This document shows, in pieces, positions 1-64,000 of a stretch of 64,000 nucleotides of DNA. Every line of letters begins with the position of its first letter. Position 1 is the stretch's first letter. A program made the translations under genes and the position numbers. The notes below the pieces were generated by a model that made no database searches, was not told where the DNA came from, and saw only the letters and a list, made by a program, of their open reading frames with translations. Origin of the DNA: Fasciolopsis buskii (Eukaryota; Platyhelminthes; Trematoda; Plagiorchiida; Fasciolidae); NCBI GenBank assembly GCA_008360955.1, contig LUCM01006041.1, forward strand, positions 62,001 to 126,000, in the 5' to 3' direction.

Positions 1-76
1 TCCAAAATACGAGAAGCGGGTTCAGCACCAGATTTCAGACGGCTTCTTTTTTCTTGGTAAGTAAGTTAATCTTTGC

Positions 77-170
77 GAATGATATAATGTTAATGACAGC
101 GTTGTTGGTAGACGTGATGTGCCAACGTTTCGACCACCGTGAGTAGTCTTTCTCAAGGCAAGCTTTACAA
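77..170 (-). repeat. Dispersed repeat, copy A (hairpin followed by GAAAC)
   Basis: On the minus strand this stretch matches two other places in the window (33651-33750 and 44648-44743) over about 90 bases. The shared core is a short inverted repeat, GACTACT-CAC-GGTGGTC here, followed at once by GAAACGTTGGC, and further on a CAACGCTGT block. Compared with the copy at 44648, both stem changes keep pairing (T-A to T-G and C-G to T-G). A paired stem followed by GAAA and a second short pairing (CGTTG with CAACG) recalls a hammerhead ribozyme. Penelope-like elements are known to carry such ribozymes in their terminal repeats. The left core here reads like TTGAGAA where CUGANGA is expected, so activity is doubtful. 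The element may continue beyond the left edge. Confidence 0.7.
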
Positions 171-3100
171 TTTGATTGTAAAACAGTATAGCTCAGTACA
201 GCCTTTCAAATAATGAATATACAAAGGTGATACACCATTCATTTCGCATGAAGTCATTCAAATCAAATTTAACAGCTTATGTAATATTGTTTAATGTCCT
301 TTTGCGAGATGAAAATCTATGACCACAGGGAATAAAATTACACAGATTTCACCGTAAGTTCACTTTGGTCTAAGGGCAGTAATGAAAATTAAATAGTAAA
401 CAATCGAATTTTGGTCAGAATCAAATGAATCTAGAATGAGACACGACAAGATGCATTTTCTGTACAGCAAACATTTTTAAAACAGATTTCGGATTGACAG
501 TTAACACTAACTTTCTGTGAAAATATCGCAAAGCATTTATTACTTAGGGTGGCTTTGGTTAGAATCCTTCGGCGAAACGTCCAATGTTGACTGACAGTCT
601 TGATATTCATACAGCATGACCAGTGAAGTTAGATCGCAGCTAGTGGAGCGAGTTGCCCACTGACGAGCTTGATAAACCCGGCGCTCGTCGACAAAATAAT
701 TCGACCTGCGAAACAAACTAACCGATTAATAGAATCGGCGAAAAAAATTAACCTGAGCACTTTTTGTAAGTCTGGAAATTGGTCACCGTGCTTTAGCCTT
801 TTAGGTTTCCAGTTTTCAGCTCTTGTTATTTCTGACCTTTATTCTGGAACAATTAAAACATACAAAGCATCAAAGCTGTTGAGCGTTAACAATTAAAGTC
901 AAAAACAAAACTGTGACATAGTCGAGAAAACGTCACACCCGCATAAGGAAACACTTTTAAATGATCCCAGATTCAAAGTTGAAGTTGGTGTTCGTCAGAA
1001 TTTTGTTATAACCGAAACTGCTATGGATCGCTAGTCATTAGCAATATTCCCAGTTTACAGAAATCCGCATTCACGAAAGTACGTTTTACTTAGTGATTTA
1101 TTACCAGTGTATATGAAAAAGGGTAGAGTATTTAAACCTATTAAGTCACTAAAGAAAAATCCACAGTCGTTTCTCATTAAAATACATGTTACTTAAACAC
1201 TCGGTCGAATATTTATTTTTCCTGTTTCAGTGACTTTTATTTGAGAACACTGGTTGCAAGCATGCAAACACATTTCACTAAGTCGACTTCAAATATGAAG
1301 GGAAAAGGGTCGTGGATACATTTTACTTTCCAAGAATGTCGCTATTAAAAGTAGATCAAGAGCTGGGGACAGTTAATTGAAAATTGTTCTATCGTGTTCT
1401 TATCAGATGAATTAGGCTATTCGCGTCGTCCGCACAAAAGACATCTAAGGAATAAAGGATTTTGACAAACGCCATTTTTCCATTTAGATTTCTGTGCGAG
1501 TTAACTAAATGCTGTTCGATGTTCTTAATTTACACGCTAATGATCTAGATTTCTAGGCCTAAACGATTTAGTTAATTGCTTTTTTGATTTTCCTTTTTTA
1601 TATGACTTCCGTGGGAATGAAAGCGGAGGGAAAATGTGTTCCCTTTGGTGAAGAATATAGAGTTTGTGCACTCACTCAAACGCGGCGTTAATTGTGTGTG
1701 GCACCGTAGCAAACAAGGCTACTTTTGATCATTTTCACTGGTCAGAATAAATTCATCTGTGTGGCATATTGAGACAGTGCTTCTCCAAGATGTGTCCTTG
1801 TTCGATTCTGTAAGGTAGGAAAAAGGAAACCTCGTGAGCCGAAACTCAGTAAGCGAGAAGGTTAACAAGGCCGACTAACAAAATGGCAGCACTATATCAA
1901 GCGAAAAATGAAAGTACACGTCATGATACTGGTGATTAACCGATTAACTGGTTCGACTCGAGATATTTAAAAACATTTGCCAATTTCAACACAGGTGGAA
2001 ATGTTGAATTAGTGTTTTATAGGCGCTAAATGCTTTTTGTTCACATCCTATATTCTGCTATTTTTGACGGGCGTATCCAATTAGAACCTCAAAATTTACT
2101 GCGCCGCTGATTTCTGCTGGGTCCTTTTATTAAACAGGAATATGAAATGAACTTCTGACTTGACAAGATCTATGAAGTACCGGTGTGCATTGCCTTTAGT
2201 GCACACGCTGATTAAATGACGCACTCAGCCATTGTTGACTAAAGCTAAAAATTGCTTTTGCTGGGAAACGATACGTATCAATGGAGCACACTTACAAGCG
2301 AGCATCGAACCGACTAAACTTTGAGTTGTAATCATTTAGGGATGATATTAAACAGGAATTCAAGGACAATGCCAGAAAATAGCACATTGCTCATCGTTTC
2401 ACGCGCATAACAACTTTTGGTCATTCGTTGTTTGATTAGGTGTAAATTGAAATTATATTGAAATCCTCTGTATAGGGGAGACCGCAGCTTGGGGAACTGG
2501 AGTACAAACCCCATCATGTCGATTGTCTAACTGCTTTCACTATCATTTTCCATTTACCTTTTAAAAAGTGACGCGCTGCAGAATTTTTCTTTTCTGGCAT
2601 CACCGTGACAATATAAGTTCCTTCTTATCTGCAAGAAATCTGTCTGAAAATAACTTAAAAAGTTGAACAACGCCCATAGAGGACATGAAATAATTCCTTG
2701 AATAATGTTCTTATCACCCACTATTTGTTTTCACAAGGTCATTCGTTCTAATCGTCTTTATTCTCTGGGCCGAACACTTACAAACCAGATCTGATTATCG
2801 GCAATGTTCCTCTACGATTTCGGTTTAGAAGTACAGTAGATCCTTATCAAAAGTCCTAAAATCAGCTGATACCTTCGGCACGAACCGAGTCACATGGAGT
2901 GTGCTATCCGATATGCCAAGTGAGTAATGATATGTGGTGGTAAAAGTCCTAAGATTCTCGCCGCTAGAGGTTTCACAGCGGTGTTGCAGTCAAGCCTGGA
3001 AGTGTTCATAATGAACCGATAAACGATACTAGACCCGGCTGGAATAGTTTCATGCGGTGACCAAAACACTGAACTTTGCAAGTGACCGGCCTTGATCATG

Positions 3101-4264
3101 ATGCCCCCTTAAATTCCAAGCATCTTGAGTAGATTCTTCTACCATTCACCAGAGGACATCGTTTTACTTATGTCTACTGCATTAAGGTTCAAGAAAGATT
3201 GAACTATCGTAAACGCGTGCAACTGTTCGGGCATCTTAGTCAGTTTACATCGTCTTCTGTTCCTGCATTATGTGGTAAACTGGAGCGGAAGAATGAAATA
3301 CGCATGGGTGGTACTTACAGTTACAAAAAGTCGGGCCCAAATCGACGGTTTAATCACACGTGAAATTTTCCTGCTCGATAACTCGTAGCTACGCTACAAA
3401 TGCATAAAAGTCGCCCAGGTTTGAAACGAAACAAAATCATGCTCTTCGTATGCTAGTTAGTTGTTTGTTGAATAGGCCGTATAATCAACGGATACCCTGA
3501 GGTTTGGGCGTGTATTTTGCTTTACCGGTCGTTATGCAACACGGCAGTCTGACGGCTCCGGTGGATTTCATGACGTGATGTTGCACGACTGCTTTATACA
3601 AAATAAAGGAAGGGCACATTTCCACCTCCATTATTTAACCGCTTCCGATTTCCATTTCTTATTTGTCCCTTGCCGTTGTCTGGAAAATCTGTTTTTTTAT
3701 TGCCTACTTAGCACAATAACAAAGAACAACATTGTGGAACAGCAGTACGGTGAGTGTATTGTTTCATAACGATTTTCCATCAAGATGTTCCTAGATCACA
3801 TGGGAATAGTGCGGAATAGATTAGACCTTTAGACAAGTATTCGCATAAGTCCTATTGCAACTGTCGCTCGCTTGATTTGTTGAACATAAATCCTCGGCAT
3901 GACACGGGGGAAGTCGTGGTAAAAGGTGAATTACGGAACTTAGAGTGTCTTGACCAAAAGCTTTCAGACCTAGAAGCCCAGCGCCATCTGCAAATAACTC
4001 ATTATTCAATATATCGCCAAAAACCTCGAGAATACGAAACAACGGCTTCAGCCTTGTGGGCCATCATCATCACTGCACCGAAGTTTGGGCACAGATGCAG
4101 GAAAAACACTGATTTAGTTATCTTACGTGTTGCTTCAGAAGTACTTGTTTTCAATGGTTTTTATCTTTTATCTTTTTGCTTCCTTTATTAATAAAGTCAC
4201 AATGTACTTCATTTTCAGGAAGGGGGCCGCGGCTAACAGAGGGCTACCAAGTGGGGAAGTTAAT

Positions 4265-4350
4265 CGACGGTGGGGGGATTCGAACCCGCGACCTTATGCA
4301 TTTGGCCAACGCCGGTCAACAGTGCATTATACAGCATCTACGTGCACCAC
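4265..4350 (-). repeat. tRNA-like fragment, probable SINE head
   Basis: Read on the minus strand, 4275-4287 gives GGGTTCGAATCCC, a good match to the RNA polymerase III B box and to the T loop of a tRNA. The T stem pairs with one mismatch. No convincing cloverleaf or intact A box can be built upstream, so this is not called a functional tRNA. The usual explanation is a tRNA-derived SINE or tRNA pseudogene. On the plus strand the same bases give spurious peptides containing GDSNPRP or GGIRTRDL, a pattern often mis-annotated as protein. A chance match is possible but unlikely for the T-loop block. Confidence 0.4.
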
Positions 4351-6689
4351 TGTATTTTGCAACTTGCAGACCTTTATGCGTTTGGTGAACGACTACGAGG
4401 TGCGGAGTAGCGTTACAGCCATGCATAAAAAGCTTACGCCTTGATAGTAGTGGGAGATGTGCATCTCAGTTCCTGCTAGGTGAATGTGCAGTGCCTATTC
4501 CTAACATGGATGAAAGAAATGTTTAGTGTTTCTATGGCTAACAATGGCCTGTGAGATGTAAACACTGCAAGATGGATAATGACAATGAACCTGCTCTTAC
4601 TTACATCAAGCTAAAAGCTTCGTCAACTGACAGTTTTTGCCACTAGAAAATCCCAGTGCTTGATATCAAATGAACAATATAAACAAACTTCTTTATTTTC
4701 ATTAGACTCAAAGTATGCCCATTGTCGACTGAGTGTGCAAGGATTACTGGGTTAGGTAACACGGGTGATTCTGTTCGATCCAGTTGGGAATAGAATATTT
4801 ACTGCTTGACGAACGTAATATGCATCACAAACACGCAAGAACAAAATAACGATGGCTGATGAAATCAGACTTGAAAACTTCGCCTCTTTAAATCTAGGTT
4901 AAAAAACACCCTTCGAAACACTCGGTTTAATTCGGCGGCTTTAAATGCATTAGAAATTACTCCTTCCACAATTGATCTGCTCAGCCCAGGTCTAAGCATA
5001 TCATCTGCCTTGCAGTAATTATATGTAGTGCTTGAATAGCCTGAAAATTAATTTTTAAAAAATAGTTTTATCAAGGGGTAGTACCACGAAGGACTTCTTT
5101 AGAGCAATTATAACATATACTTTGAATCAGTAAGTTAGCATCTTATCGACCTTTTGGATGCGTGAGAAACATCACAAACGGCTATGTGTAACAAATGCAT
5201 TTATGGAAAGGACTGACACAACAAAGCGCTACCAACAGTCATTCAACCTGGAAACTGTTTTTTCTACTATCCACTCGTATGATCCGTGAACCGAGGGATC
5301 ACAGTTTTGTGCAATTTAAACAGACCTATGTCCTGTTTACACCAGGCTGCCCTCACGGGGATATGGATAGATGTGGAAGTCATTGAAAAGCGTATCTCCA
5401 AGACGGTGAAAAAAAACTGATTAATTTAAAATGTTGCATTTAGAATTTTTTTCGTTTGCACGCAAAAGTGTCACGAGTTTCCACTGATTATGAGAGGATG
5501 AATTAGGAGACGCTAGCAAATGTGAAGTTTTTAACTTATTTAATTGTGGCCAACGAGTGTTCTTTGCCAAAAACGTTTGCATCATAAAAGTTACAAGTTA
5601 TACTTAGTTACGAAGGTCAAATAAGTAAGTGGTGGATAAGATAGTACTAGCTAACTATCGCCATCCGCTGACTTGTTTTCACCACAAAGGAAGAGATTCA
5701 ACTGACAGAGATTAGAATCAATAGAAACATGGCTTTTAGTGAGGGTGTGGTCTCCGGAAGGGGTGTGCAATCAGAAGCGTAGCCCCATTACGTTCCACTG
5801 CAAAATTCCCAAACCGGCTGATCCGGTTTTCGGACAACCAATGAACGAGCGCGAACTTTCCATCTTTTTTGCCAACATGAGAGGGGATGAAGATAAAGGT
5901 TTTGGTTGCCCGTTATCTTAAGACCTATTTGAATGCTGTTACTACCAGCCAGAGTAATTCTCATTCTGAGAACCTTTTTTGCTCTATGTTGAAGTAAGCT
6001 TAGTACCATTTTAATTATCCTGGAATCTGAGTGTCTTATTTTCCTCAGAAAGTTAAATAATGTATGGCCTAATGATAGTTCACCGACCATTGATCGGCAG
6101 TCTCGTACCGTGTTGATACGACATAGGTCGTGATCCCCAGTGCTAGCAAAATAGACGGATAAATTTTTGCAGGTTCCGTGCAGGTTTGCAACAGTCAAAT
6201 CCCGGAGGTTTGTAGATTTTCAAAAGCTGAAAAGAAAATCTCAACAATGAACACCGATCGAAGTATCGTAATATATCGAAAACTCGATGCTCCGTGTTTT
6301 GATTTCTATTGTGAATAATAACAGCTATGTCGGCAGATGTCTTGATTCATCCCAACCTTAACCAAAAGCGCTGTCACAGCAAAAAGCAGAATAACATTAG
6401 AAAACATGCCTGAAAATTTTGGACTGAATAGGAAGCATGCTTTACATCGGACGCAATCACTTGCTGCGCAAAGAAAGTACCTCGAGAAACAGATTCGGGA
6501 CAATGTACCAATTGGTTATCATGATCAGTTGCAGCAGTAGAAAAGTTATCATAATTACTGAAAACAACTCCTAGAAACTGCGGCATATGTGAGCCCGATA
6601 ACAGACGATTGCTGCCAAGGTTGTTATGATAGAAAAAATGATGACTACTTGATTGATTCTATCGATGGCTTTTCGGGTGCTTATGAAGT

Positions 6690-6880
6690 GGTCGAGTTTA
6701 ATGATAACGGTAACTATAATTGGAAAGATGAAATTGATAATCAGTGAGAACGATGACGATGAGTTTGGTGACTGTGATGACTCAGATAATGAGAAGTTGG
6801 ATTAACATTTCGGAAGACGATTGGGATTCGAATGATGGTACCGTTGACGATGGTGATTTGGTGCAAAATGACGATAAAAC
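6690..6880 (+). repeat. Cryptic GAT/GAC-rich triplet stretch
   Basis: A run rich in GAT and GAC triplets with the base period of a degenerate acidic coding repeat. One short frame reads SENDDDEFGDCDDSDNEKLD and then stops; a second acidic stretch follows in another frame. It may be a relic of an acidic coding exon or transposon protein, or simply a decayed triplet microsatellite. No family can be assigned and there is no splice context to support a live exon. Confidence 0.35.
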
Positions 6881-8373
6881 TGTAATGAATTTTTTATAAT
6901 TTAAGTAAGATTCTTGTATCAAAACTCGGGCCTGAGTTTAGAGGTATGAAGCTGGCAGCCCACGTTCTATTTTGACCACTTTCAACAAAAAAGCCGCTTT
7001 CACACAGCTACTATGAACATCAACCATACCACAAATATTCGCTAATGAAAAAAGATATCTCACTACTGTTGAAATACTCATTATTGCAAGTGCTGAAAAT
7101 GATCACCTGCTCAATGTCGTGGGGAGCATCGTGGAGATTTTCTGCTATCGATCGTCGCCCAACTTCCTCGTCTAAAACCTTGTGGCTAGCTCCGTGCTCT
7201 TCGTCTAGTAACTAGTAAAGAGAGGGAAAAGATAGACGACCTAACATGCTTATCTTTATTTATTAGAGGAATCGTCCCATGTAGTGAAATGCTCATTTTC
7301 GCTTTGATCGAAACCATTCTGTTTACTTTCCGTTTGATGCACATAGAACATGGACTTTGTTTTTTCTATTTTTTCTCTTCATCTCACGCACAGAAATAAT
7401 AACACTTGTCCACGAAGTTCAGCTAATCTTTTGGCAGCCAAAGGGTAACATAAACAAATTGTTGATTGATTCCTAATTCCACCGTGCTTCGCTGTCTCCT
7501 GGACTGTGAGATGTTGCTTCTCAGTGGACGCTGTACACTGACCTCAAAGTCGACTGTTACACGATATAACTCCCTGTCAACATAAATTAACCCAAATCAT
7601 CTTTCTAGTAGACAATTAGGTTCACAACAACGTGGCCTAATTCTTCAGTGAAGTGTAACTGTTATTCATGAACCGCTCGGAAAAATAAAACGAGGTGAAG
7701 ATAGTTATCAAGTGACAAGAAACACAAAATATTGGACCAAACAGATGCTAGTGAGTAATATTCGTGGATTGTGATCACCATTTATATAGGACAAGTGTTT
7801 TTCATTCTTTCGTGGTAAAAGACAATGACTGTAGGACTAATCATCATGTGAACTAAGAAAAAATGCACAAAAATCTATTTCGCTTGTTCCTACCGAGACT
7901 TTAGTCATCTTAGCATTACATGCACTTGAAAGACCCGTTCCATAATGCATGAGCTGCAAAAAGGGGTTCTCTCAACCTGGTATTTTGCCTGATAAGAAAA
8001 CACGACTCGAACAACTGCCCATGTTTTAGTGCAGTTTTTCCGGGATTTCAGCTGCTGCAAGACAATGAATTTTTGTATTCTAATGGAAACATTAAAATGT
8101 AACAATCAGAATTGCTTTACAATCCACTTTATGTCAGCTTGTGCAACAATTTGCGTTACACGGACGTGGTTTGATTTTGGTTGCAATCTTGCAGTAGCCA
8201 ATATTAGTGACAGAAAAATGATAAAACCACATCAGACGAGCCGTGGAGAAGCAAAAATATGTCAAATTCATGCACACCAATGGTTGCAGAATTCATCCAC
8301 GTGGTACAGAGCCCACTACCATGACACCGAATAATCTCGCCAAATGCAACCCATTAAATTAACTCCACATTCG

Positions 8374-8445
8374 CTGGTGGTACTCAGGCGGTCACAGTTG
8401 AGACGTCTCAGCCCGAAGGTCGCGATTCGAGATGCCACACTTGGC
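8374..8445 (+). repeat. tRNA-like fragment, probable SINE head
   Basis: The stretch resembles a worn tRNA gene: TGGTACTCAGGCGGTCA recalls a D-arm and A box, and GGTCGCGATTCGAGATGCC recalls the T arm and B box at about the right spacing, followed by CAC. The B box differs from the consensus GGTTCGANNCC, so transcription is unlikely. Best read as the head of an old tRNA-derived SINE. Boundaries and the SINE tail cannot be fixed from one copy. Confidence 0.35.
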
Positions 8446-10516
8446 AGTGAACTGAGTCCCAGGTTAGTATTTCAATGTATGTAGTATGTTATGCATATAG
8501 AAAGGTGGAAGAATATGCAGGAGATAGATTTACAATGTATGTAGAATCACATTGATTCAGCCACCAGTGCATTGTTTAGCTTTCATTTGATTGCCTCGAA
8601 ATAAAATTGAACCCATGAAATTCATTCGGATTTACGATTTCAACCAGTTTGTTGACATAGGAAGGACACCCACTTAGTACAGAAGATTCGTCATCGTTCC
8701 CTTGATCGCATGTCCTCAGTAGGTTTTTACATCTGAACAGTCTTTCTTAATATTGTCCCACTCGCGAGTCCAATCCTAATGAATTGGAACGGAGATAAGC
8801 GGTTTGTCAATGCAGTGATATGCTTTACGAGAGGGCCAGGTAAAAGACTGGTTAAACCTTTAAATCTGAGCAAAGGTATCACTGTTGAAGTAAAATGCGA
8901 AAATCTATGGTGTTCAATTTTTCAGCTGCAGACAACCATCAACAACGGGACCTCTCGTAGTCAAAACAGCTATGAAGTCAGACTTTTGAAAATGTTAAGA
9001 CATTACGGCAGCAATCATGTGACTATCAGGTTGCTGCTGTTAATAACCGAACCGAGGCGATTCTTTATTCCACAGTCCTCTGCGGTGGCTGCTTACATGA
9101 TATCACCAGAATGTTCGCAATCTCGTTTCGAGGTATGGGAGGAACTTACGAAACAAAGCGGATCCAGTTAGAACCGTAGAAAAAAGACACTTAACGGCGG
9201 CACTAAATTTGCAAGCATCTGTGACATAAACCTAGAGTAAATATGCCATCCGTAGTCGAAAATTGCGGGGTAAGCAACGGGATCGGTTAAAACTATGCAA
9301 CAGACGTTCGGTTTCAAGGAACGTGGTACAATTCACAGTGCCAGAAAAAACTGACGGCCGGGTTCTTGTTGATATAATACAATATATTGGTTGGTAAAGG
9401 CGTTCAGTAATAGAGACCAGACGCAATTCGACTTTTGGAAATGCAGTTGACAAGAAGGAAATAGCAAAGCCGGCGGGAGGATTCTCTCGAATGGCCGTTC
9501 AGTGAAAGATGAAAGTTATTTTCAGTTGCATTTCTTGCCCGTAAAATGGAAACTTCATGTGGTGATCGTTGATCAACATGTGTCAGCACGGTGTATCGGT
9601 TGCCTCAAACAGGGAAAGCTGTCACATTTTTTCTTGGCTGTTTGTTTGGTAATAAAGATTGTTCTTCTTGCTTAGATTTTATAACTGTTTCTACATTTTC
9701 CCAGGGAGTTTGCTTTTTGCAACTCAGCCTAATACTTCGCCACGTTTTCGTCAGAAATATAATTTCCGAAATATACCATACGTGTCTAGATGACAAGGCT
9801 CTATCGAATAGAGCACACTATAATACGAGCATCAGCACTGTGTCAATCACGTGCGGTGTGTGTATGTCTTAACCGGTACTTTCTAAATACATATTTGCCA
9901 AATATGTTGATACAATTTTCATTGAATTCCCTATTGAGCTTCTTCACTTTTGCAAATGTTCCACGGGCATCGCGTTTTGTATGTTGATTGTAGACAGTGA
10001 ATCAACTTACAACATTCATAATGAATCAGTGCATTTCCCACTAGTTTTGATCGCAGAAATCCTATCGAGAGGCGCCATTTCAGTGAGGGAATAAATTTCG
10101 GCAGAGGATAATTTAGTCGAGGGCAAGATTTTAGAAAGACCGATGCTCACCTAGGAGCTAACTGGCAAATGTCTATCGAATTTCTGTTCGAAACCAAAAT
10201 GCATTTTCTGAGAACAAAATAGTGGATTGATGCACGGTTGATGAAGAGCATGCCAAGTAGTCGAGATGAATTTCCTATCTCTTTTGCTAGCTCGGAAATT
10301 TGATTAAAACTGGGCGAGTAACGAACTAATAACGAACTTTTTCGCTACAACCCGGGAAGACGACAGCTCTCTGGTGAATTCAGCAATCTATATCCGTACG
10401 GATAAATGGGTGCAACTAAGGAAAATGAGTTGCGTCAGATAGCCATACTGACAATTGATTTTGGCTCTCAGATATGTCCACCGGGATTTTAATTTTTATG
10501 TTTAAAAAGCTAACAT

Positions 10517-10582
10517 GCTAGCGTAATCCCTGGTTGCTTTTGAAGCTGGAGGCCTCATTTGAATCCCCGGAATACAGCGTGA
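10517..10582 (+). repeat. tRNA-like fragment, probable SINE head
   Basis: TAGCGTAATCCCTGGTTGC resembles an A box with D loop, and TTTGAATCCCCGG about 35 bases later resembles a T loop and B box. The arms do not all pair. This is likely another decayed tRNA-derived short element; the call rests on motif order and spacing only. Confidence 0.3.
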
Positions 10583-12229
10583 ATGTTAAGTTTATTCAGG
10601 GTCAAGACGGTGGTTCATTGGAAAATTTTATAGACCTGCAAACAACAAAAAATTGAACAACGACTTTGGGGCACCAGTTGTGAACGTCGAGTTTCATTAA
10701 CTAGGGAACTGACTTAGTGGTTCATTAATTAGCTTGCCATCTGTTCACACCTATTAATTCGACAAAAATTGTAGTAGTGAAACTGACTGAGAATTCTAAC
10801 GTTATTTCTTTAGCAGTCGGCCATATGCTGAAGACGACAATTCAGATGGATGGATGGACACCTTGATAGTCTACTCTCAGATTCCAATGCAACGTTGCTG
10901 CAGGAAACTAGAAAGACTCTGGCTTTAAAAGCTTATTGTTTCCATAATAAAGGTTTGTAGAAATGTACTATGCACATTATCATGGAAGCGAACACAAAAC
11001 AAAATGAACTTTGTAGATCATTGTGATAAAGCCATCTTTGTCGGGATTGAAATGATACCCACTTCAATGAACTAACAACAGCAAAATGTTGTCTAGGCAC
11101 TAGAATTTACTTCCTTATTAGCTGATGCTCTCGCATTTCAAACTGTTTGAGAGCTTTACCATAGACGATTCACCGATTACATCGCGTAATTCGTTGGTTC
11201 ACAATTCATTGAATTGGCGTGAACTTAGTTGGGGAATTAAGAACTCCAAGCATCTGTCGGTTCTAACATAAAAATCTCGATATAGATTTTGGCCCAGCTG
11301 AAATTTCGCCCTCATCCAGGTATATAAAAGGACTGTTTGGCTTGACTTGACTAGCTTTTGTCAAAACAGTCGTGTCTGGTTAAAACAAACTCTCAGACCT
11401 TGCCCGGCAAATTACTGAATCATCCGAATAACTTCTAATTGTTAGGCGAGTGCTTTACCGCAGCGGAAACTAATGGAATGTTCTATTTGAAATTCAGAGG
11501 TAAATAAAAAGTGAAATGTTATCCACAATGTGCGGAATTGTAAACAAAAATGATAAAATGCAGAGAGATCTCGTTCACTTATTTCATGCTTCTGTACCAT
11601 CTCGAATTAGCTAGCTCTTTCTCAATCACCGACACTAGATCATGCAATATCTATCATTAATATGTTTGACTTCAGGTCACACGTAATCTATTGTCCTATT
11701 AAACAGATTAGAATAATCCCCCACCCTGAATTGCTTGCCTCGTGTGTGTTTTGCTTGCGAGACAACCAAAAACTAACCGAACAGCTTGGATTCACCATAG
11801 AGTGGACTTTAAATTGATTAGCGAACGTTGGTTTCCCTCCAGAAAATATCTCGAAACTCAAAGTGGTTTATGAATTCATCATATTTTTTACTTTGTATCC
11901 TAGATAAAATATAATGTATTATTAAAACTGTTCTATTTATCATGGATCGGGTCACCAGCGTCTCATGAACACCCAGATTCCAAGTTGTTTGTTCACCTGT
12001 TCACTAATAAGAAAGCCTCGCATGCGTTTGCTTATGCCAATCGGACCGCATACAAAATACGAACGATTCGCTTCAATACTGACCAATCAGAGCAATGTTT
12101 GGGTACAAACAAAATAGCCGCACGCCTCGAGAGGTAATTATACAAACGGATGGTAATCATACACTGTACACATAGGATGATGATTACTTTCGACTACCAG
12201 TGCGCTGCAGTACTTCCAAAAGAATTTTG

Positions 12230-12586
12230 ATGAGGCATTGTGCAGGAATTGTGCGAGACCTTGTGTTTCAAAGACTCCACTTACTCGGACTTTTCTTTTT
12301 AATATTTCCCCTAACTCGTTGGTGTGAAGCCAACCAAAAAGAGAATAATTCGATTGACGTGTGGAGTCAACAGCAGCAGCAACAGCAGTCGGAATCTTAC
12401 CCACCCAGTGCGTTTTCGGTCAATACTGCGAATATCGGCACACACGGAGAAGTGCTCATCCCGGATGAACAACGTCTTTTACAGGAAATTCTTAGAGATT
12501 ACGATCCAGCCTCAAGACCAACATATATCGCGTCGAAAAGCGTAAATGTTGGCTTCCAGATGACCTTGATTCAGATAAGTCAACTG
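12230..12586 (+). CDS. nAChR-type Cys-loop receptor subunit, coding exon 1
   Basis: First visible coding exon of a pentameric ligand-gated ion channel subunit, a plasma-membrane acetylcholine-type receptor. It encodes residues 1-119. Residues 1 to about 34 form a signal peptide with hydrophobic core LLGLFFLIFPL. Residues 35-78 are a low-complexity linker with seven glutamines (47-53, from CAA/CAG codons) and a possible N-glycosylation site at N39. From residue 79 comes the extracellular domain start: DEQRLLQEILRDYDP, then VNVGFQMTLIQISQL, a family hallmark. The first ATG in the open frame is at 12230; the frame is also open back to 12176 with a GTG at 12200, but ATG plus the signal peptide decide the start. 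The donor is CTG|GTAAGT, phase 0. An upstream non-coding exon is possible. The long linker between signal peptide and first helix is unusual for the family. Confidence 0.93.
12368..12388 (+). repeat. CAG/CAA repeat encoding seven glutamines
   Basis: Seven consecutive CAA or CAG codons sit in the receptor's N-terminal linker (residues 47-53). The CAA interruptions argue against a freely expanding tract, but length variation between individuals is plausible. Confidence 0.9.
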
Positions 12587-15500
12587 GTAAGTCAACTAAA
12601 AATGGTCTTGAAGAAGCAAGTTGGATCGTCCATTTAAAACTGTTGGACACGGTTGTAGAAAAATGTGTTTTGAGTGTTTTTACCGCAAATGTTCCACTTT
12701 GTTTCTTTTGCCTCCGCAGTAGTTTTGATTGAGTCGGATTACATTGCAACTGACGTTATTTCTCAGCTGGGCTTTTATAATCACTTGGGTTGAGCTTTTT
12801 AACAGCGACAGTAATCAATACAAAGACAACAACAGAAAAAAATTTCTGAATACTTCCGGGTACCCTGCAGAAAATACGCGAATTTATTGAATGTCCTTGA
12901 CCATAACAAGTTTCATGCAGAAGATTAGACAACAAAATGGCGTTCTGCTTGTACAAGCAATGCGACAGCAATACTTACATGATTGTACCCTGCACAACAC
13001 TAGTTTCTAGGTCTGCGTAAAATTTCACAGTCATCATGGTCACAGACACGCAGGATCAGATCAACATTCAACGGTCATCAACCTCATGTCGTAGATCGTC
13101 GAAGTAGTGCTATTGCAGGAAGACAGTTTCGTTGTGCGCGATAAAATCATTTCGGTGATGCGATGTCTCATCATCATGCAGCCACATCCGCGCTCAAATC
13201 CCGTGCACTGAAAAATTGGAATCGTCTGCTCAGCTGTTCTTTTCGTTTTGGTCAAGAACCATCAGTTGTCTATGTTCACTGGGGTCCAATCAAAGAGCTC
13301 GCGTGGAACTAGAGGTTCGAAAATGAGCTGGTTCTCAGCAGTTTACCGAGAACAAAAAAAATGCACCAATCTAGTTTTGGGTTTTTCGCAAGGCCGCAAC
13401 AGTTGGCTAGCAGTACAGCCTCTGTCGGAATGGATAGGCTAATGACCAAGGTATTCCACTACTGTTCTCTCACTCTAGACTGTTTGCTTTGCCACGCAGC
13501 TGAGGAACCGTATTTCTGTCTTGGTGATGATTCTAAGTAAGAGAGGCGAATAACTGTGGTTTGATTTCCACTGGAGGAGAAAGCAATGGAACAATTCAAG
13601 GAACAATTAGGTGCCCCCTGGGTCCAAAAGATTACGTGCCATTTAATTTGCAAACAAGGATGTAAGCAATAATACATACTTCACAAACTTGTGTTCGAAA
13701 TGAATTAACAAAATTCGGGTAGGCAACATTGCCTTCCTTCGAATAAAGTGCAAACTGGGAGAAAATAGCCCTTTCAGGGGAAATATGTTTTGTTAAATGC
13801 AACTGTATAATCAACTAACAAAAATTGAGCACGACAAGGATCATATCACCGGAAAATAAACGGAAAATGTGAATTTTGGTAAACTACCAACGATCGGAGT
13901 TCATGTGTCACGCCAGGTCACGCGTAGTGATTACTTGGGGTAGAAATGGAATTCCTTAGGTTAGATATGCGCATTAGACGAGGATTTGTTGAAAACTGTT
14001 GGCTGTGAATAAAACAAATCGCATGTGTAAAATCTGAGAGCAGGTTGATCCAACTTCTTCATATAAGAACAATGCAAATGTAAAAATAATCATTTAGGCT
14101 ATAAATATGCCAAATCGATCTAGCTTAAAAACAACAGCTCAAAAATAGCTCACATTGATATTTATGGGGTGACACTACTCCTTAACTAATCGCTTTATGT
14201 GATCGATGATTTCACTATTGACGAGCAATAATTTGCATGTATAGGTCTTGTGAATTTCGTTCACGATTAGCCCCAGAAACCATCAGGCTGAAATTTAATT
14301 AGTGAAAAATATGATGCAAATGCTAATCCGACAGTTGAGACGTCAGCTCCTCTTTGAAAACTCTGAATGCTTAGTGGAGCTGTTTCCTCCGGCCTATTAT
14401 GATCCATCGTCACTGAGCAATCGCTGTCTCAAACTACGGTTTTGCCGGTTGAATTCAGTATCCCTATTTCAAGTAATGTCCTTACTATTCATTTAGAATA
14501 AAAACTGAATGACACAACATCTATCCGTTATTCGGTTTCCAAAATTCACTGCCATTCACAAAAGCAATTAGCACTTTTCATTTGTTTAAAATCTGAACGT
14601 TACCAACCAAATAATCATATATTCATCATGCAAACACTTACGACCATCGCGCACCTAATTGAAAATGCCATTCTTCCTCTCAGAAGTTCCAAAAGAAATC
14701 GTTATCAAAGCCACGGAGTTACTTTTGTTTACTTTAGAACATCAGTCTTTATATTGTTCTTGTAGTATCACGAGGACTAGTTTGGTTCAGGGAATTTGTC
14801 TGGAACTCTCTGGTACTCAGCTTTGAAGAAACAGTGCAAAATGAATCACAAACAACGAACTGCTTTCACAAATAGATCACGCAAATCACTCGGCGCTTTG
14901 TCGACATGCTACCGGAAATCCTCAGAGTGGTTTCAACGACTTCCAAACTTCGAAACTGGTGTAATTTTGTCAAGTCTGAGATATTCATTAAGTCGCTTAT
15001 TCGCCCACGCTTTACTTAATTGCGCTTTTCGTATGCGGCCTGGTTCGTTTCTGGAAACCTAACAAGCTGGATAGATTCTGACTGGTGTTGTTGTTTCAAT
15101 TCCTGATCTTATTTGTTTTCTTTCCCAATGGTCAAAATTGATGCGTTTAAGTAAAATAATATATGCAGATTAACTGCAATTGTTCTGTCACTTGGGGATT
15201 CTGTACTAGGTTGGAAGATAGAGAGAGCGAAAGATTGATGAACACAATAGAGTCTTTCATCTTGAGGATGCCAAAAGCTCGGCTGATTTTGGCAACTACT
15301 TTTGGAAAATATTTCATTGCACTTAAACTGTTGCTAACAAAATCTTTTTAATGAAGTGACCCTTGAGATCTGCTCCTTATAAGGCAAATTCTCGCCGGAT
15401 TTTAATTTCATGCTATTGAAATCTTTTCATCAAAACTGAAAAGCAAATGCATGAAACACAAAATAACACTAAGGAACAATTAACGAAATTATTAGGTCTC

Positions 15501-17399
15501 GCATTTACATTCGACACGATGTTTGGCTAAATAAGTAGTAGACATAGTATAGACGAGAAATTAGAATGTTTCCAGTTCGCTTGCTTTGTGCTGCTGCTTA
15601 ATCGGAAGATTGAGAATGAGTGCTCCATTTGAGGCAGAGAGAATCAGCGTATAAGTAAACACTGTTTTTGAAGAGGCAATCACGGAGCCAACGATAAAGC
15701 ATTGTCTTTGTCCCGCACTGAAATTGTAGCCTCCCCAGCATCTGCTAAGCCGATCACTGGAGGCGAATGTTTAGTTGTTCGGAATAAAGAGAAGCACCTT
15801 TCCAATGTAATAGAACGTCAAAATTACTGTTCACAAACAATGCAACGGCTGTTTGAGATCATCAACACGCGAGATTGAACTTGGGTGTTTGAGACAAGGT
15901 CGAGGGCCAGGTCGATTGGGGAATTTCGTTCACTGGTGCGAATATTTGCCTTGCTAGCTGGTCTCGAACATTGAGAGGAATAAATCAAGGTGAGTGATCA
16001 AAGTACGATCACAATAATCTTAGGAACTGAAAGAAGTTCCCCAAGTGCACATAATGGGAGCTATAAGATAGCTTTAAATATGCCTAGATGCATGTGATTC
16101 TATTGATTGCGGCTTAAGCGTTGGTAAGCTGATTAGAGGTCCACTTGGCTGTATGGCAATAAATTGCCTCAGATTGAGTGTTATCCCGGTCTCATTTTCT
16201 CCCCATTCGAAAGAAAGCTATTTAACTGGCCTTTATCCTTCTCATTTTAATGATCCCAATCGGTATTGAAGTATATCCACCACAAAATCTTGAATAACTG
16301 TAGTATTCGCACTGGAAATTGTAATACGGGATCCGACCAACAGCATTCAGCCACAAGCGTGGTCGATAAGTATGCACTGAAACAGTTCTAATCCAAACTA
16401 CAAAACTGAAGGCCTCGAGAAGACCGCGGAAACTGGAAGATAGCTTCGTTCCAGTTTAGTTACGCTGAATAAGCACAGTCCCAATTGGTGGAACCTATTT
16501 GGGTCAGCGGGACTTAGGGGCATGTTAGGAATTCCAGTCGTTGTCTAACCATGATTTTCATTGGCTGGTTATGTGTGCTGGCTACGGCGCAGCGGTATTC
16601 GATTGCATCACGTGATACTTAGGCATGCTCAACACATTAGTACAAAATGGTATTCTTAGTAAGATGATCGAAATCTCAGTGTTTGTACAAGATAGCCCAA
16701 GTTCGAATGCTCCCATTTTCGATCCTCGTTCATTCGGGAAGCCTTTAGTTGCTCATGCGCATGTTGGAAATAGATCTTGCTAAGCAAAGAGCCGAATTGC
16801 TCATTTGTGTAGTGAATTTTGGTGCTATGCAAAATAAGAAGTAAATTCCCGCTGGGCTCATACAAAGGTCGATGTTACGAGTCGAGGTCATTCAAACGCG
16901 TCTCAACACAAACAATAGAAGTAACTCTTGTTATTCACTTTGTTCATTGTTTTCATGCCGAATTAAGTCATTTGTTAGAAATTATTCTTCCTGAATTTTT
17001 ATTCTCTTTCAATAATTCTTTCTTTCTGAGCCACTCAACACTGGCGCGTGGGTTGGGGGTGGCGGGGTTGTTTGTCCTGGGAGAATCAATCAACTTTGAA
17101 TAATGATGAATTATTGAAAAGGTTTGATTGTTTTGGTTGCACAAGGCTTTGACTGATTCGGATTGACAGATAGGAATGAAAATTCCAACTTTGAAAAAGA
17201 CAGGCCCATTGTGAGATAAAGATTGAATTTCCTGAGGCGTTTCGATAAGAAATTATTTGGAAATTTCGTAGGCAAATCTAACATTTTATTCGATTTGTTG
17301 ACAGACACATGAGGCGTAACTGATTTGTTAAGTTGGTAAACCAGTATGCTGAGAGAGAAAACATAATGTCAAGCAACGAATCTGGACCGCAACAATGAG

Positions 17400-17535
17400 A
17401 GCAATAGCAACAGCGGCATGGTTATCACTGGTATTATTGTTAGTGGTGTCAGGAGTACAGGGGGTATAATATCAGTAGTGTTGTTAACGCCAGCAGTAGT
17501 AATGGTAGTGGTGGTGGAAGTTGTAGAAGTAAAAG
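17400..17535 (+). repeat. Degenerate trinucleotide-rich low-complexity tract
   Basis: Starts with AGCAATAGCAACAGCGGC and passes into interspersed GTA, GTG and GTT triplets (for example AGTAATGGTAGTGGTGGTGG). It looks like a worn triplet microsatellite. Stops in the frames and lack of splice context argue against coding use. Confidence 0.6.
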
Positions 17536-20500
17536 GAAAATATTATTTTCCAGCCTCTTGGTACACGTGACAGGGACACCATGTTAGTATTCAACCGTGG
17601 ATAGGATGGGATCATGCTAAATTAATGGTGAAGAGCACGCAGAAACAGTGGCAAGAATATTGTGGGTCCTTCACTTACAAACATTGGTGATAGTTGGGGT
17701 CACCAGTATAGTCACAATTCCTTGACTGTCCTCGAGCAACTGTAGGACATGGACCGCACAAGAGTACTTTGCCATGTTCCCTTTTTCTCTTGCTGTCTTT
17801 ATTTTTCTTCCTGGTTCCAAAGGCAGCAAACCCCACTTCGTTGAGACTTTCGGCCATGTAGAATCTTCATTCGCTGAAGGTGAACACGATTATGGTCAAG
17901 TACATTTCGACTGGAAAGTAGTGGATGAGAACTAGAGTTGCTTTTTATCTCCCAGTAAACTGCGCGATAGGATCCGATATTAATTAAATTAACTTAAATC
18001 TAATAGAATTCACCTGAGTGAACAGTATGGATCAAAGACAAGTTAAGTTCCTCATAGGAAATAGTTGTGCTCCAGATTTGGAAAAAAATGGTCCCCAGTA
18101 ATCAATTTCATCTCGTTAGTATCAGCAAGATTAAACCTTCCAAACATGATTGCCTCCTACGCTCTGGCACAGTGTTAAAAAATTCTGCTTCAAGCGGGTT
18201 GAACATGTCTTCACATAGGTCACACTGTTTTTCAATCAGAAGTAAGCAGGTGGACTGCATTCTTTTGATTGAATCTTCTCAAAGAGAATCACCTTGAAAT
18301 TTTCAGTAAATCGCTGAATTCCATGCGATTGCCCATGAGGTTCAAGGATGAACGACCGCTGTCGCGACTTTGTATCAAGGAAAGAACAGTACATAAACAG
18401 GTGAACTAAACCAGAAAATCGTTGCTACAAAAAATGACAACGTTTTCGGTGCTAAGTAAACAGCACGATTTCCACAGTTGTTATATCGTCACATACATAA
18501 GCATTCTTGTCCACGGTCGACAGCATCGAGTATCGTAAAAAAACCGCAATCAAAAACAGCATTTACAAAACAACCTTTCAAATTAAAAATTACAACCAGT
18601 TTGTCTCTTCTCAGGAATCTGTAACTCTGGTCTCTGACAGAACCGACTGACCGATTTCACAGTTAGCCATTCGAATAAATACGTTCTAAAGCACAACAAT
18701 CGGTTAGCCAGTTTCACAGATAGAAATTAAATTTTCATTGTCATCTCTTTTTCTGTGCTTGAGTTAAGGCTGTACATTCGGATGGAGACTTTCAGTTAGT
18801 GAGCAGTTTGCATTGCTCTCCACCTGTCCTGACTAGCAAGCAAATTCGACATTACAACGTTGTCAGAGTAAATGAGTTAGGAAAAAACCCGTGGAAGCAA
18901 ATCACTTGAAATTTCAAAATTAAAAGCGACAATCAACGACAGACGCAATGCCTGTTTTATTTTGGGCTTTTACGTTGATACGCAGAGCGAATAGTTCATA
19001 TTTTGTTCTCATCAGCCACACCGGCATAATGAGAGGAATTCAGCATCATTCCTCAAGATTTCAACATTGTTTTGTCAATAAAAATTAAAAAAATACTTCT
19101 TTTTGACATGATACCAATCAAACAAGGCCGTTGTTTATGTTGCAAACGTCTCATTGCTAGTCGAGGAGCCATCTTCGGCAATTTTCCAGTTGGTAGTGTT
19201 ATTCTAAATTTATAGCTGTGATCCTGAGCCGTTAAAACAACAGCGACTCAAAAATATACATCTCGTTTTGAGAGCTGCTCCTTGCTAATCCTACCTTGGA
19301 AACTAAAACATTGACAGCTGACCTGGAAAGTTTAAAAATTTGTCATTTGCTGGTGTTTCCATTGTGATTATAGTGAACACTTTGGGATTCTGTAGACATG
19401 CATTCGTGTCACGAATTCAGATCTACAACTAGAGTGTATATGATTCCAGCTGCTGGGTTGAACTATTAACCTCTCCTGACTTAGTTCATTATATATTTAG
19501 ATGTGTAATGGTTGAATTATTCGGAGAACTCTAGGCTTTAATAAGCCTTGAGTCAAAGTTTTTCGTATTCAAGAATCTGGATCAACGGATCAATGGTGAA
19601 GAAGATAACAAGTCTCCTCTATCACTTGTGAACAGATATTCCAATAGTGATTATTGTTTCTACCGAGATCGACGCAACATGTGCACAAACCGGAGGAATT
19701 AGTTAGGGTTTGATAAAAAAATGACATTCACCACGAGGCGATTTCAATTTAGCTAAAGTTGAAATAAGCGACAACGCATGACACCTGATTGTCACGATTC
19801 CGGTGAAGCGTGTTGAACCCTGGGAGAATTATGAGCAGAAATAGATTGCTCGATTTCCTCAGTTTCATGAAGAATTTCCGGGTAAAATGTGGTACTGCGG
19901 ACAGATTTAGTTCCCCTGCTTTTTTTCACAGTTCACACCATAATTCAAGAAGGCAAGTCATTTGCATAGACTTTTCAGTACAGGAAAACAAATGAGCAGG
20001 TGAGTTGAACTTGTAACCTTTGACTTTGAAATTTTCACTTTGGTTTTCCTAAATTTCAGCATGCTCCAAAATTCAGACGCTTTTGTACTGTACAGTGACA
20101 ATGCGGGACAAGGGTGTACAGCTTTGAGGACTTTCCACAACATGACTGGTTCAGTTTTAAAAAGAAACCTATTCATCGACGCACTAGGGTCTTGATTCTA
20201 GTAATGGAATGAATTCCTGTTTAATATGATTTCCAATGCAATTAGAGGCACGTCTAGCACGAAATTCCAACGACTTCTTGTTCTAGAACTCTCACAGATT
20301 TAGCCAGGAACAAAGGGGACACGCAATGTGATCTGCAATTTACAAAAAAACTAAATGCCTCCTGAATTTCATTGGCTTTCGGACCAGAAAATCAAAATCA
20401 TTTGAGGCGGGTTGCGTAGTGTTCTTCAATTCGTCAAAAATTTCATGCTTGGGCGATTTCGAATATGTCTGCTCCATATAAAATAATATGTTTTGCCCTA

Positions 20501-23500
20501 ATCTGAAGCACAGGTATTACGCAAACCACGCAGTTTGGAACGCGTAAATCATAATTTCGAATCTACCTGCATGTATCACAGTTCACAAATTTCACCATAA
20601 TTGCAAAACCATCTTGATGGAAACAGACTTTATTGCTTTCAGGTGCTTGAATGCATTTGCTCATGTAAAAAAAGTAACAAACGTCTTGCCTCCTGAGAAT
20701 CCCACTACTTCGAACACCGATTTTGAGCTCAATCTGTGGTCGTATTTGGCAAAGCCACACGGATTGCGAGATAGTTGTATTCACAAAATTCCGGTTGAGC
20801 ATTACCAAGTAAACAACCGTAATCTTTTTCTGTTTACTCGGGAGTGGAACTTGTTTAAAACGAATTGATTTTAGACTTGCAACACACCGCGATTAATCTA
20901 TTAGTTAACGTATAACGGAACACTTTTTGAACTGTTTGTTGTCTGTTGTATATCAGTATATTATGAAAGCCGCATAAACTGCGTGGGACGAACTTTTTAA
21001 AAAACTGACGGCTACCTATCCTTGCACAAGTCCACTGTGATACTAACGTGTTAGCATTCGATTAGTTCAAGTGTCTCCGATGGTCAAGCATAACTGGAAG
21101 TGATTAAAAGTAGCTGGCTGCAGACGTTTCATAACCAGACAAAAAAATTGCGCATTTTCTCTTTCTGAATTGGCTGGTTTGCAATAGAGCGGCGCTCAAA
21201 GTTTTCTTACAAGCTGCGAAAACGCCAGTGTTCCGTTTCTGACCTCCCAATTCACGGATGCTGTGTTCAAGTCCAGTGGAAAAATTTTGCAGCCAACAAA
21301 GAGGTTCGTCTTCGTCAACTGGTGGTGTGCATGGTTGCAATACCGCCACTTTGAAACAACCGCGGTCACCTTGACGCGTTCTATCTTTACTTTACTTCAT
21401 TCTCATTGCCTGCTCTGCCAAGTCTAATTCGAGTTTCTCGTGTGTAACGGTGATAAAATATCCCCAGTGCAAATCTGTTTGTAGGCAGCAACCAAAACAT
21501 GGATTATATTTCAAGTGGTAAATTCCTACTAATCTAACGGTTTTAATGGGAAAAAGTTAAAAAGCAGGCAATTCTAGTTTAGTACAATTAATGAACAAAT
21601 AGATGCTTTTTTCGCAAAGTACCGAAACTCTAAGATCAGTTATCTCTAAGGGACGAATAAGTTACAGTTCGGTGTTCAAAATCAATAAACTTGAGCTTAT
21701 ATGGCCCGGTTTTGAATATCTTTACACAATGTGGGAAGATAATCGAAGGTCAGGTGACTTTGCCAACAAGCCATATCCCTTGACGCAGTGAGATATGGAC
21801 CCCAGTCCAGAAATCCAACTCGGATTGGGAAATATAAGACTTTCATATCTTATTATCAAATGATATATTGAATACCTTGACTCACCTTTCATCGGCTAAC
21901 TGGAATGCGCAACATGCTCACAAGTACCATAACCTATTAGAAGCATACACAGACAAATACACACAAGCAGCTCAGATTCCACACCACATTTCTACTTTCC
22001 ATTTCTCGTTTCCATTTATCTCATTGCCTGAAACATGTTGCCATTAGTATAGGATGACCATGTGTAAAATGTTTGCTCCAAATAAATGACCAACAGAGAT
22101 TTTCAATTAATATTTACTTATTTTTAGATAGAATTTCACTGTTCATTATTCATTCTATTTATGCCAGAATTTGGCAATGTCTCCGTTGAAACGGATTTCG
22201 CACAACCATTTGAAATATCTGACCACTTTATTTTGGCCCGACGAGTGTCCGATTTTGCTTTCGGTTTGGCACGTACTGACAAGTCCAGAAACGAGCGACA
22301 GCTCTTGTATTACATTTGCACAGAATTATCCCTAACCCCAGTGGTTGTACGCTCCGAACTACTAAACGGAATGACGAAACACGGGTCAATTTTGTAGATT
22401 CAAACAATTTTTTCGGTTCCCTGCCCTTCAGTGAGGTGATGAACCTGAGCACTGAAGATGATGATGCAAATTCAAATGGAAGAAAAAAAGCACTCGAGTG
22501 CATCTCAAGAAATCAAACAAAATACGAAACGGGCCGTTCCCAGTTTTTTGATTCAGGCAAATTTCAGAACAAAAGTAATGACGTTTTGCCGAGTTGAATA
22601 GAACGTTTTGAGTCGTAGCACGATTTGAATAAAATAAAAGATTTGTTTTCATATTTTACCTGGCAACCAAACCATACTGATCGACTGTTCCCTGCTTCCC
22701 GTCACGTCCACTCACCGGTAGTCTGTGCTGTCAATATTTGGATTACTGCTGGACTCGGATGAATGAGTCGTTTTCCGTAGTAGGATGTTAGATTCATTGA
22801 ATATTTCCCTTGAGACTTGGAAACTAAAGCAACAATGAGAAGAGCTTGTTTCGCGGTAACTTCCTTCCCCAGTTAATACAGCTGCGTATGCAACGAAACC
22901 AACAAAAATCAAGTTAGAATGTGCAAACAATCAAATTGGTTAAGCAACCAGCAGTTAAAATGTTACACGCTATGATTAAGAAAATGGATGCAAAGGATCC
23001 GTAATCTTTGGCATTGTGCAGAAGGATGGCATAATGTGCTCATGCTCCGTTTGCAAACTAGTGTCAACCGAAAGCCATGGTAGGAAGAAAGACTTATGAA
23101 ATCGTTTTGAGAACACTGGAATAAGTTGAGTCGTCTTATAGTCACGGCTTCTGATGTTTACAGATGCTGTATTAGGAACGCTAATTCATAGGTTTGGTGA
23201 TGGCTTGTAGACCACTATGACGCGTTCATCATCTATGTGATGACCTGTGTTTTCGAATCGTGCAACCATATCATTGGACATGGTCCACCGCGTCCCCGTG
23301 ATTAACCAGACCGATTTGATTACCTTGATTCTTTGAGATAACTACCTGTTTGTCCTGACTATATAACCTGCCACAAGGGAGCACCCAAAGGAACACGTTA
23401 TCCTAGAATAGGTAAAAAAAGTAGTTAATTTTTTACTTTTATGGACAAAAGTGAACTGGCCAACAATTTGGGCCCAAAATTGTGTGACAAGAAATGTTTG

Positions 23501-26119
23501 CAGAATCATATTTCTCACTCTTTATGCCATTTTGCTGTTCCTTAAAGTGGAGTTGCATTTATACATATTTCCCCTATCGGTCGATACTGGAGGTCCATTG
23601 ATCCCCTCCAAATAGATTAATCTAAATGGTCTTCGGTGGATAACCGTTTGTCATAAGCACTTGTTTGATGAATTCCAGTTGTGGAGGAAGGATGTCACTC
23701 GAGTAGCTGTTTCTGGCACTTAGGAGAAGCAAAAGAAAGGACCGGGTTTCATACACGCCTCAACGATAAGAAACCGATAAATTGGATATTACTGATCAGT
23801 CCAAGTCGGTGCATGGTGAATAGAATGGCTGAGTTGTTTATAGCTCCGTCTCATGAAATTCACATTTAGGAAGTAAACTGAATTCTCATTTGCCCCTTTA
23901 TGACAAGAACCTGCAGACCTTACGTCCCTGAATAGATGATTCCACGTTTAAGTTATCATCCACCCGTGCGAAAATTTTGTCCACATAACACAGCTTAGTG
24001 GTACTTTTATTGATGATATCTCGCAGTGAGGTATTTCCCATCTTGGTAACAAATAAATCAACTAACCGGGGCACAGCAACCACTTCGTTTTTTCATTAGA
24101 TTCCCCTGCCCCAAGTAAACCGGACGTCCAAGGTGTATCTCAATAACAGTTTTTTAAACATATTGGGGAAGTTCCGACAATTGTGCTAGTGGTCACGATA
24201 AATTCATACAGTCGCATAATAGTTCCAAACAGAGGAACAATCACAAATACTAAAGCCAAGTCAACAAAAGCCATTTTCTGTCTTTTCCTGTTTCGCTTTT
24301 ATATCAGGTCGGCATAAATTAATCTTTCTACAAACTGGATCCGGTATGTGCACCAACCAAAGGGCGAGATAGTCATTTCTCTTATTATTCTCATGGGTAA
24401 ACATGGTTTATTTTATTCTTGGTAAGCATAACAAATGTGGAAGAGGGCTTTCGCTTTAACGTATTTGATTATCTGTCACCTTTCAGATTGGGTTTTGAGC
24501 TTTCAGCTCCCTTGCTCAGGCAGTCGTTTTTTTCAGCCATCTTTATCCTGCCCTTCTCCTCTTTTGCATTCGCGAATTTTGAAGGGTCCTGCGAAATTGT
24601 TTCCGTTTTTCCAAAGTAATCTGCATAAACAAGAGGTTATACAGTACTCACGTGAATTTTTGTGATGGCCTGGGTGTTATTAATCCAAAACAGGTCGTTA
24701 AAAATGTTCGATATGGAGAAAATTGAAGTGAACTCATGTGTAATGTAAAAATGAGTACAATTGGTCAGATTAAACGTACACCGAAAGCAGCTAAACTGCC
24801 AGGAATGGAGGATTCTGGACGTACGGAACTGTGGTGTCTTGCCATTTTTGTCTTTAAAGACTACAAATTGTGAGTTATGTAAATTATATTGCTCGTTTTA
24901 ATTCTGGATGCACTAGGTCTGATCGTCAAAATATTGATCAATTTGTCCTTTGCACCGAATTGTAGTAACGAATAGAAATCAGGCGATCCACATTGGTGAA
25001 CATGACCTGGCTTCTCTGAGGATAACGTGTCTGATCTGGTTTAGTACCTACCCTCTCTCCTTTATTAAGATAGTTTGTAATGAAATCGAGAGGAAAATGT
25101 GTTCACAAAACAGTCGTTGAAAAGCGAAATTTTGTCATTGTTTAGAACAATTTTTGGGCAGCTACCGAATGCTGAAATAAGTAAATTATCATTGCTACTC
25201 TGTCGGTCAAATTTCCCCACCAACTGTGTAGATGCAAAATCTGTTGGCTTGTAAATGATCGCTGGAGAGCAATTCCGTATGCATTTCTGCGTAAATGCTT
25301 ACCATTATTTTGGACAATGCAAGTGCAGATTTCACCAAATTGTGATTGTACTACCGAATAATTACAGATCATGCATTCCATCTTATCAGATCAGAGTACA
25401 GTAGATAGGTTCTGTCGGGTTAGATGACAGCAAAATAAGGTGGAATCACAAGAAACATCCAAGTGAACCTGCAAAATTTATAATATTCACTGTGTTGCTA
25501 CGTGAAACCGCACATCAATGAAATTTGGCAATGAATGGTCTTCCAACTTATAAAAGCTCTAATCTCATTTACCCGTCAAGATTCCCACGTGGGTGATGCT
25601 ACGCCTCGATCAGCCGAAAACAAAAACATAATGGGTAGACACAGATTCACGGAGGAATATCGCAGCAGTATTTGCCCTTTCATGATGACAAAACGTGAGG
25701 GAACAAAAAGTGTAGGTAGAATTAGAAAATAAAGCCGAAATTCGGAAAAGCTAACCAACTCTGACTTCACCAACAGATGGTCAGCCAGTTATGCAATAAA
25801 CCCTAGTCTCTATCTTCTGTTGTCCTCCTCCGGTCACTTTCAGCATTTCCACAATCATGGTTTTAAACTCACGCTAAAAGGTTGCATCTGAAAAATGGAA
25901 ACAACAAGTCATCAGTTCCACAGATGACTTTTTGTTCATAAAATTCTGGACGCCAAGTTTGATGACTTTCAGTCCTATAGCGCTCGTAAATACGTCAAAA
26001 TCGTATGTGCGGTTCATGTTACTATGCTTGAATAACTTCTCATCGAACTACAGCAATTCTCCATAAGCCTTATTCCATCCGTTCAAACTCATACTCAGGA
26101 AGCGCCACACCTCAGTTTC

Positions 26120-26170
26120 ACTTTCGCTGGGACTCCAACTAGAAAGCACGTGCTTTACCACCGCACTAAC
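26120..26170 (-). repeat. tRNA-like fragment, probable SINE head
   Basis: On the minus strand TTAGTGCGGTGGTAAAGCAC resembles an A box and D arm, followed by AGTTGGAGTCCCAGC, which resembles a T arm and B box (GGTTCGAGTCC) with substitutions. The spacing is shorter than in a full tRNA. Likely a decayed tRNA-derived SINE lying about 330 bases from the 3' end of the neighbouring non-LTR fragment; any link to that element is conjecture. Confidence 0.35.
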
Positions 26171-26499
26171 GACTTCCACCCAAAAAATTAAAACTGCTGA
26201 GTAACTGTCGTTCACATGTCGTCCCCGGCCAATAGTGCTCGACAGCTTCGAACAAAAACAGTGTGCCTGTCTCGTTAACTCCAGTCAAATGCCTTCCAAG
26301 AGGTCAGTAGAGAAACATGAATGGCATGTACACCGGCTTGAAAACAAGCATGATGCCAACGTAACAACCAGCTAATATAACTACGTTAGGCAGAGACAAT
26401 CAATGGGAGAGAAACCAATAAACCTTAACAAACCAACTGCTTTTTTTGTTTTAGCCATACTTATTTTGTGACATTTTGTTGTCTTCGGATTATTCTTAA

Positions 26500-27420
26500 G
26501 TGGCTGGGGGTGTTGCATTCTACGGGCAGGCCACACAACATTCACGCCATTGGCTTCGGTTCAGAGCCATATCTCTCAGCCTTTCCAACCAACAACAATT
26601 CTTACCATTTGGGCCCCAACCACGAAGGCGGAAAGTGCCAACCGAGGGCAAACCTGAGACTAAATTCTTCATATATACACGTCACGCCATTACGTGACCG
26701 ACATGTCGTTTTGTTCAGTCTTGTTCAGCACGTACAAATAGAGCACGAAAAGATAGGCGTTGGACAAGCATGCACAATACGTGTCCAAGCCACCGAAGGC
26801 AACGTAGACTGATTATCTCAGTCAGAGGGCCGTAGTCTGCTCTCAGCACACGACGACGCACCTCGTCAAGTGATGTTCTCAACAGACACGAGCAAAGGAT
26901 TGGCGACATCGGTGGTGGAACACAGAAAGGCGCCGGGCATCCTCAACGCGGATAGACCAAGTCTCGCAACCGTAAAGTAGAACATTGCGGACCGTGGCAT
27001 TATGCACCCTTATCTTGAGGGAAATTCGGATGTCATGGCGGCGCCACAAGTGTCGTAGTTTCTCGATACATGCTCTGACTTTCGCAATTCGTGACTTAAC
27101 CTCCTCCCAAACACCTCTACCACGTGTGATCAGGCTCCTGGGGTGCATGAAGCTGTTGATTACCACAAAGGTTGAGTGCAGGTACAGGTCCTTGCCAGTT
27201 TTGAAGAAGTACTTTGCATTTTGAAGGTGCAAAGTACATACTGTATCAAGAGACCTAAATCGCAAAGCGGTCCAACTCGCGTTGAATTGCCTGTGCACTG
27301 TCACTCAGCAAGGAGATATCATCAACACACGCTAAGCCAAAACCCTTATACCATGGGAGGAGTTCAACTCCACCGTCTAGAAGACTCGTCAAACCTGCTA
27401 TAGCTCCGTTTTTATTTGGT
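26500..27420 (-). mobile_element. Dead non-LTR retrotransposon fragment (reverse transcriptase C-terminal half)
   Basis: Minus-strand remnant of a LINE-type reverse transcriptase, broken by frameshifts. From its 5' side: GLACVDDISLLSDSAQAIQ at about 27270-27340 is the palm catalytic block, with CVDD (27318-27329) in place of YADD. Next comes VWEEVKSRIAKVR, RHLWRRHDIRISLK and VLLYGCETWSIRVEDARRL (inside 26879-27304), then after a further frame change EVRRRVLRADYGPL and LRWLGHVLCM (26715-26909). A last block with WGPNG and MALNRSQW lies near 26550-26650. These blocks are in the order expected for the C-terminal half of non-LTR elements common in fluke genomes. The endonuclease and N-terminal RT are absent, so this is a 5'-truncated, inactive insertion within intron 1, opposite to the host gene. 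The clade (RTE-like or CR1-like) is not certain. Confidence 0.85.
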
Positions 27421-30400
27421 AACAAGAAGGTCAGACAAAAACGGCATCGTAAAAAACGTTTGACTTACAAGCAAATAAATTCTTTGATCACCTGTGCGTG
27501 ACTTGGTCACTTGGTCACGTGGTGGTCCTAAGACAGCAAAAAGTGGGCAACGAAGGCGTAAAGGAAAAAAAACATCTGGTAGGTAGCTAACGGTTCAATA
27601 TCACACCTAAATTACAGAGTCAGATTGAGGGCGACAGAAAGAAGAGGGACGCAACAGCTTCTTGGGACCAGCGTGGTCGTAAATTCAGTGGGTCTTACCT
27701 ACGCACGATTTTACCTTCCTGTTCTGTGAACACTTAAATCGTGCTCTCCAGAGTTAATAGAGTTTGGACTAAAATACAATAAACCGACCCATTTTCCCAA
27801 TGGGAAACCAGTTTTTCGCCGTTCATGATTAGTGCAAAGTCCTTTTGAGGAAAGGCATGACTATTTTCTATTTGAATCTCCAGCTTCTCAAGGAAATCGG
27901 ACAATTCGCTGACCGTAACGAGATTTGTGACCTTAGTGATTAGTTACCATACCCACTATTGTTTTTACACATCTGCTGCGTTGCTGATTAACATTGGTTT
28001 CGCCTGACTTGTTCCTAACTCTCAAACTCATGACAACTCGTGACTAGCGGAACCTACTCGCTGACAGAAAATGCACATGCAGCTTTCGGGAAATCCCAAA
28101 CGTTTTTTCTTGAGAGTTGCAAATTTTGCCAACACTCAAAGTTTTTGAAAAACAAACGGTTTCCAGTTCTTCCGGCAAAGCGAATACCATGGGAAAAATT
28201 TTGGGTTGTGACAAAACTATAACGAAAACTATTCTGGTCGTGAAGGTGATTGAAAACATAAACCTAAAGTCTAACAGGCGTGCGCTCGCATGCATACGTC
28301 GTGGGAATGTGCAAAAAATTAAATCACCTTCTAGTAGATGCTTGCAATCGGTGCGCGTAAAAGGGTCTCGTTTCAGATCTACGTGAGAGAGAGATCTCAA
28401 TAAGGCATTCGGATGACAGTCGCAAATAGTTCCGTCACCTTTTCGAGTGATTTCGAGAGTTCCAAGATTAGTTGGGGTGGAGTACAAGTATTCCTCTTTA
28501 TTGAACAAACTACTATGGAGTAAAAAATTGGACTATCGTTGACTTGCTAAACCATATTTTGATATTGTGAGTTTATCTCCGGTAATGGGTGGGCGTTGGC
28601 GTTGGAGAAATAAATGCTACGCGCTTCCGCTTTGGGATGGTCTAACACTACAAAAAGTCCTTGATTTCAATAAACAGCCTATTCAAGTTTACAATTTATC
28701 CTACTCTTTGGTAAGGAAGAAGTTCTGTCGTAAAAAAGAGGACTATCTAAAGGTTTGACGCAATGTTACTACTTCTGTGAGGCAAGTAGCAATTTTCATG
28801 GCAGACAATAAAATTCATTTTGAAATAGGTACAAAATATATTTGCACATTGACAAATTACCGATTTACTCCCACAATTTCGTTCACGTGTGACGCTATTT
28901 CGGAAACAGTGTGAATGAACACGGAACAGAAATCATGCAGCCTTTAAGAATGTCTTTCTCCGTGCAGTGAATTCATAGACGACCGTGAACATGTTGGATA
29001 TAGCGAAGTCAGAATGTTGGGAACCAGTGTTATTTTACGAAAAATATCTAGGGGTGTTTGTTCGGATTAAAGTACGAAGAAAACAATTATAATTAGATTT
29101 ACCCTTTTCCTCAACCACTGTGTCCATTTTTGATGTCGAAAATTCGTGATCGCGTCGTTAGTGGAGGGCACACCTGGCTAATTAATGATTGTGCTGGACT
29201 AAGGGTAAACAACAGATTTTCACTAATCAACAACAGGTGTTATTTAAAACTTGTGCACCTTTTCATGTATCATGTGCCAGATAAGTAGTTCTACTAATCA
29301 TCAAACAAGGACTAATCACCGAGGGGCTCAAGTTCTACAGATTCGAAGTGCATTTGCCCTATCGAACAATAGTTGAACAGACATTTGTTCAGGCACGTGA
29401 GAGAAACTTGATTTCAACTATGAGCAGAATAATTCATCTCATAGGAACTAAAATGATTGAAACGCTTCATCTCGTTCAGACTAAAGTAATGTGTTCCTCA
29501 GTCTCACAACACGATGAGTTAAGCGCTTCCGGACCCGTTGCTTCATGTGGTGACTGCTGCATCACTGATCTTCATAGAAGCAAACGCTGCATATCGAAGC
29601 AACGAATTCACCGGGTTTTCCAGAACTATTTAGAATATTACATTTCTTGACTACCAAAACAGATCAGTCGGAAATTTCTTCTAGATTCTGGATTGTAAAT
29701 CTTGGTATCATCGGAATCTCGAGTGATGTGAACAAAGGTGACATTATTTTCGTTTTACTGATGGCACTCTTTGAACATCCGAGTTTTCCGTACTCTCAAA
29801 TACGAATTCGCTGCTCCCTACACTTTTTCTTATCATCGTCTCTTTTGGCTCAATTTTTGTCCTTAGTAGACTATTTTCCTTCCAGTTTGCTGATTTGCTT
29901 GTCTAAACTTTATGTTATATTGCATGGTATGACATGATAGAGCCCGAAGTTCCTCCTAGTTTCCTGTGGCCTGGTCGTGACTGTCAATCGATATTGCTGA
30001 ATTTCGTGAAGACGCCGGCAGACAAGCACTTATTGTCTTTGTCCGTTCGCGTGTTTGCAAACGACTGTTGATCAGTGATTAATAATGATTGCCAGTGCAC
30101 CGGAGATCTCAAGAGCATGCACGAAAAAGCGACCATCCGAACGCCAATCTTAATTAGCACGTATTCACGATCTGCAGTTGTTCAAGCTTTGCTTCAGACG
30201 CACTGAGCTCCGGAAGGTCAAGGCCAAATAAGACTGACTGACGCAAAATGTCTGTTGTTTCAGCTAGAAACCGACAGCTTTATGTGAATAACACCTGTTC
30301 GTTGATAGCCTGTGTTCGCGACAGGTCTCGTATACTGACTTTCATATAAAAAACGACCTGATGCTATTACTCAAAGCTCGACTACCCAAACACATCTATT

Positions 30401-31473
30401 TGAAAAACCTCTAGCGATTTGCTATTATAACCACCGGCGTATAGTAATCTAATCGATTTGCTGAGAAAACCACAAAGTGAGGTTTCTAAAATCTCGGACC
30501 TGTCCATAAGAGTGTAATTCTTGTGGACCTTAGACGACATATTACACGCAACAAAATTAGTGATTTCAGTCTCTCTATAAAACTGGGCATGCATCCACAA
30601 GAAATTTACATCGATTAAGCACGAATTCGTAGATTGTACTTTGTTTCGATTTATTCTCGTCTGTGAACAGCGAATTTGGTTCCAATACCTCATTCGGTTT
30701 AGTGAGAATGGCTGCGTCATTACTTGAAGCCTAGTAATTTGGTCACTCCAGATCGCCTCCATAAATGTTGGTATGCCACTGTTGCAGTTGCCGATTCCAC
30801 ACCTTTAATTGGAATCTTTTTGTTCATTCGGAATTTCTGATTTTCTCCATCCCTGAACGTTTGTTTCTGCGTAATCCGACCACAAAACAAGAAACATTCC
30901 ATAATTTCATTGCCATAGCCCTGGTTACCGAGTCCAGGTGTCATGTTTTTTTCTCAAGATTTAGATCACTGCCTATTCCATAACAGATAAACACCGAATG
31001 AAAATTCTGCCGCATTTTTGCACCACGCTGACTTCATCCGTAAATTTTGAAGAATCATCACGGTGTCAGGATGTGTAGCCTGATTCGTGTGCACTTGTCA
31101 ACATGCAGCACTTTCTAAATTCCAAATTTTTCTCTTAGCTTTTCTGGATTTCTCTGTTTGGCACTACTGACCAGGAAAACAGGCATCATTCTTCGAAGAA
31201 CTCACTTAAAGTACTTGATTACTTCCTGGTCTATAGGTAAACTGTTACCTCTACACCTGACGACATCGTAGAAACTTGGTTGCAATAGCTAACGCATGAT
31301 GTTACTCATAATTAGTTCGGCAGTTAAAGCGGATCAGTCTTTATCATTCCACAGTGGAGAAGTCATTCAAGCATTCCGAGAACAGGGTTGAAACTTCATA
31401 CCATGATACATGAAAAAGTGTTGATTTATCGTACCTTACAATAACAACTGCGGGGTAGCGTTTAACAAAGGGC

Positions 31474-31478
<5 letters not shown>

Positions 31479-31505
<27 letters not shown>
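31479..31505. repeat. (TA)n microsatellite
   Basis: An uninterrupted alternating AT run of 27 bases inside intron 1. Likely polymorphic in length. Confidence 0.95.
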
Positions 31506-33650
31506 GGAACCGTTTTGTATTGTTAGAATTCATCTACCGTTCGACCGGGTGGAGGGTAACGGTACGACTAAAAACATCAAGGTGCAAAGTTTTGTTATTG
31601 ATCCTTTGACCGTTGATAAGCTTCCGTTTATCCTGTTTCACTCGCTGTAAGTCTTACGAACAGTCAAACCACAAAGAAGAAATCCTGTATTACATCGGCA
31701 CCACAAAAGATTGAGCCCTTCTTTGGGAGGCAGTGAAATCGAGCCAGCTTATTGAAGGAACAAGGCCCATAATCTTCAAACGATTCACATATTTCATCCT
31801 AGATGTTTAATCGGGCTGTTCTCATGTCCGCGATGATCACTGGAAAACGTGATAATCAGCTTCATCGTACACTTGGCCTACTTTCCGGTGTTCATTTTGA
31901 AGACTCATCTCGACATAAAAAGCCTAGTTCAGAAGAATCCCACATGAAATAACGTTTTATACGATCTCCACAAAAAACCCAAAAGACTTGGCACAAATTT
32001 TTGCAATTCCCTCGGTTCTGGGAGTAACTGAAAAATTCCACATTCTCAGGTTCTCATATGAACTTGCACTAACCGACAAGTGAATTTTTCCAAATCTCAA
32101 TTGGCGGTCTACAAAATAAACTGCTTATCAATCGGATGATTTGTTTGAATGAATCAGATATGGGAACACTAGATAAATTGTATTATGTCAAAAGAATTCG
32201 TATTCCAGGCAATTCGGAAGACATGGTGTCAGCATGGTTTGGACCGAATTGACGGACCGCAAATTGTGAACTTGCAAATTTCCCACGCAAGCAAGTAGAA
32301 TATAATTGCGTTCCGGTGCTTGAGCTTGGCAAACATTTCGGGAAAACCTATTTTAGTAGTTTTTGCTACATTCTAGGTAAAACCGTAGTCCTTTTTAAAT
32401 AGCTAACAAAGAATGAATATCTAGTTACCATACTACTTAGGTCAACGTGCTTCCCAAGGGCAAATTTGTGGAAATGTACAATATAAATATGCTTTAAAGC
32501 TACATTACGCAATTAAATAAAGTACACCCGAAATGTTTGATTATAAAAGACTGATGGCACCAGAGAAAATTTTAGTCAGTAACTATAGAATAATGCACAC
32601 AACGAAAATCAGAATTTCAAAGCTCTGGAAACTACGGTAAGTCGCTTTGGTATTAGCTGGGCAAGTTCAGATTATCTCGAGATTTTGGATCTAGGTAATT
32701 GTGTACGACGGGCTTGTGAGCATGGCTTACGCCGGTTAGATTGATGCTGGACAGTTACTTTCTAAACCAACACACGTCAAATCAAATTGTTTTATATCAC
32801 TAGAAATGGATGAAACACTGAAATGATCACGGTAAGGAGGTAACCCATTTGTTCCTTTCAGCAATGAGACTGACCAATTTTTCCAAACTCGGCACATCAG
32901 TTGTCTGCCGATCTTATTGCCCGATCGATAGAAACTGATGAGATGAAGTACGCAAGCAAATAAGATGCACAACGGCGGTTGATTTTTTAATTACCAAACA
33001 ATCGTTTGCCGACTTGATTAAAACACTTTAAACACTATCGTATTATAAACTTGTTACCTGGATAAATTAACACTTACAGCAGTGCTTCGGAAAGGAAATT
33101 AGTAGTCGATTTACTGCACACTATCCTCTGGCTGTTTGTAGTCGAACTTGTAAGAGTGGATTGCCTATCTTCAAACCACACTTGACTGAACGTCTTAAGA
33201 AAGCAATGGATATGAACAAAAACGGATATTTCGCTCTGATTCCATAAGATTTCTCATTCGTAGATGATCGTTCATTGCTCAAATAAAAGCATTTGGTATG
33301 CCTGAACGCTGAGAAAAAATATGAATGATTTTTTGCGGTAAACAAAAAGGCTCTCGTTGAAAGTGCGAGCCACGCACCTTCTCGCAGTCAATGCTGTTTC
33401 GTAAATTTAGTCATACTTTGATTTTATTCAAAGGAAAGACAAAATTAATTAAGGCGATTAATTTTCACTCTGGAAATAAAATCTACATGCACAGTCAGAA
33501 GCTAACATCTTTGACAGCTTGAGTATTAAATTCAACGTGCAAACATCCTATCGGGACCGAACGACGTAAGGAGTGCATCGAAAATCGATGAGCCATTTAT
33601 TGTTTTTTTGCTGTGGATGACATAATGTTAGAAACATTCCAGTTATTTGG

Positions 33651-33750
33651 TTGTTAAACTTGCTTCAAGAATGACTACCCATGCTAGTCGAAATGTTGGC
33701 AAATCGCATCTATCAATAATGCTGTCTGTTAACATTATATCACTCATAAT
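33651..33750 (+). repeat. Dispersed repeat, copy B
   Basis: Second and most diverged copy of the repeat at 77-170 (minus) and 44648-44743 (plus). It keeps the GACTACC-CAT-GCTAGTC hairpin with one broken pair, then GAAATGTTGGC, then the AATGCTGTCTGTTAACATT block. The left arm is changed to TTCAAGAA. It is probably an older insertion of the same family. Confidence 0.65.
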
Positions 33751-36700
33751 ACAAGCATCGTTGTTGCACATGTGATTACGGTAGTTCACAAATCAATGCA
33801 GATGCGACCGAAAGGACAGTTCATAGGGCGTTTTCGCAAATTATTGTAACATTTGTAGTTTTACAACACTGATATCACATAGACTAAGGGGATAAAAATC
33901 CTCTATAATTAGCGAGGTAAACGAGTTTGTATTTGTGATCTAATTTTGTATTCTATCTACTGATATTTTTTTATTCCATCAACTTTGATTAGTGACATTA
34001 TTGCCGCGTACTTTGTAATCGCGACGAAATGTGCTGATGGCAATTTACCGTCAGTCTTATGCTTTGCATGCGGATGAATGAACAAAATTTTCCCGGAAAC
34101 GCAAGACTAGTTTCGTGGTTATTACCGCACTTTACTTAGCTTTCTTTGGGAAGAATTAATGTGATCCTTACATGGACTCATCCTCCATACACACGTGCAA
34201 CGTTTCAAATGAGATTTTAGTGCCATGTGAATGATATATTTATTAAAAATCTACTGATTTCCAGTTTGTCCCTTTTATGAGTTTAAAATTGGCTATATGA
34301 CGTTAATCCTTGTTAACCGATTTGCACAGGCTATTGATCCTGTAATTATGGATCACGAAGCACTTGAGCGGGTAAACTTCAGGTCAATACTAATGTGATT
34401 GCAATTGTGTTCATCAGGGTCATCCACTTGTTTGCATAGAGGATTTCATCTTTGAAATTCTATCTCCGGGACTAGTTCGGTTAAGCTAATCCATCCGTCT
34501 CCCAAGATCTCAAAACATTGTGCTATACCGTGTTAGTCATTAGACTGGTCGTGTTTTCATAATTATGTTTCCATTGCGCGCGACACACTGAGTTTTATTT
34601 ATTGCTCCTAGCCAAATAAAACAAAACAAGCTTCACTGTGACGTATCTTTTCGCTGTCCTGTGCTCCATACCGACTGAATTATTAGGCCTTCATTTCAAG
34701 GCCACTCTGAGCAAATTTCCTTCTGCATCTTTTCAGACTATGATCCTCATCGATGTTGTTGGATCAGAATTACTAAATACAATAGTAAGCAGTCTTGTTT
34801 AGTTCAACTAACTGACACGCTTATAATACAAACTAGAACGCTGATAATTAAATTTACGTAATTTACCCTATTTTTCAGGCTTAGCTGACTGAAATGCCAT
34901 TATATCTCTCACAGACAGATGGCTAATTGCGACTGATGACATGACACATCGATTATGTTATCTGTATAAAACTGGGAATTTGTTTTTGAGGGATGGAATA
35001 TGCATTAGTCCCAAACTCCTGAAGTTGGCCTGCTTCAGTTCATCAAATTTGGACGAGATCTAGTTTTCGTGTGTACCGTCTTTTTCCGAGTAAGGAACCT
35101 GCGGCTGATTCTATCCGTTGAATCCAACACATTTGGCTTTATTAGGTTTTGACTTTCAATACGACCTATAACACTTTCCATATTACTCTTAATTTATGTC
35201 ACAACTGCTAAAAATTTCACTTAAATGTTATTTTGAGATCTTGCTTGCAGAGACATGAAAAGCAATCCATCTTATATGGGTAAAGTAAGCCTCTCGACAG
35301 AACGTTTGAGCGTTGCGTAGCAACCAAATTGACCCAAATCAACAAAAAAGGCGGATCCAAACTACTACGATACTATTTGTAACAAATTAATTAGGTGTGT
35401 TGGTCTGCTATATGTCATCGTTTGCACTCTGGCCGAGGTCTTAAGAATCCAAGGGACGTTCCTGCTAAAGCCCTAGTATTTTCGGCACAAACAAAAATAA
35501 TTTGGATATAATTCATAATTAACATGTGATACGGTATGTTTGTCAAGAACGGCCTTTACTTGAATCCGTGTAGTACAGAATTCTCTCCTTTTAACTGATT
35601 TTCTCTTTTTCGAGCCGAGGGTACACTCGGGTTTATTTTAATCGCCTTTTCTTTGTGGTTTGATTAGATGAACTTGACAGCTATTGAACTTAGAAACATC
35701 AAAGAATCTTTGATTGTTAACCTAGAAATTCATGTCGACCTATGGAGCTAGCCGTTCTTCCCATCGCTTATCTTCTCGTGATCAAACTACTGAATGAAAC
35801 TCTGTACAGTCAGTAACTTAGCCAGCTATTTGGCTGATCGAGTTTACGCTCTGCTGGTCGATTATTTTGCCGTAGATCAGTCTGCAATCATTCATTCTAC
35901 ACAATCGGCCCTTGTTTATCCTAGCACGTCAGCCTACTTGTCCGGATGAGCACGAGCACCGTTCCATAATTACTTGATCAAATAAACTTTTTTGTGTGTA
36001 CAGAAGCAGTGGTGGTTTCTAGAAGGAAAACAATAACATTTTGCACAATATAGAAGCAACGATGTACCACAGTGCCAAACAAACTTTATTGCAAACCGGT
36101 TCAAAAACTAAGCGGCGGTTGTGCAATGAGAAGGCGGTCATTAGTATTTTGTCGCCCCGTGGCCAGAAAGATATTCACTTCGTGGTTTCTAAAATTACAA
36201 CAATAACAGTGTTGAATAAAAAAATACTGTATTTATGCCCTTTATGAGAAATCCTAAACTGCCAAATTCACGTCTTCAGTATTAAATGTTCGATCAAATC
36301 ACACACGATAATTAACCTACAGCAATTATCGATTCCCCACTAATAATCTGTATGCTGATTAGTCAGTCATAAGTGAAGCAGTGCTACTCAGCGAGTAAGG
36401 AAGCATATCCTGCACAATCACAATTACCGGGGATTGGCTTATTCTGTGATATTTAACCTTCCTCGGTAATCCGAAAATTCAGGTTCCAAATCACCGCTCT
36501 GAGTGCAATCTTTTTAAGAGTACATTTACAGCGTACACAAATCCTGCATTAAACCAGCAGGCCAAAATTACTGCATCCATACTCGTACCCCGGGTTCCAC
36601 AGAGTTCACCGGATAGTGAGCAGGAAAGACAGAAACAAGAGGTGCAATGTATCTTTAAGGTGACTAATCTTCAGCAAACTGTCATTACATTTCTGTCTTC

Positions 36701-39700
36701 TATCCAATTAAAGGTCCAAACCAGTTGCCAACCTGTAATGGATTTTGTAGCAAACATTATCCAGGCCAATTCCCTATTGCGTTTTCACCCCGGGCAAAGG
36801 ATCAGTATACTCTAAAACAGCAAGCGATAAGCATTCTGCTATAAACGTCCGTGATTAGAAGCGCACATGAAGAGTAAAATGGAAAATATGAAGTTGAAAA
36901 ATTAAAATTTTTGCTTGTCCGATTCAGTTCCGATTCCGTCTACCCAACTAGCCTACTCATGGTTAGTTTAGTTAGAGTTCTACGCTTCATTGTAAGCACC
37001 TCCGCCTTCCATTAATTCTTCTTACTTGGAGCCTCATTCCTTGTTCCCATCATCTTGTCCAACAGTAGGCCGCGATTCTTATGTTTCTGATACACAAATC
37101 AGGAATCACGGGAGGGGTTACTTATCCCCGAACATCTTTACACTCGACAATCCCGTTCGCCAACGCACGCAGGTGATGCACTGACGTGGAGTGTGATCAG
37201 ATGTTGTTTTGTTGCTCTGTCGATACATGCTTGGCTTGGTGTTCTTAAATAATCGGTTCCACTTCGGCTAGGAACGGTTATGGTGGGAAATTGGGGAGGA
37301 TTTCTCCATAGTATCAGGGACGGCATAACTCCGCTGTTAGATAATGGGATGTGAGAAATGAAAGCTTTGCTGCAATAGATTTACGATTGAGAAAAGACAG
37401 TCATCCGTCAGCATCATCCATTGAATGTTTGTTGTCTGATTAAAAAGAAACAACCAAGTGAACCTCGTTTACCCAAACACGCGTTCTCCAGGCAAGTTAC
37501 GATGCGAAGTTGGAAATGAGCAAGCCAGAAGTCACATCCAAGTATGTTCTGTCAAGCGGAATAGGAGTGAGAACACGAATGCTACGGATGGCATACTTCG
37601 GTGTAATCGAATCGAGAGAGTGGAAAATGTTATTCTAAATCTACCGTAGCCTCAAATAGCTGGCCACTGCAGGCAACATAGTCAGAGATCTGAACACGAG
37701 AATCTCATTTGAGTCATTCAAAGTATGTTGGGACTCTGAGTTTATTAACGAACGACAACGGCCATCTATGGTCGTAAACATTTGAAAACATTTTATTCTC
37801 TAGTCCGCCTACGATGCTGCTAACTACAGAATAATTGAAGATCCGTTGGAAAAGCCATGCACTAATTCATTTTATTATCAACTAATCCCCCGGAGCAGTG
37901 GCCTTAGATAATCAAATATAATCATTTTTAAAATCTATTTTCCTAACAGTGCAAAATTGGTCGGCACAAAGACTTTCCGTAATTGACAGATAACACAAAT
38001 AACATGCTATGGTCAAAGTAGTTTATAAAAATTGTGTTGCATGCAAAATGACTTGAAATTCAATCGCTGTTGTTGAATGAAAATCAATCTTTAGACAAAC
38101 CAATGCCTCTGGTTTGCGCTTCGTTATTCTGTTGTTTCCTTGACCTATTTTTAAACCTACCTGGAAAAAGTAGCATTTAGGAACAACGTCTCACTGGATT
38201 TCGACTTGAACACAGTGCCCTGTTTCCGAGGAGGGACAAACATGGAACGTGCTTTCAGTAATACGATTAGGGGTTAGGTTGTCTGTTTTTTCGAACTAAA
38301 CAGAAAGTCACTTATTACGAAATGGGATCGATGGACCAGCCACTGCATAGGGAGCAGCTTAAAAAAAACTGATTTGTGTTCTCCTGTGCCTGTGTATAGT
38401 CTCTGACAATTTCATCGGGAACTCTGACTGCTAATAGCGATGTGCCTTAAGGCGATCAACTCAGATGTGACAACCTTTGAGATAGCAACATGCATTCCCT
38501 GCCAATCCTTGGGTGACGGTAAGAACGTTCCGCTAAATCACACAAACTACTTACTCCGTAAAAATGTTTTCCTGCACGAAACCATGCACACTTTCGGAAA
38601 CCTAATCTATGGTGACTAGCGATTGAAAATGCAGTTCAGTAGATCACTAATCGTCACGTCTTCTTTCAAGTAACAATGCTAAACTCACGATGGCATTGCA
38701 TCTGTCACTGCTTGTCAGTATCAACTGAAACAGGGAACACTGTGGAGCGGGGAGAAAAAATCGAATAAAAACAACAAATGCGAAGTAAACCGGAAGCTAA
38801 TGAGAATCCGAAATGGTCAAGCGCACTGGAAATAGTTGTACCCGGGATCTGACTATATTCTGTCTTGTTCATCTGAGTCAAGAAAGAGCCACTTTTTTCC
38901 AGTTTCTTTTTTCATCACGGATTATTTCCCGAATGTCCAATAACATATCAGGAATACGGCCGCAGTCGGCTACACACTGTGTGATGATTTCGAGCAGGAA
39001 AACGTCTGTCCAACTGCCAATATAATGAATGTCTCATTAAAATTGTTTAGCTTGTATTTGAATAGTTTTACAAGCGGATAACAGCAACACATATCTTTAA
39101 AGAATTATATAAATATCATTGTTTATATTTGGCATCCACAAGGTGAAGCTTATTTTCACACTAGGCAACACTGAATTTCTCCTAATGTTTGCCCTTCTCA
39201 GCTAACAACTTACCTCATGTGTGATGCTAACTACAATACTGAGCACTCACTGAGGTTCTGGTTTCTGGAATTCGGTGCCCTAATCAATCCTTTATCATTC
39301 ATCACTTACTGATAATTATTACAGGCATAATCTAACGACTTTTAGACACGACCTATTGCTTTAGGCTTTAACTAACGGATTCATATCAGCTGATCGCTAA
39401 ACCGTTCCGAACCGCTTCATTGTTCGTCGTAGAAACAAGCCAGAATGACGATAGATCGCTTCCACCGGTCAATAATAAACAAGCATTCCAGGTGTGGGGT
39501 ACATGCTAATTTTTTGTGATGTTTTCATTTCACTAGCCGTCCTCCGCCATTTGTGATTTTCCGTTGATTCCTACGTAAACGGTAACCCAGTTTAGAGCAG
39601 TAAACAATGCGGAGGGGGGGGGCAGAGATTGGAAGCATTTTATACATTGTACCCATATCTAGTTCTGTACGTCTGGACGTTAGAAGAATTAGGAATTATC

Positions 39701-40588
39701 AATTGTCTTATTTATTATGGCAAATCGGACGAGTGAATAACGCAGCAAGTTTCGCTGATCTTATGTGCAATTCGAGATTCGCTTCATTTGGTAGGTTGTC
39801 ATGGTTACTTTCTAAACCCCGGCAATGAAAAACCCCATTCGATCTTTTCACCGAGAAAAGTTAATGGATAAGCAATGGCTAAAGAATAAAAGATAATTCA
39901 GACAAGCTGGTTTGCTGCATAAATTACATATCTCACCGTTAATCGCTATGATGATTTGACTCACGTTCATGGTTTAGCCGGAGTTAGGAGCAATTGTCAG
40001 TAATCAAGTCTCCGATCATTAAGGTGAAATGTTAGAGCGAAAAATTGCAGATGCAGCATGTACGCGGTCTACGATGTATATTGTAGCACACATTGAAGTT
40101 TGCCTACAGTTTGCAGACGGCACAATCTACATTGCAGCTTACCCTGATTACTGATTGCAGATGCTTAGTGAGCTATTCTCTCGAAAGGGAAATAACTCAT
40201 ACAGATGGAAGCCAGGATATAATATGCTTACAATGTTTTTGGAATCAGTCCTTCACAGACCGGTTCTGTGGTCTATTGAAAGGCATGAAAATCATTCGAA
40301 TCAGCTTCAATATAAAAGCATACAGGTTTTTCATTTAATGCAAACCACGATTAGTTGCGGCTGAAATCAGCGTTTTCATTCATACCTTTTGTTTTCCAGA
40401 AACACTTCAACAGTCAAATAATGGATGCTAACCCAACCCCTTTCTCCACATTCGTCTGCACAAGATGACTTTTATTCGTTTTATTGTGTTGTCCTTATTG
40501 CAGCGTGCTCGCCTGTTCATTTCTCGCTCTCTTTTTTGCTCCTTTTGCCTGATCCCTCTCTCCACGAAAAAAAATCGAAATCTTCCAG

Positions 40589-40633
40589 GATGAAGTAAAC
40601 CAAGTGCTCACAGTGAACGTGTGGATTGAACAG
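40589..40633 (+). CDS. nAChR-type receptor subunit, coding exon 2
   Basis: A 45-base, phase-0 micro-exon encoding DEVNQVLTVNVWIEQ (residues 120-134). It is flanked by TCTTCCAG before and GTAAGCG after. A separate 45-base exon for exactly this part is a conserved trait of nAChR subunit genes across animals, which fixes the call despite its size. W131 is the loop D aromatic residue of the complementary face of the ligand pocket. Confidence 0.95.
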
Positions 40634-43600
40634 GTAAGCGAACCGGGCAGTAGACATCCGGTCAAGAGATCTTTAGTCTGAAAATTTCACTCCCTGTCTG
40701 TTTTGAATGGATCCTATTTCAGCTGTGCAAGTTGCGCATTTTAAGTAGGAATTCAGGTCATTTCTTGTTTAGTATGACTTATAGGTCGGAAAAAGAAGCA
40801 GGGAATTGCCATGCAAGCGTTCACAGATAGCCAGACAATCGGTAAATATCTTTTTTCTTGTATTTCTGAATTGGTTTCATTCTGGCTAATAGAAGAGTGA
40901 TACTTTTTATCCTCTGTCAGTGATAGATAATTTTAATCCCTTGTGCTTTTAGAAGTGACTAGTTTAATAACTAATATGAGAAAAATTCTCCGGGTAACAG
41001 TTTTTTTGGAGCTACGTGAAAATGTGCCCCAGTCCCAACTACGTGTGTGTGAGAAACGAATCCTAACTTTGTGTGCTATACAATCAAAACTTGGACTACA
41101 GGCTACTTTCATTAAAAAAATACTTGCTGAGACAAGTAGTCAGTGCCATTCGGGAACCGTAGAATAAAATCGAGCGGACACAAACGTCACGCACGACTTC
41201 GCAAAAGATGTCTATCTTTAGACGTACTGTTTTATCAGTCAGTCTGACTTGGTTGGTTGGATCGATCTAAGTGTGCGCACCCGGGTTGGTTGATGAGAAT
41301 TAACATGGTCTGAGAGTATGGACAAATGAGGAACGTGAAATTTACAAACCGAAGTCCAACTTGTTTAGGGGCACATTCGGGATTCACTCTGTCATTTCTT
41401 CATTTTCGGCAAACTATGATTTTCTTAAACTTTTATTTGTAGCAACATTCAAGCAAAGCAGATAACAAATGGCATTTCGGCTTGTTTATTGCTCATGTTT
41501 ACAGACTTCAATGTGAACCTGAAAAATGCATTCCCACTCCTACAATTAGATCCGTTTTCGAAAGACAAGTAACCAACAGTTTTAAATTTCGAAAACGTTT
41601 ACGAACGAATGACATGCCTATTTCACAAACAGACTATATAAGGTGAAAAATGAACACCTTGCAGTTTAAGGTAATACTAAAATGACTTGGAAATTGTATC
41701 TACAAGCCTCCACTGTTACCCGACATATTCTGTTATCAAACTTGTTTAAAGAGTACAAAAATGACAGATATAGTGACTTGGAGAAAAGCCTAACATCCTG
41801 GGGTACAAACGTTTTCCATGCTCGGGACACAGCGTATAGCAGGTGAAGTAACAGACACTTTCAGTGTTCAGCCTAAATGACCAGACGTTGGATGACGTGA
41901 TAAGTGTGTTTTGAGATTTGCTTGGCCAACGAATCTATCCTGCATTGGCACAGCATCAAGTGTACAAGTTGCAGGGCAAAAATGGAGTGGATTTTCCTGT
42001 TATACTAATTATAACTCTTACTGCTCTTTTGAGGAACTGACTTTTCGCGCGGGGTTTGTGTTAAATGTCAACGAAATCAGTTCCGGACCACATCGCTGAC
42101 AGTCGTGTAGAAGGAAAACTGTAGTAGTAGTAGCGGTGGCAAATGACATTTTTGTGAATCCCGATCGCGAGATCGTAGCGCTCGCAAATGCGACTGATTT
42201 CGAATAAATGCAATCCCGTTTGACATTCACGTCACCACGTCAATACGGGCCCGTCTCAAGTGCCTGTGGGGGTTTGTATTCATGTGCCACCATATGCGTC
42301 AGTAGCTACCGAGCAAAAAGAAAGCAGTCGAACAGGTTAAACTTAGTGTGTGCTGGATGGAAGCAACTGTGGCGTTTTTACCGATACCGATCGAGAAGAA
42401 ATAATTGGTCAAAATTAATATCGTTTGGTACAGATAAAGACGGTCTAAAACTGACTATCGGCTCTTGAATCTCCACTCGACATTTGACAACCAGCGGCGA
42501 CCACATTTCCGAAGTGGACTGTCACACGATTGCTAAGATAAATGAAAAAGTAAAAAAATACTTACCCCATATTTGTAATATACAGCAGCTAGAGCTACGC
42601 GTCGCAAGAGTATGAGTCATCGGGATCATGATTAAAGGTGCCGCTAACATGGAGCTTCGATTTGCAGTGGTAGTGAGGAAAACTGGTTCGGTTCTACCCA
42701 TCGTAACCGAGTTTCTTTTGGGATGTGTTAAAAAAGTGAGTCCTTACGACAAATATTATGCTTTGATGCTTTGCATCTGACAGTGCGTACAAAAACTTAC
42801 TGAAGACTACAATGGCCGAGCCTGATTTCAAGATGGTAAAGTAATTGCACTACGTGATGAACATCGAACGCCCAAGATGGATCGCTCAGTTTGTAGGTTT
42901 TATATTCGCCGAATTTATTTGCCACTTATTGTAACCAGCCAAACAACGTTGAATCAGAGCGCAATATGCGAAAACGAAGAGGCGATTTCCTTCGTTCCTA
43001 CATGTATGTTCAGGAAACTCAGTTGTTTGCAGCCCAGATTGGATGAAGGCCATTTTCTAACCCTAATCTTTCTTATTCAACAATGGGCATGATCAGGTTT
43101 GTCGAAGTCGTCGTTTGTTTCAAGATATCGGTGGAACGACCATTTATGGCGCTTGCAATGCAATCTATCTGCTGTCTAAGAAAGCAGCCCGAGTAGATAT
43201 ATCTTGTTTGAAATGTCGTTTTTAGGGTAGAATTTAGCAACGATTTTTCCCTAGGAAAAAGATCGAATAAAGTTTTGATTATGATGAGGAAGACAATGAC
43301 TTGTTGGGGAATGTTTTATCAATGTGAGACCGAAATATCAAATTCTTGTCTGACGGATAACTGAAAGAGATCTCATTTCGTTTGATTTTAGCCAACGAGC
43401 CACTCGAAATAAAAAGAGAATGAGTTTATTAAATTTTAAACCTCTGTCAAGGGTATCTGCCAACAATAAGCGTAAGAATCAGTAAAATTAATTGGCTGGT
43501 TGAGAGCAGTCGAGGAAAGAAGATAACATTATGAAATAAAGTTTATAAGCAAGCAATAACTAACTACACCACAAGCCAGTTTCATAAACCTATTCTGTTT

Positions 43601-46600
43601 GCATTCTACCATCAATAATCAGCCTCCATGTCGTGTAAGCAAAAGTGTTTTCCATACTGATTTACTCCAAGAGGTACGTGCCGCAGAGCAAACCGAGTGG
43701 ATGATTGTGAAAAGGCAACTCATCACTTAAAAGCTGAGCTAGATGCTGACCAAAGGCTAACCAGTGTTAGTTTGGTGCACCGAAGACTGCACTCAAGAAA
43801 TATCCGGTTAGAAGAACGAGCTATGACTAGCAATTACCAGTTCATCAGGAACATATTTGGATCCTGTTTAAAAGGCTTGGCCAAAAACGAAAAGTTGTGA
43901 AACGAGGCACGGTGACCATACTGATCAGCCACCCGGAATCATTTCTAGTGGTATTCATAGATGCCAGCATCTTTATATTTTGGAAAACGAACGCCCTAGT
44001 TCATGAACAAAAAACAAAGACTTTTATCTGAGCTGGCGTACAAGTACTAGACAGAACTAATTTTGAAGAGGATTTTGGAAACCACTGTAGCCGAATCTAC
44101 TGATAAAATAAAACTACGAAATGGAACTCACGCAAAGTATATTAAGGGACTAAGGATTAAACCCAGTTGCGGACAGAAATATTCGGTTTGAGAGAGATTC
44201 TCAGTGAATTGTACGATATAAGCGAGGATATAAGAGGCTTGGAAGAAAACAATTTCATCACCACATCTTAATAGAACCATGTATGATGGAACTTAATTTC
44301 TCCAATATGGATAGAGAAAATGAGGCAAAACATCGTGGCAAACCATGAGACCGAAAAGTATTGCCAGCAATGTTCTTCCTTCTTTAAGCCCTGTTTTGTT
44401 TGCTGCATCTAATCAAACTATAGTTCAGCAGCCAGGAAAAACGATCCGCAGAGGAATTAAATAATCCAACTTTCAGGAGACAAAAGAACTAGCGAATCAA
44501 AGACAGAGGACTAAACGGGGGAAAATGCCGCATAAATCCTATGAAATTATTCAAATATTTTGTCATTTGATAAGCCAGACAGACTATGGAAATAGGAGTG
44601 AATCACTTTGGTTTATATGAAAAAAGAGACGGGTAAGGTGTTTTTGATTGTAAAACTTGCCTTGAGAAAGACTACCCACGGTAGTCGAAACGTTGGCGCA
44701 TTACATCTACCAGCAACGCTGTTATTAATATTGTATCATTCATAGGTAAGGTGTTATATTCTAATGTATCTAAAGATTGCTTGTTAAGAAGGACTGAACC
44801 TTTATGAACAGTAGATGTATAGGATACAAGAGAGAATGGATCGAAAGTTTCGGGTGGATGAGGGATTTCGGCAACAGGAATAATCACGATAAATTCACAA
44901 ATCACGAATCCAGCATTTCAGCACAAACTCATTTATCAGCGAAGTTATCGGGGTGCTAATTTGGAGAGCAATATGTGTGATGCAGCAGCGATAGACTAAG
45001 TATTGTATCTATTAAAGAGATAGCTAAAGAGCTTCACAATTCCATTTAGTTAACTTAAATCATGTAGCTTGCAGATAGGCAATAGCTCACAGTGTGCTTC
45101 CAGTTCGCCATTTACGACGACGGTAAGATAGCCAGTCACGTAACGTGAATCTCAAAGAGTCGGCTGATGCGAATATCAGTGGCGTATACTTTCAGCCTCC
45201 TATAAGTAAAAGCAGCCAAATTAATAGTGAAAAGGCATGCGCATGTTCGTATCAATCAAACCGGAACTCTATAGTAGTGCCAGTTAGCCAAGATCATCGA
45301 CAGTGGGTTGGTAACCGGCTAGATGGGTAACCACTGGTTGACTTGGTTCAGACTCACTGAGTGCGCAGTCATAAGTAAGAAGTGACGGCACTCATATGTA
45401 TGTAAGGTTTGTCAATGGCTAGTATTCTTCACCGAAACAGGTCTACCAAAAAGCGTTAGAAAGTTTTCCCTAAGATTAACGTCCCTTCTCGTGTTTCGCC
45501 TATTGAATCAGTGTAAAATGTTCGCAAAAATTCACTTCTGCACCCTGGGTAAACTACAATCCTGAAGTGCCTTACAGTCAGTCTGCGAACTTCAAATCTA
45601 TGAGATTTCAGTGCTATTTTTGGATGGTGCATTCTACCTTATTCGGTTTCAGTGGAAACCATGAGATTCGCTAAGATAGTCGGATCGGCCCAGGAGTAGA
45701 AGGTGATTCTCAACGATCTCCCTGGATCAGGGACAAAAAGATCAGTTTAGATGTCTAAGGCTTCAAATACTGTCTTTCAGGTCTAATTTGGACTGTCCAG
45801 TTACTATTGTGAACATGATACTCCCGACAGCTCTTATTCATCGGCTCGACAGACGTGGATTTCAACCATAGTGGGCATTTCTCCGTTTACTGGACATTTT
45901 TTAAGTTATCATTCGCAACTAATGCTGACATTTGCTTGTGTAGTGAAAAACGCAAAGTGATTATTTTACTGATAATTCAACATTTTCACTGTCACAGTGC
46001 CATCACTGGAGGCGCGTTTGGAAACAACTACGAAGTCGATAAAGTGACAAGGCAGCGGCAATAGTGCAGCGAAACTGGGGTAGTCTGACCTTCTAGAATG
46101 GAGGACACTCAGTGGCAAGTTCAGAATGAGTTGAATTTTTGCGGCTGCCTTGTCATTCGCCATATTTAAACCCGAGCACAATTACAACCGTGTTATTTGG
46201 AGGTGACAAGTGTGCGAAAAGCGTTTTATTTCCCTACACCAATTTCAAGTCAATCAGGCGGGAAGATCTACAAAAAAATGCAAGCGAATCACTACTAGAT
46301 TGTTTTTATCGTATGTTGTCAACTAATCTTCTCTCGTTTCGCGACGGTCTTGCTATTTTCCGTACTGTTTCGAGACGGTCGAAATTAGTTTTAGGCACTT
46401 CAAGGTTATTTGTAACAGCCATCCAACCGACCTGATTAAATCACACTGACATCGATCAGAGACAACCAAATTTACGTGGGGTTCGTTTGCGTGAACGAAC
46501 TGCAAGCTGCATTGTGTATTACTGTATGATTTTCAGGCAAGCATGTGCCCGGAAGATCTCAAGATAGGAAAACATATTTTAACATACCTCATTAAATATT

Positions 46601-47132
46601 TGACACAATCGCGAATAATTTTGCTATGAGTCACAGTAGCAGGGGATTCAAAGGGAATCTCCAAGTGATTCATTGAATGACAGCATCATCCACCGAGACA
46701 CCACGAAAGCACTGTATAGCTGTTTTATCCTCTTTACCGGTGCATATCCATTGCTCCTGAAGAGGGAAGCAACCTCGGGACAAACGACTGTGTCATTACG
46801 CTAACCAAGCCGATTCTCAACGTTTATCAAACATTGACATTGCATAATGCAGTGCCAAAGTCTGTCAATAAGCTTTAAAACACTTTATGAACGGCTCTCA
46901 TGTAAGGAAGAACCGTGTAGAAAGGAAGAACATGACATACAACGGTACAGAATCCTACAACTTGATATTTCGCACTGGAAGTTCCTTCGCACCCGGAAGC
47001 AGAGTGCAATAAAGCAGTTGGGTCACTATTAAATAAAGAATCAAATAATATTCATTTTGAGTGACTGACCAGTTTGTCTGTTTAAAGAGATTTTGTCGGT
47101 GTTCTTATCACTGTCCATTTTCCATGTAACAG
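40634..47132 (+). other. Intron 2 of the receptor gene (6.5 kb)
   Basis: A GTAAGCG...CAG intron, phase 0. Apart from the repeat copy at 44648-44743 nothing is recognised. A run of frames at 43697-43900 and 46139-46435 has no family motifs and lies in intron sequence, so these are left out. Confidence 0.9.
44648..44743 (+). repeat. Dispersed repeat, copy C (best hairpin)
   Basis: Third copy of the repeat also at 77-170 (minus) and 33651-33750. Here the stem GACTACC-CAC-GGTAGTC pairs perfectly over seven base pairs and is followed by GAAACGTTGGC and, after a loop, AGCAACGCTG, so CGTTG and CAACG can pair. The layout recalls stem II, GAAA and stem III of a hammerhead ribozyme. The 5' core TTGAGAA differs from CUGANGA at two positions known to matter for cleavage (C3 and G8), and the base after the stem III strand is not the expected U. 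A derived or dead ribozyme is therefore more likely than a working one. Confidence 0.7.
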
Positions 47133-47242
47133 GAGTGGAACGACGAAAGACTTCGATGGAATCCGGCAGACTACAATAATCTGCGTATTGTCCGAATACC
47201 CTGTGAAAAACTATGGCTGCCAGATATCGTTCTCTACAACAG
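47133..47242 (+). CDS. nAChR-type receptor subunit, coding exon 3
   Basis: A 110-base exon, again the size conserved in nAChR genes. It encodes residues 135-170 plus two bases of codon 171. Visible motifs: [11 protein letters not shown] (residues 135-145), then WLPDIVLYN (162-170), which carries loop A; Y169 is the loop A aromatic residue of the principal face. Acceptor TGTAACAG, donor AG|GTTAGT, phase 2. Odd point: C158 in RIPCEKLW stands where the family often has serine or proline, giving an extra cysteine outside the Cys-loop. Confidence 0.95.
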
Positions 47243-50200
47243 GTTAGTGATCATTGAATGCACACGAATCTTAGGTTTGAAGAAAACAAATTGCGGCTTA
47301 TTTCAGTTAAATATGTGATAACGCACTGACTACTGGTATATAATTGAGTCGAAAGTATGACCACTATGAAAAATGAACGAATCGTGAAGTTTTGCGTCAT
47401 TCGGTTTAGCCCAGTCTAAATTGAAAGTACGGTTGCTTGTGTTGCTAGGATGAGCGTCCAAAGTACTCCCCTGTAAATTAAACCAAGTTCCTATGAGATA
47501 TATCATAGTAGGTGTCGTTTTGTGATAAATCATTACGTGGAATAAGAACGGTGCTCACCAACATATTTCACCAAAAACGCAAGTACAAATGCAAATGAAT
47601 GGTTTTTAGACGAGTAGCACGAACAAACATAGTTTGCTTTCACACAATTATTAAGAAACAGAATGGGTCACTTATTATTACCGTATTTACGATCTCCCCA
47701 GTCAGCTGTCCACACGAATAAAAAGTTCTTTTTTTTTCTTTTGAAATTGGCAATTTCGATTGGAAACGAAGACAAACAGTATTCCGTCAGAGAATGGTTT
47801 CACAGAGCGTGTGTGACGTTTATGTTAAGTACTATGGTGTCCATTTGAAATATAAGGAAATTCCGCGGGATTCCACATAAATTAAAATGATTTGGTTCCA
47901 ACTCGCAAACAATTCCCAGGTTACTGGAATCACTTGTGAGCACCTACTTTGTCACCAACTGCATGCGTTTTCCGACCCTTGTATTGCGATGGAGCCAAAT
48001 AGCGGTTTACAGTTTGTGGTGGAGGACAAGACTAGTCTTGTTGGCCTGCACTTCTGAGAGACTGTAACAAGAAAGGTTAGCGTAGATGATGCACGAATCG
48101 ATCCATGAAACTTATTCCAAAAGCAAATAGAAGTGAATCAGTCGATAGGATCGTTTACCTTGGATGAGATCATTCCACGGTGTTGTTAAATTGACCGACT
48201 TCCAACTTTTCTAACTTTCAGTTAGTACTAATAGGCATAGGACATAAATCAACAACCAATAGAAAAGGAAGCAACATTGAGCCGTTGAGGTGACGGTTGC
48301 CGCAGGTATGATTGGTTGTTGTTTTTCATATTTCTTCTCGGGACAAATCTCGCCAATCCGCCATAAGAAACAACGGAAATGCAGTGAATTCTGACATATG
48401 AATCAGCAACACGGTACTTCTTCTGTCTCCTTTGATTCATAAGAAACAGCTACCCATCGGTCATCTAACGGCCGTTTGTTACCTTGGAAATGCATCTTAT
48501 CGACTGATTTACCCGCAGGTTCCGGTGATCATTTTAATCACATTCATATATGACATTAACCAAACTGTCCAGCATCAATTGTTGTCTGAAATTCGGTTCA
48601 ACTATCATGCCAGTCCATAATGGGATTGTAAATCACCTGGTCGGTAATTATAAGGTGACACGATAAATTGACATTTAAACCAACACACTGTTTTCTTCCG
48701 TTGAAGATTTGTCCATCCATCCGCATAACAAAAATATTGGCGACAAAACCACACTTTCTAAACTTGTCTGTTTTGTGAGAACTAGTTTTGCCTAACTGAC
48801 AAAAACATGCGGCGACTCACCGTGTGATTCTGACGTGGATTCATCAGTCATACACACTTCACACGACTCGCTCAAGATTCTAGGGGTATCCCTATTCGGT
48901 TTAGTGCATTTGAAAATCACACCCGTACCCGTATGAATCGAAAATGGATATGAAATTATCCTTCGTCTTTTTCTGATCGAATTTGTGCTATGTGATTCCG
49001 TTGGTATAAAGCGGACAGAGGTCTTTTGCGAAAGATGTTTAATTTGACACTTAGGGATACATAAAGAGTAAAAATTAAACGGATAAACTCAGTTTAGTGG
49101 CAGAGCATCCGTGCAAGTGACCGGATTCATGGTTAGAGTATGTCACCGCAACCGACATGCATGACCAGTGTTCGCCAACTGTAGTGAAAAGCCTTTTTCA
49201 CAGGTGCATAACTATGCTAAATGAAGGTGTGACGGATGGGTATTGTTAGGTTGGACCTCGTTTCTTTCTTACCTTTGGCTTATTAGCAGTTTGCCATCGA
49301 AAACGTTTGCGCACGTGGCATCACAGACGCATGCTTATCCGGATAAATTTTCTTCCATGTCGGATTTACCCTGGTGTTGCTTAGGAAGCGTTATGACGAA
49401 TGCTGATCTTCGAGTAGTCTAAAGGGTAAAATTCCGGAAAACCAGTAATAGAATTATCTTAAAAGCAAACTGATTCAAAATGTCACTAAATGTTTCGCTC
49501 TTTTTTACTGTCCCTGGTGTATTTTCCTCTGTAAATCGGTTATTTGTGACAGAATTTAGGTCTAGATGATGCTCTATTTAGATTCACCGTCACGGCTTCA
49601 ACATGTGAAGTAAAAATTATCTTGAAAGTAGTTAATACCCTAGCATGCGGTCGAACGTTTGCGCATGAAGTGACAAGAGCGACAATCAAAATCCAATGAA
49701 AGACTGCCTATGGAAATGCCACAGGCGCCTATTTTCAAGATTATCGGCACTTCTTTACACTGCAGTTGATTGAGGCACTTTAATTTTATTCGGCTTGCTG
49801 TCTAAGTAGTTCGTAAAATAACCGCTCATCTGTGCTCATTGTAGATGGACCAGATCGGTTCATAGTAAAGAGAGAGTTAGTAGGAGTTTCGTTTTGGTAA
49901 TTGTGTTCTTTCGCCCGACCTGGTGTTCGAAGGTGAAAAATCAGCGCAACATTCTCGATCGAATTACGACAAATGACCGATCTTCGCCTGTGGTCGGAGT
50001 ATAGAACACTGCTTGATAAATGTCACAGATAAGTTAAGGGGTCTGCAATTGGGTACCGCGTTATTTTTGTCCTAACAATGTTACCAACGGCTATCGCTTT
50101 CACGCTTCGATGCAGAAAAATTTCGTATTTTTGTAAACATATCCGTGATAGCACATCATGGAAACAAAATAGTAGAACGAATCTGATGGAAAAGCGATGA

Positions 50201-50302
50201 TATGATATGCCTTTTGGATGGCATCCTGTGGTGAATATTCAATATATTCTATCCGGTTACTATTGTTTCGTGAATGTTAAAATGTATCTGGTTCGTTGCA
50301 GT

Positions 50303-53300
50303 AGCAAACTATACTCTCTACCAATTATCTTATCTTACCGTACCTTGGCTTCGGCCACCACTCGGCCGTACTGAAAAAAGTAAACAAAAAACTGCGGACG
50401 AACAAAAAGAGCATACTAGGTGGAATGACTTTGATGCAGATGAGCAATTTTGTATGCAATACAACCACAGACTGCGGCCGTTAGTCACATTATTATCATC
50501 CATAGCGGCCCCCTCAAAAATAGGTGTAAAGTGACCGAGCACGCTACTTTTACTCTTTTGGTCTTCCACATGACAAACATCACCCGGACTCGCTTTTAAT
50601 CACGGACTACAACAGTGGGCAACACGCACAGGAGAAGTCTATCGGTAGTCCTATGTTCCACTTTCCCACCACCAGATGCTGCTTACGTGTTGATATCGTT
50701 TTGCGGCTGGCATTGTACAGTGCCATAATGTAGGACCTAATAACAGCAGAAACGACAGGCTGTTTTCCTCAGGCTTATATGCCAACACTGTCGGAGCAAA
50801 GATTCAGAAGATATCGATATTGACCGTAGCAAGCATAAAAATTCAGCGGTCAAATACCGGGCATATGAATTGACGAAGCAACTGATAACGTACAAAACGA
50901 GCTGCCGCCTGTCACTACGGACAACACTTAGAGGGAATGGTAGTTTAATTTCCAATATTTTTCTATTTCGTTATCCAAAGAACACAAAAGTGACGAGATT
51001 TATTGCAAGATATTCCATATACTTCTGTCAAAGATTCCTATCGGCGGGATGACAACACAAATTCACTTCACTTAACTGTAAAAAAAACCTTCGCTGTCGT
51101 GTGATCAATTCACCTGTGACCATTTCGTGCAAGCATATTCATTCGGTACTCATGTATGTAGCTGCAACTGGTTTTTGAGTACCATTCGTTCGGTCTATGA
51201 AATTTGCACAGTCCGTATTTTTCAAAAACCATGTGACGGCAATCAGCGACTCCCATGTTCCAGACATTATGTGTATTCGATTAACCAACTTACTCTCTAA
51301 ACATTTTATTGCATTGTCTTGAATGTATACTTCGATAAGTTAAGAAACTTACATTGCAGTCAACAAAAAAGAACGCATTCATTACTGCACATGGTAAAAA
51401 CTGATACTGGCGACGTGGAAGCAGAAAAAGATTGGACATTAAACAATCCACGATCAGTTATGAAAGTCTAAAAGCAGTTCTACCATAGTTTATTCCTTCT
51501 CAACCATAAACACTGATGCGGGACGGAAAATGTTTATACTTTGAACGAATAGATATATGTGAGCGATGAGGAATGCACATCGTTATGTAAAGGATGGGTA
51601 GGATTTGGTAGAATGTCCTTGGGAAATGTTTCGCAGGCCTCGATGTCTAAGCCATATATTTCATCAAGAAAATAGCCAACAGAAATGGAATAAACATGAC
51701 AAAAAACCTTGCCCAGTAAGAAAAGACGGTCCTCGAACAGACCCGGAAAATAACCGAGGAGCATTAGGGTAAAACAGGGAGAACACACTGATCGACAAAA
51801 AGGTAACAGCAGTCTGACCTACGCCGAAGTGTCTCGGTTTACGGATTTGAAAAGGCAAGCAACATATTCGTATAAGAATTTCGAATATACAAAAGGACCA
51901 ATGTAGATCGGTGCAAATTGTGACATCTAAATAGTTTACTGATTCGAGTATGGGAAGGGAACGTCATCAGTCACCAAATGTTCACTAATGAAAAGCGCGC
52001 GGGAAACTGTGAAACGGTGTCCAAAATAGGTAGATGTATTAGGGTAAGGACCGAAATGTGGAAAAGAGTTTCGAACTATGCGCAAATTTCCTGAGAGAGA
52101 TGTAAAGTCAAACTGATTGGACGTTTACTGAAAGAGTAAGACCCCATCGGCATAGCTGAGAAGTGAAATATGTTGATCAGCAGACAAATCACTGAGGTAA
52201 CTAATGAAAGGATGAAGTGAAAAAGCTCCTTGAAGAACATCGGAGTTGGTAAGTAAGAAAATAGGTAATTGAAAACCAACCATGGTTGGTTGAGTTCTAT
52301 CGAAAAAGTGGCCTGTAAACCATAATAGTGTGGGACGGAGCCATCTGAAAGACTAAAGCTTAGGGAGAAGATGAAGATGGAAACGGATTCAAATGCAGCG
52401 CAATAATCCAAAAAAAATTGGCGGACTGATTTCATGGAGGTGTTTAAACATTTAGGAACGAGATGCCAGATTGAGGCAACTGTATTCAGAGCACATCTGT
52501 TTGGCTTACACTTAGAATGAAATAGATAATTAGTGAACGCAAAGAGGGAACGCAGGCGACTGAGAACAGCAAGCCCAGGTAATTTAGGCGCAGGAAGCTT
52601 AGATGAAATATCGGAGTTTGTGTGTCTGGGGATGGGAACAACCGTAGAAGTTTTCCACTGAGCCAGTACAACACCGGCCACAGAAGAATTGTTGACGAGC
52701 GCATCCATGAAGTACGACAGCGAAATTGGCCTTGATTTGACAGGAGAGATACATAGGCTGTCTGGACCAACAGAAGATGCATTGTTGAATATTCCCTCTG
52801 CAGAAAATGGTTCGAGTTCTGAAGAAACAGGTGTTGTACAGGGTGGTAAGGTGACGGAAGATGGATGAATAAATGCGGTATACAGAATGTTGACATCTAC
52901 ATCGGTGACCGAAAGAGATACCGGCACAGAAGCTTGGTTCTGGGTCAAAGAGTTTTACTATCAGAAGTTTCTAAAAACTGATTGATGAAGGACAAGTTCA
53001 AGAAGTTTATCTTCCGTCTGACTAAGACGGAGTAGTGTCAAAGGGGCTTAGTCATGAAATTCATAGACAGTTTTCCTTAGTTTGCTGAGGGATTTCATTA
53101 AAAGTGCTATCCCACTTTTAGTATAGAATTTGGTCTCAATGCGACAGCGTAGGTCAAAAATTGCATCCAAAGCATTTGTGAATGACTTAGGCGCAGAGAT
53201 GGAGTGTTCAAAGAAATACCAAAAAGATACGCCAGAGAGGGACGGCTGAAGCAGGCAAATATTTGTGTAATGCGGATTCTTTGTCTTAGGCTTGATCAGT

Positions 53301-53630
53301 TTCTTCCTGACAGATAAATGGGTAAAGTATGATTACATGTTGGGTCTTAGGGAAGTGAGAGTGATCAATAGACGAAAAAGTATCCTGCAATTGTGAATGA
53401 TACAGTATGATTAGCGATTACTCTGACTAAAATTGCCTTGTCGCCGATAGGTATAAGACATAGGTCAGCTAAGCCAAAAGAGAGTTAGGGATGGGTAGAA
53501 GCGTGGTTGGACTCACAAATGGCAAAGAATAAACGGTCAAACAATGGCAGTAGAAGAATAAGTATTAAGGCATTGTAGAAGAGACTGATATCATGAATTA
53601 AACAAATCAGAGCAATGCACACATTACTAA
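50303..53630. repeat. 3.3-kb direct duplicate, copy 1 (left of the gap)
   Basis: From AGCAAACTATACTCTCTACC to CACATTACTAA this segment matches 53641-57019 end to end in the same orientation. Differences are mostly single-base insertions and deletions, often in short homopolymers. The copy ends at the first N. That geometry fits the end of one contig overlapping the start of the next. Biological tandem duplication would need a gap placed exactly at the junction by chance. Confidence 0.95.
51480..53450 (-). mobile_element. CR1/Jockey-like non-LTR retrotransposon (copy 1)
   Basis: Minus-strand reverse transcriptase of a LINE-type element. The 290-codon open frame 52076-52948 carries NNASSVGPDSLC, WKTSTVVPIPRHTNSD and FLDYCAAFESVS, matching RT fingers and palm blocks (the last corresponds to the FLDFSKAFDSVS pattern). 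Further 3', KPRHFGVGQ, DIEACETFPKDILPNPTHPL and the final region near 51500 are the C-terminal part common in fluke CR1-like elements. Toward the 5' side, NALDAIFDLRCRIETKF and KLRKTV near 53060-53200 are the pre-RT linker. The catalytic block reads YADG at 52143-52154 instead of YADD, in another frame than the 290-codon frame, so the copy is frameshifted and probably inactive. Part of the frame damage may be sequencing error. Confidence 0.85.
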
Positions 53631-53640
53631 NNNNNNNNNN
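53631..53640. other. Assembly gap (10 N)
   Basis: Ten N bases join two contigs. The length is a placeholder. The 3.3 kb to the left and the 3.3 kb to the right are the same sequence, so the true gap is probably negative. Confidence 0.98.
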
Positions 53641-56600
53641 AGCAAACTATACTCTCTACCAATTATCTTATCTTACCGTACCTTGGCTTCGGCCACCACT
53701 CGGCCGTACTGAAAAAAGTAAACAAAAACTGCGGACGAACAAAAACGAGCATACCTAGGTGGAGATACTTGATGCAGATGAGCAATTGTATTCAATACAA
53801 CCACAGACTGCGGCCGTTAGTCCACATTATTACATCCATAACGGCCCCTCAAAAATAGGTGTAGAAGTGACCGAGCACGCTACTTTTCTCTTTGGTCTTC
53901 CACATGACAAACATCACCCGGACTCGCGTTTTAATCACGGACTACAACAGTGGGCAACACGCAACAGGAGAAGTCTGATCCGGTAGTCTATGTTCCACTT
54001 TCCACCACCAGATCGCTGCCTGTACGTGTTTGATATCGTTTTGCGGCTGGCATGTACAGTGCCAAATAGATGTAGGACCTAATAACAGCAGAAACGACAG
54101 GCTGTTTTCCTCAGGCTTATATGCCAACACCTGTCGGGAGCAAAAAGATTCAGAAGATATCGATATTGAACCGTAGCAAGCATAAAATTTCAGCGGTCAA
54201 ATACCGGCATATGAATTGACGAAGGCAACTGATAACGTACAAAACGAGCTGCCGCCTGTCACATACGGACAACACTTAGAGGGAACTGGTATTTAATTTC
54301 CAATATTTTTCTATTTCGTTATCCAAAGAACACAAAAGTACGAGATTTATTGCAAGATATTCCATATACTTCTGTCAAAGATTCCTAATCGCGGAATGAC
54401 AACACAAATTCATACTTCACTTAACTGTAAAAAAAAACCTTCGCTGTCGGTGATCAATTCACCTGTGACCATTTCGTGCAAGCATATTCATTCGGTACTC
54501 ATGTATGTAGCTGCAACTGGTTTTTGATTACCATTCGTTCGGTCTATAAATTGTGCACAGTCCGTATTTTTTCAAAAACCATGTGACGCAATCAGCGACT
54601 CCCATGTTCCAGAACATTATGTGTATTCGATTAACCAACTTACCTTCTAAATCATTTTTATTGCATTGTCCTTGAATGTATACTTCGATAAGTTAAGAAA
54701 CTTACATTGCAGTCAACAAAAAAGAACGCATTCATACTGCACAATGGTAAGAACTGATACTGGCGACGTGGAAGCAGAAAAAGATTGGACATTAAACAAT
54801 CCACGATCAGTTATGAAAAGTCTAAAAGCATTCTACCATAGTTTATCCCTTCCTCAACCATAAACACTGATGCGGGACGGAAAAGTTTATACTTTAACGA
54901 ATAGATATATGTGAGCGATGAGGAATGCCACATCGTTATGTAAAGGATGGGTAGGATTTGGGTAGAATGTTCCTTGGGAAATGTTTCGCAGGCCTCGATG
55001 TCTAAAGCCAATATTTCATCAAGAAAATAGCCAACAGAAATGGAAAAACATGACAAAAACCTTGCCCAGTAAGAAAAGACGGTCCGTCGAACAGACCCGA
55101 AAATAACCGAGAGCATTAGGGTAAACAGGAAGAACACATCTGAGCGACAAAAGGTAACAGCATCTGACCTACGCCGAAGTGTCTCGGTTTACGGATTTGA
55201 AAAGGCAAGCACATATTCGTATAAGAATTTCGAATATACAAAAGGACCAATGTAGATCGGTGCCAAATTGTGACATCTAAATAGTTTACTGATTCCGAGT
55301 ATGGGAAAGGAACGTCATCAGTCACCAAAATGTTCACTAATGAAAAGCGCGCGGGAAACTGTGGAAACGGTGTTCCAAAAATAGGTAGATGTATTAGGGT
55401 AAGGACCGAAATGTGAAAAGAGTTTCGAACTAATGCGCAATTTCCTGAGGAGAGATTTAAGTCAACTGATTGACGTTTACTGAGAGGTGAAGTACCCCAT
55501 CGCATAGCTGAGAAGTGAAATATGTTGATCAACAGACAAATCACTGAGGTAACTAATGAAAGGAATGAAGTGAAAAAGCTCCTTGAAGAACATCGGAGTT
55601 GGTAATAAGAAAAATAGGTAATTGAAAAACCAACCATGGTGGTTGAGTTCTATCGAAAAAGTGGCCTGTAAACCATAATAGTGTGGGACGGAGCCATCTG
55701 AAAGACTATAAGCTTAGGGAGAAGATGAAGATGAAACGGATCAAATGCTCAAGCGCAATAATCCAAAAAAAATTGGCGGACTGATTTCATGGAGTGTTTA
55801 AACATTTAGGAACGAGATGCCAGATTGAGGCAAATGTATTACAACAAGACATCTGTTTGGCTTACACTTAGAATGAAATAGATAATTAGTGAACGCAAAG
55901 AGGGAACGCAGGCGACTGAGAAACAGCAAGCCCAGGTAATTTAGGCGCAGGAAGGCTTAGATGAATATATCGAAGTTTGTGTGTCTGGGATGGGAACAAC
56001 CGTAGAAGTTTTCCACTGAGCCAGTACAACACAGGCCCAGAAGAAAAATAGTTGACGAGCGGATCCATGGAAGTACGACAGCGAAATTGGCCTTGATTTG
56101 ACAGGAAGAAGTAACATAGGCTGTCTGGACCAACAGAAGATGCATTGTTTGAATATTCCCTTGCAGAAAATGGTTCGAGTTCTGAAGAAAAGGTGTTGTA
56201 CAGGGTGGTTAAGGTGACGGAAGATGATGAATTAATGCGGTATACAGAAATGTTGACATCTACATCGGTGGAACGTAACAGAGAGAAGATCCGCACATGA
56301 AGCTTGGTTCTGGTCAAAGAGTTTTACTATCAAAGAATTTCTAAAAACTGATGATGAAGGACAGTTCAAGAAGTTTATCTTCCGTCTGACTAAGACGGAG
56401 TAGTGTCAAAGGGGCTTAGTCATGAAATTCCATAGACCAGTTTTCCCTAGTTTTGCTGAGGGATTCATTAAAAGTGCTATCCCACTTTTAGTATAGAATT
56501 TTGGTCTCAATGCGACAGCGTAGGTCAAAAATTGCATCCAAAGCATTTGTGAATGACTTAGCGCGCAAGAGATGGTGTTCAATAGAATACCAAAAAGATA

Positions 56601-57019
56601 CGCCAGAGAGGACGGCTGAAAGCAACAAATATTTGTGTAATGCGGATTCTTTGTCTTAGGCTTGATCAGTTTCTTCCTGACAGATAAATGGGTAAAGTAT
56701 GATTACATGTTGGGTCTTAGGGAAGTGAGAGTGATCAATAGACGCAAAAGTTCCTGCAATTGTGAATGATACATAGATAGCGGCGGAAAGATCGGGATGA
56801 TTGCTGATTTTTTGTCTAAAATTGCGTTGTCCCTGACAGATATAAGACATAGGTCAGCTAAGCCAAAAGAGAGTTAGGGATGGGTAGAAGCGTGGTTGGA
56901 CTCACAAATGGCAAAGAATAAACGGTCAAACAATGGCAGTAGAAGAATAAGTATTAAGGCATTGTAGAAGAGACTGATATCATGAATTAAACAAATCAGA
57001 GCAATGCACACATTACTAA
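53641..57019. repeat. 3.3-kb direct duplicate, copy 2 (right of the gap)
   Basis: It begins on the first base after the gap with the sequence found at 50303 and ends where copy 1 is cut off by the gap; unique sequence follows (ATGATCGTACC). It is about 50 bases longer than copy 1 because of many small insertions. One patch (about 56771-56844, against 53402-53455) differs more strongly, with extra bases in this copy. Confidence 0.95.
54830..56870 (-). mobile_element. CR1/Jockey-like non-LTR retrotransposon (copy 2)
   Basis: The same element as at 51480-53450, but frames are broken into many short pieces: LPAPKLPGLAVSQS, SFLSLVTSVICLLIN and DIEACETFPKEH occur in separate frames. The palm block is frameshifted (CTATGCGATGGGG instead of CTATGCCGATGGGG). 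Since the two copies differ mostly by indels, much of the damage may come from unpolished long reads rather than evolution. Probably not an independent insertion. Confidence 0.75.
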
Positions 57020-58000
57020 TGATCGTACCACGATTAGAGAAAATATGAGGTGACTTTCGTTCATCAGACAGAAAAAATTGTGTTCTAGAGGTTTTTTAAC
57101 CATTTTTCGCTAAAAACACAAGTCCCGTCGGTTTTTGTGAGCAGTTGCATAGTGTGTTTGTATGTGGTTTTAGTGTGAACATCAAACTTTATTATATAGT
57201 AAACTATTCACAAATCCGTTAAAGATCTGTCGTGAACACAAGCAACCTCGTTACAAGCCATTTGGTGTCAGAACAAAGCAATACCTCATACAGCAGTCGA
57301 AGGTCCAGGTAGGCCTTTCACACGAAAAGGAGTCTTGTAAAATGGGACGTCAGTATAGAAGTGCCGGCTCAACGAAAGCTTCAGAAACTACTGGTATTTA
57401 AAAATCGTTTTTGGTGCCCGCTTACAGCGATTCACAGTGCCGTAAATTTGCCGTAAATCTGGAGCACATATTGGCGGCACACGTCCTTCGGTCGAATGCA
57501 AAGTGGCGGTCACACTGATATAGTAAGATTGTAATATGATCCATGTGATTTAAATGAATACATTTGCCATAACCGACCATTTTGCAGGAACAGGGGCTAT
57601 TATTCAGCTATGCACAAAAGAGCCAAAGCATTTGGTCTCCTATATTACGTTGACTAAACATCTTCTGAAGTTCAGTGGCATAGCGGGCCCCATAGCCAAT
57701 CATGGGAGCATGAATTTTGACATGGCTTTCAATAACTTTACTTCCAGTCATTCGATCAACGAAACCTTCAAACATTTGATCACGATCCTCTACCACGTCA
57801 TTGTTTAGACTAGTTATGAAAAACTGATCTTAATTATTGAAGTTCGAGTATCATTTTCCGTCCGAAAAATAGAAACTGATATTTATTATGAACTAAATTT
57901 GTCTGCCGAAACGTTTTAGTTATAATCCGACATCAATCTTTCCCAGTCAATTGGTCACCATTTAAAGAACGAATTTACGACCTACGAAAAGCATGCATTT

Positions 58001-58018
58001 AATATATATATATATATG
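58001..58018. repeat. Short (AT)n run
   Basis: A run of alternating AT of about 17 bases in intron 3, with loose GATA-like repeats near 58197-58220. Confidence 0.85.
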
Positions 58019-58329
58019 AAATGTTGAAGATAATAATGATATAATCCACTTTTGCACAAAGACTGAAACTGAGAATATATCCAACAGTAAATTCGTCGGT
58101 TAGGTAAAATGAGTCATGTTTTCCGCTACATTCCATAGCAGCTATGTAGCACATTGTATTCTGATGCAACACGCTTTCGTAGGTGTGCGACAGGAAGATG
58201 GCTAGATAGTAGATAGATAAAGAGATTAAGTGTATTGGTAGGTCACATTAACTACACATCCCAGCTGCACTAACTGGGCTCCAGATTCATTTTTTGTTGT
58301 CCAACTCCTACCTGCCTTTTCCTAAACAG

Positions 58330-58527
58330 CGCAGATGATTACACCAGCGGATACATGCAAATCAAGGCCATGGTGCATAGCACAGGCAACGTGTTTTGGT
58401 CACCACCAGCCAAACTGCGTTCTGCCTGCAAGATCGATATAACCTACTTTCCGTTTGATGACCAGTCGTGTATGATGAAGTTCGGTTCTTGGGCTTACGA
58501 TGGATGGCAGCTAAATATTACTAAAAG
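58330..58527 (+). CDS. nAChR-type receptor subunit, coding exon 4 (Cys-loop)
   Basis: Encodes the rest of codon 171 through residue 236 and two bases of codon 237. ADDYTSGYM (172-180) continues loop A; FWSPPAKLRSACKI leads into the Cys-loop, C204 and C218 separated by 13 residues with the core YFPFDDQ (210-216), the signature of the superfamily. GSWAYDGW (223-230) is loop B with W225, the residue that makes the cation-pi contact with acetylcholine in this family. N233-I-T is a potential N-glycosylation site. Acceptor CCTAAACAG, donor AAAAG|GTAAGT, phase 2. Alpha or non-alpha status cannot be decided, because loop C (paired cysteines or not) is outside the window. Confidence 0.96.
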
Positions 58528-58949
58528 GTAAGTCTGATCAGTGGAACAAGTTGTGGTAATTAATTGGTTTTGGAATCCATTCATAAGTTTGCAGTAGAAC
58601 TTTTAGTAATGATTGTCGACTTACCAACGCACTATACTATGTTCCTGATTAGATCATAAAGATCGGTGTCCTGGATTTACAGAGATGACTGTTGCAAGTT
58701 GAAGCTAAGAGGTGGTGAAAAGCTTGCAAGGACTTCGTTTCGATCCGGTAAGTTATGAGATAATGAAGACAGACGGTGTCTGGCAAAAAGGACTGTCCAA
58801 CGAGACCGTTTTCACCTAGGTAAATGTCGCACGAGGTAAAGACCTGAGCTACTGGTAGCCAGAAGGCAGACGGGGAACGAAAAGCTCAGCATAATGCCGG
58901 AGTGAGGAAAAAGTGGTCCGATTTTGTGATGAGCTCAGTGGCAAACGGG

Positions 58950-60350
58950 GAAGTGTTCGAAATGAAAGTCAAAGGAGAGAAAATGAATCCGAGAAATATG
59001 AGGGGAGCTCCATCTCATACGCTGCTATATAAACCATTTGATGAAGGCAAATGAAAAGAAAGCAATCTTGTTCACCGGCCAGAAGCCATTTTGATCGTTC
59101 TCGCTTGATTGAGCATGGTAGGACTGAACTTGAATCCAGGCGATCGACTGAAGTCTCTAGGGATTGCTACAGCGACTAACCGATTTTAAAACGACTGTGA
59201 ATGAACCTTCAGTGTCCACTGAGTTTCCTTATTGACCAAGTGTTCCACTACTGACCTTCAAGTAGTCTTTGCGGTACCAAGCCAGATCCTCTGGATCAAC
59301 CTGTCACGGCAATAACAAGTATTGTCAGATACACAGAGGCAAATGAATTGATAAGGTCGCATTAATGTGGTGCCCAATGGTAGCCGATCTGTAAGTTGTG
59401 GAACGATAACTGGATGATCTGAGTGGAATGATTTTCACTCATTGTGTTGAAACCTTCTCATTCACTTGGTATGATGCACCTTGAAAATTACTCATTGACA
59501 CTGTCGCTTACGTAGGCGAGAAAGATGAATGCTTCCTTTATGAGCACTGTTAGTTGCTTGATTTTTGGTTTGGCTTCTTTCACGAACCGTTCAAACAGCT
59601 TTCTGAATACCTTCTATCATGAAAGATGTTGAACAATAGATTCGGTTCCACCTCTTGTGGTCCAGAAACGCAAATCGTCCTCTCTGGTTGTGCTAGACTT
59701 CTTATCAGGGTCCATTTAGGCTTCAGTGAATCTTAATATAAGTAGATGTACTGACCCACCCAAGTCGGCTTTCCTTAGGCCTTTCTCTCACTCGGTTCAT
59801 CCTAGTTCTTTGATGGGATCACATCAAGAGGGGAGATGGAACCATCTTTTCCCAACTACATAGTAAATCGAATGCAATTTGCGGACATGAGTGAAATGTC
59901 CAAACATCTCATGGGTGCACATATTCATATTGGATATTGCAAATGCATCATCCACATAGCGATAGTAGATATCAAGAGCCGCAATTTCACTGCCTAGTTC
60001 TTTTATTTCAGGTTTTCCATTTAAACCATCTGCAACTGGCAATCCTATTTGGAAGACTGTTCATCGCAAAGGAATTAAACCTTAATAGTACATCGCACAA
60101 CAAGCCCTTTCAGGCAGGACATGGTGATTCTGACATTCATTCAATGTTGCTCCATATAATCACCATCTCTGTTAACGAGAGGTTGGTGAAACCAATAAAA
60201 CGTCAAACGGGGAAAATGGCGTTTCTGAAATTGAGGGTTTTAACAATTTCAACGAATTAAAGCACCTCCTGAAAACTCCTTGTAGATAACTTCTCTCGAA
60301 TTGCTCCCAATAATTAAGTCAGCCATTTCGACAACGAAAGATACGAGAAA
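58950..60350 (-). mobile_element. Penelope-like retroelement remnant (reverse transcriptase with C-terminal region)
   Basis: Minus strand, full of stops and frameshifts. In order: VEMADLIIG near 60310; LKGLVVRCTIKV and FLCDEQ near 60060-60110; then GLPVADGLNGK and YYRYVDDAFAIS, with the catalytic YVDD at 59947-59958. The RYVDD form is typical of Penelope-like RTs rather than LINE RTs (YADD). Further 3', GKPTWVGQYIY near 59760 matches the RKPTWTGQY pattern that follows the RT in this class, and near 59330-59400 DRLPLGTT and QFICLC recall the linker before the GIY-YIG endonuclease. GNSVDTEGSFTVV near 59190-59230 recalls the region after it. The GIY-YIG catalytic residues are not clearly intact. 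This copy is inactive, inserted antisense to the host gene. Confidence 0.78.
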
Positions 60351-62040
60351 CCTGAATTCAAAAGTACTGGCTTTATGGAACAGTTATGCTATATTTGTCG
60401 TACCAGTAAAGGATTATTCAGGCGAATCCAAGAGCACCATACGGCTTGGTTGAGCAAGTGAATCACCAACACCGTTGGAAGCTCAGTTGTTTAACGCCCG
60501 GTCACTAAGGGCAATCAGTGGGCAAGGGAAATTCATTCACGGTCATCCAAGGAAATTCAGGACATCCATCTGATTGATTTAATCAAGAACATTGTTTAAT
60601 GCCTTAGTAAAGCGATAATGGTACGAATTTGTAATCCTGAACCATGTGAATAGGAACAATTGCTTCACAATTTGCAAATTCACTGGCGAAATTAACGATA
60701 GTCGATACGTTGAATAACCCAATTAACTGTCAGTGTAAGGTACCAAGTTTTCTTTTCAAATATGAGAACTGAAATCCCTTAGTTGGCTTAAGGCTGATTC
60801 CGCTGGAAGACTTCTTTGATCCATGAATATACTCCATGACCAACAGGAACCCTGCACTAAGATTAACAGGGGTTCGTTCTCCGATGTCCAGACTAGCCTG
60901 TAGGATGTTGAGCGCAGTAGAGCTGATTCACTATATAACCTGGGCAGAATAATTGACGGTGATTACCTACTAAACGAGGTTACAAATTCACGTCAAGTGA
61001 ATACAAATGGTGTTCTCTCCCCTGGCTATCTCGTAAAAAAAGGAAAACCGAATTAAAAAGGTGACGTGCAAAGTAACTGGCTGTTGCATTAGTGCTTTTT
61101 CGGATGTGAGGATGGTAGTTGGGTTAGCGATCACTGTTATTTGGCTTTACTATTTGTATCCGCATCTGTCAGATATAAAGGTCACAAAATGACAACAAAT
61201 TATGATTGGTTGCGAATGAATAATCTGTTTACCTATTAAGAGGAGTATCTCTAAATAATAGAAGTTTTGAGTACTTAGGTAGTTTGTGAGGCTGTGGTCA
61301 GTTTACTAGGTCTTCCGGCATCTAGCATTATTTCCCTTTGCTAACTCCGAGTTCTTGAAACTCTCTTTTGAACGTTTTTTAAATATGTAAATGGAACTGC
61401 AATTTAATTGCGCTGAAAGGAAACCAGTCAAATTCAACCATTAATTACTGTTTAACAATTCAAAACACCCCTTTCACTCACGAGTTAGGCATCCAACAAA
61501 TCGAACCAGATTATAGGTGGCCTCATCGAATTCCTCACTGGTTGGATTTCTAATAAAATAATACAGTGTCGAGGATAAAATTTAATCAATTCATTGTGTA
61601 CGAGTATTTCAGCAAAGGACTGCCCCACAGCCATGCATTCAAAAGTAGGAGGAATAGTACTGTAAATAAAGACCATGTAAAATTGTATTTTCTGATAAAA
61701 CCAATATTTAAATATATGCATACATGTGCATATACCTACATTCGTGCGAATTCTACAAGAATGTAGTTTAAGCATTCTAATCAAATTATTCTATTGCACA
61801 GCTCAAAGGAACAACCAAACAAGTTTTGATTCCAGACTAAAGCCATTTGTAGAACTATCCAAGTGTGAATAGCATCTGCCATCGGAGGCACGGGATGTAA
61901 CACATGTTTGCTTTGTCAGGTGAGCTACGATGGTCCCGACGAATCCTTCGGGAAATTCAGCTCTTATAGCCATGCTGCGAACTTTCACTGTTTTTGATGC
62001 CTTGTGTTTAGATAATTTAGGCAGGTGTTCAATGGCCCTC

Positions 62041-62105
62041 AGGTGAAACGTCGGTATACCGTTTGGCTCCTCCGTTAGAGGACACGAGGTTCGAACCCTT
62101 GGGTT
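62041..62105 (+). repeat. tRNA-like fragment with intact T arm
   Basis: 62085-62101 folds as a complete T arm: CGAGG-TTCGAAC-CCTTG, five pairs (one G-T) and a seven-base loop. Before it, TGGCTCCTCCGTTAGAGGA contains an A-box-like TGGCTC and a five-pair hairpin (TCCTC with GAGGA) but with a five-base loop. The A and B boxes are too close for a full tRNA, so this is a deleted tRNA pseudogene or a SINE head. Confidence 0.45.
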
Positions 62106-63429
62106 GTGTTCGTGAATGGGTTTGACTCATATCAGTGTGAAACACGTCACAAGAGGATCTATCTTGACCGCTCAGAATCGGTCAAATTTCAACTTACTAG
62201 AACACTCTGAAAACCAATACATTATCATCCTGGTCTCTCGGAGTTATATTATTCCGAACTCATTCAATGCTATCTTAACATGTACGATATTTTTGGATCA
62301 GAACTCGTCGATCCACAAGGTTAATGCTTCGTGATAAACACTAATTGTTTCCATCCAACATTTTATTCAATTCTTACCCTTGTAAATTTTTGACAAGTTA
62401 CATTTTACAAAGGATTTGTCGTACGCAGAATAACGGAATAAGCAACTTTTAGTAAACCAACCATTGCATATGTGAGGCAGAACGTTCCAACCAGATTACA
62501 CGCAAAATCAGCTTGATCTGGCGAAGGTGATTTCAGAAGGCAATTAAGGGAACTTCAAAAAAATCAGTTTCATTAGACACCGTGATCCAGCAGACAAAAG
62601 ATAAGCAGCTCCAACTGTAAAACGATCACCGAAATCTGTGGTTTCCGTTCCATATATTATCCTCCATTGCTAATAATGTTAGTGAGACAGTTGTTTCATT
62701 TATGTATTATATGGCCAATCCGTAACCAACGGAAGAGCTGTCAAATGAGGAACAGTTGTCTTTCGAGGAAAACGACTAGAAACCGACAATGGTGGATATG
62801 AAAGCTGCAAAAACAACACGTTCACAACTGCAGCATTCATGATATGTACTGCATCACTCTTCACCTACTTGTTAATATGAGTAACCTGCAGGAATTTTTA
62901 TCACTTGCCAAGTTAAAACACGGTAACCAACGACAGTTATCAGGGTCCTCAGTTTTTCTGGAGAATCTTGATTGTTTTATCCTTTGGTTTAGAAATACTG
63001 AGAAGACAGGAGACCATGATTAAGTTTAACAAGTGAAATATCCGAAATGTTTCTCGTCTGGATTGCATGAACAAAAAAACACTTTCCACTCTATTTTGCA
63101 GAATGACGGCATTTTTGCGATTTATCGAAGGAAGCAACTCTAATTGCGGTTAGATAGACTGTGGTTGGGGAAAATAAATTCGCCGAAATCAGCCTTGAAA
63201 AAAAAGAAATTTCTATAAGAGCACAAATATGTACAGTAAAAAGTATGATGGAATCTAAAGTTTTCACGTTGCTATCTAATGGTTGTGGCTGAACCATTTC
63301 AAACCTAATGGGTGGTTGGGATGCAAGGCCGTTCCCCGGAACGTGATCTAGTTATGCATTTGTATTGAAGATGAGTATGTTGTGTTGATTTTAATTACAA
63401 TTATTTACATTATACATCTTTCCTACTAG

Positions 63430-63508
63430 ACATGAGAAAGTGGACATGTCAAATTATGTTCAAAACGGCGAGTGGGACCTTCTCAAGGTCACAGTTGAGA
63501 GATTTGAG
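63430..63508 (+). CDS. nAChR-type receptor subunit, coding exon 5
   Basis: Encodes the last base of codon 237 through residue 263. VDMSNYVQNGEWDLL (241-255) is the conserved beta-strand block before loop C (family pattern VDLSxYxxNGEWDLL). It ends KVTVERFE followed by GTAAGA, phase 0. The gene is cut by the window edge: loop C, four transmembrane helices and the cytoplasmic loop are still to come, probably about half of the protein or more. Acceptor TCCTACTAG. Confidence 0.93.
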
Positions 63509-64000
63509 GTAAGAAAAGTGTTTGAACCACTGAATTACATCCTTTTACCGTACAATGCTTTTTCAGTATATCTGTGTGCACATTAATGCATCCAAAGTAT
63601 CAGTGCATTCACTGTTTGGACATAAAGTGAAAACAGTTGAATTCGCTTCTTTGAGAACAGTTGTTGTTACGATTCAGGCATACTGCATACCTTCATTGTA
63701 TCTCGACCACTAAGTTTGGTATTTAAACGGGATTTGATTCCTCAATCTTCAGAAGTGTGCCCAGTGTTCCAGGAGAAAAACAATATGCAGGGATTCTCTT
63801 ATTTTAATACACTAAAAAGAACAAAATCATGCAAACTAATGTTCCAACGAACATGGAGTCGTTCGGTGTACTGCTTCTCTTTCAAAATCCAAGAATACAA
63901 AGGAATGGCCCGATCACAGAATGAAGTGCAATTGCTTTAAGTTCTGTAATATTTGCAATATTTTATATAGATTGACAAAGCACAAGGTATCGAATCAAAA
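63509..64000 (+). other. Start of intron 5 (partial)
   Basis: Follows the GTAAGA donor. No exon with loop C (a vicinal cysteine pair or its non-alpha equivalent) is visible before the window ends. The open frame at 63716-63940 has no receptor motif and is taken as chance. Confidence 0.8.

Follow-up and report, generated by a model that had tools for sequence, protein, structure and literature searches.

A 3.3-kb intronic direct repeat in the Fasciolopsis buskii assembly is most likely an unmerged contig overlap

Introduction

A stretch of a genome assembly can appear twice without being duplicated in the organism. In the excerpts of Ko et al. 2022 (PMC9516828) considered here, one form of this error is the homotype false duplication, a duplicate left uncollapsed through errors accumulated in (long) reads. 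That study counts a scaffold gap separating the copies among its criteria. The counterpart caused by haplotypes, the false segmental duplication, is described in the corresponding excerpts of Kelley and Salzberg 2010 (PMC2864568).

Here we analyze a 3.3-kb direct repeat in the trematode Fasciolopsis buskii. The window, meaning the whole stretch of DNA that was analysed, is 64,000 nucleotides long and covers positions 62,001 to 126,000 of contig LUCM01006041.1 (G000:C3566:62001-126000 in our own numbering). The locus resembles a homotype false duplication as presented in the excerpts of Ko et al. 2022 (PMC9516828), in that the copies would be uncollapsed because of errors and have a scaffold gap between them. 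No difference from that description was seen in a comparison made apart from the depth and k-mer criteria. The locus is unlike the false segmental duplications in the excerpts of Kelley and Salzberg 2010 (PMC2864568), where the cause is haplotype difference, whereas here the differences resemble read errors. The 3.3-kb doubling is most likely an ordinary assembly artefact and not a real duplication.

Results

A self-comparison of the window by blastn (E 1e-5) found one long repeat, in which 50303-53630 matches 53641-57019 at 93.3% identity. The only run of N in the window, ten bases long, lies exactly between the two copies. It adjoins the end of the left copy and the start of the right copy directly, and the alignment spans the full length of both. 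An earlier note on this DNA had placed the repeat, with its 10-N gap, at 50303-57019, and had stated that the copies stop and start precisely at the gap and can be aligned in full; blastn and a global affine alignment bear out both statements (Table 1). The left and right copies share their final ten bases, and the copy termini read AGCA and CTAA. A frame of 290 codons is contained in the left copy. At the same threshold, the window contains just two further matches, each of 95 bases, which come from a short dispersed repeat found at 77-171, 33651-33745 and 44647-44741. Its copies differ mostly by substitutions, with 10 mismatches and no gap in one match and 19 mismatches and 1 gap in the other.

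Table 1 Features of the repeat and of the surrounding channel gene, in window positions
Feature	Position	Strand	Basis
Earlier PF02931 match, E 3.8e-5, below the Pfam cut-off	12200-12637	+	Pfam profile search
Ligand-binding-domain match, PF02931 profile 49-92, left of the repeat	47112-47243	+	G000:C3566:109112-109243
Left copy, the more accurate of the two, running up to the gap	50303-53630	+	Self-comparison and global alignment; relatives favour left in 65/79 scored events
Gap of 10 N, sole N run in the window	53631-53640	.	Window self-comparison and N scan
Right copy, error-rich part; right boundary approximate	53641-56840	+	Alignment and votes of relatives
Right copy, clean end, equal to 53452-53630 (final 179 alignment columns)	56841-57019	+	Alignment
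Ligand-binding-domain match, PF02931 profile 84-162, right of the repeat	58304-58537	+	G000:C3566:120304-120537

On either side of the repeat lies an exon match of a ligand-gated channel gene. The distance from one match to the other is 11,060 bases and shrinks to 7,671 once one copy is removed together with the gap; both figures are measured between profile matches and not between exact intron borders. The gene, which encodes a Cys-loop ligand-gated ion channel (PF02931), is seen in three pieces on the plus strand. It extends over more than 46 kb and has long introns.

No further 10-N gap was found in 250,000 more bases from two contigs (25 stretches), so recurrence of the artefact has no support there. 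The N that did occur in these stretches were two isolated ones and the opening part of a long run. That run lies on the same contig as the window and comprises at least 4,684 N (G000:C3566:205317-210000, joining 9317-10000 of L033 to 1-4000 of L034). Either a gap of estimated size or sequence that was withheld may account for it. A literature search on 10-N negative gaps found no paper.

Globally aligned, the two copies occupy 3448 columns and are 93.7% identical. They differ by 29 substitutions compared with 152 indel events, 139 of which are one base long, in agreement with the earlier observation that the differences are mainly indels. These counts are from affine alignment, and three affine settings each gave 29 substitutions. 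Counts from mafft (260 mismatches, 71 gap events) were discarded because neighbouring indels had been paired as substitutions. Transitions and transversions are about equally common (14 and 15). The left copy has 85 gap events that sum to 120 bases, and the right copy has 67, summing to 69 bases. One-base indels fall next to an identical base in 86 of 139 cases, compared with 45-47% for random indels, a moderate excess (P 3e-4). The first 83 and the final 179 alignment columns are without any difference. At the interior difference rate, the clean final stretch has a probability of 3e-5. The clean start is less telling (P 0.008), and one clean run in the interior, of 119 columns, is longer.

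Older relatives in the same genome provide a yardstick for these counts. The genome (703,196,239 bases, 6974 contigs) was searched with bases 1 to 2698 of the left copy. This gave at least 47 matches, consisting of the self-match, one to the right copy (94% identity) and at least 45 further matches at 64-76% identity; the count of relatives is a lower bound, since 40 of 71 candidates were scored. Among the matches listed from these scored candidates, there is no third copy above 76% identity. Loci were returned for six of the 45 other listed matches. Over the longest match of each of these six to the left copy, which was the query, mismatches total 972 and gap openings 57. The substitution/indel ratio thus differs sharply between copies and relatives (Fisher P about 4e-113). 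With relatives rich in mismatches set against copies rich in indels, it follows that the left and right copies do not differ like sequences that evolved apart.

The same relatives bear on the content of the repeat, which the earlier note had called a retroelement. Their number and level of identity indicate that the stretch contains old interspersed-repeat sequence, and to this extent the claim stands. No reverse-transcriptase family was matched by Pfam in the open frames scanned, which are broken and represent part of the stretch. The repeat had no match in the PDB. That its content is a retroelement is likely but unproved. Elsewhere in the window, a 141-codon open frame on the minus strand (26879-27304) shows a weak match, below the cut-off, to PF20049 (DUF6451). 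We take this frame to resemble the end of a retroelement polymerase.

The relatives also indicate which copy carries the errors. The differences between the copies were grouped into 155 events, 79 of which could be scored, in the sense that one or more relatives sided with either version. Support went to the left version in 65 events and to the right in 10, while 4 were split (P 5e-11 for 65 of 75). The left copy had been the query that found these relatives, so the vote was repeated using only those blocks of alignment that the right copy retrieves from the same relatives. This second vote gave 27 left, 7 right and 2 split (P 8e-4 for 27 of 34), a restriction that reduces the left-query bias without removing it. 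Interior match scores favour the left copy as well (185 versus 102 bits for relative L003; 153 versus 74.3 for L005). The comparison is mixed toward the right end, where the right copy scores better against L006 (84.2 versus 63.5 bits), equals the left copy against L003 (77.0 bits for both) and scores worse against L004 (65.3 versus 81.5 bits) and L005 (65.3 versus 88.7). Three of the ten right-favouring events fall at alignment columns 3226-3254. Taken together, the votes and the interior scores show that most of the scorable errors sit in the right copy, whose first 3.2 kb (53641 to about 56840) hold most of them, not all. The left copy itself is not error-free, given the ten scored events that back the right version.

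Discussion

We conclude that the repeat is very probably an unmerged dovetail overlap, one end of which was poorly corrected, that is, a homotype false duplication and an assembly artefact. The indel-dominated differences and the geometry, with ten N exactly between the copies, both point to this reading. The differences have the character of sequencing errors, judging by the substitution/indel ratio, the relatives and the one-sided polarity. An unmerged contig overlap is what the earlier note had proposed, and the geometry, the excess of indels and the polarity toward the right copy all support it.

Under an unmerged overlap, a 3.3-kb stretch of the intron, partly old interspersed-repeat sequence, would be present once at the locus. 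The left piece would extend fairly accurately through this stretch to its end at the gap. The right piece would open with the same stretch in a poorly corrected, long-read-like state for about 3.2 kb, would turn clean near 56841, and would then agree with the left piece over the final 179 bases. The errors would have masked the overlap, so that the two pieces were placed one after the other, separated by a placeholder of ten N. We infer that the sequence originates from long reads and that the ten N mark a gap whose estimated size was zero or below. The noisy stretch would be either a contig end or an addition by a gap-filling program, two origins that look the same here.

Two diverged haplotypes of one locus, placed consecutively as a heterotype false duplication, would yield the same geometry, and heterotype duplications are reported to be the major source in the assemblies studied by Ko et al. 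2022 (PMC9516828), as the excerpts describe them. Alleles are expected to differ mostly by substitutions, however, and here indels exceed substitutions five to one. Alleles should also lie about equally far from their relatives, with differences spread over both copies, but most of the scored changes belong to a single copy. This one-sidedness argues against two haplotypes, and likewise against two equally good contig ends. We consider the haplotype reading very unlikely.

Assemblies often break at interspersed repeats, and the stretch is related to such repeats. A real tandem duplication, or a pair of long terminal repeats, whose junction holds a sequence gap is in keeping with this relation. 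Yet the gap would need to hit the junction exactly, with neither copy losing any sequence, and small indels would have to make up almost all the change in one of them. Long terminal repeats usually end in TG and CA, whereas the ends here are AGCA and CTAA. The probability that we give to either form of this explanation is tiny. That a real, recent tandem duplication arose inside the channel-gene intron, with one copy decaying almost only through small indels, is barely credible.

The unmerged overlap matters to users of the assembly only. For them the intron would be about 3.4 kb too long and an old repeat would be counted twice. The bases of the right copy would be unfit for dating or comparison. 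The substitution/indel ratio measured against old relatives, together with the vote of those relatives, offers a read-free way to spot a duplicate made by errors.
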